From NCBI RefSeq assembly GCF_000235565.1, contig NC_017527.1, positions 2,418,001-2,482,000 of the forward strand: a stretch of DNA of 64,000 nucleotides. The letters run 5' to 3'. Each line of letters starts with the position of its first letter. The first letter of the stretch is position 1. The notes under the pieces are model-generated. The model ran no database searches and had not been told where the DNA came from. It saw only the letters and a program-made list of their open reading frames with translations. Source of the DNA: Methanothrix harundinacea 6Ac. GTDB taxonomy: Archaea; Halobacteriota; Methanosarcinia; Methanotrichales; Methanotrichaceae. The translations under genes and the position numbers were made by a program. Shown in pieces: positions 1-64,000 of the stretch.

Positions 1-1542
1 GAACTGCTTCTTGTATGGGCAGAAGGTGTCGACCGGGTGGAAGGCGCTCTGAGCCAGCCAGAAGTTGATGATCATCCTCGCGACCTCGAGGGTCAGCTGC
101 TGGTCCTCGGGGAGGGCGTCGGATCCGACGAGCATCACGATCTCTTCCAGCTCGGCGTTCTCCTGGAGGATCTCCATGGCCCGCCTCTTATTCTTGTTCC
201 AGTCAGGTGAGACGTTCTCAACGAACCAGGGCTCCAGGGCCAGGTCGTAGAGGGAGTAGCTGTCCAGCCAGTTAATCGACGGGAAGTGACGCCTCTGAGT
301 GAGCTTCGAGTCGAGGGCCCAGAATACCTTGGTGATACGGAGGGTGTTCTGAGTGACGGGCTCGGTGAAGTCTCCGCCGGGCGGACTGACGGCTCCGACG
401 ATGCTGATGGAACCCTCGGTCCCCTCCAGGGTCGTCACCCTGCCGGACCTCTCGTAGAAGTCGGCGAGCCTAGCCCCGAGGTAAGCGGGATATCCTTCCT
501 CACCAGGCATCTCTTCAAGACGGCTGGAGAGCTCTCTCATCGCCTCGGCCCATCGAGAGGTGGAGTCGGCGGTCATCATCACGTCGTATCCCATGTCTCG
601 GTAGTACTCTGCGGTGGTGATGCCGGTGTAGATGGACGCCTCTCGGGCGGCCACGGGCATGTTGGAAGTGTTGGCGTAGACGATGGACCTCTCCATCAGG
701 GGCCTGTTGGTCCTGGGGTCCACCAGCTCCGGGAACTCGTGGAGCAGGTCTGCCATCTCGTTGCCGCGCTCGCCGCAGCCGACGTAGACGACGATGTCGA
801 CGTCAGACCACTTGGAGAGGGTCTGCTGCATGACCGTCTTTCCGGTGCCGAACCCTCCGGGGATGGCCGCAGTGCCGCCCTTGGCCAGGGAGAAGAAGCC
901 ATCGATGACCCTCTGCCCAGTCCTCAGGGGGATGGTGGGGGCCTGCTTGATCCGTGATGGCCTCGCTCTTCGGACCGGCCAGTACTGGATCATGGGGAGC
1001 TCCGTCCCGTCCTCCAGGACGCAGATCGTCTCCTCGACGGTGAAGTTTCCGGACTTGATCTCCTTTACTGTCCCCCTCTTCCCTGGGGGCACCATGATCT
1101 TGTGCTTGATGAGGAGCTGCTCCTGGACAGTACCGATGGTCTGCCCGGGCTCCACCTTGTCGCCCTTCTTAACGACGGGGGTGAACTCCCACTTCTTCTT
1201 GTGGTCGATACCATCAACGAATAGACCTCTGCTGATGAAGTTTCCAGACGCCTCCACCAGCTGGGGGAGAGGTCTCTGGATGCCGTCATAAATAGAGGTA
1301 AGAATCCCTGGACCGAGTTGTGCTACCAGCGGTGCTCCAGTCTCCTTGACGGGCTCCCCAGGCTTGACGCCCGCGGTATCCTCGTAAACCTGGATGACGT
1401 GCTTGTCCCCGGCGATGCCGATGATCTCGCTCATCAGCCCCTCTTCGCCGACCAGGACCAGGTCGTACATGTGAGATTTGAGACCTGTAGCCTGCACCAC
1501 CGGCCCGGCAACTCTGTGAACCTTGCCCGTGCCTACTTCCAT
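1..1542 (-). CDS. atpA: A-type ATP synthase catalytic subunit A (partial, C-terminus beyond left edge)
   Basis: This is the nucleotide-binding catalytic subunit of the archaeal A1AO ATP synthase, which makes ATP from the ion gradient built during methanogenesis. It reads 514 codons from ATG at 1542 to the window edge, about nine tenths of a usual ~580-residue subunit. Visible features are the beta-barrel N-terminus, the long non-homologous insert typical of subunit A, the P-loop GGFGTGKT near 837-860 and the downstream segment [11 protein letters not shown]. The start overlaps the end of atpF by 10 bases, as expected in this operon. The next gene, off the left edge, should be atpB. The reading is unambiguous; only the C-terminus is missing. 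Confidence 0.97.
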
Positions 1543-1832
1543 AAATCAACACCTATTGCCCTTTTAATCTTCTCTCTCATCTCTGTGCTCTGCTCAGTTC
1601 CGATGGCTATCACCGTTGGCTTGACGGATTCCGTCAGCGTACCCCTGAGCCTGGAAGGCAGATTGTTGAAGTCCCCCTGGCTCAGAACGACGATCCCGAC
1701 CTCGGGGTCCGCCATCACCGTTTCGATCTTTGAGATGAGCTCCTCCTGGGTAGTGGCCTCGTAAGCTTTCCTCACCCCAGCCAGGGTGAAGCCGATTACA
1801 GCATCACCGCTGCCGATAACTGCAATCTGCAT
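1533..1832 (-). CDS. atpF: A-type ATP synthase subunit F
   Basis: This is a small central-stalk subunit, 99 residues, the usual size for the family. It starts with the conserved [19 protein letters not shown] segment and then has the alternating beta/alpha pattern of a CheY-like fold, including a [10 protein letters not shown] strand. It lies between atpC and atpA. Its ATG shares one base with the atpC stop (TAATG), and its TAG lies inside the start of atpA, so translation is probably coupled through all three genes. Confidence 0.96.
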
Positions 1833-2875
1833 TACGCCACCACCTGTTCTTCGATGAGTTCAGCGGGAAGTCCCGCCTCCTTGCCTCGGACGATCTTCCT
1901 GATGTTGGAGACCTCGGTGTCCTTGCTGACGATGTAACCCAGCACCGGAAGGATGGATAGCGGATGATAGTTTGATATCGCCCAGGCGTACCTCACCAGG
2001 TATGCCCGCAGCCTCGCCTCTATCCTGCTCACACTGCCTCCTTCGGCTGCTACGTCCGATATGGCGCTCCAGAAGGGATAGCCCTCAAGACCCCTGACGA
2101 ACTCGTTGTAGGATTGGCCCGCCATCCGGCTCAGCTCTTCGTGGAGCTTTCCCCCGGGGATCAGGTTATCCTGTATTACGCTTGCCTCGATCCCGGCTTT
2201 GTTCATCCGGAAGAGGGTGACCAGGTTCTTGACGTCTATCTCCTTTCGGACGTACTTCAGCAGTAGACCTCCTCCTACGGAGAGGGTTCCGCCGACAGCG
2301 CGCTCCATCCGGAAGTAGTAAAGCTTGTCCAGGGCGTTCTCCACCGAGGAGAGCATCTGTCCATCGTAGTGGGCCAGAGCCTCGTAGTAATCGGTACCGT
2401 CGAAGGCAGAGATTACCTCCTCGACCCGCTCCTTCTTGACGAGACCCTCCAGAAACTCCATATCCAGCTCGCCGGCGGGGACCAGGTACTTGGTGATCTC
2501 CTCCTCGCTGGCTCCGTAGAACTTGCCTCGGAGTATCGTCTTTATGTTCCAGATGTCCCAGCGCCTCAGGTACTCCAGAATGAGGAACTGAGGTTCATCT
2601 ATCGAGACGTCCAGGAGTTTCCTGTAGGTCTTTGCCAGGTTTGCGAAGGTGGCGAACTCCACCAGCTCCGCTCCGGAGTGGTCCTTGGCCATCAGGTCGA
2701 TCTCTTCCTTGTATTGGGTCTCCTCCAGGTACCGCGTGATCTCTGGTATGTCCATGCCCAGCATTCTCTGATACATCTCGTGGGGGATGAGCTTGGTCTT
2801 CATCGCCCTGACCCGCCCCGTGATGTATGCGTACTTCACCGGTTTTCCGAACTTCGGCAAACGTAGTACCGGCAT
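1832..2875 (-). CDS. atpC: A-type ATP synthase subunit C
   Basis: This is the funnel-shaped V-type AC39/subunit d homolog that links the central stalk to the membrane rotor. I chose ATG at 2875 ([17 protein letters not shown]) rather than an in-frame TTG at 2887, because GGTGAGG sits just upstream of the ATG and the shorter form leaves a 4-base gap after the atpE stop. The product is 347 residues, typical for the family. The helical pattern and segments such as [19 protein letters not shown] are characteristic. The position between atpE and atpF supports the call. Confidence 0.95.
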
Positions 2876-2879
2876 GGCC

Positions 2880-3428
2880 TCACCCAAACAGGATCTTGGA
2901 GACGTCTTTCATGGACTTGCTGAATGCTTCGCTCGCCAGAGTTTCGTAGGTGTGATCGTAGCTCATCGATCCATCTTCGCTCTCTATCACGACGCCGCCG
3001 ACGGTGTCCACAGTCCCGGCAAAGTTGGGGGCAAGAGAAGAGACGAAGGTCTCGTCCTTTTTGCTGGACTTGACCTTCATCCCCTTCAGGTTGTAGGACT
3101 TGACGATCTCCTTGATGAGGTTCTCGTTCTCCTTAGCCGGAAGCTTCGATACCGCCTCCACCAGCTTCGAACGAGTCTCCTCCATGAGATCCTTGCGGAC
3201 GTTCAGCTCCGCCCTCTTCACCTGAAGATGCGCGCTCGACAGAACTCTCCGCTCGAGAGCCTCTACAGCGCTGTCTGCCTCCCCCTCTTTCTCGGACTTG
3301 ATCTCCGCGGCACGTGCTCTGGCTTCATTAAGTATCCTCGCCACCTCTTGCTCGGTCTCGGCGTTGATCTCCGCGACCTTGCTCTTGCTGGTGGCAAGGA
3401 TGTCCTCTACGACTGCGTCTAGTGCCAT
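2880..3428 (-). CDS. atpE: A-type ATP synthase subunit E
   Basis: This is the peripheral-stalk subunit that pairs with subunit H to hold the A1 head against rotation. It has 182 residues. The N-terminal ~100 residues are a long charged Ala/Glu/Lys helix typical of the coiled coil ([20 protein letters not shown]), followed by a compact C-terminal alpha/beta domain containing [20 protein letters not shown]. It sits between the c-ring gene and atpC. Length and layout are normal for the family. Confidence 0.95.
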
Positions 3429-3457
3429 TCCTCTCGACCTCGCTCAGGATGGCGTAT

Positions 3458-3715
3458 TCACGCGAAGGGCGTCCAGGCGAACATCAGGATCAGTGAAACA
3501 GCAAGGCCGAAGATGATAAGGGTCTCGGGCAGAAGCATCAGGAAGAGACCCTTGCCCAGGAAGCCGGGCTCCTCAGCCACGACGCCCACCACAGCAGCTC
3601 CGATACCCTGCTCACCAACGCCCGCACCAATACCGGCAAGTCCAGTCGCAAGACCTGCGCCAACAGCCAGAAGTCCGTACAGCACTCCACCATCAGTTAT
3701 AGTCTCTACTGCCAT
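3458..3715 (-). CDS. atpK: A-type ATP synthase subunit K (c-ring proteolipid)
   Basis: This is the membrane rotor proteolipid, 85 residues with two transmembrane helices. The first helix is Gly/Ala-rich (GLAGIGAGVGEQGIGAAVVG). The second carries the ion-binding carboxylate in LLPETLIIFGL. The Thr next to the Glu, and the Gln in helix 1, are positions that can take part in sodium binding, so coupling to Na+, H+ or both cannot be settled by eye. It is a single-hairpin form, unlike the fused multi-hairpin proteolipids of some methanogens. Confidence 0.95.
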   Translation of the reverse strand: MAVETITDGGVLYGLLAVGAGLATGLAGIGAGVGEQGIGAAVVGVVAEEPGFLGKGLFLMLLPETLIIFGLAVSLILMFAWTPFA

Positions 3716-3748
3716 TTTCTTTTCCCTCCGTTAACTAATCCTAACCGC

Positions 3749-5815
3749 TCAGTCTCTCAAGAACCTTCGGACACGTCCGAAGGGCGAATACTCGACTCCA
3801 CCACCATGCGCGCTGTAGAACTTGGTGAACATCTCGACGTAATGCAACCTTAGAGGGTGCATGAACGGGGAGAGGATCCCCAAGAGCAGGTTGATGAAGT
3901 GAACCATAATCAATACAACTATGCCGACGACGATCGCAATCGTCGTGAATCCATCGTGCGCCCCGCCGCTGAGCATCGGCATCAAGACGTAGAAACCGAG
4001 CTGGTTGGCAGCGAAGGCGACGCCCACCGACGCGAGGCCAATGGCCAGAAGTCGCAGGTAGGATATCAGGTTGCTCACAAAGAACGGTATGTGAGTCGCG
4101 CCCATGACCCCTTCAGGTCCCCTGACCATCATGATGATGGATATGACGATCACTGCCGCGCTGAGGAGCACCAACGGGTGGCCCAAGCCCCCGGCGATCA
4201 ATCCCAGGAGGCCGAGGCCGAAGAATACCTGGAAGAGGAGCACGGGGAGCCTCTCATAGTAGGCATGTCTCTTCTCGCCATAGGCGAGCTCGTTCTTGAC
4301 GCCCAGGATGGAACCAATCCCTGTGTGGACGATGCCTATGAAGAGGCTTACGCCGATCAAAACCAGAACAGAGGCCGTCGCCAGCCTGTACATGGGGAAG
4401 ACCCCGCCAGCGAAGCTGCCGATCTCGGGACCTATCCTCCCGAGGGGACCGTAGAAGCCAGAGCCAAAGTCGACGCCGACGTGATGCGGGTCAGCCACCG
4501 TCCCCAGGAGCCCCGTATAGTGGGCACCACTGAAGATGTAGTCCCACAATCCGAGCGGACCGAATATCTCGCCGAAGACGATCCCGAATATTATCGCCCA
4601 TATGCTCGATATGGTGACGATGTTGATCAGAGACTGCCAGCCGGGAGTCCTGAACTTTCGCCGGAGCATCATCATCACGATGAATACTATCAGGCCGTAC
4701 GCCACGTCGCCCAAGATCAGCCCGAACATCAGCGGGAAGAAGACGAATATCAGAGGCGTCGGATCGTACTCCTTGTACTCGGGGATCGCGAAGAGGCGGG
4801 TGATCAGCTCGAAGGGCTTCACTACGCCGGGGTTGTTCAGCTTTGTGGGAATGTCCTCCCCCGCCTCCACCAGCTTATCGGCCTCGGAGGCGTCCAGCCT
4901 CTCAACCTGGACCCGTCCACCTGCAACGCTCTCGATCTCCCCCTTCAGCGCCTCGAACTGGTCCGTCGGAACCCAGCCGTCGATGACGAAGGCGTTGTCG
5001 GTGGAGGCGAACCTCAGGGGCGACTCCGCTTTCTGGGCCTTGATGGAGAGGTGCTCGTCGATGGCCAGGATCAGGTCCTCGTGCTGGGCCCTGATGTCGT
5101 TCAGCTTCTTCTGGAGCGGCGCCTCCTCCCCCTCCAGCCTCTTGGAGTCGGACTCGAGGGTGCTTATGGCACCGGCGATGGTTCCGGTCATTCCCCGGGG
5201 TACGGATATCTCAGAGAAACCATGCTCAGAGAGAACCCCCGAGACCTCCCCGGCCTTCTCCACCGGGACGAATACTGCCACGGCGTTGGTGCCGCCGGAG
5301 GTGGAGGTGAAGACCTCATTGACGTAGGAGACCTTGGAGACGTCCGCCTCGACGGGGGATGCTGCGGTCCCCACGAAGGCCGCCAGGGAGCTGTAGCCGT
5401 GGAGAAGCTCCATATCGAGGGTCAGCCCCGCCAGGGGCTTCAAAGCCTTGGCCTGATCCTGCTTGATCTTGACTTCGTTCTCGATCTCAGCGATCCGCTC
5501 GGCGGTGGCGATGACGTCGTCTCCGACGTTATCGAGGATTCCGTCGATCTGGGAGAGGACCTGAGACTCGGGGAACTGCTTGTCAGGCATCTTGTCAGTG
5601 ATCCCGAGGTACCTCTCGATGGACCGGAGCTTAATCAGCTGTTCGGCGTATTCAGACGACTTTCCCAGGGGCTTGCCCATCCCGAAGGCCTCATCAGCGC
5701 CAGAATAGTTGACGAGGTGCAGCAGGTTGAGCTCGTGGAGCTTCTCTATGACAGGTTCTATTACCTTATTCGACCCGGCGACGACAACACGACACATCTC
5801 AACGGGTCTAAGCAT
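3749..5815 (-). CDS. atpI: A-type ATP synthase subunit I (membrane stator a-subunit)
   Basis: This is the ion-channel stator subunit, 688 residues. The first ~340 residues are soluble and partly coiled coil. The rest has about seven to eight transmembrane helices, starting with TPLIFVFFPLMFGLILGD. SNLISYLRLLAIGLASVGVA carries the arginine that in this family faces the c-ring carboxylate. The gene overlaps the end of atpH by 8 bases and is followed by atpK, the standard archaeal order. Nothing is missing. Confidence 0.96.
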   Translation of the reverse strand: MLRPVEMCRVVVAGSNKVIEPVIEKLHELNLLHLVNYSGADEAFGMGKPLGKSSEYAEQLIKLRSIERYLGITDKMPDKQFPESQVLSQIDGILDNVGDDVIATAERIAEIENEVKIKQDQAKALKPLAGLTLDMELLHGYSSLAAFVGTAASPVEADVSKVSYVNEVFTSTSGGTNAVAVFVPVEKAGEVSGVLSEHGFSEISVPRGMTGTIAGAISTLESDSKRLEGEEAPLQKKLNDIRAQHEDLILAIDEHLSIKAQKAESPLRFASTDNAFVIDGWVPTDQFEALKGEIESVAGGRVQVERLDASEADKLVEAGEDIPTKLNNPGVVKPFELITRLFAIPEYKEYDPTPLIFVFFPLMFGLILGDVAYGLIVFIVMMMLRRKFRTPGWQSLINIVTISSIWAIIFGIVFGEIFGPLGLWDYIFSGAHYTGLLGTVADPHHVGVDFGSGFYGPLGRIGPEIGSFAGGVFPMYRLATASVLVLIGVSLFIGIVHTGIGSILGVKNELAYGEKRHAYYERLPVLLFQVFFGLGLLGLIAGGLGHPLVLLSAAVIVISIIMMVRGPEGVMGATHIPFFVSNLISYLRLLAIGLASVGVAFAANQLGFYVLMPMLSGGAHDGFTTIAIVVGIVVLIMVHFINLLLGILSPFMHPLRLHYVEMFTKFYSAHGGGVEYSPFGRVRRFLRD

Positions 5816-6134
5816 GCAACAACCCCATAAACTCCTTCAGTAGATGTTCGACTGCAGCGTTCACCTTGCCGCTGGCGCCGCTCTTCATTACATTGACCTT
5901 TTTCATGCCGTCGTCGATGATCGCCTGCTTCTTCGACTGAACCCCCTTCTCAGCATCGGCAAGACGCTTCTCAAAGTACTGCTGGGCTTCAGCCTCGGCG
6001 GTCCTCACAATGTTCGTTGCTTCGGCAGTGGCATCGGCGATTCGCTTGTCTCGCTCTTGTTGGGCCCGCTCGATGCTGGCTTGAGCATCGGCTTCCGCTT
6101 GCTTGATCTTCGATAAGATCTCGTGTCTAGTCAT
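5808..6134 (-). CDS. atpH: A-type ATP synthase subunit H
   Basis: This is the peripheral-stalk partner of subunit E: 108 residues, nearly all one charged Ala/Glu/Lys/Gln helix (KQAEADAQASIERAQQERDK), as expected for a right-handed coiled-coil stalk. It is the first gene of the operon. A TATA box lies about 95 bases upstream and there is no closer alternative promoter, which suggests a leader of roughly 70 bases. Confidence 0.92.
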   Translation of the reverse strand: MTRHEILSKIKQAEADAQASIERAQQERDKRIADATAEATNIVRTAEAEAQQYFEKRLADAEKGVQSKKQAIIDDGMKKVNVMKSGASGKVNAAVEHLLKEFMGLLHA

Positions 6135-6220
6135 CTGATCCCTCTACCCTCACTACATCCTTACCGTTTTCAGACAGCGCTACCATCACTCAAGCTGTGA
6201 TAAACGTTCTGACCTCATTA

Positions 6221-6238
6221 CATGTAACAATATAAACT
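6221..6238 (-). promoter_or_regulatory. TATA box of the ATP synthase operon
   Basis: On the minus strand the sequence AGTTTATATTGTTAC fits an archaeal TATA box. It lies between the RuBisCO stop and atpH, both on the minus strand, so it can only serve atpH. Transcription would begin near 6205. No other strong A/T element lies between it and the atpH ATG. Confidence 0.6.
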
Positions 6239-6278
6239 CTTCGGTTTTAGGCGAGATCGGCTCCCGCTCTGGAATATC

Positions 6279-7448
6279 TCAGCGGGACCAGAACTTCAAC
6301 GCCGCATCCAGCTCTTTGTGACTCCTGGCGTACTCCTCCGTGGTGACCCCGGCCACCCAGGCCTCCACCGCCTGGACCATAGCCGTCGCGCCAGCCGTGG
6401 TCCCGGAGGGATGGCCGTGAACCCCCCCGCCGGCCTGGATTATGCAGTCGGTGCCGTATCCATCCAGGTTCGGGCGGACCATCCCAGGATGGACTCCGCC
6501 GGAGGCGACGGGGAAGACGGGGCGGAGGCCGTACCACTCCTCCCGGAGGGCGTCTCTGCAGCTGTCATTCTCCTCCCGGTCCCCGGCCATCTTGCCGAGG
6601 TAGCTTCCGGTATGGAGGTTCGTCCCTCCGGCCATCCGGACGAGCCTCGATATGGGGAGCATCGATATCCCATGACGCCTATCCCGGGTGAAGGCGCCGT
6701 GCATCGTCCTGTGGACGTGGATCGGTACCTTCACCCCCCGGGCCAGGACCTCCACCGCCGAGAAGCCGGTGGTGAGGACGTCGACCATCACCATGTTGGC
6801 GCCGCGACCGACGACCTCCTCCGCCCGCTCCAGGATCTCCTCGGCGCCGGAGGTGACGTTGACGGCGTAGAAGGCCTTCTTCCCCGTCTCGTCCTCCACC
6901 TTGGAGAGCTCCGCCATCACCGCCTCCACCCTCTCGTCGATGGGGCAGAAGGACTGGTCCGTCAGGGTCTCGTCGTCCTTGATCAGGTCGAGGCCGCCCC
7001 TCACCGCCTGCCCCGCCACCTCCGCCGTATCTTTGGGGCTGAGGCCGACCTTCGGCTTTATGATCGTCCCCACCAGGGGCCGGTCGAAGACCCCCAGGAT
7101 CTTCCTCGCCTCCTTTATCCCGAACCTCGGCCCCCGGTGGGCTTCGACGAGCCTCTGGGGGAAGATTACGTCCAGGAGCCTGACCTTCTTCAGGGCGCCG
7201 AGGCCGAAGAGGTTCCCGGCGACGACCGACAGGTACTGGGGGATGTTCCCGGCCTCGAAGAGCTCTTCGGGGAAGGCGACGTACGCGAAGTTCCCCTCCG
7301 CCCGGACGACCCGGGCGGCGAGGTCCGATGCGAGCCTCTCCCGCTCCACCTCGGTCCAGGTCCCGGTGGACTGCTCGGCGGCTATAGCCTCGGCGGCCTT
7401 CTCGATCGGAAGGTCGGTCTCGACATAATATTTCGCTATGACTTCCAT
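6279..7448 (-). CDS. rbcL: Ribulose-1,5-bisphosphate carboxylase large subunit, archaeal form III type
   Basis: RuBisCO carboxylates ribulose-1,5-bisphosphate to two 3-phosphoglycerates. In archaea, form III works in AMP salvage or, with phosphoribulokinase, in a reductive hexulose-phosphate route. The residues expected for catalysis are all visible: EQSTGTW, GN in the N-terminal domain, IIKPKVGL, the carbamylated-lysine motif [38 protein letters not shown] and [10 protein letters not shown]. It is therefore unlikely to be a form IV RuBisCO-like protein. At 389 residues it is shorter than the ~430 typical of form III, mostly at the N-terminus. ATG 7448 was preferred over TTG 7457, but the choice is weak. 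It is divergent from the FBP aldolase/phosphatase gene, and ribose-1,5-bisphosphate isomerase lies 11 kb away. No phosphoribulokinase is in view. Confidence 0.93.
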
Positions 7449-7490
7449 ATCCTCCAACTCTCCTCAGGGGAGGATAATGCACCTCGCCGG

Positions 7491-7500
7491 TAATAAACTC
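7491..7500 (-). promoter_or_regulatory. TATA box for rbcL
   Basis: GAGTTTATTA on the minus strand lies 34-43 bases upstream of the rbcL start in the 300-bp divergent spacer between rbcL and the FBP aldolase/phosphatase gene. The spacing would give a short leader. I see no equally clear box for the plus-strand gene. Confidence 0.45.
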
Positions 7501-7749
7501 TCTTTATGCCCGAATGGTCCCCGGCGGGGAGGGGAGATACCGACATAGCGGGCTCTTCGCCCCCCCATTCTAAAAAACGGAACCGTAACAGGTAAAAGGC
7601 AAAAGGTACAGCCTCATCCAGCAGAATCACCACGGCCGGTTGGCAAGATCCGAATCAAACCTCCCCCGTCGGTCATCGGCCAGGGGCGGAACGCCGCTGA
7701 TGAACGCCGATTTCGATTCGAGGGGTCGACCGGAGAGAGGGGACTGTAA

Positions 7750-8862
7750 ATGACTAAAATCACCATCAGCTTGATCAAGGCAGACGTCGGAGGATGGCCC
7801 GGCCACGCCACCGTCCACCCCGCACTGAAGGAGACCGCCGAGTCGGTCCTATCCCAGGAGAAGGCGAAAGGCGAGATCATCGACTTCAAGGTGATGTCCG
7901 TCGGCGACGACCTCCAGCTCATGATGACCCACCAGCGGGGAGTGGACAACGCCGAGATCCACGGCCTCGCCTGGGAGGTGATGTGCAAGGCGACGGAGAA
8001 GGCGAAGGAGCTGAAGCTCTACGGCGCGGGCCAAGACCTCCTCTGCGACGCCTTCTGCGGAAACATCAAGGGGATGGGGCCGGGAGTCGCCGAGATGGAG
8101 TTTGAAGAGAGGGCGGCCGAGCCGGTCGTCGCCTTCATGATGGACAAGACGGAGCCGGGGGCCTTCAACCTCCCGATCTTCAGGATATTCGCCGACCCCT
8201 TCAACACCGCAGGCCTCGTCATCGACCCCAGCATCCACCAGGGGTTCGTCTTCGAGGTCTGGGACATCATGGAGCACAAGAAGGTGATGATGGACTCCCC
8301 CGAGGAGATGTACGACATCCTCGCCCTCATCGGCGCCAAGAGCAGGTACGTCATCAAGAGGGTCTACCCCAAGGCGGGGAAGCTCCCCGAGGACGAGCCC
8401 GCCGCCGTCGTCAGCACCGAGAAGCTCTACCAGACCGCCGGGACCTACGTCGGAAAGGACGACCCCGTCGCCCTGGTCAGAGCGCAGTCGGGGCTCCCCG
8501 CCCTCGGGGAGGTCTTGGAGCCCTTCTCCCTCGGCCACCTCGTCAGCGGCTGGATGAGGGGGAGCCACAACGGCCCCCTGATGCCCTGCGCCTTCGAGGA
8601 CGCCGTCTGCACCAGGTTCGACGGCCCCCCCCGGGTCATAGCCGCCGGGTTCCAGATCGCGAAAGGGATGCTGATCGGCCCCGTCGACCTCTTCCGGGAC
8701 CCCGCCTTCGACCTGACGAGGCAGAGGGTTCACGAGATCACCGATTACATGCGCCGCCACGGCCCCTTCGAGCCCCACCGCCTGCCGATGGAGGATATGG
8801 AGTACACCACCCTCCCCCACGTCCTCAAGAACCTGGGGGAGAGGTTCGCGGACGCCGATTGA
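7750..8862 (+). CDS. fbp: Fructose-1,6-bisphosphate aldolase/phosphatase
   Basis: This is the bifunctional gluconeogenic enzyme of archaea (type V FBPase), which joins dihydroxyacetone phosphate and glyceraldehyde 3-phosphate and dephosphorylates the product to fructose 6-phosphate. The diagnostic N-terminus ITISLIKADVGGWPGH, the segment GAGQDLLCDAFCGNIKGMGPG and the C-terminal motifs of the family are all present. It has 370 residues, normal length. It stands alone and is divergent from RuBisCO. Together with the separate aldolase at 12361 it covers triose-to-hexose metabolism in the gluconeogenic direction. Confidence 0.97.
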   Translation: MTKITISLIKADVGGWPGHATVHPALKETAESVLSQEKAKGEIIDFKVMSVGDDLQLMMTHQRGVDNAEIHGLAWEVMCKATEKAKELKLYGAGQDLLCDAFCGNIKGMGPGVAEMEFEERAAEPVVAFMMDKTEPGAFNLPIFRIFADPFNTAGLVIDPSIHQGFVFEVWDIMEHKKVMMDSPEEMYDILALIGAKSRYVIKRVYPKAGKLPEDEPAAVVSTEKLYQTAGTYVGKDDPVALVRAQSGLPALGEVLEPFSLGHLVSGWMRGSHNGPLMPCAFEDAVCTRFDGPPRVIAAGFQIAKGMLIGPVDLFRDPAFDLTRQRVHEITDYMRRHGPFEPHRLPMEDMEYTTLPHVLKNLGERFADAD

Positions 8863-9092
8863 GGCTGGGAAGGGCGGGCCGCCCCTCCCTCTCCGACCTG
8901 CCCGCCATCGAAGGGCCCGGAGTTATCCCAAGAGCCGCACCCTCCACCGCCCATCCCCAATCCGGGGCCTGGACGAGAAATGGTTAATAATTATGCGAGC
9001 TAATTTTTAAGTCGTTCTCGTCGGCGGGGGTCTGATCACCTCCAGGAAGAGAGCGGGACTTTAACCGATCAAGATCGAGGGGGTTCGCAGGA

Positions 9093-9614
9093 TTGGGATC
9101 GTCGACAGAACCCGAAGAGACGGGGGCCCCAGCGCCGGCGGGGGGGGCCGGAGGCGAGGCGGAAGGGGGAAAGCCCACTTTGGGGAAGAGGAAGAAGCGG
9201 AGGCTGAAGGTCGCCCACCCGGAGAGGTGCATAGGATGCCTCTCCTGCATGTTCGCCTGCAGCAGGATCAACGCCGGCCGGGCGTCCCCGGACCGGAGCG
9301 CCATCAAAGTCAAGACCCAGGGGGGGCTCGAAGGGGACTTCGCCGTCGTCGTCTGCCGCGCCTGCACGGACCCCCCCTGCGCCAGGGCCTGCCCCACGGG
9401 GGCCCTCGTCCGGAGGGAGGGGGGCGGGGTCCTCCTGAATAGGGAGCTATGCCAGGGATGCGGCGCCTGCGCCGAAGCCTGCCTCATCAGGGCCATATCC
9501 CAGGACGACGAGGGGCAGACGGTCTGCTGCAAGCACTGTGGCGCCTGCGTCGCCTTCTGCCCCCACGGAGTCCTGGAGATGGAAGAGGTGGAGGAATGGA
9601 CGGGAGGCTTGTAG
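9093..9614 (+). CDS. 4Fe-4S ferredoxin-type electron-transfer subunit of the aldehyde ferredoxin oxidoreductase
   Basis: A 173-residue iron-sulfur protein. After a low-complexity Ala/Gly/Glu N-terminus (residues 1-35) it carries CIGCLSCMFAC, CRACTDPPCARACP, CQGCGACAEAC and CCKHCGACVAFCP, enough cysteines for four [4Fe-4S] clusters, in the HycB/NrfC style. It ends one base before the oxidoreductase gene, so the two are surely co-translated and it probably passes electrons from that enzyme. The start is uncertain: the only start giving the full frame is TTG at 9093 and there is no Met before the first cluster motif, so the low-complexity N-terminus may not be real. Confidence 0.88.
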   Translation: MGSSTEPEETGAPAPAGGAGGEAEGGKPTLGKRKKRRLKVAHPERCIGCLSCMFACSRINAGRASPDRSAIKVKTQGGLEGDFAVVVCRACTDPPCARACPTGALVRREGGGVLLNRELCQGCGACAEACLIRAISQDDEGQTVCCKHCGACVAFCPHGVLEMEEVEEWTGGL

Positions 9615-9615
9615 G

Positions 9616-11349
9616 ATGCTGAGAAGGGTTCTATACATAGACCTGGGGAGGGGCGAGAGCGCCGTCGAGGAGAGGGAGGATCTCTTCGAAGAGTGGCTCG
9701 GCGGTACGGGGGTGGCGACCCAGCTCCTCCTGGAGGAGTGCCCCCCGGGGGCGGACCCCCTCTCCCCGGAGGCCCCCATAGTATTCAGCATCGGCCCCTT
9801 GAACGCCCTCTTTCCGGCCATCACCAAGACCGTCGCCGCCTTCAAGTCCCCCTTGAGCGGCGAGCTCGGCGAGTCCTACGCCGGCGGGAGGCTCGGGATG
9901 GCCCTCAGGTTCGCGGGGCACGAGGCGGTCGTAGTAAGGGGCGCGGCGGAGCGGCCCGTCTACATATCCATCGAGAACGACGAGGTGAAGATCAAGGACG
10001 CCACCTCGATATGGGGGGTCCCCGCCACCGTCGTCGGATACATCCTCCGCGACGTCGAGACGGGGGTTGGCCGAAGGTCGATCATCAGGATCGGACCCGG
10101 CGGGGAGAGGCTCGTCAGGTACGCCGGGGTGGTCGTCGACACCTACCGCCACTTCGGGAGGCTAGGCCTCGGCGCCGTCTTCGGGTCGAAGAAGCTGAAG
10201 GCGATCGTCGTCTCGGGGACCGAGGACGTGATGGTCCCGGACCCCAGGAGGTACAGGCGGATCTACAACCGCCTATTCAAGACCGTCGTCCAGACCGACG
10301 CCATGGAGAAGTACCACGACATCGGCACCCCCATCAACATCAACGTTTTAAACCAGCTGAAGGGGCTCCCCACCCGGAACTTCCAGGATAGCAGCTTCGA
10401 GGGGGCCGAGAAGATCAGCGGCGAGGTCCTCGCCGACAACTACCTCTTCCGGAGGGTCTCCTGCGCCCACTGCCCCATCGGCTGCATTCACATCGGGATG
10501 CTCAAGACCTCCTTCTCTCGCGAGCATGAGTTCGAGATCAGGAAGATCTCCTACGACTTCGAGCTCCTCTACGCCCTGGGGTCGAACCTCGGGGTCTCCT
10601 CCGCAGAGGGGGTGCTGGAGCTGATCGAGGCGTGTGAGCGGCAGGGGCTCGACGCCATCAGCACCGGGGTCGTCCTCGCCTGGGCGACGGAGGCCCTGGA
10701 TCGGGGGCTCGTCACCCTCCAGGAGACCCTGGGGGTATCCCTCCGGTGGAACGACGTCCCCAGCTACCTGAAGGCGATAGAGAATATAGTCAGGATGGAG
10801 AACGAGTTCTACGCCGCCCTCGCCCAAGGGGTCGTCTTCGCCTCGGAGAGGTACGGCGGCGGAGAGTTCGCCATGGCCCTGGGGAAGAACGAGGTCCCCG
10901 GCTACCACACCGGCCCCGCCTCCGTCGTCGGCCTCACCGTGGGGGTTAGACACTCCCACCTCGACAACGCCGGCTACAGCATCGACCAGCGAGCTTTGAA
11001 GAAGAGCCTCACCCCCGAGGAGATGGTCGACGCCATCATCCGGGAGGACGACTCCCGGGGGGTCTACAACTCCCTCGTCGGCTGCCTCTTCGCGAGGGGG
11101 GTCTACACCCCCGAGAACATCCTCGAGGCCCTGGGCTCGGTGGGGATCGAGAAGACGGAAGGGGAGCTGGAGGAGCTCGGCCGGAGGATCTTCGACGAGA
11201 AGTACAGGTTCAAGAGGCGGGAGGGGTTCGACCTGGCAGAGGCCCGGATACCCCGACGGTTCTACGAGACGGTCTCCGCGGTCGGGATGATCGATCCGGA
11301 GACGATCGAGGAGATGATGAGGATCTACCGGAAGAGGCGAGGCTGGTGA
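9616..11349 (+). CDS. Aldehyde ferredoxin oxidoreductase (tungsten-pterin enzyme)
   Basis: An AOR-family enzyme of 577 residues, which oxidises an aldehyde to the acid and reduces an iron-sulfur partner using a tungsten bis-pterin and one [4Fe-4S] cluster. The N-terminus LYIDLGRGE, the GGRLGMALRFAGHEAVVVRG region, the pterin-binding RLGLGAVFGSKKLKAI segment, the cluster motif CAHCPIGC and a distant fourth Cys in SLVGCLFARG match the family. The ATG at 9616 follows the ferredoxin stop after one base. The substrate cannot be read from sequence; members paired with a ferredoxin subunit include aldehyde and WOR-type enzymes. Confidence 0.94.
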   Translation: MLRRVLYIDLGRGESAVEEREDLFEEWLGGTGVATQLLLEECPPGADPLSPEAPIVFSIGPLNALFPAITKTVAAFKSPLSGELGESYAGGRLGMALRFAGHEAVVVRGAAERPVYISIENDEVKIKDATSIWGVPATVVGYILRDVETGVGRRSIIRIGPGGERLVRYAGVVVDTYRHFGRLGLGAVFGSKKLKAIVVSGTEDVMVPDPRRYRRIYNRLFKTVVQTDAMEKYHDIGTPININVLNQLKGLPTRNFQDSSFEGAEKISGEVLADNYLFRRVSCAHCPIGCIHIGMLKTSFSREHEFEIRKISYDFELLYALGSNLGVSSAEGVLELIEACERQGLDAISTGVVLAWATEALDRGLVTLQETLGVSLRWNDVPSYLKAIENIVRMENEFYAALAQGVVFASERYGGGEFAMALGKNEVPGYHTGPASVVGLTVGVRHSHLDNAGYSIDQRALKKSLTPEEMVDAIIREDDSRGVYNSLVGCLFARGVYTPENILEALGSVGIEKTEGELEELGRRIFDEKYRFKRREGFDLAEARIPRRFYETVSAVGMIDPETIEEMMRIYRKRRGW

Positions 11350-11419
11350 CCCCGCTCCAAAAGACCCCGAAGGGTGGCTGGAGAGCTGGCCCCCTAATCC
11401 ATAAACGGAGATGTAATCT

Positions 11420-12355
11420 GTGATCTACACCATAACCCTGAACCCCGCCCTGGACAGGACCCTCTGGGTCAGCGAGATCAAGGAGGATGTATCGAACCGG
11501 ATCATCCGGGAGGAGAGCTACCCCGGAGGGAAGGGGATCGACGTATCGAAGGTCCTGACCGCCCTCGGCGTCCCGAACCGGGCCCTGGGGTTCATCGCCG
11601 GGTTTGCGGGCCGCCAGCTGGAGGCTCAGCTGACCCGGGACGGGACCGACTGCAGCTTCATCCCCGTCTCCGGGGAGACGAGGACGAACGTCGTCATCCA
11701 CGAGCTTGGGAGCGGAAGGCAGATCATCCTCAACTCCGCCGGCCCCGAGGTGAAGCCCTTCGAGCTCCTCGAGATCTCCGACCTGGTCAGGAAGATAGAG
11801 GAGCCGGAGTTCGTCTCCATCGGAGGGAGCCTCCCGCCCCGGGCCCACCCCGAGGTCTATCGGAAGATCATCGAGACGGCGAAGCTCCGGAGGGCGAAGG
11901 TCGTCCTGGACGTGGACCGGGAAGCCCTGTTGGTGGGTATACGCGGCAAGCCCGACGTCATAAAGCCGAACATCCACGAGCTCTCCGCCCTGGTGGGCAA
12001 GAGGCTGGAGAAGAGGGGGGAGATCCTGGAGGCGGCCCGGGAGATAAACCGACGGGGCGTCGGAATCGTCCTGGTATCGATGGGGCCGAGGGGGATCCTC
12101 CTCGTCTCCGAGGGGAAGGCGTACCAGGCGGTCCCCCCCGAGGTGGAGGTGGTGAACACCATCGGCGCCGGAGACTCCTCGGTGGCGGGGTTCATATACG
12201 GCCTCGTTGCGGGAAGAGACCTCAAAGAGGCTCTGATCTGGGCGACGGCCGCCGGGACGGCGACGACCCTCCGGCAGGGGACCGCCCTCGCCACCCGGGA
12301 GGACGTGGAGAGGATCGTCCCCCAGGTGAGGCTCGAGACGATATCGGAGGATTGA
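11420..12355 (+). CDS. PfkB-family sugar kinase (1-phosphofructokinase / LacC type)
   Basis: An ATP-dependent phosphosugar kinase of the ribokinase fold, 311 residues. The N-terminal TLNPALDRTLWV and PGGKGIDVSKVLTALG are typical of the FruK/LacC branch. NTIGAGDSSVAGFIYG carries the catalytic Asp and anion hole. The GTG start is supported by GGAGATG upstream. It ends 5 bases before an archaeal class I aldolase gene, so the likely substrate is fructose 6-phosphate or fructose 1-phosphate feeding that aldolase. The exact substrate is an inference from context. Confidence 0.88.
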   Translation: MIYTITLNPALDRTLWVSEIKEDVSNRIIREESYPGGKGIDVSKVLTALGVPNRALGFIAGFAGRQLEAQLTRDGTDCSFIPVSGETRTNVVIHELGSGRQIILNSAGPEVKPFELLEISDLVRKIEEPEFVSIGGSLPPRAHPEVYRKIIETAKLRRAKVVLDVDREALLVGIRGKPDVIKPNIHELSALVGKRLEKRGEILEAAREINRRGVGIVLVSMGPRGILLVSEGKAYQAVPPEVEVVNTIGAGDSSVAGFIYGLVAGRDLKEALIWATAAGTATTLRQGTALATREDVERIVPQVRLETISED

Positions 12356-12360
12356 GGAAG

Positions 12361-13287
12361 ATGACGAGAAGAATGGAACGAGACGAGGTGCTGGTCCCCG
12401 CGGACGTTCCGCCCGGAAGGCGGTGGGACTACCAGGAGAGCTACCTGAAGATCACGAGAGGGAGCGGCCGGCTGATGCTCTTCGCCGGAGACCAGAAGGT
12501 CGAGCACCTCAACCGGGACTTCAGCGGCCCGGGGATCAGCCCCGAGGACGGAGACCCCGAGCACCTCTTCCGGATCGCCGACCGCGGGAGGATCGGGGTC
12601 TTCGCCGCCCAGCTCGGCCTCATCGCCCGCTACGGGATGGACTACCCGAGGGTCCCGTACCTCGTCAAGCTCAACTCGAAGACCGACCTCGTCCAGGCCG
12701 ACCAGAGGGACCCCCTCAGCCGCCAGCTGGTGGAGGTCTCCCAGGTGGAGGAGTTCGCGAAGGATAGCGGCCTCGAAGTCCTGGGGGTCGGCTATACCGT
12801 CTATCTCGGGAGCGAGTATGAGGCGGAGATGCTCCGGGAGGCTTCCCAGATCGTCCTCCAGGCCCACCGCCGCGGCCTCGTCGCCGTCCTCTGGATCTAC
12901 CCCCGGGGAAGGGCCGTAAGAGACGAGAGAGACCCCCACCTGATCGCGGGGGCGACCGGCGTCGCCGCCGCCCTGGGGTCGGACTTCGTAAAGGTCAACT
13001 ATCCGAAGAGGGAGGGGGCGAGCTCCGAGTTGATCTTCAAGGAGGCGGTGGCCGCCGCCGGGAGGACGAAGGTCGTCTGCGCCGGGGGAGCCAGCCGCGA
13101 CCCGAAGTCGTTCCTCCAGGAGCTATTCGACCAGATCCACGTCAGCGGCGCCGCCGGGAACGCCACCGGAAGGAACATCCACCAGAAGGGGCTCGATGAA
13201 GCGGTGAGGATCTGCAACGCCATCAGCGCCATCACCCTCGACGACGCCACCGTCGAAGAGGCGCTGAGGATATTCAGGGGAGATTGA
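12361..13287 (+). CDS. Archaeal class I fructose-bisphosphate aldolase (DhnA/FbaB type)
   Basis: A Schiff-base aldolase of the DeoC/FbaB family. SGRLMLFAGDQKVEHLN near the N-terminus, the WIYPRGRAV strand and DFVKVNYPK with the Schiff-base lysine are visible, and GGASRDPKSFLQ and GAAGNATGRNIHQ form the phosphate-binding loops. ATG 12361 was chosen because GAGGAAG precedes it; an upstream TTG overlaps the kinase stop. The product has 308 residues. The tight pairing with the PfkB kinase suggests a kinase-aldolase module. It is distinct from the aldolase/phosphatase at 7750. A related aldolase (for example ADHS-type, in aromatic amino acid synthesis) is a less likely alternative. Confidence 0.85.
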   Translation: MTRRMERDEVLVPADVPPGRRWDYQESYLKITRGSGRLMLFAGDQKVEHLNRDFSGPGISPEDGDPEHLFRIADRGRIGVFAAQLGLIARYGMDYPRVPYLVKLNSKTDLVQADQRDPLSRQLVEVSQVEEFAKDSGLEVLGVGYTVYLGSEYEAEMLREASQIVLQAHRRGLVAVLWIYPRGRAVRDERDPHLIAGATGVAAALGSDFVKVNYPKREGASSELIFKEAVAAAGRTKVVCAGGASRDPKSFLQELFDQIHVSGAAGNATGRNIHQKGLDEAVRICNAISAITLDDATVEEALRIFRGD

Positions 13288-13303
13288 GGGAGGCGGGATC
13301 CTC

Positions 13304-14653
13304 GTGAAGGCGATAATCCTCGCGGCGGGGGAGGGGAGGAGGATGCGCCCCCTCACCGCCAACCTCCCGAAGGGGATGCTTCCCATCGGCGGAAAGCCCC
13401 TCCTGGAGCACGTTCTCCTTATGGCGAAGGAGGCGGGGGCGGAGAGGTTCGTCTTCGTCGTCGGCCACCAGGGGGAGAAGATCGCCGGCGCCTTCGGGGA
13501 CGGGAGCCGCCTCGAGGTCGAGATCGAGTACGCCTTCCAGGAGGGGGGGGCCGGGACCGGCCCCGCCCTCCTGGCGGCCGAGGCCCTAGCCGAGGATCGG
13601 TTCCTCGTCCTCCGAGGCGACGTCCTCCCCGACGCCGACTCCGTCAGGAGGCTGATTGCCCTGGAGGCGCCGGCCATGGCGGCGGCGAGGGTAGAAGGCC
13701 CCCGGCCGGCAGAGGAGGGGACCCTGGAGGTGAGCGAGGGCCTCCTAAAATCGATCTCCAAAGGAGGAAAAAATCCCCCCTCTAACCTCGTCTCTGCCGG
13801 GATCTTCCTCCTCGACAAAAGGGCCTTCGAAGCCCTCCGAAGGGTCCCCCCCGGTGGGGAGGAGAGGGACCTTTTGGAGGCAGTCAGGGTCCTCCTCGCC
13901 GAGGGGGTCCAGATCGGGGTGGAGGTGGTGGAGAGGTGGATCGAGATCCTCTTCCCCTGGGACATCCTGAGGGCGAACGAGACCCTCATGCCTCCCGAGA
14001 CCCGGGGGGTCCTGGGGGAGGTGGAGGCGAACGCCTCCCTCTCCGGGGAGGTGGCCGTCGGCAGGGGGACGGCGATCAGGTCCGGCTCCTACGTGGCGGG
14101 GCCGGTGGTGATCGGGGAGGGGTGCGAGATCGGGCCCAACTGCCTCGTCCGAGGGGCGACATCGATAGGAGACGGGGTGCGGATCGGAAGCGGCACCGTC
14201 ATCGAGGGGAGCACCGTCATGGAGGAGGCGGAGGTATCCCACCTCTGCTACGTCGGAGACAGCCTCATCGGCCCCGGGTGCCGCCTCGGGGTCGGGACGG
14301 TCATCACCAACCGGCGCCACGACGGCTCGCCGGTCCGATCCTATCCCGGCGGGGAGGGGACCGAGACCGGCCGGAAGGCCCTCGGCGCCGTCCTCGGCGA
14401 GGGGGTGAAGACCGGGGCGGGGACGATCATATACCCCGGGACGGTGATCGAGGCGGGGCGGTGGGGACGCCCGGGGGAGGTCCTCTGGGGGTACGTCCAG
14501 GCCGGGAAGGTTGAAGAAGCCGACGAGGGGGATGAGGAGGCGGGAGGGTGCGACCCCGCCGACGCTTTCGGTGGCGGAGCTTTGAGGAGAAAAGGGGTCC
14601 CCGAAGGGGCGGTCATCCCGGAGGAGACGCCCCGAGAGGCGGGGAGGGGATGA
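13304..14653 (+). CDS. Bifunctional sugar-1-phosphate nucleotidylyltransferase/acetyltransferase (GlmU-like)
   Basis: 449 residues in two domains. Residues 1-230 are a nucleotidylyltransferase with the pyrophosphorylase signature [20 protein letters not shown]. Residues ~240-410 are a left-handed beta-helix of hexapeptide repeats ([20 protein letters not shown]), as in archaeal GlmU-type enzymes that make UDP-GlcNAc or NDP-glucose. A ~40-residue Gly/Glu-rich tail of unknown role follows. The GTG start lies 16 bases after the aldolase stop, and the gene overlaps the next by ATGA. The hexose-phosphate neighbours suggest a role in making activated sugars for glycans; the substrate is not determined. 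Confidence 0.87.
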
Positions 14654-16752
14654 AGGTGAAGAAGAAGAACCGGCTGGCCTTTGAGAAGAGCCCCTACCTC
14701 CTGGAGCACGCCGAGAACCCCGTCGACTGGTACCCCTGGGGGGAGGAGGCCTTCACCAGGGCGGAGAGGGAGGATAAGCCCGTATTCCTATCGATCGGCT
14801 ACTCCACCTGCCACTGGTGCCACGTCATGGCCGCCGAGTCCTTCGAGGACGAGGAGGTGGCGAGGCTCCTGAACGCCACCTTCGTCCCCATCAAGGTCGA
14901 CCGGGAGGAGAGGCCGGACCTGGACGCCGTCTACATGGCCGTCGCGCAGATGATGACCGGCTCCGGAGGCTGGCCCCTCACCGTCTTCCTCACCCCCGAC
15001 AAAAAGCCCTTCTTCGCCGCCACCTACATCCCGAAGGAGTCGAGGTTCGGGAGGATTGGGATCCTCGACCTCATCCCCCGGATCGGCCACCTCTGGAAGA
15101 ACGAGCGGGCTATGCTCCTCTCCTCGGCGGAGGAGGTGGCCTCCGCCCTCCGCCGGCCCCCGCCGGAGGTGCCGGGGCTCCGCCTCGAGGAGGCGACGAT
15201 AAAGGCGGCTTATCAGGGGCTCGTCGCCCGCTTCGACGCCGCCAACGGCGGCTTTGGGGGAGCCCCCAAGTTCCCGTCGCCGACGACCTTCCTCTTCCTC
15301 CTCCGCCACTGGAGGAGGACCGGAGACCCCGGGGGGGTCCAGATGACGGAGGTCACCCTCCGCGCCATGAGGAGGGGGGGGATCTTCGACCACCTGGGCG
15401 GCGGGTTTCACCGCTACTCCACGGATCTGCACTGGCGCCTACCTCACTTCGAGAAGATGCTCTACGACCAGGCGATGATATCCCTCGCCTGCCTGGAGGC
15501 CCATCAGGCTACGGGAAAGGCCGAGTACGCCACGATCGCCCGGGAGGTCTTCGACTACCTCCTCCGGGACCTCGCCGCCCCCGAGGGGGGCTTCTACTCC
15601 GCCGAGGACGCCGACAGCGAGGGGGAGGAGGGGAGGTTCTACCTCTGGACCCTGCCGGAGGTCCGGGCCGTCCTCGACCCCGACGAGGCGGAGCTGGCGG
15701 CCCGGATCTTCCACCTCCAGGAGGAGGGGAACTTCCGGGAGGAGGCGACGGGGAGGCTCACGGGAAAGAACGTCCTCGCCATGAAGATCCCCCTGGAAGA
15801 CCACGCCCGGGAGATGGGGATCCCGGTGGGGGACCTTCGGGAGTGGCTGGAGGCGGCCCGAGAGAAGCTCTTCGCCGCCCGGGAGGGGAGGGCGAGGCCG
15901 AAGAAGGACGACAAGATCCTCGCCGACTGGAACGGCCTCGCCATCGCCGCCCTCGCCCGGGGCGCCCAGGTCCTGGGGGATCGCCGTCTGGAGGAGGCGG
16001 CCGATCGAGCCGCCGACCTCGTCCTCCATCGGATGAGGGACGAGAGGGGAAGGCTCCTCCACCGGTACCGGGGCGGCGACGCCGGGATCCTGGGGAACCT
16101 CGACGACTACGCCAACATGGTCTGGGGGCTCCTCGAGCTCTACGAGGCGGGATTCCGGCCGGAGCGGCTGGAGGCCGCCCTCGCCCTCGCCCGAGATATG
16201 GTGGAGAGGTTTCGGGACCGGGATGGTGGAGGCTTCTTCTTCACCCCGGAGGACGGCGAGGAGCTGATCGTCCGGAGGAAGGACGGCCACGACGGCGCCC
16301 TCCCTGCCGGGAACGCCGTGGCCGCCTTCAACCTTTTGAGGCTCGCCAGGATGACCGGCGACCCGGAGCTGGAGGTGATCGGATCGGAGGGGCTCCAGGC
16401 CTTCGCCGCCCAGGCGAGGGGGAGCCCCTCGGCGTTCCTCCACCTGCTATCCGCCCTGGACTTCGCCCTGGGGCCGTCCTCGGAGGTGGTGGTGGTGGGG
16501 GAGGCCGGGTCCCCGGAGACGGCGGAGATGCTGAAGGCCCTCAGGTCGAGGTTCCTCCCGAGGAAGGTGGTCCTCGGGAGGCCGGTGGGGGAAGACCAGA
16601 GGATCGTCGAGCTCGCCGGCTTCACGGCAGAGATGGAGGCTCTGGAGGGGAGGACGACGGCCTACGTCTGCTCGGGGAGGGTCTGCCGGCAGCCTACGAC
16701 CGACCCGGCGGCGGTCCTCAAGCTCCTGGAGGAGGCCGCTGGGGGCTCCTGA
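14650..16752 (+). CDS. DUF255 thioredoxin-like / six-hairpin glycosidase-like protein (YyaL/SPATA20 family)
   Basis: A 700-residue protein of the widespread YyaL family. It has an N-terminal thioredoxin-like domain with [18 protein letters not shown]-type features (the CHWC motif is visible near residue 47) and a C-terminal alpha/alpha barrel resembling glycosidases or epimerases. The sequence begins [20 protein letters not shown], the hallmark of the family, which supports ATG 14650 over upstream in-frame starts. The start overlaps the stop of the nucleotidylyltransferase gene (ATGA). The biochemical role of the family is not well settled. Translational coupling to a sugar-nucleotide enzyme is suggestive only. 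Confidence 0.92.
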
Positions 16753-16862
16753 GGGGCAAAATCCGGGCTTTTGGGGGATCAAAAGCTTATTAATGGTGGA
16801 ACGAGATCATCCATTCGGCAGCGGGGTGAAAGAGCTGCCGATCATCAACGGAGTGGGATAAA

Positions 16863-16883
16863 ATGTCAGAGGTGTTAAATTGA
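16863..16883 (+). other. Six-codon minicistron overlapping the TTG start of the next gene
   Basis: ATG TCA GAG GTG TTA AAT TGA reads directly into the start region of the exported-protein gene. Its TGA overlaps that gene's TTG by two bases, and its GAGGTG would act as the ribosome binding site for the TTG. This could couple translation, but it could be chance. Confidence 0.25.
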
Positions 16884-17575
16884 ACCTGAGATGGATCGCT
16901 CTATCAGCGCTGATCACCATCACCCTCATATCGGGACTCTCAATGGCAGAAGAAGAGCCGATCCCGATGAACGATAGCATAAACGACTCCGTCGCAGCGA
17001 CGGCGGAAGCCGTCGAGATGGCGCCGGTGGCCGAGATCCCGGCCCCGGAGGATGCAGCCGCTCTGGTCCAGAGCCTCGAAGGGTCCTGGATCCTGAACAT
17101 GGCCGACGGCCAGACCTCGATGATGGTGCATCAGAGAGAGGGGCTCCTCTTCGGCGCCGCCAACTCCGAGGCCCCGAAGCCCTGGAACGGCGTCGTCACG
17201 GGGGAGGCCTCCGAAGGGGGATTTGAGGTGCAGATCCTCTCCCTCCAGGACGGAGTCCTCGTCTCGACGGTGATCGTCGGGTCCGCCACCGCCGACGACC
17301 TCTCGGGGAGCTTCGTCCAGTCCGACAGCCAGGGGAAGGTCAGCCAGGGGATCGTCACAGGATTTCTGCTGAGCCCCGACACCTCGGGGTATGAGCCTGC
17401 CAACGTCCCGGCCGCCGTTGCTCCCGCAGCAGCCGCCGTGGCCCCGGCCCCGGAGATCCCGGCGGCGGCACCCCCTGCTCAGGATACGACCGCCAGCGGC
17501 GGTATAAAGCCCGTGGACGTGACCACCTTCAGGGATAGGTTCGCCGTCGGAGCCGGCGCGCCTTTGCCGGTTTAG
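16880..17575 (+). CDS. Exported protein of unknown function
   Basis: 231 residues with a clear signal peptide (LRWIALSALITITLISGLSMAE), cleaved about residue 23. A conserved-looking beta-rich core (residues ~65-170, LEGSWILNM to GFLLSPD) is followed by an Ala/Pro-rich linker and a short tail. The core resembles small lipocalin/avidin-like barrels that begin with a GSW strand, but I cannot name the family. It starts at TTG with GAGGTG upstream. A possible promoter (GCTTATTAAT) lies near 16784-16793. It is a single gene. Confidence 0.75.
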   Translation: MNLRWIALSALITITLISGLSMAEEEPIPMNDSINDSVAATAEAVEMAPVAEIPAPEDAAALVQSLEGSWILNMADGQTSMMVHQREGLLFGAANSEAPKPWNGVVTGEASEGGFEVQILSLQDGVLVSTVIVGSATADDLSGSFVQSDSQGKVSQGIVTGFLLSPDTSGYEPANVPAAVAPAAAAVAPAPEIPAAAPPAQDTTASGGIKPVDVTTFRDRFAVGAGAPLPV

Positions 17576-17720
17576 GTCCATCTTCAGGAAGCTCCAAGGG
17601 GGTCTACCGCCTCCCGGCAGGGAGGCCGAAGATCTCCACAATTTTTTGTCCTTCAGGTCCGCCCTCTCCTTCTCATATCCGCCCGAAAGGAGCTTAATCA
17701 TGGTCAGCGGATAAAAGAGC

Positions 17721-18296
17721 ATGAAAGGAGCTTTTGCTGCCCTTCTCCTCCTCCTCCTCATCGCCGGAGAGGCGGAGGCGTCGGTCTTCTTCAAGATAGT
17801 CGAGGTCCCCGCCGTCCGGGTCAGCCCCGGGGAAGATGCGGAGTTCACCGTCTTCATCCAGAATCTGGGGAGCCAGAGCGGCTATGCGGGGCTGATCTTC
17901 AGGAACATCCCCGAGGGGCTATCGATCGTCGGTCCCCGATGCACCAAGTGGGTCGACTCCGGTACGAGGCGGGAGTTCGACTGCCAGCTGAGGGTCGAGG
18001 CGGGGGACGTCCCGCCGGGGAACTACTCCTTCGAGGTGGGGATCGTGGCGGCGGGAGCGCCCCCGGAGTGGACCCCCGTCCAGGTGATCGTCTCCGAGGC
18101 CGGGGTCCCCAGGACGGAAGGTGAGAGGGACGAACTCCCCGAGGAGTACCCGGCCTGCCCCATCGTCCGGGAGGAGGGGGAGGCACCTACCGAAAAACCC
18201 CAGGAGGCGGAGGGGACGCCGGGGCTCGGGGTCCCGGCCGCCCTGGGGGCGATGGCGGTGGCCCTCCACCTCAGGGGGCGGGGGAGGAGAGGCTGA
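17721..18296 (+). CDS. Exported protein with a PGF-CTERM-like sorting tail
   Basis: 191 residues. A signal peptide (AALLLLLLIAGEAEA) precedes an immunoglobulin-like domain of the kind often annotated NEW3/CARDB (VRVSPGEDAEFTVFIQNLG, residues 30-130). An acidic, Pro-rich linker follows, then TPGLGVPAALGAMAVALHL and a basic end. The Pro-Gly motif, hydrophobic helix and Arg-rich terminus match the architecture of archaeosortase PGF-CTERM substrates, which are cut and lipid-anchored at the cell surface. The tail has PGLG rather than the usual PGFG. Function is unknown. Confidence 0.75.
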   Translation: MKGAFAALLLLLLIAGEAEASVFFKIVEVPAVRVSPGEDAEFTVFIQNLGSQSGYAGLIFRNIPEGLSIVGPRCTKWVDSGTRREFDCQLRVEAGDVPPGNYSFEVGIVAAGAPPEWTPVQVIVSEAGVPRTEGERDELPEEYPACPIVREEGEAPTEKPQEAEGTPGLGVPAALGAMAVALHLRGRGRRG

Positions 18297-18340
18297 GACG
18301 GTCTTGATAGGGGTCCCAGGCGAGGAGGGAGGAGAGGGGG

Positions 18341-19291
18341 TCAGGGGACCCTCCCCTCCATCTCCCAGCCGAGCATCTCCTTGATGACGAGGTAGCTCAT
18401 CTCCGGCGGGATCGCCCCCACCTCGGTGCAGATTACGTCGATGTACTGGTGGGGGGTGACGTCGAAGGCGGGGTTCCTCACCCGGACGTGCTTCAGCTCA
18501 GATATGCCGGGGTAGACCTCCTCGGCCGCCCTCTCCTCGATGGGGACGAGCTCCCCCATCAGCGTCTCGGGGCTGAACTTGTAGGTCTCCGCCGCCACCA
18601 TGAAGCTCGTCCTCGCCTCGTGAGCGGCGAGGGCGATGGCGGCGGTCCCTATCTTGTTGACGAGAGAGCCGCTGGCGGTCACCACGTCGGCGCCTACGAT
18701 CACCTCGTCCACCTCGTTGATCACCGACCTCACCGCCGAGTCGACGACCAGCTCCGTCTCGATCCCCCAGCCGTCCAGGGTCTTGACCGTCAGGTGGCCC
18801 TGGTACCTCGGCCGGGACTCGGTGGCGATGACTTTGACGTCCTTGCCGGCGTCGAAGGCGGTCTTGATGATGGATAGCGCCACCGAGGAGTTGCAGTGGG
18901 TGAGGATCACGTCGCCGTCCCGGACCCTCCGGGACCCGATCTCCCCGATCCGCTCGACGGCCATCAGGGACCGCTCGACGAAGCCGTCGGCGTTCTTCGC
19001 CAGGGAGGTTCGGGCCGACTCCACCTCATCCCCGCGGTACCGCATCACCATCCTGATGGCGTTGGATAGCGAGACCGCCGTAGGCCTGGTATTGAGCAGA
19101 ATGTCGGCAGCCATGTCCACCTGGGCGTTGAACTCCTCGATCCCGGAGGGGTCGATGGCGAGGGCGAACTCCTTCAGCGCCCCGGCCGCGGCCCTCCCGA
19201 TGAGGGCCGCCCCCCGGATCTCCATCGACCTGATCTTCTCGGCCGTATCCAGCAGCTGATCCATGGGGCGGGTCATCTCGCGACTTCCCAT
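18341..19291 (-). CDS. Ribose-1,5-bisphosphate isomerase
   Basis: A member of the eIF-2B alpha/beta/delta-like family that converts ribose 1,5-bisphosphate to ribulose 1,5-bisphosphate, the step before RuBisCO in archaeal AMP degradation. It has 316 residues. The motifs ILTHCNSSVAL, VIATESRPRYQG, VIVGADVVTASGSLVNKIGT and VRNPAFDVTP are typical of R15P isomerase, and length and C-terminus fit this group rather than methylthioribose-1-phosphate isomerase. Its ATG shares one base with the stop of the flavodoxin gene. The presence of RuBisCO in the same window supports the role. AMP phosphorylase is not in view. Confidence 0.88.
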   Translation of the reverse strand: MGSREMTRPMDQLLDTAEKIRSMEIRGAALIGRAAAGALKEFALAIDPSGIEEFNAQVDMAADILLNTRPTAVSLSNAIRMVMRYRGDEVESARTSLAKNADGFVERSLMAVERIGEIGSRRVRDGDVILTHCNSSVALSIIKTAFDAGKDVKVIATESRPRYQGHLTVKTLDGWGIETELVVDSAVRSVINEVDEVIVGADVVTASGSLVNKIGTAAIALAAHEARTSFMVAAETYKFSPETLMGELVPIEERAAEEVYPGISELKHVRVRNPAFDVTPHQYIDVICTEVGAIPPEMSYLVIKEMLGWEMEGRVP

Positions 19292-19785
19292 CAGGCCGAG
19301 GCGATGGATTTCGCCAGCCTTGCCACCCGCTCGCCGAGCTTCCGGCAGGCGATCAGGGCCGAGGCGTCGGGGGCCCCCACGGCGACGGCGCCGTAATGGC
19401 CACCGGTCTCCAGGGGGTCGCCGACGATCACCATCCCGTGGATCAGCATCCCCTGGATCATCGACAGGAGCGTCGTCTCGTTTCCGCCGGTGGGGCTCCC
19501 CGAGGAGGTGAAGGCCGCGCCGATTTTATCCTCGAGGCGGCCCCGGACCCGGACCGACCCGTCGATGAAGCCCTTCATCTCGGCGGAGAGGGTCCCGAAG
19601 TAGGTGGGGGCCCCGAGGACGATCCCGTCGGCTCCGGTCAGGTCCTCCAAGGCCGCCTCTTCGACCTTCTTCATTACCACATCCGCCCCTCCTTCCTTCG
19701 CGCCCTCGGCGACCGCCGCCGCCATCCTGGCGGTGTTCCCGCTTCGAGAATGGTAGACTACCAATACCTTCGTCATCTCGTTCAC
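19291..19785 (-). CDS. Flavodoxin-family protein (WrbA-like NAD(P)H:quinone oxidoreductase type)
   Basis: 164 residues with an FMN-binding flavodoxin fold. The phosphate loop is SRSGNTARMA near the N-terminus, then GADGIVLGAPTYFGTLSAEMK, and FTSSGSPTGGNETTLLSMIQ, which resembles the WrbA segment. It is co-transcribed with the isomerase (TGATG overlap). Whether it acts as a flavodoxin electron carrier or a quinone reductase cannot be told. Methanogens use many such proteins. Confidence 0.88.
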   Translation of the reverse strand: MNEMTKVLVVYHSRSGNTARMAAAVAEGAKEGGADVVMKKVEEAALEDLTGADGIVLGAPTYFGTLSAEMKGFIDGSVRVRGRLEDKIGAAFTSSGSPTGGNETTLLSMIQGMLIHGMVIVGDPLETGGHYGAVAVGAPDASALIACRKLGERVARLAKSIASA

Positions 19786-19863
19786 CTCAAGATCCTGCTA
19801 AGACCATCCTGGTCAGATCATCCTTCTATGAACTTCGCGGAATGTATCCGCCGTCTTCACTAT

Positions 19864-19897
19864 TAATCTTCCTCTAATCTTCCTCTAATCTTCCTCT
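19864..19897. repeat. Short tandem repeat of 11 bp
   Basis: The unit TAATCTTCCTC is repeated three times in a row with a degenerate start of a fourth, in the spacer between two minus-strand genes (flavodoxin and cyclophilin-like). No gene lies here. Confidence 0.7.
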
Positions 19898-19939
19898 GAT
19901 CATGAGAACGCGCCGCAGCGGCGAGGGCGAGGCTCCGGC

Positions 19940-20299
19940 TCAACCCTCCCCCTTCCGCAAGATGATCCTGTCCCCCTCCTCGACCCTGGGGAATACGTCG
20001 ATGCCGGAGACGATCCTCCCGATGGTGTTGACCGCCGAGTAGGGCTGGGTCCTCCCGAAGAAGATGCAGAAGGCCGAGCCCGGGGTCCAGAAGGAGACGT
20101 CCCCCGCCTCCGACGAGGGGGACGGGTTCTCGTCGGCAAGGCTGAAAGGAAGAGAGAAGTAGACCTCTTCCCCCCAGAGCTGGGCCCTCGCCTCCTGGGG
20201 GAGCCGCTCCATGATCTCCGCAGCGGTCCGGGGGTTACGGCCGTCGATCTCCGCTCGGGCGGAGCCCTTCCCATCCACAATGATCTCGATGAAGTTCAT
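19940..20299 (-). CDS. Cyclophilin-like protein (TM1367/DUF369-type)
   Basis: 119 residues. The pattern is that of the archaeal/bacterial cyclophilin-like beta-barrel family: an N-terminal strand, NPRTAAEIMERLPQEARAQLWGEEVYF, and the C-terminal GRIVSGIDVFPRVEEGDRIILRKG. These proteins share the cyclophilin fold, but prolyl isomerase activity is not established for most. It is a single gene. The ATG is preceded by a weak GAGGTGC-like site. Confidence 0.75.
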   Translation of the reverse strand: MNFIEIIVDGKGSARAEIDGRNPRTAAEIMERLPQEARAQLWGEEVYFSLPFSLADENPSPSSEAGDVSFWTPGSAFCIFFGRTQPYSAVNTIGRIVSGIDVFPRVEEGDRIILRKGEG

Positions 20300-20456
20300 G
20301 ATATAGCACCTCTTCTCGCGCTTCTCTTGGGATAATCGTCTTCAAATCAACTTAACATTGGCGGCAGCTCATGTGAGATGTTCGCTGACAAAATAATTTT
20401 AAGGTTGCAGATCCCACAGGCATTGAGATCATCTCGTTTATCCCGGTGGTGAGATC

Positions 20457-20894
20457 ATGACCTCAGATAATCCGACCCTAGACCGGTTCAATGAACAGCT
20501 CAAATGGTACGAAGACCATAGCAGACAGAGCCAGATATGCTTCAGGGGGCTCAAAGTGATCGAGATCGTCGCCGCCGCCCTCATACCCTTCGCCGCGGGA
20601 TTGATGCCAGATCCACTCCTCATCGGCGGATTGGGGGTGATAATTGTCGTCCTAGAGTCGGTGCAGGGGCTCTTCCAGTTCCAGCAGAACTGGACGAACT
20701 ATCGCTCCACCGCAGAGGGGCTCAAGCGAGAGAAGTACCTCTGGCTTGCCAAGGCCGGGCCGTACAAAGATCCCGAAAATCCAAACCCCGATTCCCTCTT
20801 CGCCGAGAGGGTAGAGGCCCTGATCTCCACGGAGCACTCAAAATGGATCAGGTATCAGGAGCAGGCGGGGAAGGGGAAAGAGCAGAAGAGTTGA
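20457..20894 (+). CDS. DUF4231 (SLATT-like) two-helix membrane protein
   Basis: 145 residues: an N-terminal amphipathic segment (LDRFNEQLKWYEDHSRQSQI), two transmembrane helices (around residues 33-52 and 56-75), and a C-terminal helix with NWTNYRSTAEGLKREKYLW, the signature of DUF4231. In bacteria such SLATT-type proteins are proposed pore-forming effectors of nucleotide-signalling defence systems. Here no nucleotidyltransferase or nuclease is adjacent, so it stands alone and a defence role is only a possibility. A TATA-like element (AATAATTTTAAGG) lies near 20391-20403. Confidence 0.8.
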   Translation: MTSDNPTLDRFNEQLKWYEDHSRQSQICFRGLKVIEIVAAALIPFAAGLMPDPLLIGGLGVIIVVLESVQGLFQFQQNWTNYRSTAEGLKREKYLWLAKAGPYKDPENPNPDSLFAERVEALISTEHSKWIRYQEQAGKGKEQKS

Positions 20895-20951
20895 CCGGAA
20901 GAATACATGTCCGACCGAAGAGGGAGGCTCAGACCCTATAGATCATCATAC

Positions 20952-21119
20952 TCACGCAGCCTGGAGAAGAGCTACGAAAGGAGGTGAGGCGTTTTGAATC
21001 CTGACCTTGCCCTTTCTCACTCCAACGACCTCGATGACCGTCATGCTACGCCACCACTTACGACCATCCTCCCTTTCCTCAGAATAGCATGATCCAGAGA
21101 GAAAAGTAACTCTTCCCAA
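20952..21119 (-). CDS. Possible small hypothetical protein (55 residues)
   Basis: An open frame from TTG 21119 to TGA 20952 encodes a 55-residue basic peptide including RKWWRSMTVIEVVGVRKGKV. A shorter form from ATG 21044 has 30 residues. I do not recognise a family. It is divergent from the DUF433 gene, so it might be a remnant of a partner in a toxin-antitoxin-like pair. Codon use is not decisive. Otherwise the 285-base gap 20895-21179 holds only the DUF433 promoter. Confidence 0.2.
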   Translation of the reverse strand: MGRVTFLSGSCYSEEREDGRKWWRSMTVIEVVGVRKGKVRIQNASPPFVALLQAA

Positions 21120-21128
21120 ATAGTCGAA

Positions 21129-21146
21129 ACCATTTATTTAGATAAG
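21129..21146 (+). promoter_or_regulatory. TATA box for the DUF433 gene
   Basis: ACCATTTATTTAGATAAG lies 34-51 bases upstream of the DUF433 ATG and has the A/T core expected of an archaeal TATA box. Confidence 0.4.
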
Positions 21147-21179
21147 ATGAAGATCCAATAGCTTGGTCGGTGATAAGAG

Positions 21180-21386
21180 ATGATCTGGCAAGATCGCATC
21201 GTGATCGATCCTGCAATCCTCGCAGGCAAGCCCGTGATCAAAGGCACGCGCCTGGCCGTCGAATTCATAATCGACCTTCTCGCCCAGGGATGGTCTGAAC
21301 TGGAGATCCTGCGAAACTATCCTGGCCTCGCCTCTGAAGACCTCCAGGCCTGTCTCAACCTACAATCCCAAATCCGATGGAATTAG
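21180..21386 (+). CDS. DUF433 (VapB-like antitoxin) protein, orphan
   Basis: 68 residues. RIVIDPAILAGKPVIKGTRLA, then a helix and LEILRNYPGLASEDLQACL, are diagnostic of DUF433, a winged-helix domain usually paired with a PIN-like (DUF5615) toxin. The expected ending after ACL (a Tyr-Ala-Ala-type helix) is replaced by NLQSQIRWN, which may be a divergent or frameshifted C-terminus. No toxin gene follows: the next gene, argB, is on the other strand. It is probably a relic of a toxin-antitoxin pair. Confidence 0.75.
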   Translation: MIWQDRIVIDPAILAGKPVIKGTRLAVEFIIDLLAQGWSELEILRNYPGLASEDLQACLNLQSQIRWN

Positions 21387-21437
21387 CTGCTGATAGGTTT
21401 GGACGGTAAGGAAGAAAATAGTCCCGACCGAGAGGGC

Positions 21438-22316
21438 TCATCCCCTCTCGATCATCGTCCCGACGCCGGTGTCTGTGAAGAGCTCCAGAAGGAGGGCGTG
21501 AGGCCTTCTGCCGTCGACGATGTGGGCGGACTGGACCCCGCCCTCCACGGCCCGGACACAGGCCTCCACCTTGGGGATCATCCCTCCGGTGATCACCTTC
21601 TCGTCGACCATCCTCCTGAAGTCGGATATGCGAAAACTTGAGATGACGGTGTTGGGGTCCTCGGGCCGCAGCTTCACCCCCTCGACGTCGGTGACGGAGA
21701 TGAGCTTTTTTGCGCCCAGGGCTATCGCGATCACCCCGGCGGCGGTGTCGGCGTTGACGTTGAGGTTGTTTCCCTCGCCGTCGACGGCTATGGGGGAAAT
21801 CACCGGGATGTACCCCTTCCCGGCGGTGATCATGATGATCTCGGGGTTGACCCTCACGACCTCCCCGACCCAGCCGAGGTCTATGGGCGCCTCCTCCCCG
21901 GCGACGACGATCGGCGCCTTCTTCCGCGCCACGATCAGCTGGCCGTCTTTGCCGGAGAGGCCGATCCCTTTTCCGCCGTGCTTTCCGATGAGGGAGACGA
22001 GGCTGGAGTTGATGTTCCCCAGGAGGACCATCCTCGCGATCTCCAGGGTCTCCTCGTCGGTGACCCGCAGGCCCCCGACGAAGACGGACTTCTTCCCGAA
22101 CCGGGCCATCTTCTCGGAGATCTCGGGGCCGCCGCCGTGGACGACGACGGGATGGATCCCGACGTACCGGAGGAGGACGAGGTCCTGGACGAAGGTGTCC
22201 AGCACCTCCCTATCGGACATGATCGACCCGCCTATCTTGATCACCATGATCGAGTCGTAGAACTCCCGCAGGTAGGGGAGAGCCTCGATGAGCACCTGTT
22301 CCCTTTTGACCGACAT
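21438..22316 (-). CDS. argB: Acetylglutamate kinase
   Basis: This enzyme phosphorylates N-acetylglutamate, the second step of arginine synthesis. It has 292 residues, normal length. IMVIKIGGSIMSD, VVVHGGGPEISEKM, the N-acetylglutamate-binding region LNVNADTAAGVIA and GGMIPKVEACVRAVEGGV are the expected active-site motifs. It lies 40 bases downstream of pycB on the same strand and is probably co-transcribed with it. argF, a later enzyme of the pathway, lies near 55.3 kb. Confidence 0.97.
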   Translation of the reverse strand: MSVKREQVLIEALPYLREFYDSIMVIKIGGSIMSDREVLDTFVQDLVLLRYVGIHPVVVHGGGPEISEKMARFGKKSVFVGGLRVTDEETLEIARMVLLGNINSSLVSLIGKHGGKGIGLSGKDGQLIVARKKAPIVVAGEEAPIDLGWVGEVVRVNPEIIMITAGKGYIPVISPIAVDGEGNNLNVNADTAAGVIAIALGAKKLISVTDVEGVKLRPEDPNTVISSFRISDFRRMVDEKVITGGMIPKVEACVRAVEGGVQSAHIVDGRRPHALLLELFTDTGVGTMIERG

Positions 22317-22356
22317 CCGCTGATCCTTCCTTTTAATCCGAACCTGGCCGAGGATC

Positions 22357-24063
22357 TCAGTCGATGGACATCAATATGTCGCCCGGCGCGACGGTGGCGC
22401 CCACCTCGGCGTAGATCTCCGCCACGACGCCGTCCTTGTTGGCGGAGACTTTGTTCTCCATCTTCATCGCTTCGAGGACGGCTACGGCGTCCCCCTTGGA
22501 GACCTTGTCGCCCTTCTTGATCAGGTAGCGGATTATGACCCCCTGCATCGGGACCGTCACCCCGTCCTTGGGCGCCTTCGGCTCCACCGCCTCGATGGAG
22601 ATCCCCGCCGGAGCGACCTTGACGAGGTAGGACTCCCCGTCCACCTCGACGTTGAAGGCCGCGGGCTTTCCACCGATGGCCCCTGTCTGGAGATCTGCAG
22701 GGAGAGCCTTCTTGAGGACCTCCTCTTTCGCCTCCCCCTTGAGGAACTTCTCCGCCACCTGGGGATACAGGGCGTAGGTGAGGACGTCCTCCTCCCTCCT
22801 GACGAGCCCCTTCCCTTCCGCCTCGGCCTTCATCTTCTCGTACTCGGGTGGTATCAGGTCCGCGGGGCGGACGGTGATCGGCTCCTCGTCCTCCAGGATC
22901 TCGGCCCTGATCTTGGGGTTGATCTCCCCCGGGGACCGGCCGTAGAGCCCCTTGACGTAGTCCTTCACCTCCTTGGGGACGGCCTTGTACCTCTCGCCGG
23001 TGAGGACGTTGAGGACCGCCTGGCTTCCGACGATCTGGCTGGTGGGGGTGACGAGGGGCGGGTAGCCGAGATCCTCCCTAACCCTGGGGAACTCGGCGAG
23101 GACCTCGTCGTACTTGTCGAGGGCCTTCTGCTCGACGAGCTGGGAGACGAGGTTTGAGAGCATCCCGCCCGGGACCTGGTAGACGAGGACGTTGCTGTCG
23201 ACCCGGGCGGCTATGGGGTTGAAGAGGGGGGCGTAGACCTCCATCAGCTTCTCGAAGTACCTCTTGATCTCGGTGAGGAGCTTCAGGTCGAGGCCGGTCT
23301 CGTAGGGGGTCCCCTCCAGGGCCGCGACGATCGACTCTGTTGGCGGGTGAGAGGTTCCCCAGCCGAGGGGGGATATGGCGGTGTCGAGGATGTCCACCCC
23401 CGCCTCGCAGCCGAAGAGGAAGCTCATGGGAGCCATCCCGCTGGTGCAGTGGGAGTGGAGATCGACGGGGATGGAGGTCTCCTCTTTCATCGACGCCACG
23501 AGATCGTAGGCGTCGTGGGGGAGGATGAGGCCGGCCATGTCCTTGATGCAGAGGGAGTCGCAGCCGAGGTCGGCGAGCTCCACCGCCATCTTGGTGAACT
23601 GCTCTATCGAATGGACGGGGCTTGTGGTGTAGCAGACGCAGCCCTGGACGTGGGCGTCCATATCTTTGGCGGCCTTGATGGCGACGGTCATATTTCGGAT
23701 GTCGTTGACGGCGTCGAAGATCCTGAATACGTCGACCCCGTTCTTCGCCGCCCTCTCGACGAACTTGACGACGATGTCGTCGGCGTAGTGGCGGTAGCCG
23801 ACCAGGTTCTGGCCCCGAAGGAGCATCTGGAGGGGGGTGTTGGGCATGGCGAGCTTCAGGGCCCGGAGCCTCTCCCAGGGGTCTTCGTTCAGGTATCTGA
23901 TACATGAGTCGAAGGTGGCGCCACCCCAGACCTCCATGGAGAAGAAGCCCACCTCGTCGAGCTTCTCTGCTATCGGGAGCATGTCCCGTGTTCTCATCCT
24001 GGTGGCAAGAAGTGACTGATGAGCATCTCTGAAGACCGTTTCTGTTATCCTTACTTTACCCAT
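22357..24063 (-). CDS. pycB: Pyruvate carboxylase subunit B (carboxyltransferase and biotin carrier)
   Basis: This is the carboxyltransferase half of the two-subunit archaeal pyruvate carboxylase, which makes oxaloacetate for biosynthesis. The DRE-TIM metallolyase N-terminus (ITETVFRDAHQSLLATRMRT), the conserved carboxylase domain, and the C-terminal biotinyl domain with VLEAMKMENKV (biotinylated Lys) are visible. The start could also be ATG 24075 (adding MVDL); ATG 24063 matches the usual family N-terminus. The reading is nearly identical to Na+-pumping oxaloacetate decarboxylase alpha, but a methanogen without the membrane subunits in view favours pyruvate carboxylase. Subunit A is not in the window. 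Confidence 0.93.
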   Translation of the reverse strand: MGKVRITETVFRDAHQSLLATRMRTRDMLPIAEKLDEVGFFSMEVWGGATFDSCIRYLNEDPWERLRALKLAMPNTPLQMLLRGQNLVGYRHYADDIVVKFVERAAKNGVDVFRIFDAVNDIRNMTVAIKAAKDMDAHVQGCVCYTTSPVHSIEQFTKMAVELADLGCDSLCIKDMAGLILPHDAYDLVASMKEETSIPVDLHSHCTSGMAPMSFLFGCEAGVDILDTAISPLGWGTSHPPTESIVAALEGTPYETGLDLKLLTEIKRYFEKLMEVYAPLFNPIAARVDSNVLVYQVPGGMLSNLVSQLVEQKALDKYDEVLAEFPRVREDLGYPPLVTPTSQIVGSQAVLNVLTGERYKAVPKEVKDYVKGLYGRSPGEINPKIRAEILEDEEPITVRPADLIPPEYEKMKAEAEGKGLVRREEDVLTYALYPQVAEKFLKGEAKEEVLKKALPADLQTGAIGGKPAAFNVEVDGESYLVKVAPAGISIEAVEPKAPKDGVTVPMQGVIIRYLIKKGDKVSKGDAVAVLEAMKMENKVSANKDGVVAEIYAEVGATVAPGDILMSID

Positions 24064-24084
24064 GAGATCAACCATCCATCTAAT

Positions 24085-24357
24085 TCAGATCATCTTGTGT
24101 TTTTCTAGCTCTCTCAAAACGTGATGCCCCTGGTCGGTGAGCATGTACTTCTTCCATGTGTGCTTCTCGGGGGTTATGCACTCCACCAGTTTCTGCTCTT
24201 CGCACTCCTTTATCGCCCTGCTTATATTCTGGATCGATCGATCAGTACTTCGAGCCACTTCCGATGCCTTAACCACCCTGGAATTCCGGATCGACCTCAT
24301 CAAGAGGAGGCGCCGATCCGCACTGAGAACCCATCGGACTATCTCGTCAACGTTCAT
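24085..24357 (-). CDS. Winged-helix transcriptional regulator
   Basis: 90 residues. An ArsR/MarR-like fold is visible: RRLLLMRSIRNSRVVKASEVA, then the recognition-helix region STDRSIQNISRAIKECEEQKLVECITP and a beta wing (KYMLTDQGHHVLREL). It ends only a few bases before pycB, so it is probably the first gene of a regulator-pycB-argB operon and may control it. The ligand is unknown. Confidence 0.82.
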   Translation of the reverse strand: MNVDEIVRWVLSADRRLLLMRSIRNSRVVKASEVARSTDRSIQNISRAIKECEEQKLVECITPEKHTWKKYMLTDQGHHVLRELEKHKMI

Positions 24358-24400
24358 AAGGATTACCAGCCTGGACCACTTCTCCGGGGAGAGATTATTA

Positions 24401-24416
24401 GAAGTTATTTAAACTT
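24401..24416 (-). promoter_or_regulatory. TATA box for the regulator-pycB-argB operon
   Basis: AAGTTTAAATAACTTC on the minus strand lies 44-59 bases upstream of the regulator ATG. It is itself an imperfect dyad (AAGTT...AACTT), so it could also be an operator for the regulator that follows; that is inference. Confidence 0.5.
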
Positions 24417-24669
24417 GGTGGGGGGGGAGCGGGCTTTGGGACCTGGACCCCCGAGCCTCGGCGATTATTTTGAAGGCCCGGGGGCGGGGGGCTGAGGGGG
24501 GCGAACTCTCAATTGGTTATGAAGCTTAGCAGAATTGTTATGCGAAGTTCTATCCCCGGGGCGGGGATCTGCGCCGCAAAATATTAGCTTGAGAGGGGGC
24601 GGAGATCCGCCCCTGAAGGAGAGAATCTCGAAGCATCTTCCGGGGCGGGGGTCGCCGGGGAAGGGCGTA
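24417..24669. other. GC-rich spacer without a gene
   Basis: The 377-base gap between the winged-helix gene and the first DUF1699 gene holds runs of G, a near-perfect hairpin GGGCGGA-GA-TCCGCCC at about 24597-24612, and two copies of a short element (AATTGGTTATGAAG and AATTGTTATGCGAAG) near 24511-24556. No open frame with coding character is seen. Confidence 0.4.
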
Positions 24670-24704
24670 GACAGTAGTGTACTCCACAAGTGTCTATTAG
24701 TATT
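24670..24704 (+). promoter_or_regulatory. Promoter element of DUF1699 copy 1
   Basis: The block starting GACAGTAGTGTACTCCACAA and ending CTATTAGTATT aligns base for base with the promoter block of copy 4 at 26745-26779 (GACGTTAGTATAC...CTATTAATACT). The TATA-like CTATTAGTA lies about 35-40 bases before the ATG. Sharing beyond the TATA core suggests a common regulator. Confidence 0.55.
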
Positions 24705-24734
24705 TTGTTTTCATCTCGCCAACCGTGATGGTTC

Positions 24735-25142
24735 ATGCGAGTTAGAGTTGTTAGCTCAAAAAATGAGATACCAAACCTGAACCCGAACGAGAGGATAGTC
24801 CATCTGGCCTTCAGGGCATCCAACGTCGACTTTCTCAACCTGATGAAGATATGCCCCCGCCTCCGGGCGATCCAGGTCCCCCCCTCCTACCACAAGACGA
24901 TGTCGAAGGCGATCAAGCTCTTCCTGGAGATGCAGGGGATCGACCTTCTGGAGGGGGACGTCTGGGGCCACCGAAAGGACATCGACGAGTACTTCCTGAT
25001 CGAGGAGGAGACGATCGGGGAGATCGAGGCGATGATCTCGGGGGGCGCGACCGTCGAGGAGGCGGCCGAGGAGATCACGAAGAGGACGAGGCTCGCCCCC
25101 GACCTGATCAAGTACATCGCCAAATCCAAGGTGACGGTCTGA
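24735..25142 (+). CDS. DUF1699 family protein, copy 1
   Basis: 135 residues, first of four tandem paralogs. I recognise the family as DUF1699, known to me only from methanogens and without known function. Shared landmarks are the N-terminal RVVSSKNEI, NPNERIVHLAFRASNVDFL, PPSYHKTMSKAIKLFLEMQG, LLEGDVWGHRKDIDEYF and a C-terminal helical region ending IKYIAKSKV. It has no signal peptide or membrane segment, so it is cytosolic. The His/Asp/Glu-rich GHRKDIDEY core is a candidate functional site. It has its own promoter. Copies 1 and 2 share the C-terminal pattern EEITKRTRLAPDL, while copies 3 and 4 have IQRKT there. Confidence 0.88.
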   Translation: MRVRVVSSKNEIPNLNPNERIVHLAFRASNVDFLNLMKICPRLRAIQVPPSYHKTMSKAIKLFLEMQGIDLLEGDVWGHRKDIDEYFLIEEETIGEIEAMISGGATVEEAAEEITKRTRLAPDLIKYIAKSKVTV

Positions 25143-25306
25143 GCTGGACGGGCCCCTCCCCCATCACCTCCGGTTTTTCGGTACCCTGGGGAGGGGGATC
25201 TCGATCCACCTCTGCCCCCACCTCGGTCCCATATTTGAATCGCGGCCCTTGCCGCGGATCCGAGGGCGCCCCTTCCGCCGGAGGGTCCATCGGAGGCCGC
25301 CGGGGC

Positions 25307-25328
25307 TATACCAGCGTCTATTAATAAG
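25307..25328 (+). promoter_or_regulatory. Promoter of DUF1699 copy 2
   Basis: TATACCAGCGTCTATTAATAAG lies about 40-58 bases before the ATG of copy 2. The CTATTAATA core matches the other copies, but the upstream TCTGGACGTTA box of copies 3 and 4 is absent, so this copy may escape the shared control. Confidence 0.45.
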
Positions 25329-25364
25329 GGGCTTACATCGGGGCAAATGTTGAGGTGAAAGGTC

Positions 25365-25772
25365 ATGAAACTGAGAGTTGTTAGCTCAAAGAAGGAGATA
25401 CCAGAGCTGAACCCGAACGAGAGGATCGTCCATCTCGCCTTCCGGGCTTCGAACGTCGACTTCCTCACCCTGATGAAGAGGTGCCCCCGCCTCCGGGCGA
25501 TCCAGGTCCCGCCCTCCTACCGGAGGACGATCTCCCAGGCGATCCAGGTCTTCCTCGATATGCAGGGGATCAGCCTCCTGGAGGGGGACGTCTGGGGTCA
25601 CCGAAAGGACATCGACGAGTACTACGTCGTCAGCGAGGAGACGATCGGGGAGATCGAGGCGATGATCTCGCGGGGGGCGACCGCCGAGGAGGCGGCCGAG
25701 GAGATCACGAAGAGGACGAGGCTCGCCCCCGACCTGATCAGGTACATCGCCAGGTCGAAGATCTCCGCCTGA
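25365..25772 (+). CDS. DUF1699 family protein, copy 2
   Basis: 135 residues, closest to copy 1. It keeps LNPNERIVHLAFRASNVDFL, PPSYRRTISQAIQVFLDMQG and EGDVWGHRKDIDEYYVVSEE, and ends RYIARSKISA. The ATG has a strong GAGGTGAAAGG site upstream. The 220 bases before it are GC-rich spacer with no gene. Cytosolic; function unknown. Synonymous and conservative differences from copy 1 show that the duplication is not recent. Confidence 0.88.
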   Translation: MKLRVVSSKKEIPELNPNERIVHLAFRASNVDFLTLMKRCPRLRAIQVPPSYRRTISQAIQVFLDMQGISLLEGDVWGHRKDIDEYYVVSEETIGEIEAMISRGATAEEAAEEITKRTRLAPDLIRYIARSKISA

Positions 25773-25965
25773 AACCCGGAAGGGGCATCCAAAGGGCGAG
25801 CCCCATGCCTCCCCCCGCCCGGACCGCCCGAGGGGGTCCGGGGCGACGGTCCTATTTTGGTCGGGGAAGGCCGGGCCGGATGTATCCCATTTTTCTAGAT
25901 AGTATGACAGATGTTATCACGGATCACATGCCTTACAGCTACCCTTCTGACGACCCGGGAACAGA

Positions 25966-26014
25966 TCTGGACGTTACTATACATCGCAAGTAGCTATAAG
26001 TACTTAGATCACAT
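25966..26014 (+). promoter_or_regulatory. Promoter and putative operator of DUF1699 copy 3
   Basis: This 49-base block begins TCTGGACGTTACTATACA and ends with a TATA-like GCTATAAGTACTTAG and TCACAT. The same layout is found before copy 4 at 26741-26790: the first 11 bases (TCTGGACGTTA) are identical and most of the rest is conserved, although the flanking spacers have no obvious similarity. This points to a regulator site just upstream of the TATA box. Confidence 0.6.
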
Positions 26015-26040
26015 CCATGCAATTGTAAAGGTGAAAGACC

Positions 26041-26448
26041 ATGAAGATAAGAGTAGTCAGCTCAAAAGACGAGATAACGAAGCTCGGTCCGAACGAGAGG
26101 AACGTCCACCTGGCCTTCAGGCCCTCCAATGTAGACTTCCTCGAACTGATCAGGGTCTGCCCCCGCCTCCGGACGATCCAGGTCCCGCCCTCCTACCACA
26201 AGACCCTCTCCAGGGCGATAAGGCTCTTTCTGGAGATGCAGGGGATCACCCTCCTGGAGGGGGACGTCTGGGGCCACCGAAAGGACATCGACGAGTACTA
26301 CATCGTCGACGAGGAGCCGATCGAGGAGATCGGGAGCCTGATCCGGGAGGGGGAGAGCCTCGAGGAGGCGGCCGCCGCCATCCAGAGGAAGACGAAGCTC
26401 TCCGCCGACCTGATCAAGTACATCGCCAGGTCCAAGATCACCGCCTGA
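26041..26448 (+). CDS. DUF1699 family protein, copy 3
   Basis: 135 residues. Landmarks are KIRVVSSKDEITKLGPNERN, VHLAFRPSNVDFL, PPSYHKTLSRAIRLFLEMQG and EGDVWGHRKDIDEYYIVDEE. The C-terminal region has EEAAAAIQRKTKLSADLIKY, grouping it with copy 4. It differs from its sisters at GPNERN where they have NPNERI. The ATG is preceded by AAAGGTGAAAG. Cytosolic; function unknown. Confidence 0.88.
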   Translation: MKIRVVSSKDEITKLGPNERNVHLAFRPSNVDFLELIRVCPRLRTIQVPPSYHKTLSRAIRLFLEMQGITLLEGDVWGHRKDIDEYYIVDEEPIEEIGSLIREGESLEEAAAAIQRKTKLSADLIKYIARSKITA

Positions 26449-26740
26449 AACCTCAGGCGGCCCCTGGACCCTTCCCGCGGCAGCTCTGCCCTTCCAAGAC
26501 CGATCCCTCTTCTCCAACTGCCGCATCTCCACCCGCCCCTTCTCCTTCTCCTCCTTATCTCTGACCTCCGACGCCGGGGGGGGCGGCCGAAGGAGAAAAG
26601 GCTTTGAAAGTCCTCGGAGCGACCGGATCCTTTAATCCCACAAGATCGGAACCCAGGCCGGGATCTCTTCGGGTCGGAAAGGTATGATCCGTCCACCCGG
26701 AGGGGATGCCTGGAGCCCCATATCGGCTACATAAGTTCCA
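26449..26740. other. Spacer without a gene between DUF1699 copies 3 and 4
   Basis: About 290 bases, GC-rich with C/T-rich stretches in its first half. I see no coding frame with family resemblance and no fragment of a fifth DUF1699 copy. The last part leads into the copy 4 promoter. Confidence 0.4.
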
Positions 26741-26790
26741 TCTGGACGTTAGTATACAACACAATTAGCTATTAATACTAAGATTCACAT
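26741..26790 (+). promoter_or_regulatory. Promoter and putative operator of DUF1699 copy 4
   Basis: TCTGGACGTTAGTATACAAC is followed by the TATA-like AGCTATTAATAC and TCACAT, matching the copy 3 block. TTAGTAT occurs at 26749-26755 and again at 26792-26798, with its complement ATACTAA at 26775-26781, giving a dyad across the TATA box. Confidence 0.6.
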
Positions 26791-26799
26791 CTTAGTATT
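26774..26799 (+). promoter_or_regulatory. Perfect inverted repeat at the DUF1699 copy 4 start site
   Basis: AATACTAAGA, six bases TTCACA, then TCTTAGTATT: ten-base arms with no mismatch. It begins inside the TATA region and ends 17 bases before the ATG, so it could be an operator covering the transcription start or a hairpin in the leader. Copies 1-3 do not carry a perfect version. Confidence 0.6.
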
Positions 26800-26816
26800 T
26801 GTTGAGGTGAATTGTG

Positions 26817-27224
26817 ATGAGAATTAGAGTTGTCAGCTCAAAAGACGAGATCGCTGAACTGAACCCGAACGAGAGGATCGTCCACCTGGCCTTCAGGCCC
26901 TCCAACGTAGACTTCCTCGACCTGATGAGGAGCTGCCCCCGCCTCCGGGCCGTCCAGGTGCCGCCCTCCTATCACAAGACGATGTCCAAGGCGATCAAGC
27001 TCTTCCTGGAGATGCAGGGGATCGACCTTTTGGAGGGGGACGTCTGGGGCCACCGGAAGGACATCGACGAGTACTACGTCGTCGACGAGGAGGCTATCGA
27101 GGAGATCGGAAACCTCATCAAGCAGGGCGAGTCCATCGAGGACGCCTCCGCCGCCATCCAGAGGAAGACGCGGCTCGCCCCCGACCTGATCAGGTACATC
27201 GCCAAGTCCAAGATCACCGCCTGA
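26817..27224 (+). CDS. DUF1699 family protein, copy 4
   Basis: 135 residues. ATG 26817 is chosen over GTG 26814 because it gives the RIRVVSSKDEI N-terminus shared by the other copies and a proper distance from GAGGTGA. NPNERIVHLAFRPSNVDFL, PPSYHKTMSKAIKLFLEMQG and EGDVWGHRKDIDEYYVVDEE are present, with the copy-3-like IQRKTRLAPDLIRYIAKSK end. It is the last of the array and is followed by the first DUF4198 gene. Function unknown. Confidence 0.88.
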   Translation: MRIRVVSSKDEIAELNPNERIVHLAFRPSNVDFLDLMRSCPRLRAVQVPPSYHKTMSKAIKLFLEMQGIDLLEGDVWGHRKDIDEYYVVDEEAIEEIGNLIKQGESIEDASAAIQRKTRLAPDLIRYIAKSKITA

Positions 27225-27329
27225 AGGTCGGGCGGTGCTTGGACCACCCTCTCCCTCCGGGGATCTCGATCCCACCCCCAACCTTTCTCCATTTCTACAT
27301 CATTCGTAGCAATTGATGATAATAATCAT

Positions 27330-27339
27330 ATACTAGTAT
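27330..27339 (+). promoter_or_regulatory. Palindrome in the promoter of the first DUF4198 gene
   Basis: ATACTAGTAT is a perfect ten-base palindrome embedded in CATATACTAGTATTACC, 24 bases before the TTG start. Similar sequences occur before the DUF4198 genes at 28393 (GTATCTAGTATTAAT, 28357-28371) and 34197 (ATACTAGAGATAC on the minus strand, 34207-34219). It may be an operator or part of the TATA element. Confidence 0.4.
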
Positions 27340-27363
27340 TACCGAATCGTCTCCGGTGATAGC

Positions 27364-28242
27364 TTGAGACGGATCGCATTATATCTGACGATGCTGGTCC
27401 TCGCCCTGGCCATGGGGGCGAGCGGCCACGAGACGTATATCCGACCGATATCCGGGTGGGCGAGCCCCGGGGATGTGGTGTACCTGCCCCTGGGGAGCGG
27501 CCACGCCACCGCCAACACCGAGCTCCCCGAGGGGATCGTGAACGTCACCGTCATCGGCCCGGCGGAGGAGGCCGTCCTCGACGGCATGGGCGAGATCTCC
27601 GGATTCTGGGATATATACAGCTTCGTCCCCGAGGAGGCCGGACTTTACGTCGTCGACGTCTACCACTCCGAGGGCTCCTGGACGAACATCGTGACCAACC
27701 CTCCGAACGGGAGCTTCTGGGAGCACGCCTACGCCTACGACATCGACTTCGACTCCCTCAACAAGACCGGCTGGGCCGACGACTGGTATGTAGCCAGATC
27801 CTACCCGAAGAACTGCTACGCCAAGGCCTTCGTCGCCGTCGGTGAAGAAGCCGACCTATCGAAGGCGAACGAGGCCGTCGGCCAGGAGCTGGAGATCGTG
27901 CCCCTCGACGACATCTCCACCGTCGGCAAGGGCGACTTCGCCTTCCAGCTCCTCTTCCAGGGAGAGCCGATCTCCGGGATCGACGTCTGGGCGATGAAGG
28001 TGGGGGACGACACCCCGGTGGAGAGCGTCACCGACGCCGAGGGTAAGTTCACCCTCAACCTCAACGACGAGGCGTCAGAGCTGACGGAGTGGATAGTCAG
28101 GGCGGACACCAAGATGGACCCGAGGATCGTGGAGGCGGTGGACCTCCCGAGGGGACCCCTCTCCGCGGAGAAGAGCTACGTAGGTCCGGTCTTTCGGGCG
28201 GCTCTAACCCTCAGATCCGACTATATATCCACTGGATACTGA
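27364..28242 (+). CDS. DUF4198 exported protein (NikK-like), copy A
   Basis: 292 residues. DUF4198 proteins are exported accessory components of nickel/cobalt ECF-type transporters (NikK). A signal peptide (LYLTMLVLALAMGASG) is followed immediately by HETYIRPISGWASPGD, so the mature protein probably begins with His. Two beta-sandwich-like regions follow, with a linker at about residues 160-195 and a C-terminal carboxypeptidase-regulatory-like segment. It starts at TTG. It is transcribed alone, divergent in direction from the transporter operon 5 kb away. No membrane anchor is seen at the C-terminus. Confidence 0.82.
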   Translation: MRRIALYLTMLVLALAMGASGHETYIRPISGWASPGDVVYLPLGSGHATANTELPEGIVNVTVIGPAEEAVLDGMGEISGFWDIYSFVPEEAGLYVVDVYHSEGSWTNIVTNPPNGSFWEHAYAYDIDFDSLNKTGWADDWYVARSYPKNCYAKAFVAVGEEADLSKANEAVGQELEIVPLDDISTVGKGDFAFQLLFQGEPISGIDVWAMKVGDDTPVESVTDAEGKFTLNLNDEASELTEWIVRADTKMDPRIVEAVDLPRGPLSAEKSYVGPVFRAALTLRSDYISTGY

Positions 28243-28255
28243 AGAGACCTTCTTT

Positions 28256-28270
28256 GGGGGGATACCCCCC
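28256..28270 (+). terminator. Hairpin after DUF4198 copy A
   Basis: GGGGGG-ATA-CCCCCC is a perfect six-base stem lying 14 bases after the stop codon, followed by TTAAAAGG. It may be a terminator or a processing site. Confidence 0.4.
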
Positions 28271-28280
28271 TTAAAAGGTA

Positions 28281-28317
28281 CAGGCACCTCACCACCGATA
28301 TGGGGATATCGTGCCTG
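28281..28317 (+). terminator. Bulged hairpin with T-rich tail between the two DUF4198 genes
   Basis: CAGGCA pairs with TGCCTG, enclosing the inner stem CGATAT-GGGG-ATATCG with nine unpaired bases on the 5' side. It is followed by CTAATATTATTTTTC. The T-rich tail favours a terminator for copy A; a small regulatory RNA is possible. Confidence 0.5.
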
Positions 28318-28392
28318 CTAATATTATTTTTCTGATCATCCAGTGAGAGCATTTAAGTATCTAGTATTAATAAAGGTCTACGGGTGTTTTGA

Positions 28393-29256
28393 ATGAACAG
28401 AATATTGGCGGTCTGCCTCCTCCTGGCCTTCGCCATCGCTGGTGGGCATGCCCACGATACATGGCTTATGACCACCAGCGGTTGGGCGAGCGAGGGGGAT
28501 CTCGCCCTCGTCCAGATGACCGAAGGCCACTCCTTCGTCCCCATGGCGCCGCCGCCAGGGGATATATCCATCAGGGTGACCGGCCCCGGTGGGTACGATC
28601 GGTCCTTCGACCTCGACGAGACGACGGCGACGAACGGCCCCTACTACCGAACCGACTTCGATGTAGAAAGCCCCGGCCTCTACGTCGCGACGGGTGAGCA
28701 GCACGAGGGCCCCCTGACCTTCGTGCGGACGAAATTCGGCGCCCCGGATGAGGAGATGGACGGATACGACGAGATCGCCTGGGATGAGGTCGAGACCAGC
28801 GGCTGGGACCCCGACTGGTACATCGCCGAGGCCTACGAAGACCTGGTGAAGTTCTCGAAGCTCTTCATAGTGGCGGAGAACGCCGACTTCGCCTCCGCCT
28901 CCGTCCCCATCGGCCAGCGGCTTGAGATCGTCCCCCTGGAGAACATAACCGCCCTCGGCACCGGCGACTTCAGGTTCCTCGTCCTCTTCGATGGAGAGCC
29001 GGCGGCAGGTCTGGAGGTCAGGCTTGCGACGACCGCAAACCCATCCGTGGGGAAAGGGGTCACCGACGAGGATGGAGTCGTCCTCCTCGCCGTCCCCGAG
29101 CCGGGGCTCTGGATCGTGGCAACGGAGCATAAAGACGGCGAGATGGTGCTTCTGCCACAACACGGGCCGGACGCCGTCGAGGAGAGCTTTGTAGGAACAG
29201 GCTACTTCTCCGTCCTGACCCTCCGGCAGGACTATACTAAGCCCGAGGCGGACTGA
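28393..29256 (+). CDS. DUF4198 exported protein (NikK-like), copy B
   Basis: 287 residues. The signal peptide (LAVCLLLAFAIAGGHA) is followed by HDTWLMTTSGWASEGDLALV, again with His at the likely mature N-terminus, plus a second His two residues before the cut. A paralog of copy A: both have WASxGD, a WDPDWYIAEAYED-like segment and a QxLEIVPL linker. It has its own promoter with an ATACTAGTAT-like element and is followed convergently by the transporter operon. Nickel or cobalt binding is inferred from family and neighbours. Confidence 0.82.
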   Translation: MNRILAVCLLLAFAIAGGHAHDTWLMTTSGWASEGDLALVQMTEGHSFVPMAPPPGDISIRVTGPGGYDRSFDLDETTATNGPYYRTDFDVESPGLYVATGEQHEGPLTFVRTKFGAPDEEMDGYDEIAWDEVETSGWDPDWYIAEAYEDLVKFSKLFIVAENADFASASVPIGQRLEIVPLENITALGTGDFRFLVLFDGEPAAGLEVRLATTANPSVGKGVTDEDGVVLLAVPEPGLWIVATEHKDGEMVLLPQHGPDAVEESFVGTGYFSVLTLRQDYTKPEAD

Positions 29257-29301
29257 AGGTCCGCCTCACCTCTTTTTCTTCTTTTTGACCTTCTAGGTCC
29301 C

Positions 29302-30129
29302 TCACCCGAGGATCCTCTTCAGCCCCTCGACCGCCTCATCTTTTGTGATGGGCGTCTGATGGAAGTGATGGCTGCAGCAGCCCCTCAGGGAGTGGAAGAG
29401 GTCCACCAGGATCGGGACCTCCAGGCCGAGGCCCTCCAGGACCTCCCTCTCCTCGAGGATCTCCCTCAGGGGGCCGTACCCCATCACCCTCCTATCCAGG
29501 AGGAGGATCTCGTCGGCCATCAGGGTCACGATGTTGACGTCGTGGGTGGCGGTGATGATCGTCGTCCCCGAGTCGCAGAGGTCTCTTATGAGGGAGACGA
29601 CCGTCCTCTTGGACTTGGGGTCGAGGTTCGAGGTCGGCTCGTCCATCACCAGGACCTCCGGCCTCATGGAGAGGACCGAGGCGAGGGCCGCCCTCTTCTT
29701 CTGGCCGAAGCTGAGGTGGTGGGGGGCCTTCCCTTCGAGCCCTTGGAGGCCCACCGCCTCCAGGGCCCGGGAGACGTCCCGGTCCACCTCCGCCTCGGCC
29801 CTGCCGAGGTTCCGGGGGCCGAAGGCGACGTCCTCCCGGAGGTTGGGCATGAAGAGCTGGTCGTCGGGGTCCTGGAAGACCATCCCCACCCGGCTGCGGA
29901 CCCAGGGGAGGCTCTCCTCCTCGACCTTCCGGCCGAGGATCCTGACCGTCCCATCCCCCCTCAAAAGGCCGTTCATGTGAAGGAGGAGGGTCGACTTTCC
30001 GGCGCCGTTGGGGCCGAGGAGGGCGACCGACCTCCCCCGCTCTACGGAGAAGCTGACCCCGTCGAGGGCTCTTGTCCCGTCGGGGTAGCTGTAGCTGAGA
30101 TCCTGGATCTCGATGGCGTATTCGCTCAG
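29302..30129 (-). CDS. cbiO: Nickel/cobalt ECF-type transporter ATP-binding protein
   Basis: This is the ABC ATPase of the nickel (or cobalt) importer, 275 residues. Walker A LLGPNGAGKST, Q-loop VFQDPDDQLF, signature HLSFGQKKR and Walker B VLVMDEPTSNLDP are all present. The C-terminus has LRGCCSHHFHQ, a Cys/His cluster that may sense metal. The start appears to be CTG at 30129, overlapping the stop of the permease gene as CTGA: no ATG, GTG or TTG is available in frame before the first strand (YAIEIQDLSYSYPDG). This is an unusual start, inferred from the domain boundary. Confidence 0.92.
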   Translation of the reverse strand: MSEYAIEIQDLSYSYPDGTRALDGVSFSVERGRSVALLGPNGAGKSTLLLHMNGLLRGDGTVRILGRKVEEESLPWVRSRVGMVFQDPDDQLFMPNLREDVAFGPRNLGRAEAEVDRDVSRALEAVGLQGLEGKAPHHLSFGQKKRAALASVLSMRPEVLVMDEPTSNLDPKSKRTVVSLIRDLCDSGTTIITATHDVNIVTLMADEILLLDRRVMGYGPLREILEEREVLEGLGLEVPILVDLFHSLRGCCSHHFHQTPITKDEAVEGLKRILG

Positions 30130-30905
30130 AGGATCATCCCCTGGGTGGCGGCGTGATCGATCAGCTGGAGGAGGAGGGCGGCCCCCACCACGGCGAGGCT
30201 CTTCGCCCAGTCCCCCCTCTTCATCTGGAACTTCCCCGAGGAAGGGAGGGCGCCGTCGTACCCCCGGGATACCATCGCCCGGTATATCCGCTCGGACCGC
30301 TCGTAGCTTCTTACAAAGAGCATCCCGAGGGCTGTCCCTATCACCTTCGCCGTCCGCAGGTCGGTCCTCTTCGCGAAGCTCTTGGAGGCGAGGGACTTCT
30401 CGATGGACCTCATCTCCTCGCTCAAGAGGAAGAGGTAGCGGTAGGTGAAGAGGAATATCTGGAGGACAACCTCCGGGAACCGGAGCCCCCTCAGGGCCTG
30501 GACGGTGATGTTGAAGGGGGAGGTGGCGAAGAGTGGGTAGGCGAGGAGGACGGCGGAGACCCCCCTCGCGAGGATGAGGGAGCCGAGGAGGAGGCCGTCG
30601 AGGCTGAGGTCCACCGCCGATACGGCGACGGTCCTCTCCCCGCCCCCGGTGAAGGGGAGGATGAAGAAGATGGGAAGGATGAAGATCACCGGCCACCTCG
30701 CCCTCCTGGCCACGTCCCTCAGGGGGAGCCTCGAGGCGAGGAGGACCGCCATGGAGAGGGCGAGGCCGAGGAGCGCCACCCTGACGCTCTCCACCATGAC
30801 GACGGAGAAGATCAGGACGAGGATCGAGGCGACCTTAGCCCGGGGGTCCCACCGGTGGATGGGAGAGTCGATCCCGGAGGAGGCGTCGATGTCAAGGCCG
30901 CTCAA
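30126..30905 (-). CDS. cbiQ: Nickel/cobalt ECF-type transporter permease (T component)
   Basis: 259 residues with about five transmembrane helices and the energy-coupling T-component motifs near the C-terminal third: SKSFAKRTDLRTAKVIG and RSYERSERIYRAMVSRGYDG, the latter holding the Ala-Arg-Gly-like coupling motif that touches the ATPase. It lies 22 bases after the small exported-protein gene and overlaps the ATPase gene. Substrate is nickel or cobalt by context. Confidence 0.93.
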   Translation of the reverse strand: MSGLDIDASSGIDSPIHRWDPRAKVASILVLIFSVVMVESVRVALLGLALSMAVLLASRLPLRDVARRARWPVIFILPIFFILPFTGGGERTVAVSAVDLSLDGLLLGSLILARGVSAVLLAYPLFATSPFNITVQALRGLRFPEVVLQIFLFTYRYLFLLSEEMRSIEKSLASKSFAKRTDLRTAKVIGTALGMLFVRSYERSERIYRAMVSRGYDGALPSSGKFQMKRGDWAKSLAVVGAALLLQLIDHAATQGMIL

Positions 30906-30927
30906 GATCCCGCCCCCATCCCCGCTC

Positions 30928-31344
30928 CTATCTCCTCCTCTTCGAGGCGTAGATCATCGATATCCCGGCGATCCCCAGGAGGTAGCCGAAGCCCGCGGCG
31001 ACCTTCATCGCCACCGGGAGCTCCGGCTCGACGGAGCCGACTCCAGCCGCTCCTATCTTCGTCTCCGCCCGATGGCCGACGGAGGAGGTGACGAAGAGGA
31101 GGTCTTCGACCTTCCTCCCCTCCGGCCTGAAGACGAAGACCCCTCCGGCGTCGGTGGTCCCCTCGCCGACGAGGTCATCGCCGTCGTAGGCCTGGACGGC
31201 GACCCCCCCGGCGGGGGTGCCGTCGTCGTAGAAGACGGATAGGGCCACCTCCTCGATGGAATAGCCCATCAGCATCCGGTGGCCGGCGGCGGTGCCGGCG
31301 AAGAAGAGGACCGCCAGGACCGCATATAAGGCGACCCTATTCAT
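30928..31344 (-). CDS. Small exported/membrane-anchored transporter accessory protein (NikL/NikN-like), second copy
   Basis: 138 residues from ATG 31344, which overlaps the previous stop as ATGA. The signal peptide (ALYAVLAVLFFAGTAAG) ends before HRMLMGYSIEEVALSVFYDDG. A carboxypeptidase-regulatory-like beta-sandwich (GGVAVQAYDGDDLVGEGTTD) and a C-terminal transmembrane helix (VAAGFGYLLGIAGISMIYAS) follow. It is a paralog of the upstream gene: both have HRM at the mature N-terminus and a YDDGxPA segment. In NikMLQO systems such proteins connect the S component and the exported binding proteins. Confidence 0.8.
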   Translation of the reverse strand: MNRVALYAVLAVLFFAGTAAGHRMLMGYSIEEVALSVFYDDGTPAGGVAVQAYDGDDLVGEGTTDAGGVFVFRPEGRKVEDLLFVTSSVGHRAETKIGAAGVGSVEPELPVAMKVAAGFGYLLGIAGISMIYASKRRR

Positions 31345-31751
31345 CTCTTCCTCACCCTCCACCCTATCAGGAGGCCGGGGAAGAGGGCGAGGCCCAGAGC
31401 CTTCGCCTCCGGGGAGGGAGGCCTCTCTGCCGAGACGGTGAGGTACCCCTCCTCGGAGTGGCCGGCTCCAGAGATGGCGTACCGCCACTCGCCGGTCCCC
31501 TTTCCTGGGAGGGTCACCTTGTAGATCCCCTGGGCGTCGGTCACCCCCGCCTCGTAGAGGTCGTAGTCTTGCGTCGTCCCGTTCAGCCGGTATATCGAGA
31601 TATCGGCGTTCTTCGCAGGCTCGCCGTCGTCGTAGATGGCGAAGATCTCCAGGCTCATCCTGTGGCCTAAGAACATCCTGTGCGCCTCCGCCATCCCCGC
31701 GGTGAGGAGGAGGAGGAGGAAGACCAAAATTACAGCTCTTCTCAAAATCAA
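31341..31751 (-). CDS. Small exported/membrane-anchored transporter accessory protein (NikL-like), first copy
   Basis: 136 residues with a signal peptide (VILVFLLLLLTAGMAEA), then HRMFLGHRMSLEIFAIYDDG, a beta-sandwich with VTDAQGIYKVTLPG, and a C-terminal hydrophobic segment (LALFPGLLIGWRV). It starts at TTG, which overlaps the nikM stop as TTGA. His, Met and a second His-Arg-Met close to the mature N-terminus are plausible metal ligands. Confidence 0.8.
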   Translation of the reverse strand: MILRRAVILVFLLLLLTAGMAEAHRMFLGHRMSLEIFAIYDDGEPAKNADISIYRLNGTTQDYDLYEAGVTDAQGIYKVTLPGKGTGEWRYAISGAGHSEEGYLTVSAERPPSPEAKALGLALFPGLLIGWRVRKR

Positions 31752-32377
31752 TCGCCTCCATAGCCAGAATCCCTGGCGCGGATAAGCATCTCCGGCTTGA
31801 CGGCCTGGAGGAAGCCCGCCGCAAGCCCCACCACCGCCGCCTCGATGAGGATGATGGGGATGTGGACGGCGAGGACGAGGGCGGCGATCTCAGTGAACGC
31901 CTCCCCCAGGACGAGGAGCTCTGCGGATAAGATCAGAGTGGCGCCGAGGACGGCGGCTCCCCCCGCCAGGCCGCCGAAGACCACCTCCCTCCTCGGCGAC
32001 GGAAGGCGCCGGCGCCCCTCGAAGATCTTCCAGGCGAGGAGGGCCGGAAGCCCCATGTTGACGGCGTTGACCCCGATGACGCTGATACCGCCGTGCTGGA
32101 AGAGGACCGCCTGGAGGGTGAGGGCGACGGCGACGCTGACGAAGGCCCTCTTCCCCAGGAGGATCCCCGCGAGGCCGTTCATCACCAGGTGGACACTCGT
32201 CGGCCCGACGGGGAAGTGGACGAGGGAGGCGACGAAGACCGCCGCGGTGATGAGGGAGATCTTGGGGATCTCCTCCGCCCGGACGTCCCTCAAGGTGACG
32301 AAGAGGAGGAGGCCGGCGAGGGCGAAGCCCGCGGCGAGGACGGGGGGCGAGAGGACGCCGTCGGAGATGTGGACCAA
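31748..32377 (-). CDS. nikM: Nickel/cobalt transporter substrate-binding membrane subunit (CbiM/NikM)
   Basis: 209 residues with about seven hydrophobic helices. The N-terminus VHISDGVLS and the segment FPVGPTSVHLVMNGLAGILLG carry the histidines that coordinate Ni/Co in this family. The family usually begins Met-His; here a Val comes between (TTG GTC CAC), which would place the His at position 3. LFQHGGISVIGVNAVNMGLPAL is the conserved middle motif. It follows nikK by 4 bases and overlaps nikL, so the whole operon is tightly coupled. Confidence 0.93.
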   Translation of the reverse strand: MVHISDGVLSPPVLAAGFALAGLLLFVTLRDVRAEEIPKISLITAAVFVASLVHFPVGPTSVHLVMNGLAGILLGKRAFVSVAVALTLQAVLFQHGGISVIGVNAVNMGLPALLAWKIFEGRRRLPSPRREVVFGGLAGGAAVLGATLILSAELLVLGEAFTEIAALVLAVHIPIILIEAAVVGLAAGFLQAVKPEMLIRARDSGYGGD

Positions 32378-32381
32378 AGGC

Positions 32382-33164
32382 TCACCTGCCGCACCAGAAG
32401 CTGAGGTAGCCGGTGGGGGCGATCTGGTCGTAGTCGAGGCTCTCCCCCTCCCGGTACCGGCCGCTCGGATCGTCGCTGGTGGCGGTCCAGGTTCCGGACT
32501 CCTCGACCGTCGCCTCGAAGGAGAGGACCCAGAGGCCGGGGCTGGAGAGGTCGAACTCGATCGTCCCGTCGGAGGTGGTCCCCTCGACCTCGCTATCGGA
32601 GGCGTGGAGGACCGTCAGGACGTCCTGGGGGCTCTTCACCACCATGGCGGCGTAGTCTCCTCCGAGCCCCTCGCCGTTCCAGAGGGCCTCGGCCCGGAAC
32701 CGGTCACCCAACCCCAGGGCTCCCATATCCCCCTGGGGTACGATCTCCAGCCCCTCGCCGGAGGAGAAGGCGCAGTCCCCCGCCGAACCGACCGGGATGA
32801 CCGCCCGGCCCGCCTTGGGGAGGAAGGAGGCAGCTCCGCTGAAGCCGATCCAGGCGGGGTCGAAGAAGGTCGGCTCCATCTCAAAGTCCAGGATGTAGCA
32901 GCCGGGGTCGCCGACCTCCACCGTCCCGGCGAGGCCGCCGTCCCTCTCGGCCAGGCTCAGACCTTCCGTCCCGGCGGGGCCGATCACCTCGGCCCTCGCG
33001 AGCTGGGGCGCCGTCTCCCCTTCAGCGTCGTGGCTGTAGGTGATCCATATATTCACGTCTGAGGCTTCGCTGACCTCCTCGGGGAATACCGCAAAGAGCA
33101 TGTGTCCCGAGCCCAGGGCGACGAGGCCCGCCACCACCAAAAGCGATAGATAAAGCCGTCTCAT
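32382..33164 (-). CDS. nikK: DUF4198 exported protein (NikK), first gene of the transporter operon, copy C
   Basis: 260 residues. The signal peptide (LSLLVVAGLVALGSG) ends before HMLFAVFPEEVSEASDVN. The NGEGLGGDYAAMV repeat domain and a PGLWVLSFEA strand follow. It is directly upstream of nikM (4-base gap), so this is the copy most surely part of the transporter. There is no C-terminal anchor. It probably captures Ni or Co outside the membrane and hands it to the S component; this is by family analogy. Confidence 0.87.
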   Translation of the reverse strand: MRRLYLSLLVVAGLVALGSGHMLFAVFPEEVSEASDVNIWITYSHDAEGETAPQLARAEVIGPAGTEGLSLAERDGGLAGTVEVGDPGCYILDFEMEPTFFDPAWIGFSGAASFLPKAGRAVIPVGSAGDCAFSSGEGLEIVPQGDMGALGLGDRFRAEALWNGEGLGGDYAAMVVKSPQDVLTVLHASDSEVEGTTSDGTIEFDLSSPGLWVLSFEATVEESGTWTATSDDPSGRYREGESLDYDQIAPTGYLSFWCGR

Positions 33165-33375
33165 ATCCGTTCACCACCTTCTCTTACCTTCACCCATCCG
33201 GATGCTGAGCTGATCAGCGAGGGGGATGGGCGTCCTAGGATTTAAGGCTAGTTATATGGTTTGTTGCCGTTTTACGCCGTATTCGATACTCAAATGAAAT
33301 CCCATAATCTGTATTTATTAAAAAATCTGATTTCTTATGAAGGCCGGCCGTCAAGAAAAAATATGGCGGGGAGGC

Positions 33376-34197
33376 TTACGCCTTCACCCAGACCGACATG
33401 ACGTTGGTGTACCGGACGACGTTGTAGTCCACCTCATCCCCGGCCTTGAACCTCCCACCGCTGTGGTCGTAGGTGGCGGTCCACTTCCCGGGCTCGTTGA
33501 GGTCTATGCTGGCCATAACCTGCCAGGGCCCCGCCTGGGTGAAGCTGACGGTGAACGAGCCGCCCTCCCCGGCGGACCCGGTCTGGACGGCGTCGCCGCC
33601 GTGGGCGTCCCAGGTCCAGTAGTAGGCGGTGAAGGTGGCGTTCACCGGCTCGCCGTTCCAGAGGGCGGTGAAGGTGACGTTATCCTTGTTCATGATCTCA
33701 TAGGGGGCCTTCTCCGGGACTATCTCCAGGGGGACCCCCGCCTCCCAGCTCTCCTTCCCCTCGTCGCCGGCGTGGATCACCATGGTGGCGTAGCTGTAGC
33801 CGAGCCTGGGGTTGCTGGCCTGGGTCCCGCCCCAGCCCGGATCGTAGACGGAGGGAGACCTGGCGACGGCGAAGACGTAGTCGCCGGGGGTGCTGAGGGC
33901 CACGTCATTATACCCATAGGGGACCCAGCCGTATCCGGGGACCCAGTCGCCCGTCTCCATCGCGAGGTCGAGCCTCTCCCCCGCCGGGGTCAGGAGGTAG
34001 GCGGCGTCCATCAGGGGGACGGAGAAGCCCGCCACGCTCCCGGCATGGCCGTAGAAGAAGTAGACGGGCTGAGTTGCCCCGGCCTCGGCGACGTCCTTCG
34101 ACTCGACCCAGAGGGCGTGGCCGCTGGCGTTCATCGTCATCCCTCCCAGGATTAGGAGGAGCAACAAAGTAATTATGCTCTTCGTTTTAATCACCAT
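33376..34197 (-). CDS. DUF4198 exported protein (NikK-like), copy D
   Basis: 273 residues. The signal peptide (IITLLLLLILGGMTMNASG) ends before HALWVESKDVAEAGATQPVY. It is Trp/Tyr-rich, with AYYWTWDAHGGDAVQTG, PLEIVPEKAPYEI and a C-terminal VRYTNVMSVWV. It is closely related to copy E (VPLMDAxYLxxPAGERLDLA is shared). It has its own promoter: TATTTATCATACTAG lies just upstream, which would give an almost leaderless mRNA. Confidence 0.83.
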   Translation of the reverse strand: MVIKTKSIITLLLLLILGGMTMNASGHALWVESKDVAEAGATQPVYFFYGHAGSVAGFSVPLMDAAYLLTPAGERLDLAMETGDWVPGYGWVPYGYNDVALSTPGDYVFAVARSPSVYDPGWGGTQASNPRLGYSYATMVIHAGDEGKESWEAGVPLEIVPEKAPYEIMNKDNVTFTALWNGEPVNATFTAYYWTWDAHGGDAVQTGSAGEGGSFTVSFTQAGPWQVMASIDLNEPGKWTATYDHSGGRFKAGDEVDYNVVRYTNVMSVWVKA

Positions 34198-34206
34198 TGC
34201 TTAAGT

Positions 34207-34226
34207 ATCTCTAGTATGATAAATAG
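34207..34226 (-). promoter_or_regulatory. Promoter of DUF4198 copy D
   Basis: On the minus strand TATTTATCATACTAGAGATAC combines a TATA-like core with the ATACTAG motif also seen before copies A and B. It ends about 10 bases from the ATG, so transcription should start at or near the start codon. Confidence 0.4.
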
Positions 34227-34380
34227 ATTTCGGATTTAACAATTAGTAACAATTAATTTGGATTTTTCTGTGGGAAACTCCATTCGATTCGCTATAAAAT
34301 CAAACTCCATGGGTGGTCGGAAGCTCCGGAGAGTCCGGATACCGTATTAAAAAGGGGGAGGAGATAAAAAAAAGTGGAGA

Positions 34381-35178
34381 TCACCTCACCCAGAGGGTGA
34401 GGGTGGACCGGTGCCAGACCTTCTCGTAGGAGACGAGCTCCCCCTCCTGATAGTAGGGGTTGCTGTAGGTGGCGTTCCATTCTCCTGCCTCGTCCGTCGT
34501 CGTCTCCACCTCGATCACCCAGGGGCCTGCCTTCTCGAAGAGGACGGAGAAGCTCCCGTCATCGCCGGCGGTACCCCTCTGGGCCTCGGGGGAGGAGTGG
34601 GCGTCGACGGTCCAGTACCAGGCGGTGTAGTTGGCGGCGACGGGCTCGCCGTTGAAGACGGCGACGGCGCTGAAGCTATCCCCAGCCTTCGCCTCGTAAG
34701 GGGCCGCTTCGAACTGGACCTCCAGGGGGAAGCCTCCGTCCCAGGCCTTCTCGCCCCCCTCCCCGGCGGAGATGACCGCCTTGGCGTAATCCTTGACCAG
34801 CATCGGGCTGCTCTCCCCGCCGTGCCATCCAGAATCATAGACCCCGGGGGCCCGGACGGAGGCGAGGACGTAGTCTCCGGGCCAGCGGAAGGCGGCCTTG
34901 CTGGAGAGGTAGCCGATCCTTCCGAAGCCGGGAAGCCAAGTCCCCTCCTCCGTCGCGAGGTCGAGCCTCTCCCCGGCGGGGGATACCAGATAGAAGGCAT
35001 CCATCAGGGGGACGTACATCCCCGCCGAGCTTCCGGGGTGGCCGAAGAGGGAGTATACATCCTTCACCTCGCCGACCTCCACCGCGTCCTCCGCCTCGAC
35101 CCAGAGGCTGTGGGCGGCGGCGGGGGCCACCAGAAGGCTCAGGAGAGCCATGGCGATGACGATATTCCATTTCATCAT
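34381..35178 (-). CDS. DUF4198 exported protein (NikK-like), copy E
   Basis: About 265 residues. A signal peptide (IVIAMALLSLLVAPAAA) precedes HSLWVEAEDAVEVGEVKDVY. It is a close paralog of copy D, sharing YVPLMDAFYLVSPAGERLDL, GDYVLASVRAPGVYDSGW and YWTVDAHSSPEAQ. ATG 35178 was chosen (another Met follows directly) because a GGTG site lies upstream and the residues before it look non-coding. A TATA box (CTTTTATATG) is near 35209-35218. Confidence 0.83.
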   Translation of the reverse strand: MMKWNIVIAMALLSLLVAPAAAHSLWVEAEDAVEVGEVKDVYSLFGHPGSSAGMYVPLMDAFYLVSPAGERLDLATEEGTWLPGFGRIGYLSSKAAFRWPGDYVLASVRAPGVYDSGWHGGESSPMLVKDYAKAVISAGEGGEKAWDGGFPLEVQFEAAPYEAKAGDSFSAVAVFNGEPVAANYTAWYWTVDAHSSPEAQRGTAGDDGSFSVLFEKAGPWVIEVETTTDEAGEWNATYSNPYYQEGELVSYEKVWHRSTLTLWVR

Positions 35179-35222
35179 ACAACACCGCAGGCTAAAGCCG
35201 CCTTTTTTCATATAAAAGTTTC

Positions 35223-35237
35223 TATTTGTAACAAATA
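35223..35237 (-). promoter_or_regulatory. Palindrome upstream of DUF4198 copy E
   Basis: TATTTGT-A-ACAAATA is a perfect dyad with seven-base arms, directly upstream of the TATA box of copy E. That is a natural place for a transcription-factor site. The rest of the gap to 35525 is GC-rich with no visible gene. Confidence 0.5.
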
Positions 35238-35525
35238 TAGTTACGAGATTTAAAACGGGTCGCGTGAGCCCATTCTGGAAGGATGATCTCGGAGAAGGAA
35301 GGCGGTCGGGCGGATCCGACGGACCGGCATCGAGAAGATCCTCCCGGCATATCTCTGCGATGGAGAGAGGCCGAGGCCCCCGTCGGGATCTTCGCAAAGA
35401 CCATCGGCGCAGGAGATCACCCCATCCGAGGAGGCAGCCGGAGGATCCGCACCGCAGAAGCGACCGGTTCCGCGTCCGCTATTCTGGAAGATCTGGGGGG
35501 CCCCCGCTCCGGCCGCAGGGAAGCT

Positions 35526-37766
35526 TTAGAACGCTGGAGGAGGAGCCCGTCGGCGGCCGGACCCAGCACGGCCGGAAGACGGGTCCTCTGCCTTCCCGGC
35601 GGTGGAGCGGGAGAGGTCCACCCCGGCGATGGAGGCGACGGCATAGACGGCAGCGGCGTTGATGGCGGTGGCGATGGTCATGAAGATGGGGAGCCCCTCC
35701 GTCAGGCTGTAGGACCACAGCCCACCGCTGTGGCCCAAGAGCTCCATATACCCCCCCAGGGCCACGCTCACCACCACCAGGGCGGCGTTCCAGGCGATGG
35801 TGGCCCGGAGGGAGGTGAGGAGGCCGAGGAGGATGAGGGCGGCGTAGAGCCCCAGAACGTCCCCTCCCGCCAGCGGGAAGTACCCCTCCAGATAGAAGAA
35901 TGTGGCGAAGACGGCGGCGGCGGCGGCGAAGGGAAGCGGCCGCCACCTATCGAGGCGGTCGAAGAGGTGGAGCCTCTCAAACCAGAGCCTGAAGAGATCC
36001 GATATCCCGTAGATCGCCACCATCAAGAGCGTCCACCCCGATACGACGAAGAGGGTGGGGCCCAGGCTTCCTTTATAATCTACGATCCCCGACGATGTCA
36101 AGATCCTCTCAACGACGATCATCACCGCCGCCGTCGAGAGGATGAGGGCGAGGAGGTGACGGGTCTTCATCCTCGCAGCGGCGAGGATCGCGACGGCGAT
36201 GGCGACGAGGAAGTTGAGGTTGAAGAGGAAGGAGCTCATGAGGTAGCCGTCGAGGAAGAAGCCGATGATCGCCGCCTCTGCCAGGAGGAGGAGGAGGAAG
36301 ACGTTGATCCTCCTCCGTGATCTGTCCGCCTCCGTATCCCCCTGCCCCCGCAGGACGAGGTAGACCGAGTCGTTCAAGAGCTTCAGCAGCCCCGGGGTGA
36401 GGTACCTGAAGACGGGGAGCCTCGCCATGTCGTAGAGGAAGAAGTCGGCCCCGACGTTGAAGAGGGTCGTCCACCCGGGAAACTTCAGCAAGAGCTCGAT
36501 CCCCCAGTTGTAGAAGTCCTTCACCTTCGCCTCGGGCCGGTCCCAGCTCCCGTCCTTGCCGCTGGCGTGCCTGTAGGGGAGGGAGGCGAGGTCGAACCTC
36601 TTGGAGGCGTCCCCGAGCCCCCGCTCGGCGGCGAGGGAGAGGTGGACCACCTCCGACGGGTCGTACCCCATCATCTGAGAGGCGATGGAGTCGGCGCAGA
36701 CGACGTCGTTGGAGGCTATGATGGTCTGAAAGTCGATGGGCCTGGAGCTGAGGGGGCCGATCGCCTCGTTTCCTATCGACCCGTCGACGATGACCAGGTT
36801 CGGGGTGAAGGCCCGGTTCACCTCGTAGATCACCTCCTCGATCTTCATCTTGTGGTACCGCGCCTTGTCCACCTCCGGGAAGGTCCCGTACATGTTCTTC
36901 ATCCCCAGGGTCACCCCCGTCAGGAGGTGGGTCTTCATGGTGGGGATGGAGATGATGACGTCCGCCTCCACCAGATCCCGGGAGACGTGGTCGACGCCGA
37001 TGGCCGACCCCTCGCCGAAGTCGAAGCCGACGATCCTCGTCTCGGAGAGGTTGACGAGGGGGACCCCCTTCTCCTCCGCCCAGGCGGCCCAGCCGGAGGC
37101 GGCGGCGACGGTCCAGAACTTGTTCCAGATCATGTCGGCGTCGCATATGACGGCCTCGCCCCCCGCCCCCCGGACCATATCGACGACCTCCCCGACCACC
37201 TCGGGGCTGGTGAAGGTCCCCTTCACCTCGGGGACCCCGCCGCAGATGTTGACCTTGATCAGGACCCGGTCCCCAGATCCGACGAACTGCTCCATCCCGC
37301 CGAGGGCGGCCACCGCCTCCCGGACGGCCCGCCGGGGGTCGGGGTCCCTCACCACGGAGTAGACCGAGGGAACCTGGGGGCGGCGGCTCCGGACGTCCTC
37401 CCGGGAGAGGAGCTCTTTGGTGACCCACCTCCGCTTCGTCAGGAGGAGGACGCCGGCGTACCCGGCGAAGAGCCAGAGGGGGTAGAGGAGGAAGAGGATG
37501 ACGACGGCGGCGGTGGGGACCATCTCCCTCGTCACCTTCGTCCAGCTGGAGTGGAGCATGAAGGCCGATCCGGTCGCCTCGGGGAAGAGGGGGAAGACGG
37601 CCCGGAATACGTCGGCGTACAATAGGGAGCTAAAAATTATAAATACAAGCAGCAGACCTACCCCTACCACAATCTTCGCATGTCTATTCCAGCCGAGGCG
37701 GCGGCCCAAGAAGTAGATCAAGATCCCTGAGATGAAGAGAAGGGGCGGATCTATGAGAAAGCTCAT
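35526..37766 (-). CDS. DUF362 domain protein with N- and C-terminal membrane segments
   Basis: 746 residues. Three hydrophobic segments occupy the first ~125 residues. A DUF362 domain follows (about 130-400: DRVLIKVNICGGVPEVKGTF, IISIPTMKTHLLTGVTLGMKNMYG, NLVIVDGSIGNEAIGP). About eight more hydrophobic segments run to a basic, Ser/Arg/Pro-rich end. DUF362 is a domain of unknown role found with or without ferredoxin modules; no Cys-rich cluster motif is present here. The membrane halves make this an unusual architecture. It is a single gene with no partner. Confidence 0.82.
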   Translation of the reverse strand: MSFLIDPPLLFISGILIYFLGRRLGWNRHAKIVVGVGLLLVFIIFSSLLYADVFRAVFPLFPEATGSAFMLHSSWTKVTREMVPTAAVVILFLLYPLWLFAGYAGVLLLTKRRWVTKELLSREDVRSRRPQVPSVYSVVRDPDPRRAVREAVAALGGMEQFVGSGDRVLIKVNICGGVPEVKGTFTSPEVVGEVVDMVRGAGGEAVICDADMIWNKFWTVAAASGWAAWAEEKGVPLVNLSETRIVGFDFGEGSAIGVDHVSRDLVEADVIISIPTMKTHLLTGVTLGMKNMYGTFPEVDKARYHKMKIEEVIYEVNRAFTPNLVIVDGSIGNEAIGPLSSRPIDFQTIIASNDVVCADSIASQMMGYDPSEVVHLSLAAERGLGDASKRFDLASLPYRHASGKDGSWDRPEAKVKDFYNWGIELLLKFPGWTTLFNVGADFFLYDMARLPVFRYLTPGLLKLLNDSVYLVLRGQGDTEADRSRRRINVFLLLLLAEAAIIGFFLDGYLMSSFLFNLNFLVAIAVAILAAARMKTRHLLALILSTAAVMIVVERILTSSGIVDYKGSLGPTLFVVSGWTLLMVAIYGISDLFRLWFERLHLFDRLDRWRPLPFAAAAAVFATFFYLEGYFPLAGGDVLGLYAALILLGLLTSLRATIAWNAALVVVSVALGGYMELLGHSGGLWSYSLTEGLPIFMTIATAINAAAVYAVASIAGVDLSRSTAGKAEDPSSGRAGSGRRRAPPPAF

Positions 37767-37870
37767 CGATGGAGGCCTCCAGAAGATTCAATACTTCCTG
37801 AGGATATAAGGGTGGCGGCCGACAAAATTTTTTGCCATTCCTGGGGAAGAAGGCGGCGAGGGAAAGGCAA

Positions 37871-37889
37871 AGTATATATAGAATATACT
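37871..37889 (+). promoter_or_regulatory. TATA region and dyad upstream of the 33-residue membrane peptide
   Basis: AGTATATATAGAATATACT is a strong TATA-like sequence and an inverted repeat (AGTATAT...ATATACT). A second A/T element, CTATATAGAGTATA, follows at 37891-37904. ATG 37919 lies about 30-45 bases downstream. Confidence 0.5.
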
Positions 37890-37918
37890 GCTATATAGAG
37901 TATAGGGAAGCGGTGGTT

Positions 37919-38020
37919 ATGATACTGGAAGTCATCTTTGGGGCCCTCCTCTTCGCGGGGGCGGCCTTCGCCATATCCTCAGAGATATACAAGGACATAA
38001 GAGAGCTGGTCAGAAGCTAG
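37919..38020 (+). CDS. 33-residue single-pass membrane peptide
   Basis: The frame from ATG 37919 reads MILEVIFGALLFAGAAFAIS, then SEIYKDIRELVRS. One transmembrane helix of about 18 residues is followed by a charged amphipathic tail. GGTGG lies 4 bases before the ATG, and a very strong TATA sequence lies at the expected distance, so it is probably a real small gene. I know no family. The N-terminal extension in the same frame (from 37832) runs through the promoter and is unlikely. Confidence 0.55.
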   Translation: MILEVIFGALLFAGAAFAISSEIYKDIRELVRS

Positions 38021-38057
38021 GGGCTCGTTCAATCTCAAATTTTTCCCGCCTTCGGGG

Positions 38058-38074
38058 GGGCGCCTTCGGCGCCC
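38058..38074. terminator. Perfect hairpin between convergent genes
   Basis: GGGCGCC-TTC-GGCGCCC, a seven-base stem with a three-base loop, lies between the small membrane peptide (plus) and hisF (minus), starting 3 bases past the hisF stop. A T-run (AAATTTTT, 38038-38045) sits before it on the plus strand, so it may end transcription of either gene. Confidence 0.5.
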
Positions 38075-38077
38075 ACC

Positions 38078-38896
38078 CTAAAGCCGGACACTGACCCCCT
38101 TCGACCGGAGGTACTCCTTCGCCCCCCGGACGGTGTACTCGCCCCGGTGGAAGATCCCGGCGGCGAGGGCGGCGTCCGCCCCCGCCTCCCGGAAGGCCTG
38201 GAGCATGTGCTCGGGATTCTTCGCCCCGCCGCTTGCGATCACCGGTATCCCCACCGCCGAGGCGACGGCCCGGGTGAGGGGGATGTCGTAGCCGTCGCTC
38301 GTCCCGTCCCGGTCCATGCTGGTGAGGAGGACCTCGCCCGCGCCGAGCTCCTCGACCCGGCGGGCCCAGGCGACGGCGTCGAGGCCGATGGCCTTCCGCC
38401 CTCCGAGGATCACCACCTCAAACCAGGCGGAGCTTCCGTCCTCCAGGGGGAAGAGCTCCGAGCCCTCCTTCGGGACGGGGTTTCGGACGGCGTCGATGGC
38501 GACGGTGATCCGGTCGGAGCCGACGGCCGCCGCCGCCCGCCGGATCAGGTCGGGGTCCTTCACCGCGGCGGTGTTGATCCCCACCTTGTCGGCGCCGGCG
38601 TCGAGGATCTCGACGATCCCCTCTATGCTATTGATCCCGCCGCCGACGGCGAAGGGGACGGAGACCTCCCGGGCGGTCCGGCGGGCCACCTCCACCATCG
38701 TCCTCCTCCCCTCGGCGGAGGCGGTGATGTCCAGGAAGACGAGCTCGTCGGCGCCGTCGGCGTCGTAGCGGAGGGCGAGCTCGACGGGGTCGCCCTGCCT
38801 CTTGAGGTCTACGAACTTCACTCCCTTGACGACGGAGGGCCGGCCGTCGACGACCTTGACGTCGAGGCAGGGTATGATCCTCTTAATATCGGTCAT
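38078..38896 (-). CDS. hisF: Imidazole glycerol phosphate synthase subunit HisF
   Basis: This is the cyclase half of IGP synthase in histidine synthesis: a TIM barrel of 272 residues. [20 protein letters not shown] holds the first catalytic Asp and VAIDAVRNP the second. [12 protein letters not shown] and [13 protein letters not shown] form the phosphate-binding loops. It stands alone, without hisH. The region upstream is the polypurine tract, which leaves only about 45 bases for a promoter. Confidence 0.97.
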
Positions 38897-38942
38897 GGCC
38901 GGCTAGAGGGCGGCGGCGGGCTAAAAATCTTCCTGAGGGGTC

Positions 38943-39121
38943 GAAGGGGAGGAGAGGAAGAGGAAGAAGAGAGGAGGAGGAGAGGAAGAGAGGAGGAAGA
39001 GGAGAGGAAGAGAGGAGGAAGAGAGGAGGAAGAGAGGAGGAGAGGAAGAGAGGAGGAAGAGGAGAGGAAGAGAGGAGGAAGAGAGGAGGAGAGGAAGAGA
39101 GGAGGAGGAGGGAAGGGGGGG
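38943..39121. repeat. Uninterrupted 179-nt polypurine tract
   Basis: Every base in this stretch on the plus strand is A or G, in irregular GAGGAAGA/GGAGGA units. A 50-base block at 38981-39030 recurs exactly at 39041-39090. It lies between the start of hisF and the stop of the large surface-protein gene. It is not coding by any sign I can see. Such mirror-like purine tracts can form triplex DNA and expand by slippage. Confidence 0.9.
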
Positions 39122-39133
39122 CGGAGGGGCCCC

Positions 39134-42100
39134 TCATACCTCCGGGAGGCCCTCCTCCCCGGCGAAGATCTCGCAGCCGAGGGGGTCGGGGACGTAGCCG
39201 ATCCGCTGGAAGTCCCAGGCCGGGGGCTGCCAGATGCCGCAGCCTGCGGGGCCGCACTCCTCGGGGGAGCCGACCTGGACGACGGAGGCGACGTGTAACG
39301 GCTCGACCCCGGGGCCGTCGACGGAGCTCGCCTCCACCTCGACGACGTTGGTGTACCTCCCAAGGCCGGGGGCGAGGGCGGAGAACTCGATCGTCACCTT
39401 CTCCCCCGGGGCCATGGAGGGGAGGACCCAGACCACGACGCCGTCCTCCTGGCTCGCCACCGGCAGGGAGGAGGCGAGGAGGGCCATCCCCTGGGGGAGG
39501 TAGTCGGTGACCGTCGCCGCCCTCGTCGCAGCGGCGGTGTTCTCGACGACGACGGTGTAGAGGACGACCAGGGGGTTTTCGGGGTCGATCCTGGCGGTCT
39601 TGACGACGGTGATCTCGTCCTGGGGGCAGCAGGCGAGCCACCGCCTCTGGAGGGAGGTGTAGTTTCCGGCGCAGACCCAGTTGTCGCCGTACCCGCCGCA
39701 GACCTCGACCCGGTTGGTCATCTCCTCTCCGGCGAAGCGGGTGACGTCGAGGCGGAGGGAGATCTCGGCCACCCCGCCGATGGCGAGGTGGGTGAGGGTC
39801 CAGTTGGCGCTCCCGGCGGCGGAGGCCGTCGGCCGGAGGGAGGAGTCGATGAAGGTCGCCCCCGGCGGGAAGAGGTCCCGGACGAGGATGGGGGCGAGGG
39901 CCCGGCTCCCGTCGTTCTCGATCCGGATGGTGTAATCGGCGACCCTCCTCGTCTTCACCTCGCCGGGGAGGTGGGCCTCGCCGTAATCCCAGTCCAGCTC
40001 CTCGCTCTTGATCCCAACGAGGGACTTGGTGACGTTGAGGTGGGGGTGGTCGTACTTCGATGCCCCGGAGATCATCACCCGCCGCTCGACCCGGTAGTCG
40101 CCGGAGTAGATCTCGTCGATATCGATCTCGGGGCGGTGCCGGAAGGCTTTGGCGTCGCAGGAGGCGTCGGCGGTGCCGTTGGCGGTGCCGTCGGAGCAAG
40201 GGGCGCAAGGGCCGCAGGCGCCACCGGCGGCGCAGGGGGCGGCGGAGGCGTTGGCGCCGGGGTCCCGGGTCCGGTTGGAGTATAAGACCCGGTACCGGGC
40301 GGTCCCGCTGAAGGCGGCGGTCGTCTCCAGCTCGTTCAACCCCCTGGCTATCGAGTCCTTCTCCAGCTCCGCGATCTGGGAGTACTCCTCGCTGAGGAGG
40401 CTTATTCCGGGCTTCTTGGAGGCGATCCCCTCTTTCCAGAGGGAGGAGCCGGGGCCGAGGGGCTCGTAGGAGACGTAGATATTCTTTGCGATGTAGCTGG
40501 TGTAGGTCTCGATCAGCTCGTCCGCCTCGTAGGTCCCCGAGCCGTGCTCGAAGCTCCTCTGGGTCTCCCCGACCCTTTTATCTACGGCGACGATGCCGGT
40601 TCCGGAGGCGGCCCGCTCGGATTTGACGCCGGAGCCGTACTCGTCGACCCGTTCGACGACCCGGAAGCTTCCGGAGTAATCCTCCCTCGCCTCGTAGAGG
40701 GGGGTGGCCCGGAAGGAGGAGTTGTCGGGCATCCTGACGAAGCCGAAGGTGGCGGTCCCGTCGAACTCGGCCTCGAAGGAGATCGCCGACTCGTTCTTGT
40801 CGAGGAGGAGGCGCGACTCCCGGTCTATGGAGGAGGAGCGGCGGTAGGCCTCGGTGATCGAGGCTCCGGTCACCCGGTTTCTCCCGACGGCGGAGGAGGA
40901 CCAGGGGGAGGAGTAGGTGACGGTCCTGCCCCGGTAGAGCCCCAGGGTCGTCTCGCCGGCGGCGGCGGAGAGGTCCTTCTCGAAGGAGATCGACCTGTTC
41001 TCCGTCCGGACGGCGACGACCTCCCCGGAGGCGTAGGTGCCGGAGCCGTGCTCTTTGGTCGAGAGGCTCGTCCCCGCCCCGCCCCGGATGGCGACGGAGG
41101 CGCAGCTGGTGAGCTTTCTCGTGTTCTTCTCGGCCCCGTGGGTGTAGGTGACGGAGGCGCAGTTCCGCAAGGGGAAGGGCTCGTAGGCGGTGGAGTACTC
41201 GTTTCGGAGGCTGACGAAGCCGGTGCCGGTGACCGCCTGGGCCGAGTCGAAGGCGAAGTCCTGCTCGTCGGGGACCCGGATGGTGATCTTGATCTCCTCC
41301 CTGTCCCCGGCCTTCAGCTCTTTAAACGCCCATACGAGGTGGGGGTGGTCGGAGACGGGCTTGGGCGAGACGGCGACGATCTCGACGGGGCGGCTGAAGA
41401 CGTCCTCGACGACGAGGTCGGTGGGAGAGACGGGGCTATCGACGGCGCCGTTGGCGATGGTGATGGTGTAGTTGACGAGCTCCCCCCGCTCCGCCGACTT
41501 CTTGTCCGCCCTCTTGACTATGGAGAGGTGGTTCTCGAAGAAGGGGAGCTCCAGGGCGGCGGAGGCGGCGACCCCGGCGCCCCCTTCTGCCTGCCCGGAG
41601 GCGGTGGCGTTGGCGACGAGGGGGCCGGGGAAGTCGTCGGAGACGACGGCCCTCTCCGCGGTCCCCAGGGCGGCCTCGCCGGGGGCGAGGGCCGTCTTAT
41701 CCAGGGGGATCGGCCCCAGGAAGGCGTCGACGACGGCTAAATCGGTGAGGTTGGCGAAGCCGGAGTTTCTGAGGCGGTAGACGTAGGTGACGAGATCGCC
41801 GACGGTGACCCCGGAGACGTCCGCCTCGATCGAGAGCTCGAGGGAGGCGTAGGGCTCCAGGGCGTATTCGAGGAGGTAGCTGCGCTCCTCCTCCACCGGC
41901 CCGGAGGCGGACGTCCAGGCGAGGGTCCCGCCGGCCGCGGCGGGGCCGGAGGAGCCGGACTCGTCGGAGGCGAAGGAGGCGGCCTCGTACCTCACCAACA
42001 CAGGAGAGGCGGCGGTCCAGGCCAGGTCTACGCAATCGAAGGAGACGGTCGGCCCGGTGGAGACGACCGCGGACTTCCAGGCGGGGCCGGCGACGGTGAC

Positions 42101-42781
42101 GAAGCCGGAGACGGACGCCCCGGCCGGGAGGAGGTCGGCGAGGAGGACGTCGTAGGCGGCCGAGGTCGAAGAGGAGGTGTGAAAGACCGCGACCTCGTAG
42201 ACGAGGCCCTTGCCGTCGGCCGAGGGGCCGACGACCCGCTTATTCACGCCCAAGGCAGGCTCGACGACACAGACCCCCGGAATCGAGCCGGAGAAGCTGC
42301 TCTCCTCCCCGCCAAGGCCATCGTCGAAGGAGAGGCGGACGGGAAGGTCCGCTAAGACCGCGCCGTCGGCGTTCTCGGGGATGTCGGCGACGACGGCGAC
42401 GAACTGGATGAGGATATCAGCATCGAGGGAATTGTTCACCTCGGGAAAGAAGATGGCGAGGGCGACGGCGCCGGAGCCGTCCGCGGGGCCGCTGGATGTG
42501 ACCAGGGCGGAAGCGAGGTCGGCGGCGCCGGAGATGGATAGGCTCTCGGATTTGTAGACCAGGCCCTTCGGGATCTCGGCGGATAGGGAGACGTTCTTGA
42601 CGACCGCGGGCGGCAGGTTGCAGGCTATGGAGTAGACTCCGCTCTCACCGCCGTCCCCGCCTCCATCGGCCGCCTCGTCGGCCGAGGCCGAAGCCGAGGC
42701 GAGCCCGAAAGCTAGGGCCGCCAGGATCAACAGCAGCGCCAGGGGCAGGGCCCCCGCTCGATCTTTTCTCCTCCTCCTCAT
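39134..42781 (-). CDS. Large exported surface protein with DUF11-type repeats
   Basis: 1215 residues. A basic start, then a signal helix (ALPLALLLILAALAFGLASA). The body holds several DUF11-like (conserved repeat) beta-sandwich domains with recurring phrases such as VTVGDLVTYVYRLRNSGFANL, ELVNYTITIANGAVDSPVSP, VADYTIRIENDGSRALAPIL and ENPLVVLYTVVVENTAAATR, separated by a Ser/Thr-rich middle region (residues ~560-870). A Cys-rich insert (CAAGGACGPCAPCSDGTANG) lies near residue 840. No C-terminal membrane helix or PGF-CTERM tail is seen, so anchoring is unclear. It is the last gene of a four-gene minus-strand surface cluster. It is probably a cell-envelope or sheath-associated adhesin; the role is inferred. 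Confidence 0.82.
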   Translation of the reverse strand: MRRRRKDRAGALPLALLLILAALAFGLASASASADEAADGGGDGGESGVYSIACNLPPAVVKNVSLSAEIPKGLVYKSESLSISGAADLASALVTSSGPADGSGAVALAIFFPEVNNSLDADILIQFVAVVADIPENADGAVLADLPVRLSFDDGLGGEESSFSGSIPGVCVVEPALGVNKRVVGPSADGKGLVYEVAVFHTSSSTSAAYDVLLADLLPAGASVSGFVTVAGPAWKSAVVSTGPTVSFDCVDLAWTAASPVLVRYEAASFASDESGSSGPAAAGGTLAWTSASGPVEEERSYLLEYALEPYASLELSIEADVSGVTVGDLVTYVYRLRNSGFANLTDLAVVDAFLGPIPLDKTALAPGEAALGTAERAVVSDDFPGPLVANATASGQAEGGAGVAASAALELPFFENHLSIVKRADKKSAERGELVNYTITIANGAVDSPVSPTDLVVEDVFSRPVEIVAVSPKPVSDHPHLVWAFKELKAGDREEIKITIRVPDEQDFAFDSAQAVTGTGFVSLRNEYSTAYEPFPLRNCASVTYTHGAEKNTRKLTSCASVAIRGGAGTSLSTKEHGSGTYASGEVVAVRTENRSISFEKDLSAAAGETTLGLYRGRTVTYSSPWSSSAVGRNRVTGASITEAYRRSSSIDRESRLLLDKNESAISFEAEFDGTATFGFVRMPDNSSFRATPLYEAREDYSGSFRVVERVDEYGSGVKSERAASGTGIVAVDKRVGETQRSFEHGSGTYEADELIETYTSYIAKNIYVSYEPLGPGSSLWKEGIASKKPGISLLSEEYSQIAELEKDSIARGLNELETTAAFSGTARYRVLYSNRTRDPGANASAAPCAAGGACGPCAPCSDGTANGTADASCDAKAFRHRPEIDIDEIYSGDYRVERRVMISGASKYDHPHLNVTKSLVGIKSEELDWDYGEAHLPGEVKTRRVADYTIRIENDGSRALAPILVRDLFPPGATFIDSSLRPTASAAGSANWTLTHLAIGGVAEISLRLDVTRFAGEEMTNRVEVCGGYGDNWVCAGNYTSLQRRWLACCPQDEITVVKTARIDPENPLVVLYTVVVENTAAATRAATVTDYLPQGMALLASSLPVASQEDGVVVWVLPSMAPGEKVTIEFSALAPGLGRYTNVVEVEASSVDGPGVEPLHVASVVQVGSPEECGPAGCGIWQPPAWDFQRIGYVPDPLGCEIFAGEEGLPEV

Positions 42782-42833
42782 GACTGGAACTCCTCCTCTC
42801 CCGTCCGGTTAAATCTCTCATTGCCCGAACCGT

Positions 42834-42850
42834 TAAATTTTATATTACGA
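42834..42850 (-). promoter_or_regulatory. TATA region for the large surface-protein gene
   Basis: The minus strand reads GTAATATAAAATTTAACG about 53-70 bases before the start codon. It suggests that the large gene can be transcribed separately from the genes upstream. Confidence 0.4.
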
Positions 42851-42899
42851 AATAAATTTTATCCCGGCCGCCCGGTGGGGGGGCGGCCGGTCCTATCGC

Positions 42900-43706
42900 T
42901 CACACCTCTATCGTCGTCTCAGCAGTGTCCAAAACCGTACCGTCGTCGAGGGTCACCTCTGCCTCCACGGTGTAGGTGCCGGGCTCGAGCACGGCATCGG
43001 GGACGAGGGTCATCTTAACGAGGCGGGAGTTCGTCGGGAGGATCATACGCCTCGTCTCAGCTGGCGCCACGCTGGCGACGACCTCACCATCCTCGTCGAG
43101 GAGGTTTGCGCCAACAAAGGGCTTGTAGTGGACGTTTCCGGTGTTATCGAAGGTCACGTCGACGGAGACATTGCCGTCGGCCATCGAGGCGGAGAGGTCG
43201 GAGATCTCGCCGGTCATCTCGAGGTCAGAGTCTTTGATGGTCAGGAGTATGGGAACCTGTATCGCCGTAATGATCATGACGCTGGCTTTTTCGCTTTCCT
43301 TTGGCGCCGTCTTTATCGTGACGAGAGCGTACCTTCCTCCTTCGCCGACATCTTCGGGGACGGTACCTGTAAGATTGAGGGACCTCCGCTCGCCGGACTC
43401 CAGATCGAAACTTGTCGGCTCTACTGAGAGGAAGGGCCTGGCCGAAAAGAGTTCTGTGTCATCTTCAGGAAGAAGTTCGATGTTCGCTCCGTCCTCCGTC
43501 ATTGCAAATCCAACGACCTCCGCCGTCATGTTAGGGAGGAGTTCGTCTTCTCCTGCGGACACTATCATCTCGTGTACGATCTCCTGGCCAGGGGATACCT
43601 CCTCGCTGAATATTGCCCCGTCGACGCTGAAGGCCGACGAGGGCGATACGATCGCGGAGAAGGCAAAAACGGCTAAGAACAAAATTTTTACTGTGCTGTA
43701 GTTCAT
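42900..43706 (-). CDS. Exported DUF916/WxLIP-like beta-sandwich protein
   Basis: 268 residues. A signal peptide (ILFLAVFAFSAIVSPSSA) is followed by two beta-sandwich regions. The first has FLSVEPTSFDLESGERRSLN and a PEDVGEGGRYALVTIKTAP segment; the second has VDVTFDNTGNVHYKPFVGAN and ends with PGTYTVEAEVTLDDGTVLDT. This two-domain order, with the proline-Gly-Glu pattern, resembles DUF916 WxL-interacting proteins of Gram-positive bacteria, but no C-terminal membrane helix is present. Similarity was judged by eye. It sits between two small secreted proteins and the large surface protein. Confidence 0.68.
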   Translation of the reverse strand: MNYSTVKILFLAVFAFSAIVSPSSAFSVDGAIFSEEVSPGQEIVHEMIVSAGEDELLPNMTAEVVGFAMTEDGANIELLPEDDTELFSARPFLSVEPTSFDLESGERRSLNLTGTVPEDVGEGGRYALVTIKTAPKESEKASVMIITAIQVPILLTIKDSDLEMTGEISDLSASMADGNVSVDVTFDNTGNVHYKPFVGANLLDEDGEVVASVAPAETRRMILPTNSRLVKMTLVPDAVLEPGTYTVEAEVTLDDGTVLDTAETTIEV

Positions 43707-43731
43707 AATATCTCCTCCATAATTTCATGGA

Positions 43732-44319
43732 TCAAACAGAACTTAGGGCGATTTGAAGATTTATACGATATCGTCCTGCTACATCATCAGAATGTGCTTT
43801 CTGAGAGTACATAAGATCTATTATTTTATTGGTAAAGCTTCCGTCGTGCTGTACAATATTGACAGGATTAGAGAGATCGGTCGCATCAGTCAGAGTATTA
43901 AATATTTCCCCGCTTTCTCCGTTGTTTCCTATATCATCCACCAATACCTTAAATTTATTAGTTAAGGATGCCTCGGGGGTTACATATCCTCCTTCGGCAT
44001 ATTTTCTCATCTTGCTCTTATTGTTTCCTGTATTTACGTCTTCGACCGTCAGAATCCAGCTACCACTCGCAGTTATGTCTATCTCATCCATAGCCGTCAC
44101 GTCTTGATCCACTATGAGGAACAACGACGCACCAGAAGGATAAACATTTATCGATAGACCGTTACCAGGAGCTAATGGGCCATCTCCCAGGGTCCCGTAT
44201 CCGCTCCCAGCCATGCCGACGGGAACGCCGCTTTCCGAGGATTGAGCCGAGGATGGGACTACAAGAAGGACTACTAGGGCCGCTATTAAGAATGAGCTTT
44301 CCAGCGATCTTTGTATCAT
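43732..44319 (-). CDS. Small exported beta-rich protein with WxL-like motif, copy 2
   Basis: 195 residues. The signal peptide (FLIAALVVLLVVPSSAQSSE) is followed by a domain whose central strand is ITASGSWILTVEDVN and whose end is GRYRINLQIALSSV. The upstream neighbour shows the same order: a Trp-x-Val/Leu strand followed by Thr-Val-Asp/Glu-Asp, a LTNKFKV/LTDEFIV strand, and a Gly-Asp/Arg-Tyr end. The two are therefore likely paralogs. The AT content of this gene is higher than that of its neighbours. Confidence 0.68.
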   Translation of the reverse strand: MIQRSLESSFLIAALVVLLVVPSSAQSSESGVPVGMAGSGYGTLGDGPLAPGNGLSINVYPSGASLFLIVDQDVTAMDEIDITASGSWILTVEDVNTGNNKSKMRKYAEGGYVTPEASLTNKFKVLVDDIGNNGESGEIFNTLTDATDLSNPVNIVQHDGSFTNKIIDLMYSQKAHSDDVAGRYRINLQIALSSV

Positions 44320-44412
44320 ATATTATTCCTCTATTAAAAATGGATGGGAGGGCTCATTCTCCGATCCAATACGGTAGAGCCCTCCATATTCACTTCCTAT
44401 TGGGCTACTGGT

Positions 44413-44883
44413 CTAGTCTAGGCTTCCCGCGTAGGTGAGGACGATCGCGTAATCGCCAGCAGCATCGCCTGGCTGAACAGTCTGATGATAGACTACAGCT
44501 TTCTCCTGGGCATCACAATCTACATTTGCGGTGCCAGTGAAAAGGGACTTTGCAGTTCCATCCAATTCCACTGCGTTCACGATGAACTCATCGGTCAGGG
44601 GAACTACTCCCTTTAGCATAAATCCACTGCCAGCGTCATCCACCGTCACTGTCCAGGCAGCACCCGCGATGACATCAAGGCTGCCACCAGCGATACCTGC
44701 TGGGTTGGGGGTTGGAAGTACCCCGAGATCCGTGTTCACTACCGTGCCAGCGTCAAGGCTAAAGGTGGTTGCATGTATAACACAGCCGTCTACCGTTATC
44801 GGGCCGACATCCGCCATCCCCGTCCCTGCCAGCAGGGCGACGAGGAGCGCAGCCATTCCAAAGCTCTTCAATATCTTGCTCAT
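44413..44883 (-). CDS. Small exported beta-rich protein with WxL-like motif, copy 1
   Basis: 156 residues. The signal peptide is FGMAALLVALLAGTGMA. The mature part has AGAAWTVTVDDAGSGFMLKG, two Cys (VDGCVI and NVDCDA) and ends GDAAGDYAIVLTYAGSLD. The WTVTV strand and tyrosine-rich last strand resemble the WxL domain of bacterial surface proteins and the SCPU/pilin group. It is first in the cluster. A TATA-like AAATTATAAAAACTC lies near 44956-44970, giving a leader of about 50 bases. Confidence 0.68.
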   Translation of the reverse strand: MSKILKSFGMAALLVALLAGTGMADVGPITVDGCVIHATTFSLDAGTVVNTDLGVLPTPNPAGIAGGSLDVIAGAAWTVTVDDAGSGFMLKGVVPLTDEFIVNAVELDGTAKSLFTGTANVDCDAQEKAVVYHQTVQPGDAAGDYAIVLTYAGSLD

Positions 44884-44970
44884 TTCCTTTTCCCTCCTTT
44901 ACGGGAGTTTCCATCCCATCCTCTGCAACTAATAGCTATTAAACCTTCTGGAGAAGAGTTTTTATAATTT

Positions 44971-45710
44971 CAGAACTTATAAAGGTCCAGGCATGGAGAT
45001 CTTCAAAAGGTAAGTTGCCGATATGTCGGGGCCAGGGGGAGGAGCTCCCCCGGAGAAGGGAGGAGGGTAATACAAAAGTTTTCAATTTGGAGATCGCCCC
45101 CCGGCGGGAGGCCCGCGGCCGGGGGGGCTCTTTGGGGGGAGATTCGCCACGCCCGGGTTTAGTATCGCGACGGCCCCTCCGGCCCTGGAGGGAGGAGCTC
45201 CTGCGGGGGGGCCGCCGGGCCGGAAGGACCCTTCCGGCGATCTGGGTATGTAATGGCCGGGTATATCAGCTTTCCGTCCCCGGGGGGGGAGGCCAACTTT
45301 AGAAAGACAATATTGCTACAGTATAAACAATGCGATAGTACCCTCCCCGGGGCCCGCCCTCATCTTCTCCCGGCGGCCGAAGAGGTGGGAGAGGCCGGGC
45401 CTTCCGGAAGTGACATCCGTCTCCCGGGGCGGCCGGGGCGGGCGAGGGCGGCATCGGGAGCGGAGCCGGAGACGGGGGGCGGATACTCTCCGGAAGGGCG
45501 GGGAAGAGGCGGGGCGAAGGAGAAGGAGCGAGGCAGCAGCGGCGGCGGCGGTGGTGGAGGCGGGGGAGGCGGGGGAGGGAGGGGAGGAGGAGGAGAAGGA
45601 GAGAAGGAGAGAAGGAGAGGGGCGAGGCGGGGGGGAGACGGGGGCAGAAGGAGCGGGAGGGAGGAGAGGGGGCCAGGGGGCGGGGAGGCGGCCCGGAGCC
45701 GCCCGGCCCC
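44971..45710. other. GC- and purine-rich region without a recognised gene
   Basis: About 740 bases with very high G content. The right half (about 45520-45690) is strongly purine-biased with GGCGGN and GGAGAA runs. Long open frames exist on the plus strand, but they encode low-complexity Gly/Arg/Glu sequence with no recognisable domain or start signal. I see no RNA gene. Confidence 0.45.
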
Positions 45711-46442
45711 TCAGATGATCCCCTTCTCCTTCAGGGCCGTCTCGATCCGCTCAAGCCGCATATCGAAGCTCCCCTTCATGTCCGACCGCAGCCCCCGGAC
45801 CTCCCCCGTCGTCTCGTCCTGCTTGTCGAGCATCTGGTCCTGCTTATCGAGCATCTGGTCCTGCTTATCGATCATCATGTCCTGCTTGTCGAGCATCTGG
45901 TCCTGCTTGTCGAGCATCTGGTCCTGCTTGTCGAGCATCTGGTCCTGCTTATCGATCATTATGTCCTGCTTATCGAGCATCCGGTCCATCTTGGAATCGA
46001 TCCCCTTAATCGCCGCTATAGTCTCATCCTGCTTGTCGAGCATCTGGTCCTGCTTATCGAGCATCCGGTCCATCTTCTGCCCCAGATCGGAAAACCCGTG
46101 CCTGGTGACGTCTATCAGCTCCTTGAGGAGCTCGGCAGACCTGTCGAGCCTCGAGTCCGTCTCCCCCCTATCCACGAGCTTCGAGAAGTCGTCGAACTCG
46201 CCCGTGGCATCGTGCCGCTCCACCTCGACGGCCGCGACCTCGATGAGGGAGTTTTTGACCTTCAGGGCGGAGGCGAACCGGTCCAGAACCGCAGCATCTC
46301 CCTCGGCGACGACCTTCACCCTCCCGTCGGGGAGGTTTCCAACCCATCCGACGATCCCCATCTCCTGGGCCAGGGCTATGACCTTCGACCTGTAGCCGAC
46401 CTTCTGGACCCTTCCTGAGACGAGGATGACAGACCGCTCCAT
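45711..46442 (-). CDS. Acylphosphatase domain fused to a heptad-repeat coiled coil
   Basis: 243 residues. Residues 1-90 are an acylphosphatase: SGRVQKVGYR (phosphate-binding loop with catalytic Arg) and GWVGNLPDGRVKVVAEGD (catalytic Asn). Residues ~125-225 hold ten copies of a five-residue core M(L/I)DKQ in seven-residue spacing, mostly DQMLDKQ, with one interruption (DETIAAIKGIDSK). This is an almost perfectly regular coiled coil. A short helix ending RIETALKEKGII closes the protein. ATG 46442 fits the domain start. Ordinary acylphosphatases are ~90 residues, so the tail is an addition that probably oligomerises the enzyme or binds a partner. Confidence 0.85.
   Translation of the reverse strand: MERSVILVSGRVQKVGYRSKVIALAQEMGIVGWVGNLPDGRVKVVAEGDAAVLDRFASALKVKNSLIEVAAVEVERHDATGEFDDFSKLVDRGETDSRLDRSAELLKELIDVTRHGFSDLGQKMDRMLDKQDQMLDKQDETIAAIKGIDSKMDRMLDKQDIMIDKQDQMLDKQDQMLDKQDQMLDKQDMMIDKQDQMLDKQDQMLDKQDETTGEVRGLRSDMKGSFDMRLERIETALKEKGII
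45825..46075 (-). repeat. 21-bp coding tandem repeat in the acylphosphatase gene
   Basis: Units of 21 bases (ATCTGGTCCTGCTTATCGAGC on the plus strand, with small changes) encode the DQMLDKQ heptads. About ten core copies are present, with one non-repeat break near 45990-46030. Near-identical neighbouring units suggest recent expansion or gene conversion. Confidence 0.85.
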
Positions 46443-46695
46443 AGGAGGAGGTCTGGGGCTTATTTTGATATAAGTCTTCTCGTCCCCGGCGGAGACTCCT
46501 CCGGGGCCGTATCGGGGAGGAAGGGAGAAAGAGGAGGAGGAGAAGAAGAGGAAGTGGTGGAAGCCGGGGGGGAGGGGCAGGGACGGAGGGGGAGGCGGCC
46601 CGGAGCCCCGATCCATCACCAGAATTTGAAAATTAGATGAGAGCCGCCCCTACCCTTTCCGGCAGGGGCGTTGGGGTGGCGGCCGGAAAGGGCCC

Positions 46696-47631
46696 TCAGC
46701 CCTCCGCCCCGCCTTCACTCCCGGAGCCCTCCAGGTAGGCCATCGCCTCGGCGAGCTCCGAGAGCCGCCCCTCATCCTCGGGGAGGGGCGCCCCCGAGAG
46801 GCCCCTCCCCTCGATCTCCAGGACCTCCTCCCTCAGATCCAGGATCAGGAGGAGGGCCTTTATCTCCTCCAGGCGGTCGTCGTCCCCCTCCTCGGCCGCC
46901 CCCAGGAGGGCCCTCCTCTCGATCCCCTTCACCTCCAGCTGGAGGGCGAGCCTCTCCGCCTCCAGGGACAGCCGCCTCCCCTCGAGATCCAGCCTCGCCC
47001 TCTCCGCCTCCAGGAGGACCATCTCCGCCTCCAGGAGCTCTAGCCTCTTCGCCGTCAGGGCTGCCGCCTCCTCCGGGGTCAGGGTCCCGGCCGCCTCCTT
47101 CGCCAGGAGGGGCTCCATCTCCCCAGCTATCCTCTCCAGATCGGAGGCAGCCTCCACCCCCGGGGTCGGGACCCCGTCCCCTTCGAGGCCAGCTCCGTCG
47201 CCTCCATCTCCGCCGTCCCCATCTCCGGCGCCATCGTCCCCGTCCCCCTCCCCAGAGGGGGGCACGGGCCCCACGGGCTCCTCCCCGGGGCCCGAGACGG
47301 GCGCGGGGGTGAAGGTACAAGTCCCCCGGAAGAAGGCCCACGCCTCACACTCGCTCGCGTCGGGGAAGACGCAGTAGCCGATCTGGTTTCCCGTCACCGG
47401 GTCGGTCCTGATCTCGTGCCGGTATCCCTTGTTTACACAAAAGGTGGCCGCAGGGTTGGTCACGGGCGTGACGGGGGGGGCCGAAGGAACCACGTTCCCG
47501 GTGATCGTCACCGATGCCGAGGAGGAGGAGACGAAGAGCCGTGGCTCCTCCCAGTAGGTCGCAGACCCGATCGAGGCCATGGCCAGGATCATGAGAGCCC
47601 ACGCCGCCAAGAGAGATGATCTGTTCATCAT
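46696..47631 (-). CDS. Exported DUF333 protein with acidic linker and coiled coil
   Basis: 311 residues. The signal peptide (LLAAWALMILAMASIGSA) is followed by a DUF333 domain (NPAATFCVNKGYRHEIRTDP ... CVFPDASECEAWAFFRGTC) with its usual cysteines. An Asp/Gly/Glu-rich linker (residues ~120-150) and a Leu/Glu/Arg helix (~165-300, with LEAEMVLLEAERARLDLEGR) follow. DUF333 is a small secreted domain of unknown function. No anchor is seen. The coiled coil suggests oligomers on the cell surface. Confidence 0.78.
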   Translation of the reverse strand: MMNRSSLLAAWALMILAMASIGSATYWEEPRLFVSSSSASVTITGNVVPSAPPVTPVTNPAATFCVNKGYRHEIRTDPVTGNQIGYCVFPDASECEAWAFFRGTCTFTPAPVSGPGEEPVGPVPPSGEGDGDDGAGDGDGGDGGDGAGLEGDGVPTPGVEAASDLERIAGEMEPLLAKEAAGTLTPEEAAALTAKRLELLEAEMVLLEAERARLDLEGRRLSLEAERLALQLEVKGIERRALLGAAEEGDDDRLEEIKALLLILDLREEVLEIEGRGLSGAPLPEDEGRLSELAEAMAYLEGSGSEGGAEG

Positions 47632-47982
47632 TTCACCCGCCTGATGGATAGCTTCGGAGCTGAAGGGGCCAAAAATTAATCCCCGATATTTTCAGCTACC
47701 TCTTCACGATCTTTTTTCCTCATATTCCATTAGATGTTACAGAATTGCATGACTTTTAAGAATTGCGCTCCCCAGCCTCCGGAGAGGAGGGGCTCCAGCC
47801 CCCTGAGATCAAAGGAGAGGGCGAGGAAGAGGGGGAGGAGGACGGCCCAGAAATGGCAGAAGAAGATGATGAAGATGCCCATCAAGGGATGAAGGGAACG
47901 AAGAGAGATGGGGATGGAAGATGATCGGGTTAGAGGCCCGGCCGGAGGTTGGGGCTCGGGGCGGTGCGGCTCCGGGGGACGG
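47632..47982. other. Spacer without a recognised gene
   Basis: About 350 bases between two minus-strand genes. The first part is AT-rich and would hold the promoter of the DUF333 gene (for example AAAAATTAATCCCC near 47670). The rest is G-rich with no convincing gene. Confidence 0.35.
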
Positions 47983-49665
47983 CTAGGCCCCCTCCCCATC
48001 CCCGGAGAAGCGGATGGATATCGCCGGGGCGTCGCCCCCGGAAGCGGCGACGAGGTCGCCGCCGCAGAGGGAGATCGACCGCTCCAGATACCTCAACTCA
48101 TCCCGGCGGAAGGGATCTCGGATCCCCCGACCCCGGCCGGCGATCCTCACCAAGACCCCCTCCCCCTCCTGGAAGGCGCCGATGGCGACCTCCTCCGCCA
48201 TCCCCGCCGCGAGCCTCTCCAGGATGTCTATGACGAGGTCGGTCAGCCGCTCGCCATCGACGACCGCCGGGGGGAGGCCCCCCGAGCCGGCGAAGGCGAC
48301 GGAGACCCTCTCGGGGAGGGGGACGTAGGAGATCCGCGCCTTCAGGGCCCGGAGCCACTCCTCCTCCGTCTCCGCCTCCAGGATCTGATCCCCGGGGCGG
48401 GGCCTCCGGATGAACCCCTCTATCGAACCCCGGAGGATCGAGGTCAGATCCTCCGCCCTCAGGCACTGAGGGGGCCGAAAGCCCCTGTAGGTCACCATAT
48501 AGTCGTTCAGAAGCCGCCCGGCCCTCCTCAGGAGGTGGTCTTCGAAGAGGTCCGCGACCCCGCCCCCATCGAAGAGCCCCTCCAGCTTTCCTACGATCCG
48601 GCCCGCCTCGTGGACTACCTCGATCTCCAAGAGCCCGCCCCCCCGGCAGCTCGAGAGCCGATCGTGCCAGCGGGAGAAGAGGTCGTCGACGGCCCCGGAG
48701 TCCACCAGCGCCTCGATCTCCCTCGCCGCCTCCCCCTCCCCCAGGTCCTCCAGGACGGAGGAGACGAGGATCAGCCTTCCAGCGATGATGGTGAAGAGCC
48801 GCTCCAGCTCCCGGAGGGCGACGGCGGAGTACTCGGCCGCCTCCCTCGCCCACCCCCCGTCGATCAGGAGGGGATCCCCCAGGGAGAGGGTGTACTGGAG
48901 GAGGCGGCAGAGGGTCTTTTTCGCCGCCCCGGCTTCCATGGGCCTCCCGTGGCCAGGACAGCATTGGAGGACCTCCCCCCCCTCCAGAAGCCAGAGGGCC
49001 CTCCGGATCGACCCGATCTGGTCGGCCCGGGACCACCCCGGGATCCCCGCCACCCCGGGGTTGGAGGCGAAGAGGAGGTCTCCGAGGAAGAGGAGCTCCC
49101 CGGCCCGGAGGCAGACGCTGTCGGGGCTGTGGCCCGGGGTGTGGTACACCTCGAGGGCGTCGCCGCCCCCCAGCTCCACCCTCTGGCGGTGGAGGACGAC
49201 CCCGTCCCCGATCCCGAAGGATGCGGTCTCGTACTCGAAGGCCGCGCCCCGCCCGAGTTCGATAAGCCTCCGGCCCGGGGCGGCGAGATCCGCCGAAGAG
49301 AGGAGCCTCACCTCGGGAGACCTGGGGGCCACCTCCCTCCCCAGGAGGCAGGAGAGGGTCATCGCCGGGTCCCCCCTCTCCAGGGAGACGGCCCCCGCCT
49401 CCTGGACCGCCACCGCCGCCCCGCCGAGCCCCTCCAAGAGATCCCCTCGGGAGAGCTCGAAGGAGTGGTCGACGTGGACGTGGGTCAGGTAGATTAGGAC
49501 CGGCCTCGCCCTCTCTTCCCAGAGCTCCCCGATCACCTCCACCAGCCGGTCCATCTGACCGTCGTCGCCCCCCGGATCGATGAGGCAGATCTGGTCCCGG
49601 GCGGATAGGACGTAAGAGTTGGAGGAGACCATATCGACCGTCCTGATGTACGGGAAGACCTCCAC
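47983..49665 (-). CDS. Metallo-beta-lactamase-fold protein with C-terminal sensor-kinase-like region
   Basis: 560 residues. Residues 1-270 are an MBL-fold domain with complete metal ligands: LTHVHVDHSF, a following His in VYHTPGHSPDS, FLGDLLF and CCPGHGRP. Residues ~290-430 are helical and dimerisation-like (ALRELERLFTIIAGRLILVS). Residues ~450-555 resemble a degenerate GHKL ATPase (DGERLTDLVIDILERLA, then GVLVRIAGRGRGIRDPF) without clear N, G1 and G2 boxes. It faces the partner-switching genes across a 240-bp spacer. Its C-terminal region could be the target or partner of the STAS protein; this is inference. Confidence 0.78.
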   Translation of the reverse strand: MEVFPYIRTVDMVSSNSYVLSARDQICLIDPGGDDGQMDRLVEVIGELWEERARPVLIYLTHVHVDHSFELSRGDLLEGLGGAAVAVQEAGAVSLERGDPAMTLSCLLGREVAPRSPEVRLLSSADLAAPGRRLIELGRGAAFEYETASFGIGDGVVLHRQRVELGGGDALEVYHTPGHSPDSVCLRAGELLFLGDLLFASNPGVAGIPGWSRADQIGSIRRALWLLEGGEVLQCCPGHGRPMEAGAAKKTLCRLLQYTLSLGDPLLIDGGWAREAAEYSAVALRELERLFTIIAGRLILVSSVLEDLGEGEAAREIEALVDSGAVDDLFSRWHDRLSSCRGGGLLEIEVVHEAGRIVGKLEGLFDGGGVADLFEDHLLRRAGRLLNDYMVTYRGFRPPQCLRAEDLTSILRGSIEGFIRRPRPGDQILEAETEEEWLRALKARISYVPLPERVSVAFAGSGGLPPAVVDGERLTDLVIDILERLAAGMAEEVAIGAFQEGEGVLVRIAGRGRGIRDPFRRDELRYLERSISLCGGDLVAASGGDAPAISIRFSGDGEGA

Positions 49666-49816
49666 CCCCCGGGTGCCGCCCGCCTTTTGAAGAACTTCTG
49701 ACTCCGCTGAAGCTCCCTCCTCGCCCCCCGCCCCCGGACCTCGGGGAACGGACCCCGGGGCGGGGTCGCTCCGGGGTCCCGTATCGTCAGGGAGGCGGAG
49801 AGGTTTAGGCCGTCCT

Positions 49817-49830
49817 TATTTATAAATAGA
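49817..49830 (+). promoter_or_regulatory. TATA box in the divergent spacer before the STAS gene
   Basis: TTATTTATAAATAG contains the dyad TTTATAAA and lies about 75-90 bases upstream of the STAS start. The opposite MBL gene starts 150 bases away on the other side. It probably serves the plus-strand operon; being symmetrical, it could serve both. Confidence 0.5.
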
Positions 49831-49905
49831 TTTGAGCCCAGAAGAGCTCTGTACCGGATCGCTCCGGGACCGGAGGGGGCAACACCCCCGTCCGAAGATG
49901 GTGGG

Positions 49906-50268
49906 ATGAAGATGATGCTGTCCAATAGAAGTTCGGGGGACGTGGAGATCCTCTCCCCGGGGGGGAGGCTCGACGCTCGATCCTCGGAGGAGATTCGGGT
50001 GAGGATGGAGGGGCTGATCGACGGCGGCTGCCGGAAGATGGTGGCGAACTTATCCGGGGTGGATTACATCAGCAGCTCGGGGCTCCGGGTGATGCTGGCG
50101 TCCCTGAAGAGGCTGAGGAAGGAGGGCGGCGACCTCCTCCTCGCCGGCCTCCAGCCTTACGTCCGGGAGACCTTCGAGATCGCCGGGTTCACCCAGCTCT
50201 TCGAGATATACGACCGGGAAGAGGAGGCGGTGGAGGAGTTCGGGCGGCGGGGAAGGACCCCCCGCTAG
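49906..50268 (+). CDS. STAS-domain anti-sigma-factor-antagonist-like protein (SpoIIAA/RsbV family)
   Basis: 120 residues with one STAS domain. LSPGGRLDARSSEEIR forms the first strand-helix unit, and VDYISSSGLRVMLASLKRL (residues 52-70) carries the serines at the helix start, where SpoIIAA/RsbV are phosphorylated (Ser56-Ser58 here). The C-terminal FTQLFEIYDREEEAVEEF helix is typical. It is first in a STAS/phosphatase/kinase gene set. In bacteria such a protein binds the kinase when unphosphorylated. An archaeon has no sigma factor, so the target must be something else. Confidence 0.9.
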   Translation: MKMMLSNRSSGDVEILSPGGRLDARSSEEIRVRMEGLIDGGCRKMVANLSGVDYISSSGLRVMLASLKRLRKEGGDLLLAGLQPYVRETFEIAGFTQLFEIYDREEEAVEEFGRRGRTPR

Positions 50269-50296
50269 CCCGGCCCCCGCCAGCCCCGAGGCGCGG

Positions 50297-51670
50297 ATGG
50301 ATCCGATCGTCAGCCCCCCCCTCCTCCTCCTCATCGAGAAGATCTGCGTCATCGTCGTCGCAGCCTACCTCATCACCAGGACGGAGAGCTTCACCGAGCT
50401 GATCGAGGGGAGGCTGACGAGGAAGAACCAGGCGGCTATGGCCCTGATCTTCGGCGCCTTCTCCATCTTCGGGACGGTCTCGGGGGTCGAGGTCGCCGGG
50501 GTGGTGGCGAACGTCCGGGACCTGGGGCCGGTGATGGGAGGGCTCGTCGGCGGCCCCGTCGTCGGCCTCGGGGCGGGGCTGATCGGCGGGGGGTACCGGC
50601 TCCTCCAGGGGGGGTTCACAGGCCCCGCCTGCTCCCTCGCCACCGTCCTGGTGGGGTCCCTGGCGGGGCTCGTCTACCTCGCAAACCGGCGGAGGTTCGT
50701 GGGGGTGGGGGGGGCGGTCGTCCTCACCGCCCTCTTCGAGGCCCTCCACATGCTCACCGTCCTCCTCCTCGCCGAGCCCCGGCCGGAGGCGGTGACCGTC
50801 GTCCGGGCGGCGGCCGCCCCCATGATCGTCTCCAACGCCGTCGGAGCCCTGATCTTCGCCCTGATGACGACCAACCTGATCCGCGAGCGGGAGACGGCAA
50901 AAGAGCGGGACGAGTACCTAATCGAGCTGGAGAGGAGGAGGCTGGAGCTGGAGATCGCCCGGAAGATCCAGGAGAGCTTCCTCCCGGAGACGGTCCCGGC
51001 CCTGAGGGGCTTTGAGGTGGCGGCGATCAGCCGCCCCGCCGAGGAGGTGGGGGGCGACTTCTACGACTTCGTCCCCACCCCGGGGGGGAGGATGGGGATC
51101 GCCATCGCCGACGTCTCGGGGAAGGGGGTCCCCGCCGCCCTCTTCATGGTCCTCTCCCGGGCGATGGTGAGGGCGAGCGCCTCCGGGGAGCCGACGGCGG
51201 GGGAGGTGGCGAGGAGGGCGAACGAGCTGATCTCCGCCGACGCCAACTCCGGGATGTTCGTCACCCTCTTCTTCGCCCTCCTCGACGAGGAGGCCCGGAC
51301 CCTCAGGTACGTCAACGCCGGCCACAACCCCCCCCTCCTCCTGAGGGGCGGGACCGGCGAGGTCGCCCTCCTGAAGACCCGGGGGATCGCCATGGGGGTC
51401 CTGGAGGAGGCGGAGATGGAGGAGGGGGAGGTCGAGCTTTCGGAGGGGGACGTCGTCGTCCTCTACACCGACGGGGTGACGGAGGCGACGGACGCCGCCG
51501 GGGAGCAGTTCGGGGTCGAGAGGCTCCTTCTGCTGGCGAAGGAGCACAGGAGCCTCCCGGCGGCGGCCCTCGTCGAGGAGATCGCCGGGGCTGTCCTCGC
51601 CTTCAGCGAGGGAGAGCCCCAGTTCGACGACATCACCCTGGTGGTGCTGAAGGGGGGGAGGAGGGGGTGA
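50297..51670 (+). CDS. SpoIIE/RsbU-type PP2C phosphatase with LytS-like (5TM) membrane sensor
   Basis: 457 residues. The first ~200 form a 5TMR-LYT membrane domain, with the conserved NVRDLGPVMGGLVGGP and a GAGLIGGGYRLL loop. A linker helix (ARKIQESFLPETVPALRGF) leads into a SpoIIE-type PP2C domain. Its metal-binding motifs are complete: GGDFYD, IADVSGKGVPAALFM, NAGHNPPLL, LYTDGVTEA and FDDITLVVLK. It should dephosphorylate the STAS protein in response to a ligand or envelope signal. It follows the STAS gene by 28 bases and overlaps the kinase gene (GTGA). Confidence 0.92.
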   Translation: MDPIVSPPLLLLIEKICVIVVAAYLITRTESFTELIEGRLTRKNQAAMALIFGAFSIFGTVSGVEVAGVVANVRDLGPVMGGLVGGPVVGLGAGLIGGGYRLLQGGFTGPACSLATVLVGSLAGLVYLANRRRFVGVGGAVVLTALFEALHMLTVLLLAEPRPEAVTVVRAAAAPMIVSNAVGALIFALMTTNLIRERETAKERDEYLIELERRRLELEIARKIQESFLPETVPALRGFEVAAISRPAEEVGGDFYDFVPTPGGRMGIAIADVSGKGVPAALFMVLSRAMVRASASGEPTAGEVARRANELISADANSGMFVTLFFALLDEEARTLRYVNAGHNPPLLLRGGTGEVALLKTRGIAMGVLEEAEMEEGEVELSEGDVVVLYTDGVTEATDAAGEQFGVERLLLLAKEHRSLPAAALVEEIAGAVLAFSEGEPQFDDITLVVLKGGRRG

Positions 51671-52083
51671 GGGGGAGCTTCGAGATGGCGGCGGAGAGCA
51701 GGACCGAAAGCCTCGCCGGGATAAGGGAGTTCATCCTCTCCTCGACGGAGGGGTCGGCCCTCGACCGGCGGGAGAGGTTCCGCCTGATGATGGCCGTCGA
51801 CGAGGCGGCGACGAACATCATCATGTACAGCGGCTCGGTGGGGATCAAGATCGAATGCCGGATCTATCGCGACCGGGCCGTCGTCCTCCTCCGGGACCGG
51901 GGGGTCGCCTTCAACCCCCTGGAGGCCCCGGCGCCGGAGGTGGACCGCCCCCTGGAGGAGCGGGAGGTGGGGGGGCTCGGGATCTTCTTCGTCCGGAACC
52001 TCACCGACGGGGCCGAGTACCGGCGGGAGGGGGATGAGAACCTCCTCACCCTGACGGTCCGCCACCGCGGGGGAGGGGCTTAG
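51667..52083 (+). CDS. RsbW/SpoIIAB-type serine kinase (anti-sigma-factor-like HATPase)
   Basis: 138 residues with a GHKL ATPase fold. The N box is MAVDEAATNIIMY (Asn50), the G1 box RDRGVAFNP (Asp77, Gly79) and the G2 box VGGLGIFFVRNL (Gly102-Gly105). These match active RsbW-type kinases that phosphorylate the STAS partner. The GTG start overlaps the phosphatase stop. Together with the two genes before it, it completes a partner-switching set. Confidence 0.9.
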   Translation: MRGSFEMAAESRTESLAGIREFILSSTEGSALDRRERFRLMMAVDEAATNIIMYSGSVGIKIECRIYRDRAVVLLRDRGVAFNPLEAPAPEVDRPLEEREVGGLGIFFVRNLTDGAEYRREGDENLLTLTVRHRGGGA

Positions 52084-52199
52084 GCTACCCTGCCCCGGAG
52101 AGGGGCCCGATCCCAACGCGACCCAAGAAAGCCCCTCATCGGGATGGAGGACCGACAACGGTATAAGTCAATTATGCAGAAGAGTTCTCAAGACCATAA

Positions 52200-53906
52200 A
52201 TGGCCAAGAGACCGCCGAACCTCACCTACGCCGTCGACGACGATCCGCCCCTCCCGGCGACCCTCCTCCTCGGACTCCAGCACGTCTTCCTCATCGCCAT
52301 AAGCCTCATCTTCCCGGTGGTGATAGTGAGGTCCATCGGCGGGAGCCCCGAGGAGGCGGAGTTCATGGTCAGCATGTCGATGCTGGCGGCGGGGGTGGGG
52401 ACGGTCCTCCACGCCCTCAACCGGCGGGGCGTCGGCTCGGGGTACCTCTGCCCCGCCCTCTGCGGACCATCCTTCTTATCCGCCTCCCTCCTGGCAGCGA
52501 ACGTCGGAGGCCTCCACCTCCTCTTCGGGATGACGGCGGTGGCCGGCTCCTTCGAGGTCCTCTTATCGAGGTTCCTCCACCGGCTCCGGGTCCTATTTCC
52601 TCCGGAGGTGACCGGCCTCGTGGTGGCGATGGTGGGGATCAGCGTCATCCCCACGGCCCTCGCGAACTTCATGGGCAGGGGCGGCGCCGACGCCGCGACC
52701 GAGATCCCCGAGCTGGCGGTGGCCCTCCTCACCCTGGGGACGATGGTGGGGATCAGCGTCTGGTCCCGGGGGAGGCTGAGGCTCTACTCAGTCCTGGTGG
52801 GGATGGCCATGGGCTACCTCGCCTCCATCCACCTTGGGATCCTCACCGCCGACCACCTCGACCTCTTCGCCGAGGCGCCCCTCGCCGCCGTACCCCACCT
52901 CGACTACTTCGGCTGGTCCTTCGACGTCGCCCTCCTCCTCCCCTTCATGGTGGCGATAACCTGCTCCTCCCTCAAGACGATCGGGGACATCACCACCTGC
53001 CAGAAGATCAACGACGCCGACTGGAAGAGGACCGACATGAAGAACGTCAGCCAGGGGATCCTCGCCGACGGCCTCTCCGCCGTCTTCGGCGGCCTCGTCG
53101 GGACGATGGGCCAGTCCACCTCCTCCAGCAACATCGGCCTCTCGATCGGGACGGGGGCGACGAGCCGGAGGATCGCCTTCGCCATCGGCGGGATCCTCGT
53201 ACTCCTGGCCTTCCTCCCCAAGCTCGCCATGGTCTTCGTGGTGATGCCGGAGCCGGTGATGGGGGCGACCCTGATATACTCCGTCAGCTTCATGATCGTC
53301 GCCGGGTTCCAGATAATAATGTCGAGGATGCTCGACGCCCGGAGGACGTTTTTGGTGGGGATACCCCTGATCATGGGCCTCTCCGTCGACGCCCTCCCCG
53401 GCCTCTACGACGGCGTCCCCCCCATCCTCGCCCCCGTCTTCAGCTCCTCCCTCTCCCTCGCCGCGGTCCTGGTCGTCCTCTTAAACCTCCTCTTCAGGAT
53501 CGGGATCTCAAAGCGGGTCCGGCTCGTCCTCCGCCCCGGGGTCGACGACGCCGACTCGATCTTCAACTTCCTGGAGAGGCAGGGGTCGGCCTGGGGGGCG
53601 AGGAGGGAGGTGATATACCGGGCGATATCCGCCACCAACGAGCTCTTCGAGGCCGTCGGCTCCGCAGGGCTCGCCGAGGGGGATATCGACCTGGAGGTCT
53701 CCTTCGACGAGTTCAACCTGGACGTCGTCGCCAGGTACCGCGGCGAGCCCCCCGTCCTGCCGTCGAGGAGGCCCGACGTGGTGGACCTCCTGGGGGAGGG
53801 GCCCTCGGCCAGCCTTGCGGCGTTCATGGTGACCAGGTACGCAAACTCCGTCCGGGTCGACACCAGAGATGGGGCATGCCGGGTCCGGCTCCACTTCGAC
53901 CACTGA
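52200..53906 (+). CDS. NCS2 xanthine/uracil permease-like protein with C-terminal GHKL-like domain
   Basis: 568 residues. Residues ~20-430 are an NCS2 (UraA/XanQ) permease with about 12-14 hydrophobic helices. CPALCGPSFLSASLLAANVG, FPPEVTGLVVAMVGISVIP and GLVGTMGQSTSSSNIGLSIG match the family's helix-8/10 motifs. Residues ~445-568 are soluble and resemble an RsbW-type ATPase: RAISATNELFEAVGS fits an N box, but the usual G1 motif is missing. Length exceeds ordinary NCS2 permeases (~430-480). It lies just after the partner-switching genes with its own TATA-like element (GGTATAAGTC, 52161-52170). The substrate is unknown. Confidence 0.82.
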   Translation: MAKRPPNLTYAVDDDPPLPATLLLGLQHVFLIAISLIFPVVIVRSIGGSPEEAEFMVSMSMLAAGVGTVLHALNRRGVGSGYLCPALCGPSFLSASLLAANVGGLHLLFGMTAVAGSFEVLLSRFLHRLRVLFPPEVTGLVVAMVGISVIPTALANFMGRGGADAATEIPELAVALLTLGTMVGISVWSRGRLRLYSVLVGMAMGYLASIHLGILTADHLDLFAEAPLAAVPHLDYFGWSFDVALLLPFMVAITCSSLKTIGDITTCQKINDADWKRTDMKNVSQGILADGLSAVFGGLVGTMGQSTSSSNIGLSIGTGATSRRIAFAIGGILVLLAFLPKLAMVFVVMPEPVMGATLIYSVSFMIVAGFQIIMSRMLDARRTFLVGIPLIMGLSVDALPGLYDGVPPILAPVFSSSLSLAAVLVVLLNLLFRIGISKRVRLVLRPGVDDADSIFNFLERQGSAWGARREVIYRAISATNELFEAVGSAGLAEGDIDLEVSFDEFNLDVVARYRGEPPVLPSRRPDVVDLLGEGPSASLAAFMVTRYANSVRVDTRDGACRVRLHFDH

Positions 53907-54039
53907 GGCCGCATCCCAACTCGGCCAGGCGGTCTCCGGCACCCTAAAAACCGTCCCCGCCCATTATCCAGAAATTACGAATAAAAGAGGTAGATGGAGG
54001 GAGAGGTGGCCATCCAACCCCACCTTCCCCAGATCCAAC

Positions 54040-54885
54040 TTAAATATCCAGATGGGTCGCCTCCCTCAGGGCCTCCAGGCCATGGGAATCGGCGGTTTCC
54101 GTGATCCCGGCCCCGGACTGAGGGGCATATAGCAGGAACGGTTCTTGTGGCTCGGACGAGGTGATTATTTCAATATTCATCGTCATCTCCTCGTCATCGG
54201 CCACGTCTTTGGAGGTTATGTTAAATGTCCCTTCCATCAGCCTCTCGGTGATCTCCACCTGGGGAACTCTGCAGTATCCGGAATGGCTGCTGAGGGTTGG
54301 CCTGGCGCAGAAGGTGATCTTAGTGCCGTTGATATAATACTCGTGCCCTCTGTCGCAGGTGCTGCATTCCCCTCTATAATAACTCGATCCATCAACGCTA
54401 AACCGGGCAGCTTCAATGGTGCAATTCGGAACGACCAGGTGGATCTCGCAGTTCCCGGTGAATGGATATTTCAAGCTGTGATAATTGCCATAATATACAA
54501 TTCCATCCATGGCGTCCTTTCGCTCTTCAGCCGAGACGTTCGTCCCTGTGGCTGCGATAAAATCGATGGCATCGTACAGCTCAGTCCTCAGATCTTCCAT
54601 CGCATCAAAGTCAAACTCCGCGGTCCTCGCCACCAAGATGCTGCCGTCCCCAGATACGTAAACCCAATCGCCGGTCGATTCGTTGAGCCTGTAAACAACC
54701 AGCGAGTCCTTCTCTGTAACCATCTCATACTTGATCTCTGCTCCTTGCGAGAGGAGATCCAAGCTCACGGGAAGACCCATATTGACAGCGGCTCCCGCAT
54801 TAAACTCGGGCAGCTCGGCGGTCACGGCGGCGATGCCAAGGAGCATCATCCCCAGGACTATTATTGGAGGCCTAATGGCTTTCAT
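54040..54885 (-). CDS. Exported protein of unknown function
   Basis: 281 residues from ATG 54885; a longer frame exists upstream but includes the promoter. The signal peptide (IVLGMMLLGIAAVTA) is followed by a region with AAVNMGLPVSLDLLSQGAEI, a helical middle (AMEDLRTELYDAIDFIAATG) and a Cys-rich part (GNCEIHL, VPNCTIE, GECSTCDRGHEY, FCARP, GYCRVP). Eight or so Cys suggest disulfides or metal binding. I do not recognise a family. A TATA-like TCTATATTACTTAAG lies near 54936-54950. Confidence 0.7.
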   Translation of the reverse strand: MKAIRPPIIVLGMMLLGIAAVTAELPEFNAGAAVNMGLPVSLDLLSQGAEIKYEMVTEKDSLVVYRLNESTGDWVYVSGDGSILVARTAEFDFDAMEDLRTELYDAIDFIAATGTNVSAEERKDAMDGIVYYGNYHSLKYPFTGNCEIHLVVPNCTIEAARFSVDGSSYYRGECSTCDRGHEYYINGTKITFCARPTLSSHSGYCRVPQVEITERLMEGTFNITSKDVADDEEMTMNIEIITSSEPQEPFLLYAPQSGAGITETADSHGLEALREATHLDI

Positions 54886-55131
54886 CACTAACCCACCCCG
54901 GGCATGTACGGGAGAACCAGAGATCAACTTTGCGCTTAAGTAATATAGAATCAAGTAATAGTATCACCGCTGGGGGAGGCGGGATGAAGATCTGAACCCC
55001 GCCCGTGGCGATGTCTCACCTGGAGGCATGGCCACCCGGGCCCATTTTGGCCTCCCTGAGAGACGGCCCAGGATCGTGGCACCGAAGAGGGCGGCCAGAG
55101 GAAAAAAGATCCGGGATCATGCGAAGCAAAT

Positions 55132-55217
55132 TGGTGCGGGGGATGGGATTCGAACCCACGAACCTCTGCAGGACAGGGTCCTAAGCCCTGCGCCTTTGAC
55201 CGCTTGGCAACCCCCGC
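55132..55217 (-). tRNA. tRNA-Leu (anticodon UAG), CCA encoded
   Basis: The minus strand begins GCGGGGGTTGCCAAGCGGTC and ends with the T-arm GTTCGAATCC and CCCCCGC-A-CCA. The acceptor arms pair fully. The anticodon stem CAGGG/CCCTG encloses the loop CTTAGGA, giving UAG. The long variable arm (TCCTGCAGAGG region) marks a class II tRNA, as expected for leucine. The CCA end is encoded in the DNA. No intron is seen. Confidence 0.93.
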
Positions 55218-55283
55218 TCTTCAGAATATCATCTTGACGCCGAGATATCACCGGTCCGTCGTACTTTGAGGCCCTCGGAGACC

Positions 55284-56186
55284 TCAGACCAGAAGCCTCT
55301 CCAGCACCGCCTTCACCGAATGGAGCCGGTTCTCGCTCTGGTCCAGGATCGCGGACTGGGGGCCGTCCATCACCTCGTCGGTGATCTCGTGCCCCCGGTG
55401 AGCCGGAAGGCAGTGGAGGACGATGGCGTCCTCCTTCGCGTGCCGGAGGAGGTCGGAGTTGACCTGATACCTCCGGAAGGCCCCTAACCGCTTCGCCGCC
55501 TCGGCCTCGTCGCCCATGGAGACCCAGGTGTCGGTACTGACGACTTCGGCACCCCTGACCGCCTCGAGGGGGTCGGCGAGGACGGCGGTTCTTCCACCAA
55601 GACTCTCAGCCAGATCTAATATTTTGCGGTCTGGCTCGTACCCCGGCGGGGCGGCTACCGCCATCTCCATCCCCATCATCGCCGCTGCGAGGATCGTCGA
55701 GTTGCAGACGTTGTTTCCGTCCCCGACCCAGGCGACCTTCAGGCCGGCGAGGCGGCCGAACCGCTCCCTCACCGTCATCAGGTCCGCCAGGATCTGGCAG
55801 GGGTGCTCGAGGTCGGAGAGGGCGTTTATGACCGGCACCTCAGCGTAGCGGCCCAGCTCTTCGACGGTCTTGTGGTCGTAGACCCGGGCCGCGATGGCGT
55901 GGACGAAGCGAGAGAGGACCCGGGCGGTGTCGGCTATCGTCTCACCCCGGCCGAGCTGGAGGTCCTTGGTGGAGAGGTAGAGGGCGTGGCCCCCCAGGTC
56001 GGCCATCGCCACCTCCAGGGAGACCCTCGTCCTGGTGGAGGGCTTCTCGAAGATCGCCGCGAGGCTCTTTCCCGCCAGGATCGATCGGGCGGAGGGGTCG
56101 CACCTTCGCGCCTTCAGCTCGTCCGCCCGGTCCAGAATCGCCTCCACCTCCCCGGGAGAGAGGTCTCTGATTGAGATAAGGTTCAT
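55284..56186 (-). CDS. argF: Ornithine carbamoyltransferase
   Basis: This enzyme joins ornithine and carbamoyl phosphate to citrulline in arginine synthesis. It has 300 residues, normal length. FEKPSTRTRVSLE (carbamoyl-phosphate loop), LSDLEHPCQILADL, and VLHCLPAHRGHEI with the catalytic Cys are present. It begins 18 bases after the fwdD stop and may be read through from the fwd genes. argB lies near 22 kb. Confidence 0.97.
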   Translation of the reverse strand: MNLISIRDLSPGEVEAILDRADELKARRCDPSARSILAGKSLAAIFEKPSTRTRVSLEVAMADLGGHALYLSTKDLQLGRGETIADTARVLSRFVHAIAARVYDHKTVEELGRYAEVPVINALSDLEHPCQILADLMTVRERFGRLAGLKVAWVGDGNNVCNSTILAAAMMGMEMAVAAPPGYEPDRKILDLAESLGGRTAVLADPLEAVRGAEVVSTDTWVSMGDEAEAAKRLGAFRRYQVNSDLLRHAKEDAIVLHCLPAHRGHEITDEVMDGPQSAILDQSENRLHSVKAVLERLLV

Positions 56187-56204
56187 CTCGCCGCCTCCGG
56201 AGGG

Positions 56205-56597
56205 TCAGGGACCCCGGATCCTCTCGCCGATCTCCTCGATCGTCGTCACCGCCTCCCCAGCAGAGCCAACCCGGGCCTGGAACCTCTTCATCTGGAGGAG
56301 GCCGCCCTCGCCCGCCTCGGCGGGGAGGAGCTGAGCCGACCAGGGGCTCCTCGGCATGAAGCCGATCCCGGGATGGGGCTCCTCGGAGACCTTCGCCACC
56401 ACCACCACCTTACCGGTGGCCGTCTCCAGGAGGACGGGGCTGTCGGCCTGGATCTTTCTCCCCAACGCGTCGCCGCGGTCCAGGAATAGGAGGGCGCTCT
56501 CCTCGCGGTACGAGTCGCTGTAGATCCCCAGGGCCTCCTCCACCTCCTGGAAGATCCCCCGGTACGTGACGATTAAAAGCTCTTCCATCTCTCCCAT
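56205..56597 (-). CDS. fwdD: Formylmethanofuran dehydrogenase subunit D-like (molybdopterin dinucleotide-binding domain)
   Basis: 130 residues forming the double-psi barrel that binds the second pterin dinucleotide. GDALGRKIQADSPVLLETATG and the segment PHPGIGFMPRSPWS fit FwdD/FmdD. ATG 56597 follows the fwdB stop directly, with GGAGG eight bases upstream inside fwdB. FwdD normally works with FwdB as one catalytic unit split between two genes. Since its FwdB partner lacks the expected ligand Cys, the pair may be atypical. Confidence 0.88.
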   Translation of the reverse strand: MGEMEELLIVTYRGIFQEVEEALGIYSDSYREESALLFLDRGDALGRKIQADSPVLLETATGKVVVVAKVSEEPHPGIGFMPRSPWSAQLLPAEAGEGGLLQMKRFQARVGSAGEAVTTIEEIGERIRGP

Positions 56598-57806
56598 CTA
56601 GACCGCCTCCATCAACATCTCGAGGATCTGAAGATCGGCGGAGCGATCCGATTCCACCGCAGAATCGAAGTCGACCCTCACCCCGTCGGCCCGGAGGGCG
56701 GCCCCTCCCGCCTCCAGCCCCGCCATGGCGGTGGGGATCGTCACCCCGGCGGCGTCGGTGGTTAAGTTTCTATGGGTCCCGACCGCAGCCATCGGAACCT
56801 TCGCCAGCCGCCTCGCCAGGGGGGCGGGAAGGCCGGCCAGAGGGTCGGAGCCGACGACCAGGACGGCGTCGCACCCCTCCAGAAGCCCCGGCAACCCCAG
56901 GCAGGAGCCTCCCTCGTCCCCGAAGGTGACGGGGCCTGAGGACCCGGCGGCGTCGAAGAGGGCCTGGTGGAGCCCCCGGGCGTTGTACTCGGGGAGGCTG
57001 GGGATGACGGAGAACCGGGTGAACTCCTTCAGCCTCGCCACCAGGGAGAAGAACCAGCCGAGGTCGCCCTGGGCATCGGCGAGCCCCGGCCCGGTGAAGA
57101 TCGCCCCGAACTTCGCCTTCCGGAGCTTCGTCGCCAGGTTCAGCATCTTCTTTTTATCCTCCACCTTGGGGATCTTCCCCCCCAGGGCGGCCGTCAGGGC
57201 CTCGGCGAAGGCGGCGTCCCCCCCGGGCGGGACCTGGAAGAAGCCGTCGGCGGCGATGGTGGCCGTCGGCGACCTCCGGACGTCGATGACGATCGCCTCC
57301 CGGTCCTCCTCGTACCCCCTCTGCCTCTTCTCCCCCCGGGGGAAGTAGGAGAAGCGGGAGAGGTGGCGGGGATGGCTGCTGGAGGGGTCGTCCCCCCAGT
57401 ATATCGAGACGTCGGCGTAATTCCGGACGTCGTCGAAGGTGCAGGTGGGAAGCTCCCCCTTCAGAATCCCCTCCGTTATCAGCCCCTGCCGGGAGGTGGG
57501 GTCGCCGATGGCAGCGCCGAGCTTCTTCGCGAGCTCGATCCCCAGCCTCTGGGCCTCCAGGGTCGACCGGCCGAAGCCGAGGAGGAGGGGGCGGTCCGCC
57601 CCGGCGAGGAGCTCCCCGGCGGCGGAGACCGCCTCCTCGACCCTCACCTCAGAGCCGCCGGCGGTGGGGGTGAGCCTGTCGACGGCAAGGGAGTCGTAGT
57701 GGGCCCGCCCCTTCCTGCAGAGGTTCAGGGTCCTTTTCACCTGCATCCCATCAAAATCCGCCTCGATGTCGTCACACAATAGAGAGCAACCTGTACAGAA
57801 CGCCAT
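56598..57806 (-). CDS. fwdB: Formylmethanofuran dehydrogenase subunit B-like, lacking the metal-ligating Cys
   Basis: FwdB carries the W/Mo-bis-pterin site that reduces CO2 to formate for formylmethanofuran. This 402-residue homolog has the [4Fe-4S] motif AFCTGCSLLCDDI ... NLCRKG and the conserved CTFDDVRNYADVSIYWGDDP and HPRHLSRFSYFPRG segments. Where family members have a Cys (or Sec) in a motif like ASVCHGP, this protein reads GDPTSRQGLITEG, with no Cys. The DNA reading is clean, with no frameshift. ATG 57806 was chosen over GTG 57815 because AGGTGATC, a full match to the 16S 3' end, lies just before it. The activity may be altered. Confidence 0.88.
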   Translation of the reverse strand: MAFCTGCSLLCDDIEADFDGMQVKRTLNLCRKGRAHYDSLAVDRLTPTAGGSEVRVEEAVSAAGELLAGADRPLLLGFGRSTLEAQRLGIELAKKLGAAIGDPTSRQGLITEGILKGELPTCTFDDVRNYADVSIYWGDDPSSSHPRHLSRFSYFPRGEKRQRGYEEDREAIVIDVRRSPTATIAADGFFQVPPGGDAAFAEALTAALGGKIPKVEDKKKMLNLATKLRKAKFGAIFTGPGLADAQGDLGWFFSLVARLKEFTRFSVIPSLPEYNARGLHQALFDAAGSSGPVTFGDEGGSCLGLPGLLEGCDAVLVVGSDPLAGLPAPLARRLAKVPMAAVGTHRNLTTDAAGVTIPTAMAGLEAGGAALRADGVRVDFDSAVESDRSADLQILEMLMEAV

Positions 57807-57809
57807 TTT

Positions 57810-57817
57810 GATCACCT
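57810..57817 (-). promoter_or_regulatory. Strong ribosome binding site of fwdB
   Basis: AGGTGATC on the minus strand is a full match to the common archaeal 16S 3' end. It lies three bases before ATG 57806, overlapping the end of the previous gene. It decides the fwdB start. Confidence 0.6.
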
Positions 57818-58283
57818 AGATGAACTCGATCGCCTTGCTGGGACAGGTGACGATGCAGGCGTTGCATAGGACCTTCTCGGGCCCAAACCTCCTGCACTGA
57901 TCGACGTTGACGCACTTGACGACGCCGTCCTCCACCATCAGGATCGCCTTGCCGCTGACGGGGCCCCGGCCTATGGCCGTCCCCTTGGGGTCGCTCGCGA
58001 CGTTGACGGGACAGGCGACGACGCAGTTTCCGCAACCGTAACACCTCTCCGGATGGATCACCATGCCCGTCTCGGTGGCCTCGGTGCTGAGGAGGGGGGC
58101 CATAAGCTCCCTCAGCCCTGCCAGCTTCTTCTCGTACTTCGGCTCCTCCACCAGGGGGGTGCAGTCCTCGATCGCCTTCCTCTTGCCGAGGAGCTCGACG
58201 GCGAAGGCCATGCAGGTGGGAAAGCCGCACTTCTTGCAGTTGGTCTTGGGCAGGAGCTGATATACATCCATGATGCTGATCAT
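57816..58283 (-). CDS. Iron-sulfur protein with PF04060-type cluster domain and two ferredoxin clusters
   Basis: 155 residues from ATG 58283 (GAGGTGG upstream). The N-terminal part, NCKKCGFPTCMAFAVELL ... IEDC, is the four-Cys Fe-S domain seen in corrinoid Fe-S and electron-transport proteins. Residues ~85-155 hold CYGCGNCVVACPVN and a second Cys set, VDQCRRFGPEKVLCNACIVTCP. It is first in an operon with fwdB and fwdD, so it probably supplies electrons to that pair, like FwdG. The exact subunit name is uncertain. Confidence 0.85.
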   Translation of the reverse strand: MISIMDVYQLLPKTNCKKCGFPTCMAFAVELLGKRKAIEDCTPLVEEPKYEKKLAGLRELMAPLLSTEATETGMVIHPERCYGCGNCVVACPVNVASDPKGTAIGRGPVSGKAILMVEDGVVKCVNVDQCRRFGPEKVLCNACIVTCPSKAIEFI

Positions 58284-58408
58284 TGTCCACCACCTCGATG
58301 AGCAGAACCAGGTGAAGCTCTCGTCTTCAATCGTATTAAGAATGTTGCCACGGACGAAGCGCCGAAGCTTCCGCAAACCTTTTCTCGGCCGTGGGCGTAG
58401 GATTGGCG

Positions 58409-60154
58409 ATGCCCTTCAGCAGCCCCCTGGCCCTCCTGGGACTCTTGAGCGTCGTCCCCCTGATCATCCTCTACATGATCAGGCCGAAGCCCAGGGACCT
58501 CCCCTTCCCGTCGACGGCCTTCATCCTCGAGGGGGAGGCGAAGCCCTCCGCCTCCCTCAGCCGGCTGGTCACCGACCCCCTCTTCTGGACCCAGCTTCTG
58601 GTGATCGTCTTCCTCGTCATCGCCGCCGCCGGCCCCTACACCGAGGGGCGGGGGATCCAGGGAGAGCACCTGGTGGTGGTCATCGACCTCTCCGCCAGCA
58701 TGGAGGCGAGCTTCGACGAGGCGGAGGCGATCTTCCTCCGGTACTCCTCCGGCCAGGACCGGATCAGCATCGTCCTCGCGGAGACGATCCCCCTCCTCGC
58801 CCTCCGGGAGGGAAACGAGGTCCAGGCGAGGTCGGCCTTCAGCGCCCTCACCCCCCGGGCCGTCTCGGCGGACCTCTCGGCGGGGATGGTGATGGGGAGA
58901 AGCCTCCTGGGGGCGGAGGGGGGGCAGATCCTCGTCATCTCCGACTTCATCAGCTGGATCGGGGACGACCCCGAGGTGACTAGGGGGCTGATCGAGACGG
59001 AGGGGACGGGGGTCGTCTTCGTCGACACCGGGGGAGGGGGGGATAACGTGGGGATCGTCGGAGGCTGGATCATCGACTCCGGGGGGATCGCAAACTGCTC
59101 CTGCCTCATAAGAAACTACGGCAGGACCAGGACCGTCCCCATCAGGATCGAGGGGCCCGGAGGCACCACCACCACCACCAGGACGATCGGGTCTGGGGGT
59201 GAGAGCTACCTCACCTTCGACGCCTCCCCCGGGATCACCATCGTCACCCTGGAGGTGGAGGACGCCATCTCCTCCGACAACAGGGCCTACGTCTCCGTCC
59301 CGGAGGTGAGGCCGAGGAGGGCCCTCTACCTGGGGGAGGAGGGCGCCCCCCTCGCCGCCCTCAGGTCGATCTCGGGGATAGAGATCGGCCGCTCCGGCGA
59401 TTATGGAGGCTTCGACCTGGTGGTGACGGATGACTCCACAAACGACGGCCAGCTGAACCGATACGTCTACGGCGGTGGGAGGGTCGTCTACATCGGCACC
59501 AACTCCTCCGCCAGCCCCGAGTACCTCCCCGTCAGGATCGGCGGGATCGTCAACGAGTCCGCCCCCCTCTGGAGGAGGAACCCGGCCTTCACCGGGGACC
59601 TCCACCTGGACGAGGTGGTGGTCAAGGGCTACCTTCAGGCCTCTCCCCGGCGGGGGTCGGTGACGATAGCCGAGGCGAACGGAGTCCCCGTCATATCCTA
59701 CTGGAGGCTCGGGGGAGGGACCGTAGTCTACCTCGGCCTCTCCCAGGAGAGCTCCGACTTCAGCCAGAGGCCGGAGTACCCCCTCTTCTGGTACAAGATG
59801 ACGAACTGGCTGACGGAGGTCCCCGACATATCCGAGTCGAACCGGAAGACCGGGGAGGTGATACGCCTCGGGGAGACGGCCCTGGTGGAGGCCCCGGGCG
59901 GGAGGATCTCCACAGACGTCCTCCTCCTGGACAGGGTGGGAGTTTATAGGTTCCAGGGGAGAACCATCGCCGCCAACATGTACGATCCCGTCGAGTCGAA
60001 CCTCCAGGGGGGGAGGACCCTCAACCTCGGGTCCTTCGCCTCCGGCAGGACCTCCGAGAAGCTGGTCCGAAAGGACCTCTCGGGGTGGATGGTCCTCATC
60101 GCCGCCGCCCTCATAATCCTGGAGCTCGCCATCCTCCGGAGGAGAGGAAGATGA
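58409..60154 (+). CDS. BatA-like membrane protein with one VWA domain
   Basis: 581 residues. The N-terminus (SSPLALLGLLSVVPLIILYM) is the BatA-type hydrophobic start, and a second helix lies near residue 65. A VWA domain with MIDAS DLSAS (VVVIDLSASMEA) covers about 85-230. Ig-like and Rossmann-like regions follow, then a C-terminal helix (WMVLIAAALIILELAIL). ATG 58409 was preferred over GTG 58391 because it matches the family start. It overlaps the next gene by ATGA. In bacteria such proteins accompany MoxR ATPases; no MoxR is in the window. Confidence 0.85.
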   Translation: MPFSSPLALLGLLSVVPLIILYMIRPKPRDLPFPSTAFILEGEAKPSASLSRLVTDPLFWTQLLVIVFLVIAAAGPYTEGRGIQGEHLVVVIDLSASMEASFDEAEAIFLRYSSGQDRISIVLAETIPLLALREGNEVQARSAFSALTPRAVSADLSAGMVMGRSLLGAEGGQILVISDFISWIGDDPEVTRGLIETEGTGVVFVDTGGGGDNVGIVGGWIIDSGGIANCSCLIRNYGRTRTVPIRIEGPGGTTTTTRTIGSGGESYLTFDASPGITIVTLEVEDAISSDNRAYVSVPEVRPRRALYLGEEGAPLAALRSISGIEIGRSGDYGGFDLVVTDDSTNDGQLNRYVYGGGRVVYIGTNSSASPEYLPVRIGGIVNESAPLWRRNPAFTGDLHLDEVVVKGYLQASPRRGSVTIAEANGVPVISYWRLGGGTVVYLGLSQESSDFSQRPEYPLFWYKMTNWLTEVPDISESNRKTGEVIRLGETALVEAPGGRISTDVLLLDRVGVYRFQGRTIAANMYDPVESNLQGGRTLNLGSFASGRTSEKLVRKDLSGWMVLIAAALIILELAILRRRGR

Positions 60155-62535
60155 TGGAGGGGCTCTACTTCTCGGAGCCCCGCCTCCTGGGGCTCATACC
60201 TCTGATATTGATCTTGGGGCTTGCGAGCCTCCGAAAGGGGAGAAACAGGCTCCTCGTCCTCAGCAGGACGGCGATATTCTGCCTCCTGGTCGTGGCCCTG
60301 GCAAACCCCTACGTCACGGTGACGGAGACGACCTCCGCGAGGCGGCCGATCATCACCGTCGTCTCGGACCTCACCGCCTCGATGGAGATCTTCGACCAGG
60401 GGGCGGCGGAGAGGGTCCAGGCCGGCCTCCCCGACTCCACCATCAGGAGCTTCTCGGGGACGGCTACGCCCCTGGGCGACAAGGTCCTCCAGTACGCCCA
60501 GCAGGGCGGAGCCCTCCTCCTGGTCACCGACGGCTACAGCAACCGGGGGCGGGACCTGGAGGAGGCCCTCGCCCTCGCCCGGTCCGCCAACACCACCGTC
60601 TTCGCCCTGGAGATGGCCCCCATCCGGGAGGACCGGAGCGTCGAGATCTCCGGAACGAACACCGCCGTCCTCGGGGGGGAGTACCCCTTCACCGTCGTCG
60701 TCAGGAGCTCGGGGGGCGAGTTCGACGGCCACCTCACCGTCAGGGCCGACGGCGCGGTCATCTACCAGAACCGGATCGCGGGAGACGGGAGGTCCGCCTC
60801 CATCAAGATCTCCCACCGGTTTCCAACGACGGGAACCCACATCCTGGAGGCGTCGATCAGCTTCCCGACGGACGCCATCCCGGAGAACGACCGCTACCAG
60901 AAGGCCGTCTACGTCGTCCCCAAGCCCGAGGTCCTCCTGGTGGCGGAGGGGGAGTCTCCCCTATCGAGGGTCCTCTCTGACCACTACAGGCTGACCGTCT
61001 CCCCCACCTTCAGGGCCGAGGAGCTGGGCGCCGGGGAGAAGAGGTTCAAGGCCGTAGTCCTCGACGACCAGAGGTACGGACCGGAGCTCTCAGGGCTGAA
61101 GGATTATGTCCGGGAGGGGGGAGGGCTCGTGGTGGTGGGGGGGAGGAGCTCCTTCGACTTCGGCGAATACAGGAACTCGAGCCTCGAGGAGATCCTCCCG
61201 GTGAAGTCGGTCCCCAGCATCTTCGAGGGGGGGAAGACGACGGTCCTCATCATGGACATCTCGGGGAGCACCCGGAGGGAGATGTCGGTGGGCGGAGCCA
61301 CCTTCCTCGACTACGAGAAGGCCCTGGCCATCGAGCTCCTCAAGGCGCCGGAGTTCAGGGACGACCGGGTCGCCCTCGTCGTCTTCGGGACCGAGGCCTT
61401 CGTCGTCTTCACCCCCACCCCCATCGTCGGGAAGGAGATTATGATCCAGGACCGGATATCCAGCCTCTCCCCCCAGCCCGGCGCCCAGGAGGAGACCCAG
61501 CTGAACGTCGGCCTCGCCCTCGCCTGGGATCTCCTCAACGCCAGCAGCAGCGAGGGGGAGGTGATCGTCATCTCCGACGGCAGGATCCGAGAGTACCCCG
61601 AGGTCTTCTCGGAGTCGGCGAGGATGATCCAGGAGATGGGGGCGACGGTCCACCTGGTGGAGGTGAAGGCCTTCGAGGGGGCCGCCGGCGGGTTCAGAGA
61701 CCTCGCCGCCGAGAGCGGGGCGGAGTACCACCCCGCCCTTTATCCGGGGTCGGTGACCATCCGGGCGGGGGAGATGCCGGAGGAGGGGGAGGTGCCGGAG
61801 GTGGAGGAGGTCCCGGCCAGCGGCTACGCCCTGATGATCGCAAACCAGAACCACTACATCACCTCCGACCTGGCCCTCGCCGCCAACGCCACCGGCTTCA
61901 ACGACGTCACCCCGAAACCTGGCGGCCAGAGGCTGGTGGTGATGCTCGACGGAAAGCCGATCCTCACCAGCTGGAGGTACGGCCTGGGGAGGGTGGCGGC
62001 CCTCACCACCGACGACGGGACCGCCTGGGCGCCGGAGGTCTACTCCGCCCCCAGCTCGAGGCTCGTCTCCAGGATGGTGAACTGGGCGATCGGCGACCCC
62101 AGGCCCGAGGCCTGGAGGGTCGACGCCGAGGACGGTTGGGCGGGGACCCCCCTCCAGCTGACGATCACAAGCCCGAGCCCTCCCAGGATCGAGGGGGTGG
62201 AGGCGGAGAGGGTGGGGGAGAACCGGTACTCTGCGGTCATCACCCCCGAGGAGGAGGGGATATACGCCGTGGGGGACTACGGTATCGCCGTAAACTACCC
62301 CCTGGAGTACAGGTTTGTCGGCTATAACCCCGACTTCCCGAGGCTGATCATGTCCACCGGCGGGATGGTCTTCACCGAGGAGGAGGTGGCAAGGAGCCTC
62401 GTCGAGGAGGCGAGGAAGAGGAGCGAGATCACCGTCCAGGAGAGGGTCAGCCGCCGCTTGCCTCTCCTATTCCTCGCCCTGGCCATATTCCTCGGCGAGG
62501 TGATCGCGAGGAGGCTTGGGGAGGTGAGGAGGTGA
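60151..62535 (+). CDS. Large BatA-like membrane protein with two VWA domains and a GATase-like segment
   Basis: 794 residues. Two N-terminal helices (LLGLIPLILILGLASL and TAIFCLLVVALANPY) are followed by a first VWA-like domain with DLTAS, a beta-sandwich, and a Rossmann/glutamine-amidotransferase-like segment (VLDDQRYGPELSGLKDYVRE ... GGGLVVVGG). A second full VWA domain with MIDAS DISGS lies near residues 385-560. The protein ends with a helix (LPLLFLALAIFLGEVIA). It is translationally coupled to the previous gene (ATGA), so the two products probably form one membrane complex. Substrate and role are unknown. Confidence 0.83.
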   Translation: MMEGLYFSEPRLLGLIPLILILGLASLRKGRNRLLVLSRTAIFCLLVVALANPYVTVTETTSARRPIITVVSDLTASMEIFDQGAAERVQAGLPDSTIRSFSGTATPLGDKVLQYAQQGGALLLVTDGYSNRGRDLEEALALARSANTTVFALEMAPIREDRSVEISGTNTAVLGGEYPFTVVVRSSGGEFDGHLTVRADGAVIYQNRIAGDGRSASIKISHRFPTTGTHILEASISFPTDAIPENDRYQKAVYVVPKPEVLLVAEGESPLSRVLSDHYRLTVSPTFRAEELGAGEKRFKAVVLDDQRYGPELSGLKDYVREGGGLVVVGGRSSFDFGEYRNSSLEEILPVKSVPSIFEGGKTTVLIMDISGSTRREMSVGGATFLDYEKALAIELLKAPEFRDDRVALVVFGTEAFVVFTPTPIVGKEIMIQDRISSLSPQPGAQEETQLNVGLALAWDLLNASSSEGEVIVISDGRIREYPEVFSESARMIQEMGATVHLVEVKAFEGAAGGFRDLAAESGAEYHPALYPGSVTIRAGEMPEEGEVPEVEEVPASGYALMIANQNHYITSDLALAANATGFNDVTPKPGGQRLVVMLDGKPILTSWRYGLGRVAALTTDDGTAWAPEVYSAPSSRLVSRMVNWAIGDPRPEAWRVDAEDGWAGTPLQLTITSPSPPRIEGVEAERVGENRYSAVITPEEEGIYAVGDYGIAVNYPLEYRFVGYNPDFPRLIMSTGGMVFTEEEVARSLVEEARKRSEITVQERVSRRLPLLFLALAIFLGEVIARRLGEVRR

Positions 62536-62754
62536 GGGGAAGACCCTTCGGGAACGGAGATCCCGGTGGTCCCCTCCACCGGCGGGGCGAAAGGTTCTTG
62601 ACTATCCATCCGGGGGTCTTTTTCCGGTCTGCCCGGCCACCAATAGCTATTTACCCTATCGATTTCATCTCGATCAGGAGATTGGCTCAACTGCAGGACC
62701 GATAGGGGATGCAAGGAATGAGTTCATATATTCTGTGGAGGTAACTACCAGAAG

Positions 62755-63072
62755 ATGAGTTCCGAGATGTGCCCAGTATGCGGCCTTCCCAAAGACCTTT
62801 GCATATGCCAAGAGGTGGCCAAGGAGCAGCAGAGGATCACGGTGAAGATCAACCGGCGAAGATATGGTAAAGAGGTTACAGTGATCCAGGGGATAGATCC
62901 TCACGAGATAGATCTCAGCGAACTAGCTACACATCTCAAATCGGAGCTTGCCTGCGGTGGGACCGTCAAGGGCTACGGCGTCATAGAGCTGCAAGGCAAT
63001 CATACCGGGCGTATAAAGAAGATCTTGGTGAAGAAGGGCTTCGGTGAAGGTCAGATCCAGATAAGCTCCTGA
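62755..63072 (+). CDS. Translation initiation factor aIF1 (SUI1)
   Basis: 105 residues. An N-terminal zinc-binding knuckle ([13 protein letters not shown]) precedes the SUI1 domain with [33 protein letters not shown] and [12 protein letters not shown]. It helps start-codon selection on the small ribosomal subunit. A TATA-like TAGCTATTTACC lies near 62643-62654, which leaves a leader of about 85 bases. Confidence 0.95.
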
Positions 63073-63203
63073 TGGTCCGCGTTCAATGCCCGCCCCCCAA
63101 GAGAATATATAAGACCTTTTTTATCCGGGCGGCCTGAGCCCCGCAGCGGCGGAGGGGTCAGGCAGGCCTTCCCCGGAAGATTTGAAGAGAACGGTAGCGG
63201 CCC

Positions 63204-63596
63204 TTACGGCTGGAGGTGGGCTGCGCTGACCTTCTTGGCCGGCTTGTCGAGGCCGAGGTCGGCGCCCTCCGCCAGGACTACGGCGAAGATCCACTCGCTC
63301 AGCTCAGGACAGTGCTCGGGGACGCATTCGTTTATGCAGCCGGCACACGGCTCGAAGGCGCCCCCCACCAGGAGCTGCCTGAAGCGGCCGGAGGAGTTGA
63401 GGACCCGGACGTACCGGAGCCGGTAAGTTCTGACCCCATCCACCGACTCGGGCTCCCGGGTGATGAGGTCATCCTTCAAGAGCTTTGTGACTATCCGAGA
63501 ACATTTCCGGGAATCTATATCCAGACACTTCCACAGGTCGCTCTGCAGGACACCGTCCTCACACGCCTTTATGTACTCCAGCGCTTCCTCATACAT
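63204..63596 (-). CDS. Winged-helix protein with a C-terminal four-cysteine cluster
   Basis: 130 residues. The N-terminal ~70 residues form a winged helix (LWKCLDIDSRKCSRIVTKLL, then a wing with RTYRLRYVRV). The C-terminal part has CAGCINECVPEHC, a Cys-x2-Cys-x3-Cys-x4-Cys arrangement that could hold an Fe-S cluster or zinc. Families like this in methanogens are taken to be redox- or metal-responsive regulators. It lies 16 bases after the LSm gene on the same strand, so both are probably on one transcript. Confidence 0.8.
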   Translation of the reverse strand: MYEEALEYIKACEDGVLQSDLWKCLDIDSRKCSRIVTKLLKDDLITREPESVDGVRTYRLRYVRVLNSSGRFRQLLVGGAFEPCAGCINECVPEHCPELSEWIFAVVLAEGADLGLDKPAKKVSAAHLQP

Positions 63597-63612
63597 CGGT
63601 ACACCCGAACTG

Positions 63613-63837
63613 TCACTCCACCGGACTTATGAGGATTATGTTGTTCCCCCGGAGTATAACTGAACCCAGGGATCGTGCCCTCTCACCATCTACTATCTCC
63701 ACCGTCTCCTGGAGATGGAGGTTCAGGTAGTCGTCGACGCTGTTGAGGGTTCCCTCCAGAACGTTCCGCTGCGACCCTTTCATCTCCACCTTGATCCTGG
63801 ACCCGATCAACGTTTGTACCTTCTTGCTCGGAAACAC
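63613..63837 (-). CDS. Archaeal LSm (Sm-like RNA-binding) protein
   Basis: 74 residues, the usual size. The Sm1 motif (VLEGTLNSVDDYLNLHLQET) and Sm2 motif (SVILRGNNIILISPVE) are clear. LSm proteins form heptameric rings that bind U-rich RNA. A TATA box (GCATTTATATTCC on the minus strand, 63911-63923) lies about 75-85 bases upstream. Confidence 0.95.
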   Translation of the reverse strand: MFPSKKVQTLIGSRIKVEMKGSQRNVLEGTLNSVDDYLNLHLQETVEIVDGERARSLGSVILRGNNIILISPVE

Positions 63838-63910
63838 GACTTATGCCTCTTGCTCGTTTATTTTCAGAACCGGCGGAGAGCCGGCCTCTCAGAGGAGATC
63901 CACCAAATCA

Positions 63911-63923
63911 GGAATATAAATGC
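63911..63923 (-). promoter_or_regulatory. TATA box for the LSm gene
   Basis: GCATTTATATTCC on the minus strand fits an archaeal TATA box. Transcription would begin near 63888, about 50 bases before the ATG. Confidence 0.5.
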
Positions 63924-63960
63924 GACGGGCGTAAAAGGGGGGCGATCAGAAGTGCGGCCA

Positions 63961-64000
63961 CTATACCGCCACAACTTCCTTTATGCCGTCCACGTTCTTC
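63961..64000 (-). CDS. C-terminal end of an unidentified protein (cut by right edge)
   Basis: The minus strand reads KNVDGIKEVVAV and stops at TAG (63961-63963). The phrase is typical of the last strand of a ferredoxin-like fold, such as an ACT-type, Lrp-type or EF-1-beta-type domain, but 12 residues do not allow a name. The frame runs off the window. Confidence 0.4.
   Translation of the reverse strand, partial: KNVDGIKEVVAV

Follow-up and report, generated by a model that had tools for sequence, protein, structure and literature searches.

A STAS-SpoIIE-RsbW partner-switching module in Methanothrix harundinacea flanked by two candidate outputs, an NCS2-fold permease and a metallo-beta-lactamase-fold hydrolase

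The window considered here is the whole analysed stretch of 64,000 nucleotides from Methanothrix harundinacea 6Ac, and all positions without a locus label refer to it. It contains three adjacent genes on the + strand that encode, in order, a STAS protein, a phosphatase in which a 5TM-LYT membrane sensor is joined to a SpoIIE domain, and an RsbW-type kinase, with catalytic motifs intact. The first gene (49906..50268, +; homology suggests that the start could instead be 49912) specifies an RsbV/SpoIIAA-like switch protein of 120 residues, which matches Pfam STAS (1.7e-21), TIGR00377 (1.8e-23), and SpoIIAA structures. Alignment to SpoIIAA (1th8) places S57 (50074-50076) at the position of SpoIIAA Ser58, and the residue is kept in 30 of 30 STAS proteins of the family. 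Ser57 is thus the predicted phosphorylation site of the STAS protein, in line with the phosphorylatable serines noted in the preliminary description of this DNA.

The second gene (50297..51670, +) encodes a membrane phosphatase of the SpoIIE/RsbU PP2C type. Its 5TM-LYT sensor (50384-50872; Pfam 5TM-5TMR_LYT, 1.7e-44) is followed by the phosphatase domain (51080-51652; Pfam SpoIIE, 5.9e-56), and the metal motifs GGDF, DVSGKG, NAGH, TDGV, and DDIT are all found. The overlap reported earlier for the last two genes is real: the SpoIIE stop and the GTG start of the RsbW gene share 4 nt. This third gene (51667..52083, +) encodes a GHKL serine kinase of the RsbW/SpoIIAB type (Pfam HATPase_c_2, 2e-17), whose alignment profile matches Bacillus subtilis RsbW (6m36) at 1.5e-15. 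The alignment locates an N-box at 51796-51816 (E46, N50), a G1 box at 51895-51903 (D77, G79), and a G2 box at 51970-51981 (G102, G103, G105), and these residues are invariant in 11 homologues. With its domains, metal motifs, and kinase boxes all present, the trio is complete, as the preliminary description held.

The genome is closed (a main contig of 2,559,043 bp plus a second contig; completeness 99.89%), and the locus is common to relatives of the same genus. Together these observations reject a contaminant origin, which had also been argued against from the window alone. Nor is the trio a chance assembly, since its gene order is conserved in relatives. In the whole genome, neither a Pfam STAS domain nor a HATPase_c_2 domain was found outside the trio. 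A search of the genome for Sigma70_r2 gave no match, while the same search was positive in 10 bacterial genomes out of 14 controls; the initial picture of an archaeon that lacks a sigma factor for such a switch to control therefore stands. A second SpoIIE protein of the genome, a dCache-HAMP-SpoIIE protein of 665 residues (G000:C2:1233810-1234376; L072:7799-9796), has no STAS or RsbW gene found adjoining it, and SpoIIE proteins of similar length occur throughout Methanotrichaceae. Elsewhere in the window, the N-terminal part of an open reading frame on the - strand (45711-46619) looks acylphosphatase-like by eye; many nearly identical copies of a coiled-coil-type DKQDQMLDKQD repeat come after it.

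Downstream of the trio, on the same strand, lies a gene (52200..53906, +) for an NCS2-fold permease (Pfam PF00860, 1.9e-60; matches to UapA and UraA). Its C-terminal tail of 132 residues (53508-53903) adopts an RsbW-like fold by several lines of comparison. A profile-profile comparison (hhalign) with RsbW gives P = 1.9e-5, end-to-end over 115 columns, and the AlphaFold (AF2) model has a mean pLDDT of 92. In a Foldseek search, the best 23 PDB matches of the tail comprise RsbW, SpoIIAB, the mycobacterial anti-sigma-F factor, Rv1364c (an RsbU-RsbW protein), and a Leptospira response-regulator entry. A PDB sequence search with the tail found nothing, so that the likeness emerges only from profile-profile and structure comparison. 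In 25 of 25 homologues, the tail keeps the RsbW general base E46, and G79 is kept as well. In the same 25, N50 is replaced by Ala, Ser, or Thr, D77 by Tyr, and the G2 glycines are gone. Because the N-box Asn, the G1 Asp, and the G2 glycines are lost though the fold is kept, alignment and model identify the tail as a conserved pseudo-kinase with the RsbW fold. It also has an invariant motif of its own (WGAR, FDE, YxG, HFxH).

The transporter portion is itself unusual. Residue K259 occupies the position of the TM8 Glu (UapA E356/UraA E241), which is described as absolutely conserved and, in UapA, irreplaceable (PMC3405029). Lys is present at this position in 46 of 46 tail-bearing NCS2 proteins by motif scan and in 18 of 18 by alignment. 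In addition, the Q408 position is Ser or Ala in the tail-bearing proteins, while Q85 and H86 are kept in 18 of 18. Since Lys replaces a Glu needed by purine and uracil carriers, the label "xanthine permease" is doubtful, and the substrate is likely to be something other than a standard nucleobase. In two assemblies, L075 (G198) and L083, the gene for the permease and its tail is split by an apparent frameshift, possibly an assembly error or decay.

On the other side, upstream of the trio and divergent from it, is a gene (47983..49665, -) for a metallo-beta-lactamase-fold (MBL) hydrolase (Pfam Lactamase_B, 4.8e-12). Its start codon is uncertain, as homologues are longer at the N-terminus. The MBL domain (about 48892-49665) has the metal ligands HxHxDH/H/D/H, which are invariant in 19 homologues. 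The C-terminal half (47986-48891) is covered by no Pfam model. A structure model of this half resembles a DHp-CA histidine-kinase unit, with Foldseek matches to histidine kinases, at a mean pLDDT of 63, which is low confidence; its alignment reveals no visible N, G1, or G2 motif. Homology to RsbW was also considered for this tail and was set aside, as the hhalign profile comparison was not significant. We tentatively regard it as a degenerate histidine-kinase-like domain. Degenerate kinase-like C-termini had been noticed on both neighbours. The one on the permease is borne out as an RsbW fold, and for the hydrolase the low-confidence model tentatively gives a histidine-kinase-like unit.

The preliminary description proposed a search for such triads and for conservation of their neighbours. 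Modules of STAS, SpoIIE, and RsbW are widespread in Methanotrichaceae and Methanomicrobiales, so the trio is not unique to one assembly, and both the MBL and NCS2 genes are conserved with them. SpoIIE is present in 45 of 50 Methanotrichaceae genomes. A gene for NCS2 with the tail is downstream of STAS-SpoIIE in five genera of this family (g1, g4, g7, g8, and g11). The RsbW gene lies between SpoIIE and NCS2 in g1 and g11, with a convergent NCS2 gene in one g1 genome (G197); in g4, g7, and g8 no RsbW gene is found at that place, and RsbW is encoded elsewhere in those genomes. In one case (L062) the SpoIIE and NCS2 genes overlap. Within the class, 12 of 15 full-length tail loci are no more than 2.5 kb from SpoIIE, and SpoIIE is present in every one of the 18 tail-bearing genomes of the phylum sample, versus 115 of 393 overall (Fisher 9e-11, a value that ignores shared ancestry). 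There are exceptions to the linkage. One g1 genome (G201) has the trio and MBL and no NCS2, and several tail-bearing NCS2 genes of Methanomicrobiales stand alone, unlinked to a switch. A TFB-like gene, recognized from its translation near one NCS2 gene (L080), was considered as a transcription-factor neighbour and rejected, because it is not beside STAS/SpoIIE.

When 84,980 species were scanned, the tail turned up in Methanophagales, Nitrospirota, Deltaproteobacteria, Ignavibacteriota, Bacteroidota, and Armatimonadota as well. NCS2 genes with the tail are beside STAS/SpoIIE genes in Methanotrichaceae, in some Methanomicrobiales, and in the last four of these bacterial groups. There the order is NCS2-(SpoIIE)-STAS, with NCS2 followed directly by SpoIIE and/or STAS, and the phosphatases carry 5TM-LYT or dCache/HAMP sensors; one of the three deltaproteobacterial loci (L091) has no SpoIIE or STAS after NCS2. 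At the Nitrospirota locus, STAS and RsbW are about 2.3 kb upstream of NCS2. A protein tree, whose deep forks are unresolved, contains two separate Methanotrichaceae clades, with Methanophagales nested inside one of them. This topology indicates a history that includes transfer or an old duplication.

The hydrolase is also linked to the switch: across methanogens its gene lies next to STAS, overlaps it, or is joined with it. In the phylum sample, an MBL relative at or near full length occurs in 45 of 393 genomes, and all 45 have SpoIIE. The distance between the two genes is at most 5 kb in 18 of 46 loci and at most 20 kb in 28 of 46; other MBL genes include some with no SpoIIE anywhere close. 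In one group the MBL gene adjoins or overlaps the STAS gene. In three genomes MBL and STAS are fused into one protein, 694-696 residues long, whose SSAG motif is intact (one is L167:5442-7526); of the hints that the switch acts on the hydrolase, this fusion is the strongest single one. In Methanotrichaceae genus g8, MBL goes with modules whose SpoIIE carries PAS or CHASE4, and NCS2 goes with the 5TM-LYT module. Such segregation would be anticipated if the two proteins were outputs of separate switches.

Other genes accompany related modules. At L129:1255-3690, an 811-residue protein that carries STAS at its N-terminus together with a TCAD9 (ternary complex associated) domain is encoded between a gene for NCS2 with the tail and a SpoIIE/RsbW pair. 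In Methanomicrobiales, the modules often contain a third gene, which adjoins RsbW and encodes STAS plus about 320 residues without a Pfam match (L148:7946-9253, with equivalents in L150-L157 and L162); it is possibly another output. In one genome of the phylum, a STAS/RsbW/SpoIIE module (L132:4911-7324) is followed directly by one gene for an MFS transporter and one for a LuxE-type acyl-protein synthetase.

The trio closely resembles the Bacillus SpoIIAA/SpoIIAB/SpoIIE and RsbV/RsbW/RsbU systems, which likewise combine a STAS protein with a conserved Ser, a GHKL kinase with all boxes, and a SpoIIE/PP2C phosphatase in adjacent genes. Unlike those switches, it resides in a genome without a sigma factor match and is accompanied by a transporter and a hydrolase, both conserved as neighbours and both with tails that we read as pseudo-kinases. 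The triad as such is already known from archaea: SpoIIAA/SpoIIAB/SpoIIE-like genes were described in methanogenic archaea in 2009, there only for Methanomicrobiales, and their target was declared undeterminable (PMC2686161). Here, by contrast, the triad is widespread in Methanotrichaceae, and the conserved neighbours supply candidate targets. Fusions of 5TMR to SpoIIE, with the same sensor domain joined to a PPM/SpoIIE phosphatase, were described in 2024 as prevalent in archaea, and the available portion of that paper names neither their partners nor their outputs (PMC11109136). The same class of membrane sensor is present in BtsS, a pyruvate sensor with a 5TMR-LYT receptor domain (PMC10653868, PMC5431176). 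Purely by analogy, the signal sensed by the phosphatase may be a small metabolite.

Partner switches with other kinds of target do exist, and SiaABCD is a non-sigma STAS switch that uses Ser phosphorylation. Phosphorylation of a Ser in a STAS or STAS-like protein also serves a non-sigma target in SypE/SypA (PMC8256260) and CapK/CapS (PMC13373217). The targets in these three systems include a repressor and a cyclase; a transporter with a pseudo-RsbW tail is not among them. That SLC26 carriers bear STAS domains was already recognized by Aravind and Koonin 2000, as cited in PMC8256260. In the SLC26/SulP anion carriers, too, a cytosolic domain from an anti-sigma system is attached to a carrier of 7+7 helices (PMC8256260). 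The arrangement here is the mirror image, for the carrier is of the NCS2/SLC23 type and bears the kinase-side, RsbW-like partner rather than STAS. A search of the open-access literature found no earlier account of an NCS2 carrier that bears an RsbW-like domain or is linked to STAS-SpoIIE, nor any of MBL with STAS and SpoIIE. What is new is therefore the candidate targets: the conserved transporter and hydrolase as outputs.

We consider it fairly probable, from the gene architecture and linkage, that the module has a post-translational, non-transcriptional output, in which the STAS protein docks on the tails of NCS2 and MBL and so gates the transporter and the hydrolase. By homology, the RsbW-type kinase would use ATP to phosphorylate Ser57 of STAS. 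A stimulus at the membrane sensor would lead the 5TM-LYT SpoIIE phosphatase to take the phosphate off again. Unphosphorylated STAS would then leave RsbW and dock on the pseudo-kinase tails, on that of NCS2 with its RsbW fold and probably also on that of MBL, which is degenerate and histidine-kinase-like. Docked STAS would in turn gate transport and hydrolysis. Lacking the residues that bind Mg-ATP, the NCS2 tail should read the state of STAS without phosphorylating it. Relatives with no RsbW gene in the transporter module would be served by a kinase from another module of the same genome.

An unlikely alternative keeps the same components and reverses the direction of the signal. The NCS2 protein would be an input, a transceptor that uses its pseudo-RsbW tail to hold or free STAS depending on whether substrate is bound, with the output elsewhere, for example in the MBL hydrolase or in an unlinked protein. 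The gene linkage and the pseudo-kinase tail also fit this proposal, and the loss of the Glu that is irreplaceable in UapA (PMC3405029) could mean that transport has been lost. On the other hand, Q85 and H86, other conserved positions of the transporter fold, are kept in 18 of 18 proteins, and the switch already owns a membrane sensor, 5TM-LYT here and Cache, PAS, or CHASE4 types in relatives. Quite improbable, in our view, is an output at the level of transcription, with STAS or RsbW acting on a TFB, TBP, or some other DNA-binding protein whose gene is at another place in the genome. Transcription is the classical outcome of such modules (PMC7522486), and CapK/CapS provides a STAS switch on a DNA-binding repressor (PMC13373217). 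Yet Sigma70_r2 is not found in this genome, and at the inspected loci it is NCS2 and MBL that are conserved beside the modules, with no conserved transcription factor. The preliminary description had named a TFB, an enzyme, or a transporter as the output; gene context favours the latter two, and nothing points to a TFB.

It is also conceivable, although we think it very improbable, that the tails are structural or vestigial with no part in partner switching, and that their linkage to the switch reflects operon inheritance or hitch-hiking of neighbours. SLC26 carriers depend on their STAS domain for stability and function (PMC8256260), so a cytosolic domain may serve some purpose other than that of a switch receiver, and some tail-bearing NCS2 genes are unlinked. 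Against this stand the recurrence of the linkage, with differing gene orders, in several genera and four bacterial groups, the existence of MBL-STAS fusions, and the invariant motif peculiar to the NCS2 tail.

Returning to the post-translational output that we favour, a broader proposal can be made, more tentatively and at somewhat less than even confidence. The tail-bearing proteins may form a class of transporters, shared by archaea and bacteria, that have the NCS2/SLC23 fold and are gated through serine phosphorylation, with a fused RsbW-like pseudo-kinase as the receiver of free STAS. Given the Lys in place of Glu and the 5TM-LYT or Cache sensors of the linked phosphatases, the substrate may be a small anion, for example a carboxylate, and not a nucleobase.

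The anti-sigma-like kinases of archaea have lacked a plausible target since 2009, as archaea do without sigma factors. The conserved pairing described here names two concrete candidate targets for an archaeal partner switch. It suggests that partner switches directly control transporters and enzymes, in archaea and in several bacterial groups, and it would give regulatory meaning to the old link between the STAS domain and membrane carriers.
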